From contig SKQM01000167.1 in the NCBI GenBank assembly GCA_007119005.1, positions 1 through 16,899 on the forward strand: 16,899 nt of DNA, read 5' to 3'. A program made the position numbers and the translations under genes. Shown piece by piece: positions 1 through 16,899 of the stretch (its first letter is position 1; each line of letters begins with the position of its first letter). Source of the stretch: Thioalkalivibrio sp. Its GTDB lineage: Bacteria; Pseudomonadota; Gammaproteobacteria; Ectothiorhodospirales; Ectothiorhodospiraceae. A model generated the notes under the pieces. It saw only the letters and a program-made list of their open reading frames with translations, had not been told where the DNA came from and did no database searches.

Positions 1-85
1 CCGCACCCACCTGGTCAGCCCCGCGCTGGCGGCGGCCGCCGCGGTGGCCGGGCACTTCGTTGAACCCGCACAACTGGAGGGCTGA
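1..85 (+). CDS. leuC: LeuC C-terminal end (3-isopropylmalate dehydratase large subunit), partial
   Basis: Only the last 27 residues and the TGA stop are in the window; the frame starts at base 2. The visible tail reads RTHLVSPALAAAAAVAGHFV followed by seven more residues, which is the typical conserved end of LeuC (a T/S-H-LVSP-A-AAAAA-GHF pattern). LeuC is the iron-sulfur aconitase-family subunit that pairs with LeuD to isomerise 2-isopropylmalate to 3-isopropylmalate in leucine synthesis. The stop lies 3 bases before the leuD start, so the two subunits are surely co-transcribed. The 5' part lies outside the window and nothing can be said about it. Confidence 0.93.
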   Translation, partial: RTHLVSPALAAAAAVAGHFVEPAQLEG

Positions 86-88
86 GGG

Positions 89-727
89 ATGCAGGCATTC
101 ACCGTGCACCGGGGCATTGCCGCCCCGCTCGACCGCGCCAACGTAGACACCGACGCGATCATCCCCAAGCAGTACCTGAAGTCCATCAAGCGCACCGGGT
201 TCGGGCCGAATGCCTTTGACGACTGGCGTTATCTGGACCCGGGCCAACCCGACGCGGACAACTCCCGACGGCGCCCGAACCCGGACTTCGTGCTGAACCG
301 CCCCCCGTACGACCGGGCGACCATTCTGCTCGCACGCGAAAACTTCGGCTGCGGCTCGTCGCGGGAACACGCAGTCTGGGCGCTGGACGACTTCGGGTTT
401 CGTGCCGTGATTGCGCCCTCCTTCGCCGACATATTCTTCAATAACAGCTTCAAGAATGGTCTCCTGCCCGTTGTTTTAAAAGAAAGCGAAGTCGATGAGT
501 TGTTCCGCCGCGTGACCGCCGAACCGGGGCTTGAGATCGAAGTGGACCTGCAGTCGCAGCAGGTTCGTGTGCCGGGTGGAGCAGTGTTCGGGTTCGATGT
601 CGACTCCGACCGGCGTCGCCGGCTGCTCGAGGGTCTGGACGACATCGCGCTGACGCTTCAGCATGCGGATAAAATACGGGCATACGAGCAGCGCCGTCGC
701 CAAGAGGCGCCGTGGCTGTTGAATTGA
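89..727 (+). CDS. leuD: 3-isopropylmalate dehydratase small subunit LeuD
   Basis: This 212-residue protein is the swivel-domain subunit that completes the LeuCD isopropylmalate isomerase in the cytoplasm. Visible family marks are the N-terminal [14 protein letters not shown] stretch at residues 18-31 and the hallmark [16 protein letters not shown] at residues 84-99, which contacts substrate and the LeuC active site. Length is normal for the family (about 200-215). The ATG at 89 follows a GGAGG at 76-80 inside the end of leuC, so the start is well supported and translation is probably coupled. Unlike many leuCDB operons, it is followed by a 224-base gap before leuB, occupied by a palindromic element. 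I see no truncation or frameshift. Confidence 0.97.
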
Positions 728-740
728 ACGAGGCTCGAGA

Positions 741-848
741 GCGTCTGGTCTGGATCCCCTTTGGCGGGTGTCGGCAGCAGGGATGCTGCCGTCAAGCCTA
801 CAGGGATGTATTCACGGCGTCCCGCTGAAGGGGATCCAGATCAGACGC
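741..848 (+). repeat. Composite palindromic element with two GGGA-loop hairpins (CsrA-site-like)
   Basis: The outer arms 741-768 and 821-848 are complementary at 25 of 28 positions. Inside them sit two smaller hairpins. The first is GGCAGCAGGGATGCTGCC at 773-790, with a perfect 7-bp stem and GGGA loop. The second is TACAGGGATGTA at 799-810, with a 4-bp stem and the same GGGA loop. Both display CAGGGATG. The second matches 11 of 12 positions of the known CsrA consensus RUACARGGAUGU when the preceding base is included. The motif is present only in the + strand RNA, the sense of leuCDB transcription. From memory it resembles interspersed palindromes seen in several gammaproteobacterial genomes; that and a regulatory role are unproven. 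Confidence 0.8.
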
Positions 849-864
849 GGTCCCGGCGCATGAC

Positions 865-885
865 GGGCCCTGGATGGGCAGGCCC
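865..885 (+). promoter_or_regulatory. GGA-loop hairpin in the leuB leader
   Basis: GGGCC at 865-869 pairs with GGCCC at 881-885, leaving an 11-base loop that contains TGGATG. It is the third loop-exposed GGA in the leuD-leuB gap, after those at 780-783 and 803-806. A fourth GGA lies in the leuB ribosome-binding site at 937-943. The stem is short and a GC-rich genome yields such hairpins by chance, so this is weak alone. Confidence 0.35.
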
Positions 886-936
886 CGGTGCGTGACGGGT
901 CATCGACCGACGTAGCGGAAGTGCGCAGCGAATAGG

Positions 937-943
937 AAAGGAG
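937..943 (+). promoter_or_regulatory. Ribosome-binding site deciding the leuB GTG start
   Basis: AAAGGAG lies 8 bases before the GTG at 952. This near-perfect Shine-Dalgarno sequence fixes the non-ATG start of leuB. Confidence 0.8.
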
Positions 944-951
944 CATACGAG

Positions 952-2025
952 GTGCAAAGGATTCTGGTGTTGCCGGGTGATGGCATCGGCCCGGAGATCG
1001 TCAACGAGGCGCTGAAGGTCCTCGACCGGGTCGCAGAGCTGGAAGGTCTCGAACTCGAGATCGACGAGGGCCTGATCGGCGGTGCCGCGTACGACGCCGC
1101 CGGGCATCCGTATCCCGAGGCCACGCGCGAAATGGCGCGCGAGGCGGACGCGATCCTGCTGGGAGCGGTGGGCGGACCGCAGTACGAGGCGCTGGAGCGC
1201 CCGATGCGCCCGGAGCGCGGGCTGCTCGGGATACGGTCCGATCTCGGGCTGTTCGCGAACCTGCGGCCGGCGATCCTGTACCCGCAGCTCGCGGCCGCAT
1301 CGACGCTGCGGCCTGAAGTGGTGGCAGGGCTCGACCTGCTGATCATCCGCGAGCTCACCGGCGACATCTACTTCGGGGAGCCCCGCGGCATCGAGGTGCG
1401 CGACGGTCAGCGGGTCGGTTTCAACACGGCCGTCTACAGCGAAGCGGAGATCGAGCGCATCGCCCGCGTGGCCTTCGACGCCGCGATGCAGCGGGATCGA
1501 CGGCTGTGCTCGGTCGACAAGGCGAACGTGCTGGAGGTCTCCGAGCTCTGGCGTGAGGTCGTGATCCGGGTCAGCGCCGAATACCCCGAGGTGGAGCTCT
1601 CGCACATGTACGTGGACAACGCGGCGATGCAGTTGGTGCGCGCGCCGAAACAGTTCGACGTGATGGTGACCGGCAATATCTTCGGCGACATTCTTTCGGA
1701 TGAGGCCTCGATGCTCACGGGTTCGATCGGCATGCTGCCGTCGGCGTCGCTGAACGCGGAGAAGGCCGGGCTGTACGAGCCGATCCATGGTTCGGCACCG
1801 GACATTGCCGGGCAGGACAGGGCCAACCCGATTGCCACCGTGCTTTCGGTCGCGATGCTGCTGCGGCACAGCCTCGGTCACGAGGCCGGTGCGCGGCGCA
1901 TCGAGAACGCGGTGGGCCGGGTGCTCGACCAGGGCCTGCGCACCGCCGACATCCATTCCGAGGGCGCGAAGCTGGTGGGCACGATCGCGATGGGTAATGC
2001 GCTGGTTGCAGCGCTTGACGAATAA
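952..2025 (+). CDS. leuB: 3-isopropylmalate dehydrogenase LeuB
   Basis: A 357-residue NAD-dependent decarboxylating dehydrogenase that turns 3-isopropylmalate into 2-ketoisocaproate, the third leucine-specific step. It opens with [14 protein letters not shown] at residues 4-17. The expected catalytic and binding residues are all in place: R95, R105 and R133 for substrate, Y140 and K190 for catalysis, and D222, D246 and D250 for the metal. [20 protein letters not shown] at 241-260 is the family signature. Translation starts at GTG (952), supported by AAAGGAG 8 bases upstream. Length is typical. It follows leuD after a gap with hairpin elements and precedes asd by 27 bases, so it probably shares transcripts with both. 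Confidence 0.97.
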
Positions 2026-2052
2026 TCTGATTGAGAAAACGGTGATATCCTA

Positions 2053-3078
2053 ATGATTGGAAAGACTTTCGATGTTGCGGTGGTCGGCGCGACAGGGGCG
2101 GTGGGCGAGACCATGTTGTCGATCCTGGCCGAGCGGAAGTTCCCGGTGCGCAACGTGTACGCAGTCGCCAGCGAGCGTTCGGCGGGCAAGAGCGTCGCCT
2201 TCGGCAATCGGGAATTGGTGGTCGAGGATTTGGCCGAATTCGACTTCGGAAAAGTCCAGGTGGGCCTGTTTTCGCCTGGCGCTTCTGTGTCGGCCGTCTA
2301 TGCGCCGAAAGCTGCCGCAGCGGGTTGCGTGGTCGTCGACAACACCTCCCAGTTCCGCTACGACGACGACATCCCTCTGGTCGTACCCGAGGTGAACCCT
2401 GACGCCATTGCCCAGTACAGGAACCGGGGCATTATCGCGAACCCTAACTGTTCCACTATCCAGATGCTGGTGGCCCTGAAGCCGATTTACGACGCGGTCG
2501 GCATCGAGCGCATCAACGTCGCCACCTACCAGGCCGTGTCGGGCACGGGCAAGGAGGCGATCGAGGAACTCGCCCATCAGACCGCTGCGCTGCTGAACGG
2601 CAAGCCGGTGGAATGCAAGGTGTACCCGAAGCAGATCGCGTTCAACGTGCTGCCGCACATCGATGCCTTCATGGAGAACGGCTACACCAAGGAAGAGATG
2701 AAGATGGTCTGGGAAACCCGGAAGATCTTCGGCGACGATTCGATCATGGTGAACCCGACGACGGTGCGGGTGCCGGTGTTCTACGGCCACTCCGAGGCGG
2801 TGCACATCGAGACCAGGGAAAAGATCAGCGCCGAGCGGGCGCGCGAGCTGCTGACCGGCGCTCCAGGCGTCACCGTGCTGGACCTGCGCGAGCCGGGCGG
2901 GTACCCGACTGCGGTCACCGAGAGCAGTGGGCGCGACGGTGTGTTCGTTGGCCGGATCCGCGACGACATCTCGCACCCGCGTGGCCTGAACATGTGGGTC
3001 GTGTCCGACAACGTGCGCAAGGGCGCGGCGTTGAACACCATCCAGATCGCGGAGGTACTGATTCGCGATTACCTGTGA
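2053..3078 (+). CDS. asd: Aspartate-semialdehyde dehydrogenase
   Basis: A 341-residue cytoplasmic enzyme that reduces aspartyl phosphate to aspartate semialdehyde with NADPH, the branch point for lysine/diaminopimelate, methionine and threonine. The N-terminal nucleotide-binding loop GATGAVGE is at residues 12-19. The catalytic cysteine is C133 in NPNCSTIQ. R239 and H246 in the VRVPVFYGHSEAVHIET stretch are the expected substrate and acid-base residues. It follows leuB after 27 bases with only a poor Shine-Dalgarno sequence. The leuCDB-asd-fimV order is also seen in Pseudomonas-type genomes. A twin-dyad motif follows in the gap before fimV. I see no anomaly. Confidence 0.97.
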   Translation: MIGKTFDVAVVGATGAVGETMLSILAERKFPVRNVYAVASERSAGKSVAFGNRELVVEDLAEFDFGKVQVGLFSPGASVSAVYAPKAAAAGCVVVDNTSQFRYDDDIPLVVPEVNPDAIAQYRNRGIIANPNCSTIQMLVALKPIYDAVGIERINVATYQAVSGTGKEAIEELAHQTAALLNGKPVECKVYPKQIAFNVLPHIDAFMENGYTKEEMKMVWETRKIFGDDSIMVNPTTVRVPVFYGHSEAVHIETREKISAERARELLTGAPGVTVLDLREPGGYPTAVTESSGRDGVFVGRIRDDISHPRGLNMWVVSDNVRKGAALNTIQIAEVLIRDYL

Positions 3079-3106
3079 GGCGTGTGACTCCCGGAAGCAG
3101 CGTCTA

Positions 3107-3141
3107 TTAACCTTGGTTAATTTTCTGTTAGCCTTGGCTGA
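3107..3141 (+). promoter_or_regulatory. Two tandem dyads upstream of fimV (candidate operator)
   Basis: TTAACCTTGGTTAA at 3107-3120 is a perfect 6-bp inverted repeat around TT. TTAGCCTTGGCTGA at 3128-3141 is the same pattern with one arm mismatch. The two copies are offset by exactly 21 bases, about two helical turns, and lie in an AT-rich patch about 92-126 bases before the fimV start. This looks like paired sites for a dimeric regulator, but I cannot name one. I see no convincing -35/-10 pair. Confidence 0.5.
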
Positions 3142-3219
3142 TTCGTAGCGCATCGGACGTGAGATCGTGGCGGCAGACCAGCCCAGCGCGAGTACGGACC
3201 ATGGGTTTCGGTCGATCCC

Positions 3220-3226
3220 GAGGGGG
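3220..3226 (+). promoter_or_regulatory. Ribosome-binding site deciding the fimV start
   Basis: GAGGGGG ends 6 bases before GTG 3233. This supports the start that places a signal peptide at the exact N-terminus, rather than the longer frame opening at GTG 3167. Confidence 0.65.
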
Positions 3227-3232
3227 AAACAA

Positions 3233-5608
3233 GTGCGAAGAATCCTTCTACTGCTGATCCTGTTTGCGGTTTCCGCGTCGGCGTACGCGAATGTCAGCCT
3301 GGGAGAGATCGAGGTCCGGTCGTTTCTGAATCAGCCGCTGCAGGCCCAGTTTCGGGCCGAAGGCGCGGCGCTGGCCGGCGACGACGTCGAAGTTCGGGTT
3401 GCGTCCGAGGATGCCTACCGGCGGGCAGGGCTGCAGCGGGCCACGATCCCGGGAGATCTGAACATCGAAGTCCAGGGAACCGGGGCCAGCCGGGTGATCC
3501 GTCTCACGACCATGCGCCCGGTTCGCGAGCCCTACCTGGGCCTGCTGCTCGAGGTGCGCTGGGCCGCCGGTCGGGTATTGCGCGAATTCACGATCCTGCT
3601 GGATCCGCCGGTGGCCTTTGCGCCGGAGCGCAGCGCCGCCCCCGTGATCACCCGTGCGCCAGAGCCCGCGGTGCGCGATGTGCCGCCTCCGGTGGTGCGT
3701 ACCGAGCGGCCTCCTGTGCCGGCGGGCAGTTATACCGTCCGCCGGGGGGATACCCTCTCGGCGATCGTGAATCGCCAGGGCTACACCGGGGTCACCATTC
3801 AGCAGGCGATGCTCGCAATTCTCGACGCGAACCCGCAGGCCTTCATCGGGGGCAATATCAACCAGCTGCGTGCCGGGGCGGAGCTGAGACTGCCGGACCA
3901 GTCGGAGGTCGCGTCCTACGGGAGGCAGGAGGCGCTGCAGGAGGTACGGCGTCAGACTGCTGAATGGCGCGAACGAACCGCTCCCACACCACCGCCGGCC
4001 GTCGCTGAAACGGCACGTGTGCCTGAGTCGCGACCTGTGGCACCACCTGAGGCCACGGCGCCTCCGCCGTCGGACCCGCTCCCGGTTGTCGAGCCGGAGC
4101 CCGCGGCCGACCTGGCTGCCGCGACCGAACCGGCAGCCCCGTCCGAGATCGTCGAGGACGAGGCGACCGCGTCGGTTGCAGACGCAGAAACCGCTTTGGC
4201 CGATGCCGAGGTGATGGATCGGCTGGAGATTCTCGGAGAAGACGAATTCGAGGCCACGATGATCGCAAGTGCGGGAACGCAGGTCATCGAAGAGGCGTTG
4301 CTTTCGCAGCAGGTCGCGATGCGCGAACTGAGGGACGAGCTGAGCACGCTGCGCTCCGATCTCGCCGAGCGCGATCAGCTGATCCACATGATGAACAGCG
4401 AACTCGCGCAACTCGAGGAGCGCCTGCAGGTGTTGCGTGAGCAGCGGGGCGAGGGCCTGCTTGGAGGCGGCGCCGATACCACGGCCTTGCACGATCGCCT
4501 GCTCGCGGATCCGCTCCTCCTGCTCCTCGCAGCCACTTCCATGCTGCTGTTCCTGTTGCTGCTGGTCTCTGTATTCCGTTCACGCAGAAGCGAGTCGGCC
4601 GCTGACGTGCACATGCCCGCGGGCTACCGGGCCCCCGGTGCATCAGCCAGGGTGGCACCTGGGGTGGAGCGGGAGCGTCCGGCTTCGAGCGCCGGCGGCA
4701 TGCACCGCGGCGCAACGACCGCCGTGGCTGCGGGGGCTGGCGCAGCGGCGGCCGGCGCGGCAGCAGCTGCATCGGCGCGGCGGGACGAACGCGCACCCGT
4801 GAGCCTCGGGAGCCCCCCTCAGCACATCGACGTGAGCGACGAGCCCAAGGTCGAGGACATCCTCGCCGACGTCGATCTCTATCTCGCCTACGGCATGAAT
4901 GACCAGGCGATCACGGCGCTGGAAAACGCGATCCGTGATGGCCGGGACGACCCCGAATACCATGTCCGGCTCATCGAGGCCTATGCCGCCAGCGATGACG
5001 GCGATGCCGTGCGTCGGGAGGCGGAGGCGGTGCGTGACCAGCTTGGCCCCGATCAGCACGCGCTGCGCGAACGTGTCGCAGCCGCCGAGGCACGCTTCCC
5101 GGACCCGGATTCCGAGGGCGGCAGGGCGGCGGAACCGGAGCCAGGCGATGAAGCGGCCGGGCCGGACGCCGGGGGGGACGTGCTGGAGTTCGATCTCTCC
5201 GACGAAACCGGCAAGATTCCCGGCGCCGATGAAGCGAGCTCCGGCGCTGGCCGGGGTGAGGGCGAATCGGATCAGGGCCCGCTGCGCTTCGATCTGGACG
5301 ACAGGGAAGACTACGGCTCCACAGAGCGCACGCGGGCCAGTGACGACGCCGACGTGGATGAGCTTCCCGAGCTGACCCTTCCCGAGCTGGAACCGATGGA
5401 TCAGGAGAGTCCCCGGGGCACGGGGTCAGGTTCCGACAGCGATACCTCCGAAAACGGCATGAAGCTGAGTCTTGCGGAGGCCTTCGTCGAGATGGGCGAT
5501 CGCGAGGGAGCGCTTTCGCTGCTGGAGGAGATCCTGCCCACCGCGACCGACGCGCAGAAGGCGAAGGTGGAGGCGATCCGGCGCCAGATCGAGGGCGGTG
5601 ACGGCTGA
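3233..5608 (+). CDS. fimV: FimV/HubP-type LysM inner-membrane protein
   Basis: Large (791 aa) inner-membrane, peptidoglycan-binding protein. FimV relatives in Pseudomonas and HubP in Vibrio support type IV pilus assembly, twitching and polar organisation. Domains seen: signal peptide MRRILLLLILFAVSASAYA (1-19); the FimV N-terminal domain starting NVSLGEIEVRSFLNQPLQAQF-like; a LysM motif (SYTVRRGDTLSAIV onward) at about 165-222; a Pro/Ala/Glu-rich linker; a coiled coil at about 359-406; a transmembrane helix at about 426-448; an Ala/Gly-rich then acidic cytoplasmic region with a TPR-like helical segment at about 540-590; and the FimV C-terminal motif (MKLSLAEAFVEMGDREGALS) at about 744-788. 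The frame extends to GTG 3167, but GTG 3233 has the better ribosome site and an N-terminal signal peptide. Its end overlaps the next gene. Confidence 0.93.
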   Translation: MRRILLLLILFAVSASAYANVSLGEIEVRSFLNQPLQAQFRAEGAALAGDDVEVRVASEDAYRRAGLQRATIPGDLNIEVQGTGASRVIRLTTMRPVREPYLGLLLEVRWAAGRVLREFTILLDPPVAFAPERSAAPVITRAPEPAVRDVPPPVVRTERPPVPAGSYTVRRGDTLSAIVNRQGYTGVTIQQAMLAILDANPQAFIGGNINQLRAGAELRLPDQSEVASYGRQEALQEVRRQTAEWRERTAPTPPPAVAETARVPESRPVAPPEATAPPPSDPLPVVEPEPAADLAAATEPAAPSEIVEDEATASVADAETALADAEVMDRLEILGEDEFEATMIASAGTQVIEEALLSQQVAMRELRDELSTLRSDLAERDQLIHMMNSELAQLEERLQVLREQRGEGLLGGGADTTALHDRLLADPLLLLLAATSMLLFLLLLVSVFRSRRSESAADVHMPAGYRAPGASARVAPGVERERPASSAGGMHRGATTAVAAGAGAAAAGAAAAASARRDERAPVSLGSPPQHIDVSDEPKVEDILADVDLYLAYGMNDQAITALENAIRDGRDDPEYHVRLIEAYAASDDGDAVRREAEAVRDQLGPDQHALRERVAAAEARFPDPDSEGGRAAEPEPGDEAAGPDAGGDVLEFDLSDETGKIPGADEASSGAGRGEGESDQGPLRFDLDDREDYGSTERTRASDDADVDELPELTLPELEPMDQESPRGTGSGSDSDTSENGMKLSLAEAFVEMGDREGALSLLEEILPTATDAQKAKVEAIRRQIEGGDG

Positions 5609-6371
5609 GACCGGCGCTGCTCGCGGCGAGGACGGGTATTGGCGCGCGCCGATGCCCGCTGATGTCGCCGCCAGCCTGGCGATCGCGGGCGTGGTGGCGA
5701 TGTCGGCGACACTGGTGAGTCCCACGCCTGCCGGGTTGGCCCCGGGGTTCCTCGTATTGATGGTCCTGCTCGCCGCGGGGCGCTGGCCGCTCCGCGGCGG
5801 CCTGCGTCTGGCCTGGCGTCTCAAGTGGTTCCTGCTCTCGCTGCTGGTCTTCTTCGGGTGGTTTTCCCCCGAGGCCGGGGCGACGGGGTGGGAGCGCGCG
5901 ATGCCCTCGCTACAGGGGCTTGGTGATGCCGGTCTGCGCATCGTGGCGCTGCTGCTGGTGGTGTTCTGGGTCGCGTGGCTGACCAGTGCCTTCGACCGTG
6001 AGGCACAGATCCAGGGCCTGAGCCGCTGGCTGATCCTGTTACGCCCACTGGGCATCAGGGGCGACGTGTTCGCCCGGCGCCTCTTTCTGGCGCTCGATCT
6101 CTTCGCGGCGCAGCTGGCCGAATACCGGGCGTTCCGGCAGCGGGTGAGCGGATCCCGCTGGGGCCGTCTGAAAGCCGGACGTGAGTTTCTGATCGAACGT
6201 CTGGACCACAGCCTCTCCGGCGATGCAGCGCCGCCCGGAGAGGGGAGTGGCTTGTCCAGTGGTCCGCCTCACGGCCAGACCGCAGGAGTCCTCTGGCAGG
6301 TTACCCTGCTCTGGTTGGCGGTGTTGGCCGCGATCTGGCTGCGTGCCACGCTGCCAGCGGCGGGCGCCTGA
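5598..6371 (+). CDS. Multi-pass membrane protein, possibly CbiQ/EcfT-like (ECF transporter T component)
   Basis: A 257-residue integral membrane protein that I cannot name firmly. About five hydrophobic segments are visible: near the N-terminus (DVAASLAIAGVVAMSATLV), then GFLVLMVLLAAG, FLLSLLVFFGWF, IVALLLVVFWVAWLTSAF, and a C-terminal VLWQVTLLWLAVLAAIWL. Between the fourth and fifth lies a cytoplasmic-looking stretch LSRWLILLRPLGIRGD followed by basic helices. This RPLG-type pattern resembles the coupling region of CbiQ/EcfT transmembrane subunits. No ATPase or substrate-binding partner gene is adjacent. GTG 5598 overlaps the fimV end by 11 bases; ATG 5652 is the alternative (239 aa). Its stop shares a base with the truA ATG (TGATG). 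It could also be an unrelated conserved membrane protein. Confidence 0.8.
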   Translation: MTAETGAARGEDGYWRAPMPADVAASLAIAGVVAMSATLVSPTPAGLAPGFLVLMVLLAAGRWPLRGGLRLAWRLKWFLLSLLVFFGWFSPEAGATGWERAMPSLQGLGDAGLRIVALLLVVFWVAWLTSAFDREAQIQGLSRWLILLRPLGIRGDVFARRLFLALDLFAAQLAEYRAFRQRVSGSRWGRLKAGREFLIERLDHSLSGDAAPPGEGSGLSSGPPHGQTAGVLWQVTLLWLAVLAAIWLRATLPAAGA

Positions 6372-7183
6372 TGTCCGGCGGCGACCTGCCGATGCAGCGC
6401 TGGGCCCTCGGCGTCGAGTACGACGGCAGCGATTTCGTCGGCTGGCAGCGACAGAAAGACGGCCGCAGTGTCCAGGCTGAGCTGGAGCGGGCGCTGGGGT
6501 TCGTTGCGGGCCATCCCGTGGAGCTGCAATGTGCGGGCCGCACCGACGCCGGCGTGCACGCGACCGGGCAGGTGATCCATCTCGATACCAGCGCAACTCG
6601 TGTGGCGCGCAACTGGCTGCTGGGAGGCAACGCAAGCCTTCCCGCGAGTATCTCGCTGCAGTGGGCCCAGGCGGTGCCCACTGCGTTCCACGCCCGTTTC
6701 TCGGCCCGCGGTCGCAAATACCGCTACCTGATCGCGAATCAGCCGATGCGTCCAGCGATCCAGGCGGCAGGTCTTGCGTGGTGGCGCTATTCGTTGAACG
6801 CCGAGCGCATGCACGAGGCCGCACAGCTGTTCGTGGGTACCCACGACTTCAGCAGCCTGCGTGCGGCGGCTTGCCAGGCCAAGTCGGCGATCAAGACGGT
6901 GCACGCGATCAGCGTCACGCGTCAGGGGCGTTACGTGATTCTTGATGTGCACGCCAACGCCTTCCTTCATCACATGGTGCGCAACATCGCCGGGGTGCTG
7001 CTGCCCATCGGGCAGGGGAGGCGTGATGCGGGCTGGGTCCTTGAGGTGTTGGAAGCGCGCGACCGCCGCGCCTCGGGGATCACCGCACCGGCCGGAGGTC
7101 TCTACCTCGTGGGCGTGGACTACGATCCGGTCTTCGGACTGCCGGATTCGCCGCCTTGCACCATCGCCCAAATCGGCCTGTAG
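6371..7183 (+). CDS. truA: tRNA pseudouridine(38-40) synthase TruA
   Basis: A 270-residue cytoplasmic enzyme that isomerises uridines 38-40 in the anticodon arm of tRNAs. The catalytic aspartate is D59 in CAGRTDAGVHATGQV. Other family marks are the N-terminal GVEYDGSDFVGWQRQ (14-28), FSARGRKYRYLI and FLHHMVRNIAGVL. The ATG at 6371 overlaps the preceding stop as TGATG; an internal ATG at 6392 (MQRWALGVEYDGS) is a possible alternative start. Length is normal. The TAG stop (7181-7183) is itself part of a REP-like GTAGGAGCGG element. truA next to trpF is conserved in pseudomonads and relatives. Confidence 0.97.
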   Translation: MSGGDLPMQRWALGVEYDGSDFVGWQRQKDGRSVQAELERALGFVAGHPVELQCAGRTDAGVHATGQVIHLDTSATRVARNWLLGGNASLPASISLQWAQAVPTAFHARFSARGRKYRYLIANQPMRPAIQAAGLAWWRYSLNAERMHEAAQLFVGTHDFSSLRAAACQAKSAIKTVHAISVTRQGRYVILDVHANAFLHHMVRNIAGVLLPIGQGRRDAGWVLEVLEARDRRASGITAPAGGLYLVGVDYDPVFGLPDSPPCTIAQIGL

Positions 7184-7204
7184 GAGCGGCCGTTCACCGC
7201 GATC
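7178..7204 (+). repeat. REP-like palindrome overlapping the truA stop
   Basis: The motif GTAGGAGCGG is followed by a loop and CCGCGATC. The stem is GCGG 7186-7189 with CCGC 7197-7200 and a 7-base loop. The GTAG head followed by a GC-rich imperfect palindrome is the known layout of gammaproteobacterial REP elements. It shares AGGAGCGG and CCGCGA-type ends with the element at 10948-10974. Here the TAG is the stop codon of truA. Confidence 0.6.
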
Positions 7205-7236
7205 CGGACCCGCTTCTGGTAATCTTCGCGGTTATC

Positions 7237-7863
7237 ATGCGCTACCGGATCAAGATCTGCGGTCTCACCGATCCCGGCCAGGCAGTGGTGGTGGCGGAAG
7301 CCGGTGCCGATGCCATCGGGCTGGTTTTCTACGCGCGCAGCCGGCGCGCGGTGAGCGTCGAGCAGGCGGCGGCAATTGCGGCCGTGCTGCCGCCCTTCGT
7401 CGCGGTGGTCGGGCTGTTCGTGGACCCGGCGCCCGAAGAGGTCGAGCGTGTGCTGCGGGGCTGCCCTCTGGATGTGCTGCAGTTCCACGGGAAAGAGGAT
7501 GCGGCCTTCTGCGAGCGCTTCGGGCAGCACTACCTGAAGGCGATCGCGATGGGGGACGGGGCGGATCCCCGCGGGGAGATGGATGCCCACCCCGCGGCGC
7601 GGGGTTTTCTGCTCGACAGCCACGCTGGCGGCAAGATGGGAGGTTCGGGCCAGCGCTTCGACTGGAGCCGGATTCCGGGTCCGCTGGATCGGCCCTGGCT
7701 TCTGGCCGGTGGGCTGGATGCGGGTAACGTCGCCGAGGCGCTGGCGGTGACCCGGCCCTTCGGGGTCGATGTCAGTTCCGGCGTCGAGTCCGCACCCGGG
7801 CGGAAGGATGCTCGGCTGGTGCGGGAATTTGTGAACAGGGTGAGGCAGGTGGAACGTGAGTGA
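7237..7863 (+). CDS. trpF: Phosphoribosylanthranilate isomerase TrpF
   Basis: A 208-residue TIM-barrel enzyme that converts phosphoribosylanthranilate to CdRP in tryptophan synthesis. The catalytic pair is visible as C8 in KICGLT and D127 in [21 protein letters not shown] and [10 protein letters not shown] form the phosphate-binding loops. The start chosen is ATG 7237 because [10 protein letters not shown] is the canonical N-terminus; a longer frame from TTG 7156 would overlap truA and is unlikely. No clear Shine-Dalgarno sequence precedes this ATG, and the upstream 53 bases include a REP-like palindrome. The end overlaps trpB by 8 bases. Confidence 0.96.
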
Positions 7864-9076
7864 ATTGAAGCAGGCAGTCGACTGGGCGGCGTTTCCGGAT
7901 GCGCGCGGGCATTTCGGGCCCTATGGTGGCCGTTTCGTCGCCGAAACGCTGATGGGTGCGCTGGACGAACTCCAGGCGGTCTACGAGAAATACATGAAGG
8001 ACCCGGAGTTTCTCGCGGAACTGGATACCGATCTCAAGCAGTTTGTCGGACGCCCGAGTCCGCTCTACCACGCCGAGCGCATGTCGCGGGAGTTGGGCGG
8101 GGCACAGGTCTACCTGAAGCGGGAAGACCTGAATCACACCGGTGCGCACAAGGTGAACAACACGATCGGTCAGGCACTGCTGGCCAAGCGCCTCGGCAAG
8201 ACCCGGATCATCGCCGAAACGGGGGCCGGCCAGCACGGGGTCGCCTCGGCCACGGTGGCCGCCCGGCTCGGACTCGAGTGTGTCGTGTACATGGGCGCCG
8301 AGGACATCCAGCGCCAGTCTCAGAACGTTTACCGCATGCGCCTGCTCGGTGCCGACGTGGTTTCGGTCAAATCGGGCTCGCGCACGCTGAAGGACGCGCT
8401 GAACGAGGCGATGCGCGACTGGGTGACCAACGTCGACGACACCTTCTACATCATTGGCACGGTTGCCGGGCCACACCCGTACCCGGCCATGGTGCGCGAC
8501 TTTCAGTCCGTGATTGGCCGCGAGGCGCGCGCGCAGCACCTGGAAATGACCGGGAAGCTGCCGGACGCGCTGGTCGCGTGTGTGGGCGGCGGGTCCAATG
8601 CGATCGGTCTGTTTCATCCCTTCCTTGCGGACGAATCGGTCGCGATGATCGGCGTGGAGGCCGGCGGGGAGGGCATCGCTTCGGGCCGGCACTCGGCGCC
8701 GCTCTGCGCGGGGCGGCCCGGCGTGCTCCACGGCAACCGGACCTACCTGATGGAAGATGACGATGGGCAGATCATCGCCACGCATTCCATCTCCGCCGGG
8801 CTCGATTATCCTGGGGTCGGGCCGGAGCACTCCTGGCTGAAGGACCTCGGGCGGGCGACCTACGTGTCGGTCACCGACGATGACGCCTTGCGTGCGTTCC
8901 ATCGCATGACCCGTACCGAGGGCATCATCCCGGCGCTGGAGACCAGCCACGCGATCGCACATGTGCTTGATCTCGCGCCACGGATGCGACCCGACCAGAG
9001 CCTGATCATCAACCTGTCCGGGCGCGGGGACAAGGATCTGAACACCGTCGCGCGCCTCGAGGGGATCGAACTGTGA
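7856..9076 (+). CDS. trpB: Tryptophan synthase beta chain TrpB
   Basis: A 406-residue PLP enzyme that condenses indole, channelled from TrpA, with serine to give tryptophan. The PLP-binding lysine is K99 in [11 protein letters not shown]. The catalytic glutamate is E121 in [11 protein letters not shown], and the phosphate loop is [10 protein letters not shown]. The opening [20 protein letters not shown] is typical of the standard TrpB1 form, not TrpB2. GTG 7856 is preceded by AGGTGGA at 7847-7853 and overlaps trpF by 8 bases; the stop overlaps trpA by 4 bases (GTGA). Coupled translation suits the equimolar alpha2-beta2 complex. Confidence 0.98.
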
Positions 9077-9906
9077 GCCGGATTGCCAAACGCTTTGCCG
9101 AGACCCGGGCCAGCGGACGAGCGGCGCTGATCCCCTACGTGACCGCGGGCGATCCAGCTCCGGACGTGACGGTGCCGCTGCTGCACGACCTGGTCGCGGC
9201 CGGGGCGGATCTGCTCGAACTCGGCGTTCCCTTCTCGGACCCGATGGCCGACGGGCCCGTGATCCAGCTCGCCTGCGAGCGGTCGCTGGCCCATGGCACG
9301 CGGCTGCGCGACGTGCTGGCGATGGTCCGCGAGTTTCGCCAGACCGATTCGGAGACGCCGGTGGTGCTGATGGGCTACCTGAACCCGGTGGAGCGAATGG
9401 GTGCGGAGGTCTTCGCCAGCGCGGCCGCGGAGGCCGGCGTGGACGGCGTGCTGATGGTCGATCTTCCCCCGGAGGAGAGCGATGACCTGACAGGCCTGCT
9501 GGAGCGGGCCGGAATCGACCCGATTTTCCTCGTGGCCCCGACCACCGCGGATGCCCGCCTGAGTCACGTAGCCGCCGCCGCACGCGGTTTCATCTATTAT
9601 GTTTCCCTCAAGGGCGTGACCGGTGCCCAGAGCCTGGATCCCGCTGCGCTCGGCGCGCGTCTGGGGGCCATTCGCGCGATCACGGAGCTCCCACTGGGTG
9701 TGGGTTTCGGAATCCGCGACGCAGCGACTGCGGGGGCGGTGGCCCGGGTAGCCGATGCGGTGGTGGTGGGCAGCGCGATCGTCCGCCTTGCCGAACAGTA
9801 CCCCGACGCCCCCGAGCGGTTCCGCGCAGCCGCTGCGGAGCTGGCCCGCGAAATGCGCACGGCGATGGATGCTGCACGGGCGGACGCGGCGCCCGCCGCC
9901 GTCTGA
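9073..9906 (+). CDS. trpA: Tryptophan synthase alpha chain TrpA
   Basis: A 277-residue TIM barrel that cleaves indole-3-glycerol phosphate to indole and glyceraldehyde phosphate. The catalytic acids fall exactly at the classical positions: E49 in [11 protein letters not shown] and D60 in [26 protein letters not shown] and [11 protein letters not shown] are further family motifs. GTG 9073 overlaps the trpB stop as GTGA, the usual coupled arrangement. The C-terminus has an Ala-rich tail (from about residue 256) beyond the conserved fold. accD follows after 38 bases. Confidence 0.98.
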
Positions 9907-9944
9907 CCCGGGAGATGCCGCCGCACGGAGGACAGGAATAGCCC

Positions 9945-10904
9945 ATGAGCTGGTTTGAAAAGCTGATGCCCTCGCGCATCCGTACCGACAGCATCACCAA
10001 GCGTACGGTACCCGAGGGCTTGTGGGTGCGCTGCGAGGGCTGCGACGCAACGCTCTACCGTCCCGAGCTGGAGCGGAATCTCGATGTCTGTCCGAAGTGC
10101 GGCCACCATCGTCGGGTGGGTGCGCGCCGGCGCCTGGAGATCTTCCTCGACGAGGGCCCGCGCGAGGAGATCGGCGCGGCCGTCGAAGCTTCCGACGTGC
10201 TGAAATTCCGGGACAGCAAGAAATATCGCGATCGTCTCGTGGCCGCGCAGAAGGCCACGGGCGAGAAGGACGCGCTGGTGGTGATGCGCGGAGAACTGGA
10301 AGGTGCGCCGATCGTCGCCGCCGCGTTCGACTTTTTCTTCATGGGCGGGTCGATGGGCTCCGCTGTCGGCGAGCGCTTCGTCCGTGGCGCCGAACGGGCG
10401 CTGCAGGAACGCATTCCGATGGTCTGCTTCTCCGCCAGCGGTGGCGCACGCATGCAGGAAGCACTGTTTTCGCTGATGCAGATGGCGAAGACCAGTGCCG
10501 CCCTGGCCCGTCTGCGCGAGGCGCGCGTACCCTTCGTTTCGGTGATGACCGACCCGACCATGGGCGGCGTGTCGGCCAGTCTTGCGATGCTGGGCGACAT
10601 CAACGCCGCCGAGCCCAAGGCGCTGATCGGCTTTGCCGGCCCGCGGGTGATTCAGCAGACCGTGCGGGAGACCCTTCCGGAGGGCTTCCAGCGCTCGGAG
10701 TTCCTGCTGCAGCATGGTGCGATCGATCTGATCATCGATCGCCGGGACATGCGCGCCCGCCTGGCGTCGCTGCTCGCGATGTTTACCCACCACATTCCGC
10801 CTCCCACCGCCACCCAACCGGCCGCAGGGACTGCAGGCACCCACGCGGGGGATCCGGGGACGGGCGGGCCGGCCGGTCCGGAAGACTTTCGGGAACCTGG
10901 CTGA
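9945..10904 (+). CDS. accD: Acetyl-CoA carboxylase carboxyltransferase subunit beta AccD
   Basis: A 319-residue subunit that, with AccA, transfers carboxyl from biotin to acetyl-CoA to make malonyl-CoA for fatty-acid synthesis. The N-terminal zinc ribbon shows C30, C33, C49 and C52. The crotonase-like carboxyltransferase core includes [27 protein letters not shown] and [16 protein letters not shown]. The ATG at 9945 is preceded by GGAGGACAGGA-like purines at about 9927-9936. The last 35 or so residues are Pro/Gly/Thr-rich and probably disordered. accD-folC is a conserved pair in this class; here a REP-like palindrome sits in the 96-base gap between them. Confidence 0.97.
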
Positions 10905-10947
10905 GTGGGGTCTGGCTTGTCAGGCCATGATCGTTAGCCCCGTGCCG

Positions 10948-10974
10948 TCGCGGGCGGCTGGCGCCCGCTCCTGT
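10948..10974 (-). repeat. REP-like palindrome between accD and folC
   Basis: A perfect 7-bp stem, GCGGGCG at 10950-10956 with CGCCCGC at 10962-10968, encloses a 5-base loop. Read on the minus strand it begins ACAGGAGCGGGCG and ends CCCGCGA, the same AGGAGCGG head and CGCGA tail as the truA/trpF element in the opposite orientation. There is no T-run, so it is not a standard intrinsic terminator. Confidence 0.6.
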
Positions 10975-11000
10975 GCAAGCTTTCCCAGCTGATCGAACCG

Positions 11001-12308
11001 GTGGGCTCCCTGCCGATGCGTTTCCCTACCCTGCAGCAGTGGCTGGACTGGCAGGAGACCCTGCACCCGAAGAAGATCGACCTGGGGCTGGAACGCGTGG
11101 CTGCGGTGGCGGACGCGCTGGGTCTGCGGGAGAAACCACCGGTTACGGTGGTCGTTGGCGGCACCAATGGAAAGGGGACGGTCGCGACCGTGGTTGCAGC
11201 CCTGCTGCTGGCGCTCGGCTTTCGGGTCGGTCTGTACACGTCTCCCCACCTGCTGCGCTACAACGAGCGCGTGGTCATCGACGGGGCCCCGGCATCCGAT
11301 GCCGATCTGTGCCGCGCGTTCGCCGCCGCCGATGCGGCCCGGGGAAGCCAGTCCCTGACCTACTTCGAGTTTGGCACCCTGGCCGCGGTATGGCTGTTCC
11401 GGGAGCGTCGGGTGGATTTCCAGGTGCTTGAGGTGGGGCTCGGCGGGCGGCTCGACGCGGTGAATCTCTGGGACGCGGATGTTGCGGCGATCACTTGCGT
11501 CGATCTTGATCACCAGGCCTGGCTCGGCGACGATCGCGAGCAGATCGGGCGGGAGAAGGCGGGAATCATCCGTGCCGGTCGTCCGGTGGTTCTGGGCGAG
11601 GAGATGCCTCCCGCCAGCGTGCTCGAGGCGGCGCTCGGTCTCGGAGCGAACATCTGCCGTCTCGGCAGGGACTACCGACTGGAGACGGAGATTGCCGGCG
11701 GGTGCTGGTCCTGGGGCGGCAGGACGACGAATCTGGGCCTTGACCCTGGCGAGCTTGCGCAACTGCAGGGTGCGCGCGGCCGGAATGTGGCGACCGCACT
11801 GGCAATCCTGCACCTGCTGGGATTGGAGCCGCAGCTGACCCCGGCCATCCTTGGCGCCGGAGTGTCAGCCTCCCCGCCGGCCCGGCTCCAGCGCCTGCCA
11901 GGAAGCCCGGAGTGGCTGCTGGACGTGGCCCACAATCCGCAGTCGGCGCGGGAACTGTCGCGCTGGCTTGCCGCGCATCCCGTGTCCGGACCCGTCGCTG
12001 CGATCGTGGCCGTGATGGCGGACAAGGAGCGGGGCCCGATGTTAGAGGCCTTGAGCGCGCAGGTGGATGTCTGGATCCCGATCGACATCCCCGTGGCCCG
12101 TGCGCTGCCGGCGCAGACACTGGCCGCGGAACTCGTTTCCCTGCCGGGGGCGCGGGTGATCCCGGCCGTGGACCCCGTCACTGCGATCGCGGCCGGGGTT
12201 GCCAATGCCGGTCCCGAGGGGCGCGTGGTGGTCTTCGGCTCCTTCATGACCGTGCAGGCCGTGATGGAACGTCTCGAACCCGAACTGCGGCAGGCGGCAC
12301 CGGCCTGA
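11001..12308 (+). CDS. folC: Bifunctional dihydrofolate/folylpolyglutamate synthase FolC
   Basis: A 435-residue Mur-ligase-family ATP-dependent enzyme that adds glutamate to dihydropteroate and tetrahydrofolates. The P-loop GGTNGKGT is at 53-60. YTSPHLLRYNERV, LTYFEFGTLAAVWLF, EVGLGGRLDAVN and LGDDREQIGREKAGI match the family, and LLDVAHNPQSA opens the C-terminal domain. The GTG at 11001 gives the longest frame; ATG 11016 (MRFPTLQQWLDW) is an equally credible start giving 430 aa, and neither has a good Shine-Dalgarno sequence. It sits in the conserved accD-folC-SPOR-cvpA-purF block. Confidence 0.95.
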   Translation: MGSLPMRFPTLQQWLDWQETLHPKKIDLGLERVAAVADALGLREKPPVTVVVGGTNGKGTVATVVAALLLALGFRVGLYTSPHLLRYNERVVIDGAPASDADLCRAFAAADAARGSQSLTYFEFGTLAAVWLFRERRVDFQVLEVGLGGRLDAVNLWDADVAAITCVDLDHQAWLGDDREQIGREKAGIIRAGRPVVLGEEMPPASVLEAALGLGANICRLGRDYRLETEIAGGCWSWGGRTTNLGLDPGELAQLQGARGRNVATALAILHLLGLEPQLTPAILGAGVSASPPARLQRLPGSPEWLLDVAHNPQSARELSRWLAAHPVSGPVAAIVAVMADKERGPMLEALSAQVDVWIPIDIPVARALPAQTLAAELVSLPGARVIPAVDPVTAIAAGVANAGPEGRVVVFGSFMTVQAVMERLEPELRQAAPA

Positions 12309-12338
12309 TGCGCGGACCGCTGCCGGGGCCGCGCAGGT

Positions 12339-12367
12339 CGGAAAATCCATCCCGGGACCGGTATACT
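12339..12367 (+). promoter_or_regulatory. Possible promoter upstream of the SPOR gene
   Basis: TATACT at 12362-12367 is a good -10 hexamer in an otherwise GC-rich 230-base gap. The best -35 in range is TCGGAA-like near 12338-12343, only a partial match at 18-base spacing. Apart from this and the extra start candidates for the SPOR gene, I see nothing in 12309-12538. Confidence 0.35.
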
Positions 12368-12538
12368 TGTCGACTCGCCGGGTCTGGCTGGATGCCACCC
12401 GCCATTCGCGGCGTCCGTTCTGCAACCGTAGTGTGACCCGTCGCCGACCATGAATCCGTGTTCCAATTCCGGCATCCCGCGGCGGCGTTCAGCCGCCTGG
12501 ACGAGCGTATGCGAAGGCAACGGAGAACCCCGCCGCTC

Positions 12539-13105
12539 ATGAGCATGGAAGCACCCGTACGTTACCGGATGGTCGGGGCAATCGTCCTGATCTTTCTCGC
12601 GGTGCTGTTCCTGCCCTGGCTGTTCGACGGGGCGGGTTATGAAGCCATGCAGGGCCTGGAAAGACCGATCCCGGACCGCCCGCTGTTCGTCGAGCCACAT
12701 ACCCCGTCGGCTCCCGCGGGAGATCTCCGCCGCCCGGCTGCCGAGAGCATTTCCGGCGAAGAAGCGCCAGTCGTTGCCACACCGGAGATTGCCCCCCCCG
12801 CACCGGTCCCCGAGGCCCGCGCCCCCGCTGCGCGGCCGGCGCCGTCGCCTGCGGAACCGGCGGCGGCACGGGTTGGCTGGGCGGTCCAGGTCGGCAGCTT
12901 CGGCCGCGAAGTGAATGCACGCGAGCAGGCACAGCGGCTGCGCGAGGCCGGATTCACCGTCTTCGTTGAGCGTGGCAAGGCCGACGGCCGCGACGTCTGG
13001 CGGGTGAAGGCAGGTCCGCGGGCGGAGAGGGACCAGGCCCTGCAGCTGCGGGACGAACTGCAGCGCAGGATGGACGTGTCCGGCATCGTGGTCGCCCACC
13101 CGTGA
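12539..13105 (+). CDS. SPOR-domain inner-membrane protein (DedD-like)
   Basis: A 188-residue bitopic protein. A short cytoplasmic N-terminus with RYRMVGAIVLIFLAVLFLPW gives one transmembrane helix at about 12-30. A Pro/Ala-rich periplasmic linker follows, then a SPOR domain at about 112-188 (WAVQVGSFGREVNAREQAQRL). SPOR domains bind septal peptidoglycan stripped of stem peptides, and the enteric gene here, dedD, supports constriction. The frame opens at GTG 12458. I prefer ATG 12539 (or ATG 12545), because the family has only a few residues before the membrane helix and GGAGA lies at 12522-12526. It lies between folC and cvpA as in E. coli. Confidence 0.88.
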   Translation: MSMEAPVRYRMVGAIVLIFLAVLFLPWLFDGAGYEAMQGLERPIPDRPLFVEPHTPSAPAGDLRRPAAESISGEEAPVVATPEIAPPAPVPEARAPAARPAPSPAEPAAARVGWAVQVGSFGREVNAREQAQRLREAGFTVFVERGKADGRDVWRVKAGPRAERDQALQLRDELQRRMDVSGIVVAHP

Positions 13106-13163
13106 CGCGCCTTCGTGCGGCACGGGTGTGCCAGGGGGTCGCGATTCGGCGACCGGTCTGGGG

Positions 13164-13169
13164 TAGACT
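13164..13169 (+). promoter_or_regulatory. Possible -10 element upstream of cvpA
   Basis: TAGACT lies 81 bases before the cvpA start in a 144-base gap. No clear -35 is seen at 16-18 bases. A hairpin (GGTCGC 13137-13142 with GCGACC 13149-13154) precedes it. This is weak evidence for a separate cvpA-purF promoter. Confidence 0.25.
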
Positions 13170-13249
13170 AGCGCGCCCGGTCGCTGGCGGGCGGGGTCGC
13201 GACCGCGTCCCGCTGCGGTCACGGGCAACGAGGACGAGAGTCGGGTGAC

Positions 13250-13753
13250 GTGAACTGGATTGACTTCTTATTCATCGCGCTCATTGCCATCTCAGGCCTG
13301 ATCAGCCTGTATCGCGGATTTGTGCGCGAGGTGTTTTCGGTACTCACCTGGGTGGTCGCGATCTGGGTCGGGATCCGCTTCTCCGGGGCCGCGGCTGCCT
13401 ACCTGCCCGCGGCGCTCAGTGACGAGACCCTGCGCCTCGGTATCGCCTTTGCCGTGCTGTTCATCCTGGTCCTGATCGTCGGCGGCGTGATCGGGATCGT
13501 GGCGACCCGCGTGGTCCGGGGCACCGGTCTGACCGGGACCGACCGCTCCCTCGGAATCGTGTTCGGGCTGTTGCGGGGGATCCTGATCGTTGCGCTGCTC
13601 GTTTTCCTCGCCTCCCTGACGCTCGTTCCCGAGGAGTCCTGGTGGCAGGAGAGTCGCCTGGTGCCCGAGTTCGAGCGCATCGTGGGATGGGTTCTGGACC
13701 AGGTGCCGGAATCGATCCAGGAGCGTCTGCGGGGCGTTCCCGAAGAGGAATGA
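13250..13753 (+). CDS. cvpA: CvpA family membrane protein
   Basis: A 167-residue inner-membrane protein with four predicted helices at about 4-20, 28-46, 64-88 and 101-124. Family marks are the WIDFLFIALIAISGLISLYR opening, GFVREVFSVLTWV and a GLLRG segment. CvpA was named for colicin V production and is linked to envelope stress tolerance; its biochemical role is still not settled. GTG 13250 is the start, with GAG/GGTG purines just upstream. purF follows after 36 bases, an arrangement conserved widely in Proteobacteria. The C-terminus is acidic and soluble. Confidence 0.95.
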   Translation: MNWIDFLFIALIAISGLISLYRGFVREVFSVLTWVVAIWVGIRFSGAAAAYLPAALSDETLRLGIAFAVLFILVLIVGGVIGIVATRVVRGTGLTGTDRSLGIVFGLLRGILIVALLVFLASLTLVPEESWWQESRLVPEFERIVGWVLDQVPESIQERLRGVPEEE

Positions 13754-13789
13754 TCCAGGGCCAGTGCCCGATAGCGCAATGGAGTCGCC

Positions 13790-15295
13790 ATGTGTGGAGT
13801 CGTAGGTGTAGTCGGCGCCGCGGCAGTCAATCAGCTGCTCTATGACGCGCTGCTGGTCCTCCAGCACCGGGGCCAGGATGCCGCCGGCATCGTCACCTCG
13901 GACGGACAGGGGCGCCTCCATCTGCGCAAGGACAACGGCCTGGTCCGGGACGTCTTTCAGGCGCAGCACATGCGCGGCCTGCTTGGGAACATGGGCATCG
14001 GACACGTGCGCTATCCGACCGCTGGCACCTCCAGTTCCGCCGAGGCGCAGCCGTTTTACGTGAACTCGCCATTCGGGATCACGCTGGGACACAACGGTAA
14101 TCTGATCAATGCGCGGGAGCTGAAGCAGGCGCTGTTCGCGACGGACCGCAGACACATCAACACCGATTCGGATTCGGAGATTCTGCTCAACGTATTCGCC
14201 CAGGAGCTGCTGCGTTTCCTGGACGACGGCCTGACGGCCGACGCGGTCTTCGACGCCATCGAGCGGGTGCACCAGCGGGCCGAGGGGGCCTACGCGGTGG
14301 TCGGCATGATTGCGGGTCGCGGCCTGGTGGCCTTCCGCGATCCGTTCGGAATCCGTCCGCTGGTCTACGGGCGCAGGGAGACACCGGGCGGCGTGGAATG
14401 GATGGTGGCCTCCGAGAGCGCCGCCCTGGACTCGCAGGGTTTCGAGCTGGAGCGCGACCTCGGACCCGGAGAGGGCATCTTCATCACGCCGGACGGCGAG
14501 GTCGCCACCCGATGCTGCGCACCCGACGCGGCACTGAACCCCTGCATCTTCGAACACGTGTACTTCGCGCGCCCCGATTCCGTGATCGACAACATCTTCG
14601 TGCATCGGGCGCGGATGCGCATGGGCACCCGACTGGGCCAGAAGATCCGTCGGATCTGGCCGGATCATGATATCGACGTGGTCGTGCCGATCCCGGACAC
14701 CGGCCGCACGGTCGCCCTCGAGATGGCTCACGAACTCGGTATCAAGTACCGCGAGGGCTTCATCAAGAACCGCTACATCGGCCGCACCTTCATCATGCCG
14801 GGGCAGACACGGCGGCGGAAATCGGTGCGCCAGAAACTGAACGCGATCTCGCTGGAGTTCAGGGACAAGAACGTGATGCTCGTCGATGACTCGATCGTGC
14901 GCGGGACCACTTCCCGGGAAATCGTGCTGATGGCGCGCGAGGCCGGCGCGCGCAAGGTGTATTTCGCGTCGGCGGCCCCGCCGGTGCGGTTTCCCAACGT
15001 CTACGGGATCGACATGCCGGCGGCGAACGAGCTGATCGCTCACGGGCGCGACGAGGACGCGGTCTGCACCGCGATCGCTGCCGATCGGCTGATCTACCAG
15101 GACCTGGACGATCTGGTTGCGGCGGTGCAGAGGGGCAACCGGAACATCGGCAAGTTCGACTGTTCCGTATTCACCGGGGAGTACGTGACGGGCCTGGCGC
15201 CCGGCTACCTCGACCATCTGGCATCGCTGCGGGCGGACGGCAGTGTCTCCGAGCCCACGAGCGGCGAGGTGCTCGATCTCGCCAACAAGAAGTGA
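13790..15295 (+). CDS. purF: Amidophosphoribosyltransferase PurF
   Basis: A 501-residue cytoplasmic enzyme for the first committed step of purine synthesis, replacing the pyrophosphate of PRPP with glutamine-derived ammonia. The N-terminal nucleophile is C2 in MCGVVGV, exposed by Met removal. The glutaminase domain shows [22 protein letters not shown] and LGHNGNL. The phosphoribosyltransferase domain has the PRPP loop [14 protein letters not shown] at about 362-375. Length matches enteric PurF. Its stop overlaps the following gene start as GTGA. Purine-responsive control is known for enteric cvpA-purF, but I see no clear PurR operator here. Confidence 0.98.
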
Positions 15296-15885
15296 CCATG
15301 GAACGCTCGACAGAGGAACTCTCCGCGGCTGAGAGTGATTGGCTGCAGCGGGTGGCGCGCGATGCCCTGGTCCGAGAGCCAGGGGGCTGGGGTCGCCCGG
15401 TGCTGGTCGTGCGTGTGGACCAGCAGCGCCTGTACGTGCTGGAACCGGGGCACCCGGTGGAGCAGTTCCCGGTGTCCACGGCCGAGCGCGGGGTCGGGAG
15501 CCGTGAAGGCAGCGAGCAGACACCGCTGGGCCTGCATCGGGTGGCGCAGCGGATCGGCGATGCCGCGCCGGCGGGTACGATCTTCCGGGGTCGCAGCGAT
15601 ACCGGAGAGATCGCGCCGATCTTGTCGGAACCCGGGCAGCGCGGCCCCGGTGACCGCATCACCTCGCGGATCCTCTGGCTCGAGGGTCTGGAGGAGGGGC
15701 TGAATCGTGGCGGGGAAGTCGACAGTCTGGCCCGCTACATCTACATCCATGGCACGGACGAAGAGGGTCGTATCGGGATGCCGGCCTCGCACGGCTGCGT
15801 CCGCATGCGCAATCAGGACATCGTTGCGCTGTTCCCCCGCGTGCCCCTGCATTCCCTGGTCCTGATCCTCGCTGAGGCCCCCTGA
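15292..15885 (+). CDS. YkuD-domain L,D-transpeptidase family protein, no signal peptide
   Basis: A 197-residue protein with a YkuD catalytic domain. The motif is [20 protein letters not shown], with H153, H167, G168, C169 as nucleophile and R171. Such enzymes form or cut 3-3 peptidoglycan cross-links or attach lipoproteins in the periplasm. The N-terminus is hydrophilic, with no signal peptide, transmembrane helix or substrate-binding domain. No upstream in-frame start codon was found in the ~50 bases read back, so the start is either GTG 15292 (overlapping the purF stop as GTGA) or ATG 15298. Export is therefore unexplained. The coupling to purF looks positional rather than functional. Confidence 0.9.
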
Positions 15886-15896
15886 AGACCGCCGAA

Positions 15897-16016
15897 GGTC
15901 GCCGAGAGGGCTCGCCTCCCACCGGGTTCCCGGCCCCGTCCTGCAGGAGGCCAGCCCTGTGGCCGATGGGTTTGCTACCGGCGCCGGATCGCGGAGAGGG
16001 TTCGCCGCCCACAGGA
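15897..16016. repeat. Cluster of three REP-like units in alternating orientation
   Basis: Unit a (15897-15926) and unit c (15987-16016) are the same orientation and agree at 24 of 30 positions, sharing GAGAGGG and TCGCC. Unit b (about 15939-15968) is inverted and agrees with the reverse complements of a and c at about 20 of 30. In b the stem is GGCCA/TGGCC around GCCCTG, whereas in a (minus strand) it is GGCGAG-CCCT-CTCGGC; paired bases change together. Alternating REP units are the known BIME layout. This fills most of the ldt-iscR gap before the iscR operator. Confidence 0.6.
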
Positions 16017-16099
16017 GCCTCCGCCTGCATAAATGGACCGGGAATAGGCCTCATGCTATTGTGGTCTTTGGTTATTCGCCTGCATGGATGATGGAATTA

Positions 16100-16122
16100 T
16101 TCTTGACTAAGGTGGTCAAGAA
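16100..16122 (+). promoter_or_regulatory. Candidate type 1 IscR operator of iscR
   Basis: A perfect 8-bp inverted repeat, TTCTTGAC then seven bases then GTCAAGAA, lies 75 bases before the iscR start. The core TTGACT-AAGGT-GGTCAA fits the type 1 IscR pattern YYGACT-(5)-AGTCRR with one change (A to G). TTGACT at 16103-16108 could also serve as a -35 box, as in enteric iscR, but no convincing -10 follows at 17 bases. Autorepression by [2Fe-2S] IscR is the natural reading. Confidence 0.6.
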
Positions 16123-16183
16123 AACCGGAATGGATTCGAAAGCCGAAACGGAAACCATCAACCCATGCATTGCATCCATCCCC

Positions 16184-16188
16184 GGAGG
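16184..16188 (+). promoter_or_regulatory. Ribosome-binding site deciding the iscR start
   Basis: GGAGG lies 8 bases before ATG 16197, favouring this start over the in-frame ATG at 16170, which would add nine non-conserved residues. Confidence 0.8.
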
Positions 16189-16196
16189 CGACGTCT

Positions 16197-16673
16197 ATGA
16201 AGTTGTCAACCAAGGGCCGCTACGCGGTCACCGCCATGATGGACCTGGCCATCCACGATCGGATTGGACCGGTGACACTGGCCGATATTTCGCAGTGCCA
16301 GGGAATTTCCCTGTCCTACCTTGAGCAACTGTTCGCGAAGCTGCGCAAGGCCAGCCTGGTGGAAGGTGTCCGCGGACCGGGGGGCGGATACCGTCTCGCC
16401 AAGCGCGCCGACCAGATCAGCATCGCCGACATCATCATGGCCGTGGACGAGTCCGTGGACGTGACGCGCTGCAAGGGCCACAAGGACTGCCAGCAGGGCG
16501 AGCGCTGCCTGACCCACGAACTCTGGGACGATCTCAGCCAGCAGCTGCACGATTTCCTCGATGGCATCACGCTGGCGCAGTTCGCCAACCGTCCCGAGGT
16601 GCAGAAGGTCGCGAGGCGCCAGGACGAGCGCCGCGCGCGTCACCACTTCATCTTCCGTCACGACGCGGCCTGA
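16197..16673 (+). CDS. iscR: Fe-S cluster-responsive Rrf2 regulator IscR
   Basis: A 158-residue Rrf2-family DNA-binding protein that senses [2Fe-2S] status and controls Fe-S assembly genes. [18 protein letters not shown] opens the winged helix, [19 protein letters not shown] contains the recognition helix, and [11 protein letters not shown] forms the wing. Cluster ligands C92, C98, C104 and H107 stand exactly where they do in E. coli IscR. C34 is an extra cysteine. Only iscR is here: a strong terminator follows at once and no iscS/iscU/iscA is in the window. A palindromic IscR-type site upstream suggests autoregulation. The C-terminus is basic and His/Arg-rich. Confidence 0.96.
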
Positions 16674-16685
16674 ACCTCCCTCGGA

Positions 16686-16899
16686 TCACCGGGGAGCGGG
16701 TATCGACGCCGGGGTGGTTTCCCGGCGTTTTTTTTGCGTGGCCCATGTGCGCCTGAGACGAATCGCCTGTAAAGCGCTGCGCAGCTGCTGCTCGCAGTCC
16801 GCCCTTTCGGGCGGGCTCAGGTCGGCGTAGCGCAGGCGGTTGTAGGCATGGGCGAAGGTCTCCAGCGGGTCTGAAAGCTCGGGTCGTGCCCCGATCAGA
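16686..16899 (-). CDS. C-terminal end of a convergent gene, partial, function unclear
   Basis: A minus-strand frame enters at the window edge and runs 70 codons to a TGA at 16686-16688, 12 bases from the iscR stop. GC-rich third positions and a sensible amphipathic stretch (FAHAYNRLRYADLSPPERAD onward, then a helical QQLRSALQAIRLRR) suggest real coding. The F-x-x-x-Y-x-x-LRY pattern near a protein end recalls the DUF4129 tail of TgpA-type transglutaminase proteins, but this is a weak resemblance. The last 17 or so residues are encoded across the iscR terminator and look like non-conserved tail. The gene start is outside the window. Confidence 0.5.
   Translation of the reverse strand, partial: LIGARPELSDPLETFAHAYNRLRYADLSPPERADCEQQLRSALQAIRLRRTWATQKKRRETTPASIPAPR
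16706..16735 (+). terminator. Intrinsic terminator of iscR
   Basis: ACGCCGGG at 16706-16713 pairs perfectly with CCCGGCGT at 16721-16728 around a 7-base loop, followed by eight T (16728-16735). It lies 32 bases after the iscR stop. On the minus strand the same DNA reads as the last codons of the convergent frame, and no T-run follows in that direction. Confidence 0.92.

Follow-up and report, generated by a model that had tools for sequence, protein, structure and literature searches.

The palindrome between leuD and leuB of this Thioalkalivibrio sp. is a copy of a YPAL-type repeat found across the Gammaproteobacteria. The GGA strand of this repeat, where transcribed, is a candidate docking site for CsrA/RsmA, and the copies together form a possible diffuse sink for this protein, an explanation that we regard as evenly balanced between right and wrong. 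Comparison between copies establishes the repeat family, its structure, the constraint on its loops and the strand on which the structure is kept. CsrA sponge action of the repeat is a plausible hypothesis. What appears to be new here is that both loops of a YPAL-type repeat are kept as the published Rsm/CsrA consensus.

The element spans positions 741–848 of the forward strand of a 16,899-nt stretch of DNA, hereafter the window. It begins 14 bases from the last base of an upstream gene that we take, from gene order, to be leuD (positions 89–727, forward strand, an ORF of 212 aa), and it ends 103 bases before the start of the presumed leuB (952–2025, forward strand, an ORF of 357 aa with a GTG start). 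A left arm of locus-specific sequence (741–768) pairs with a right arm (821–848) at 25 of 28 positions (89% over 28), both in a self-match and on direct reading, just as the first-pass annotation of this DNA had described. The middle of the palindrome between the two arms comprises 52 bases. The conserved repeat core of 58 nt (766–823), delimited by matches in the own genome and by covariance model matches, contains hairpin 1 (769–794; TGTCGGCAGCA GGGA TGCTGCCGTCA) and hairpin 2 (796–818), the latter with a 5-nt bulge, TTCAC, at 811–815. All of these features are given on the forward strand, as is the GGGA loop motif CAGGGATG, of the form CANGGANG, which occurs at 778–785 and 801–808 with the spacing of 23 bases originally noted. 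The opposite strand gives CATCCCTG, so the GGA loops are confined to the leu-sense RNA of the window, again in line with the initial reading. RUACARGGAUGU is the SELEX consensus of CsrA, and hairpin 2 agrees with it at 11 of 12 positions, as had been counted before.

The predicted folding energy of the palindrome is −78.2 kcal/mol, against −40.1 ± 3.6 kcal/mol for 200 shuffles (z −10.6). In the minimum-free-energy fold hairpin 1 is formed and the second GGGA is paired with GCGUCCC. A three-way structure that leaves both loops open is predicted at −74.8 kcal/mol, which is 3.4 kcal/mol weaker, and hairpin 2 is present in about 25% of the predicted ensemble. Of the earlier description of two hairpins with GGGA loops, the presence of both motifs therefore stands, but hairpin 2 is absent from the minimum fold, and its support comes from the comparison across copies and not from folding energy. 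This pairing, in which the second GGGAUGU would be matched to GCGUCCC and loop 2 masked, may be a switch or a mere prediction error.

The own genome, which is 58.6% complete, holds seven long matches to the core, the window copy included. The six others are 92–100% identical to the core, and one of the seven (L006) has arms that are not paired. At E 0.001, 15 of 40 related genomes, the own genome among them, contain a match. The repeating unit is the 58-nt core, not the arms. Pairing of the arms extends over at least 19 bases outward from the core in 54 of 63 copies, and arm sequences differ between loci (mean identity 0.41 for random arm pairs); the arms of other copies are mostly unlike in sequence yet self-complementary.

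The first-pass annotation had suggested that similar palindromes are dispersed in gammaproteobacterial genomes, and this was borne out. A covariance model of the element, built from 50 copies, matches 51 of 276 genomes of the class, spread over 47 of 215 genera. In a phylum-wide draw of 199 genomes, for which the class make-up is not given, 18 match and all 18 are Gammaproteobacteria. A 23-base core pattern has at least 120 matching stretches in GTDB genomes; by title, the taxa among the matches listed are Gammaproteobacteria or undetermined proteobacteria, and the genera among them include Methylotuvimicrobium, Sedimenticola, Stenotrophomonas, Pectobacterium, Yersinia, Marinobacter, Ectothiorhodospira and Halorhodospira. 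Methylotuvimicrobium buryatense 5G has at least 150 element matches, a lower bound because 150 were scored out of 2,022 first-look candidates.

With the Thioalkalivibrio core as query, the repeat was not found in plasmid and phage sequences. With the Pectobacterium form as query, 16 plasmid records and 5 of 5,426 E. coli genomes match, and 15 enterobacterial plasmid records carry a copy (H6–H20). At L231 and L232, one on a chromosome and one on a plasmid, the copy adjoins genes for alcohol dehydrogenase and threonine ammonia-lyase among insertion-sequence genes; because it is surrounded by insertion-sequence genes in the two places inspected, we read the Pectobacterium-form copy as a passenger. 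In Methylotuvimicrobium and Methylomicrobium (among L085–L161), copies are embedded in repeated units that have ends in common, of at least two kinds, AGGAACGAGCATGAAATAACTT...AAGTTATTTTGTGCATATTCCT and TATACC..CGCACTT...GGGTATA, and the Methylotuvimicrobium palindrome is therefore able to hitch-hike there. A second repeat (around TTTTTGCTCCTGC...CCATCCATGG) is apparently nested in or beside hairpin 1 at L097, L113, L179 and L200, and six matches in a row at a spacing of ~230 bp form a local array at L399 (G461:C1, 622–1847).

The kind of repeat is already known: as judged from the sequences, it is homologous to the YPAL/RU-2 repeat of Yersinia, the original paper on which is reportedly that of De Gregorio in 2006. 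A 168-nt RU-2/YPAL sequence, reported from Yersinia and Erwinia, is printed in the available part of Delihas 2007 (PMC2759123); it contains the core of our element, with loops CAAGGATG and CATGGATG. In blastn comparisons a 105-nt excerpt of this printed RU-2 sequence aligns with the Yersinia pekkanenii copy L155 at 91.3% over 103 nt, with the Pectobacterium copy L100 at 84.2% over 76 nt and with the window at 79.2% over 53 nt (E 4e-7). YPAL is listed for Yersinia pestis in the accessible portion of PMC2267715. The excerpt available of a YPAL review (PMC2229807) gives target duplications of 3 to 26 bp and targets at or near dyad symmetry, and describes the repeat as recently mobile and as expressed together with upstream genes. 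On these partial accounts, YPAL/RU-2 and the window element share a homologous core, two loops, an intergenic position, an internal inverted repeat and a mobile-looking character, whereas they differ in that YPAL/RU-2 is ~168 bp long with its own conserved outer sequence and the window element is ~108 bp long with locus-specific arms. Because the window palindrome has 108 bp and arms that differ between loci, we regard it as a homologous relative and not as YPAL in the strict sense. The available parts of the YPAL/RU-2 accounts (PMC2759123, PMC2229807) do not mention CsrA. In the open-licence PMC literature, YPAL and CsrA were not found together in one paper and nothing relevant by title linked palindromic repeats to CsrA; an Alcanivorax sRNA paper (PMC9788540, in its accessible part) concerns other CsrA sRNAs.

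We compared the element with further families of repeats and RNAs. Membership in a MITE family was rejected on the grounds that the arms in the Thioalkalivibrio genus are not common to different loci; MITE-like shared ends occur in the Methylotuvimicrobium units around copies and not in these arms. Sponge sRNAs of the CsrB/RsmZ type carry GGA in hairpin loops and sequester CsrA. The element is like them in its GGA hairpin loops, and sequestration is the mode proposed for it, but it has two loops per copy and many dispersed copies instead of one gene. TwoAYGGAY RNA (RF01731), proposed to bind CsrA according to the available parts of PMC4333381 and PMC2864571, resembles the element in having two hairpins with GGA loops. 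In an Rfam scan up to E 1 the window had no match to this family; all it gave was a microRNA family at E 0.91, a match that we attribute to chance. GTAG REPs with RAYT transposases, as described in the accessible part of PMC3733652, are likewise dispersed palindromes lying mostly downstream of genes, whereas our element is much longer, has another conserved core and lacks the GTAG tag; membership was rejected, with no GTAG present within 741–848. The CGTC-REPs, considered because the core ends in GCGTC, were also rejected, as their stem and loop size in the same partial description (PMC3733652) differ from those of the element.

Conservation of the loops was assessed in the genus. Of 103 copies gathered by similarity to the core, 2 belong to another family, and 4 of the remaining 101 had an unsuitable length and were set aside, giving 97 ungapped cores. 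Loop 1 fits CANGGANG in 96 of these and loop 2 in 90. The fixed letters of the loops depart from the consensus in 0–3.1% of the cores and the N positions in 20.6, 7.2, 19.6 and 28.9%, so that three of the four N positions are the freest sites of the entire core. The other core positions that depart from the consensus in at least 10% of the cores are 11 and 22 (a stem 1 pair), 35 and 44 (a stem 2 pair) and 48 (in the bulge). Both motifs are present in 27 of 28 and 26 of 30 model-found copies from other genomes (two sets). Of the 120 matches listed, 91 have the best hairpin upstream of the pattern capped by a loop with GGA, and 112 have GGA anywhere upstream, the latter a loose count. The Rsm consensus, as given in the available part of PMC6849547, is A/UCANGGANGU/A, that is, CANGGANG flanked by A/U. 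The window element has CANGGANG in a hairpin loop at two sites, as the CsrA/RsmA consensus prescribes, hairpin 2 lying outside the minimum fold. Loops varying freely over conserved stems had been named as evidence against a CsrA role; we found the opposite, with loops that stay while stems change in pairs.

The paired changes are apparent in a 50-copy alignment, A1, which combines 3 genus copies with 47 of the 78 copies that passed a GGA-in-hairpin filter, from the 120 matches listed. In A1, 85.6% of cells are paired (61.0% in shuffles), double-change cells number 520 (181 in shuffles), and covariation is 0.599, against at most 0.191 when the alignment is slid. Across the 50 copies, 9 of the 10 pairs of hairpin 1 have changed on both sides, and the outer stem pairs of hairpin 2 vary in pairs in model-found copies. 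Because hairpin 2 is fixed by the pattern and hairpin 1 is favoured by the filter, A1 bears on the stems and is unable to test loop conservation.

Mismatches in the arms indicate which strand carries the function. If the RNA of the GGA strand is functional, G·U in the arms should be tolerated on that strand and A·C should not, whereas a function of duplex DNA or of both strands predicts equal numbers. The GGA strand has 96 G·T mismatches and 24 A·C mismatches in the arms of 77 distinct copies from outside the genus (p 2e-11), with 45 copies richer in G·T, 5 richer in A·C and 27 ties. The filter for this set counts Watson–Crick pairs only, and the set excludes duplicates, five Thioalkalivibrio loci and 29 copies in which such pairs number below 16 of 24. 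The counts are 66 and 18 without the M. buryatense loci. In 82 genus copies G·T occurs 52 times and A·C 23 times, or 44 and 23 times as distinct events (p 0.014). The model-found sets A2 and A3 give G·T to A·C ratios of 16:1 and 49:13, six A3 rows representing one tandem array, and we do not rest the test on them because the model search favours G·U. The few wobbles in the inner stems have no such bias (5:3 and 8:4 in the genus, 3:5 in A1); stem 2 of A1 has 0:14, with loop position N counted as a pair. The G·T excess over A·C in the arms argues that the GGA strand is the functional, folded single strand. This asymmetry is naturally read as that of an RNA, which is favoured over single-stranded DNA. 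G·T is the milder mismatch in single-stranded DNA too, and RNA is thus favoured, not proved.

The orientation of the core relative to its surroundings is variable. Among neighbour-matched pairs from different genomes, the core is inverted in 4 of 29 pairs with arms at least 80% alike, 16 of 33 at 60–80%, 22 of 28 at 45–60% and 17 of 36 at lower arm identity, although these pairs are not independent and the sites at low arm identity are possibly separate insertions. The pair c54/c96 (G016/G006) is a clean case, with flanks 93% and arms 92% alike and the core inverted. We infer from these comparisons that the core inverts between its arms, perhaps via strand switching at the palindrome. The idea that arms are made at insertion is not needed where matching-site arms differ by paired changes (c16/c98, 4 of 23 pairs), but in some close pairs, such as c36/c76, the arms differ too much for easy explanation. 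No clean empty site was found; a gap at one site in G003 resembles a deletion. Relative to co-directional genes, the GGA strand is sense at 21 and antisense at 13 copies of the genus set according to a first gene caller, and sense at 18 and antisense at 31 of the 120 matches listed, five of which are of the genus; overall, these two sets show no sense bias (39:44). By counts derived from a second caller, the 82 genus copies that it covered include 16 with the GGA strand in sense and 14 in antisense, and 16 between convergent and 10 between divergent neighbours.

These patterns bear on what the element does at its position in the window, where it could be a cis-acting CsrA target controlling the translation of leuB, as the first-pass annotation had proposed as one of two options. 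In the own genome (G000) and in G020 the leuD–leuB gap holds the core in sense orientation, an arrangement compatible with such control. However, 19 of the 26 readable leuD–leuB loci are without the element, and in 5 of the remaining 7 the core is inverted: in G003, G015 and G017 within recognizably similar arms, in G044 within different arms and in G008 as a degenerate copy. In addition, 103 bases separate the end of the element from the leuB start. With the element missing or inverted at so many loci, a leuB-specific role is unsupported and unlikely, and we judge cis control of leuB to be highly improbable. Some of the 19 element-free gaps (among L215–L229) hold GTAG-type palindromes or other repeats instead, namely GTAGGAGGCCAGCCCTCTGGCCGAT...ATCGGCCAGAGGGCTGGCCTCCTAC palindromes of the GTAG REP type and long stretches around CGTCATTGCGAGGAGCG. 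Repeats of several families have landed in the leuD–leuB gap.

Two further explanations assign the structure a different general function. The element could be a 3′-end RNA hairpin that stabilizes or processes adjacent transcripts by its long stem, its loops serving a non-CsrA protein or none. Copies often follow soon after stop codons, and convergent neighbours outnumber divergent ones by 23 to 5 in the genus set according to the first caller, but by only 16 to 10 according to the second; a preference for gene ends is likely, not firm. The gene calling is crude, and it places 19 of 103 genus copies and 14 of the 120 matches listed inside doubtful frames. A plain stabilizer needs no fixed loops, however, whereas C, A, GGA and G of the loops are nearly invariant and the arm sequences free, and we consider this explanation unlikely. 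Somewhat doubtful, though possible, is that the folded strand is DNA, the substrate of a transposase or recombinase that acts in trans and reads both loops and the bulge, in which case the loops would be kept for mobility. Such a role would suit a dispersed and mobile-looking repeat whose orientation is indifferent to neighbouring genes and whose Methylotuvimicrobium form lies inside repeated units with shared ends, and YPAL is called recently mobile in the accessible part of its review (PMC2229807). Set against a DNA substrate is that the letters to which the loops are constrained are those of the Rsm/CsrA consensus, and that cores at matching sites are kept better than their flanks, which is more than mobility alone would maintain. 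Among 82 neighbour-matched pairs with flank identities of 77.5–88.5%, core identity exceeds flank identity in 78 and reaches 90% or more in 61, with the qualification that these pairs are not independent and include pairs within a genome. Because copies were gathered by core similarity, decayed copies were not collected and are under-represented in this comparison.

A docking site for CsrA requires CsrA in the host, and the distribution of csrA agrees with this in part. The expected csrA gene is present in most element bearers of the genus and the class, but it was not found in the own genome, which is 58.6% complete. Within the genus, csrA is present in 25 of 30 genomes and 22 of 23 high-quality ones, element-free species included. 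It occurs in 10 of 14 element bearers and 15 of 16 others; of the four bearers lacking it, three are incomplete (58.6, 67 and 80%) and G003 is 96% complete. At E 0.001 a copy is missing from 12 of the 25 genus genomes, and csrA occurs in 11 of those 12. Our confidence in the CsrA docking-site explanation is lowered by this failure of csrA to follow the element within the genus. In the class sample, csrA is found in 49 of 50 element bearers (the own genome excluded; G206 is the one bearer missing from the csrA matches), against 192 of 225 element-free genomes (Fisher p 0.009). This class-level association fits the CsrA reading, although lineage and genome reduction are potential confounders. 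In four genomes, adjacent CsrA matches come in pairs (G017:C39:851-1195, G021:C60:108819-109193, G002:C3:138133-138507 and G013:C9:127767-128024) that lie in open frames of equal length within each pair (162, 150, 184 and 105 aa, respectively), which suggests double CsrA-domain proteins.

Under the CsrA docking-site explanation, the element, a copy of the gammaproteobacterial YPAL-type repeat, is a hairpin of roughly 110 bases. RNA read from its GGA strand folds into a long stem capped by a three-way junction with two hairpins, their ANGGAN loops closed by C-G. Wherever this strand is transcribed, as may happen when transcription of an adjacent gene reads through, one CsrA/RsmA dimer could grip both loops, making every transcribed copy a putative docking site. 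With tens to more than 100 copies per genome, their sum could act as a diffuse CsrA sink, while transcribed copies might locally affect mRNA 3′ ends. A class-wide repeat whose GGA strand carries the twin-loop CsrA/RsmA consensus would account for loops, stems and strand together. It leaves over the conserved TTCAC bulge, the GCGT, the indifference to orientation and the occurrence of the core in ever-new arms. The other option raised by the first-pass annotation, a mobile-looking repeat that spreads CsrA/RsmA-type sites, is supported by the class-wide family, the covarying stems, the CANGGANG loops and the wobble asymmetry. A more speculative extension, which we think rather improbable, is that a selfish class-wide repeat acting as a diffuse CsrA sink, together with flipping of the core within its arms, provides phase-variable post-transcriptional control. 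A core with the GGA strand in sense would switch the CsrA sites of the neighbouring mRNA on and an inverted core would switch them off, with phase variation over evolutionary time or faster.

As a global regulator, CsrA has a free level that is attributed mainly to dedicated sRNAs. If the repeat acts as proposed, transcript-borne repeats would add a further, genome-specific term to the CsrA balance, and some genomes may contain tens to more than 100 scattered candidate docking sites. Paired CsrA sites would then be present in about one fifth of the sampled gammaproteobacterial genomes (51 of 276), in numbers reaching at least 150 copies per genome, and this old repeat family would acquire a function at the molecular level.
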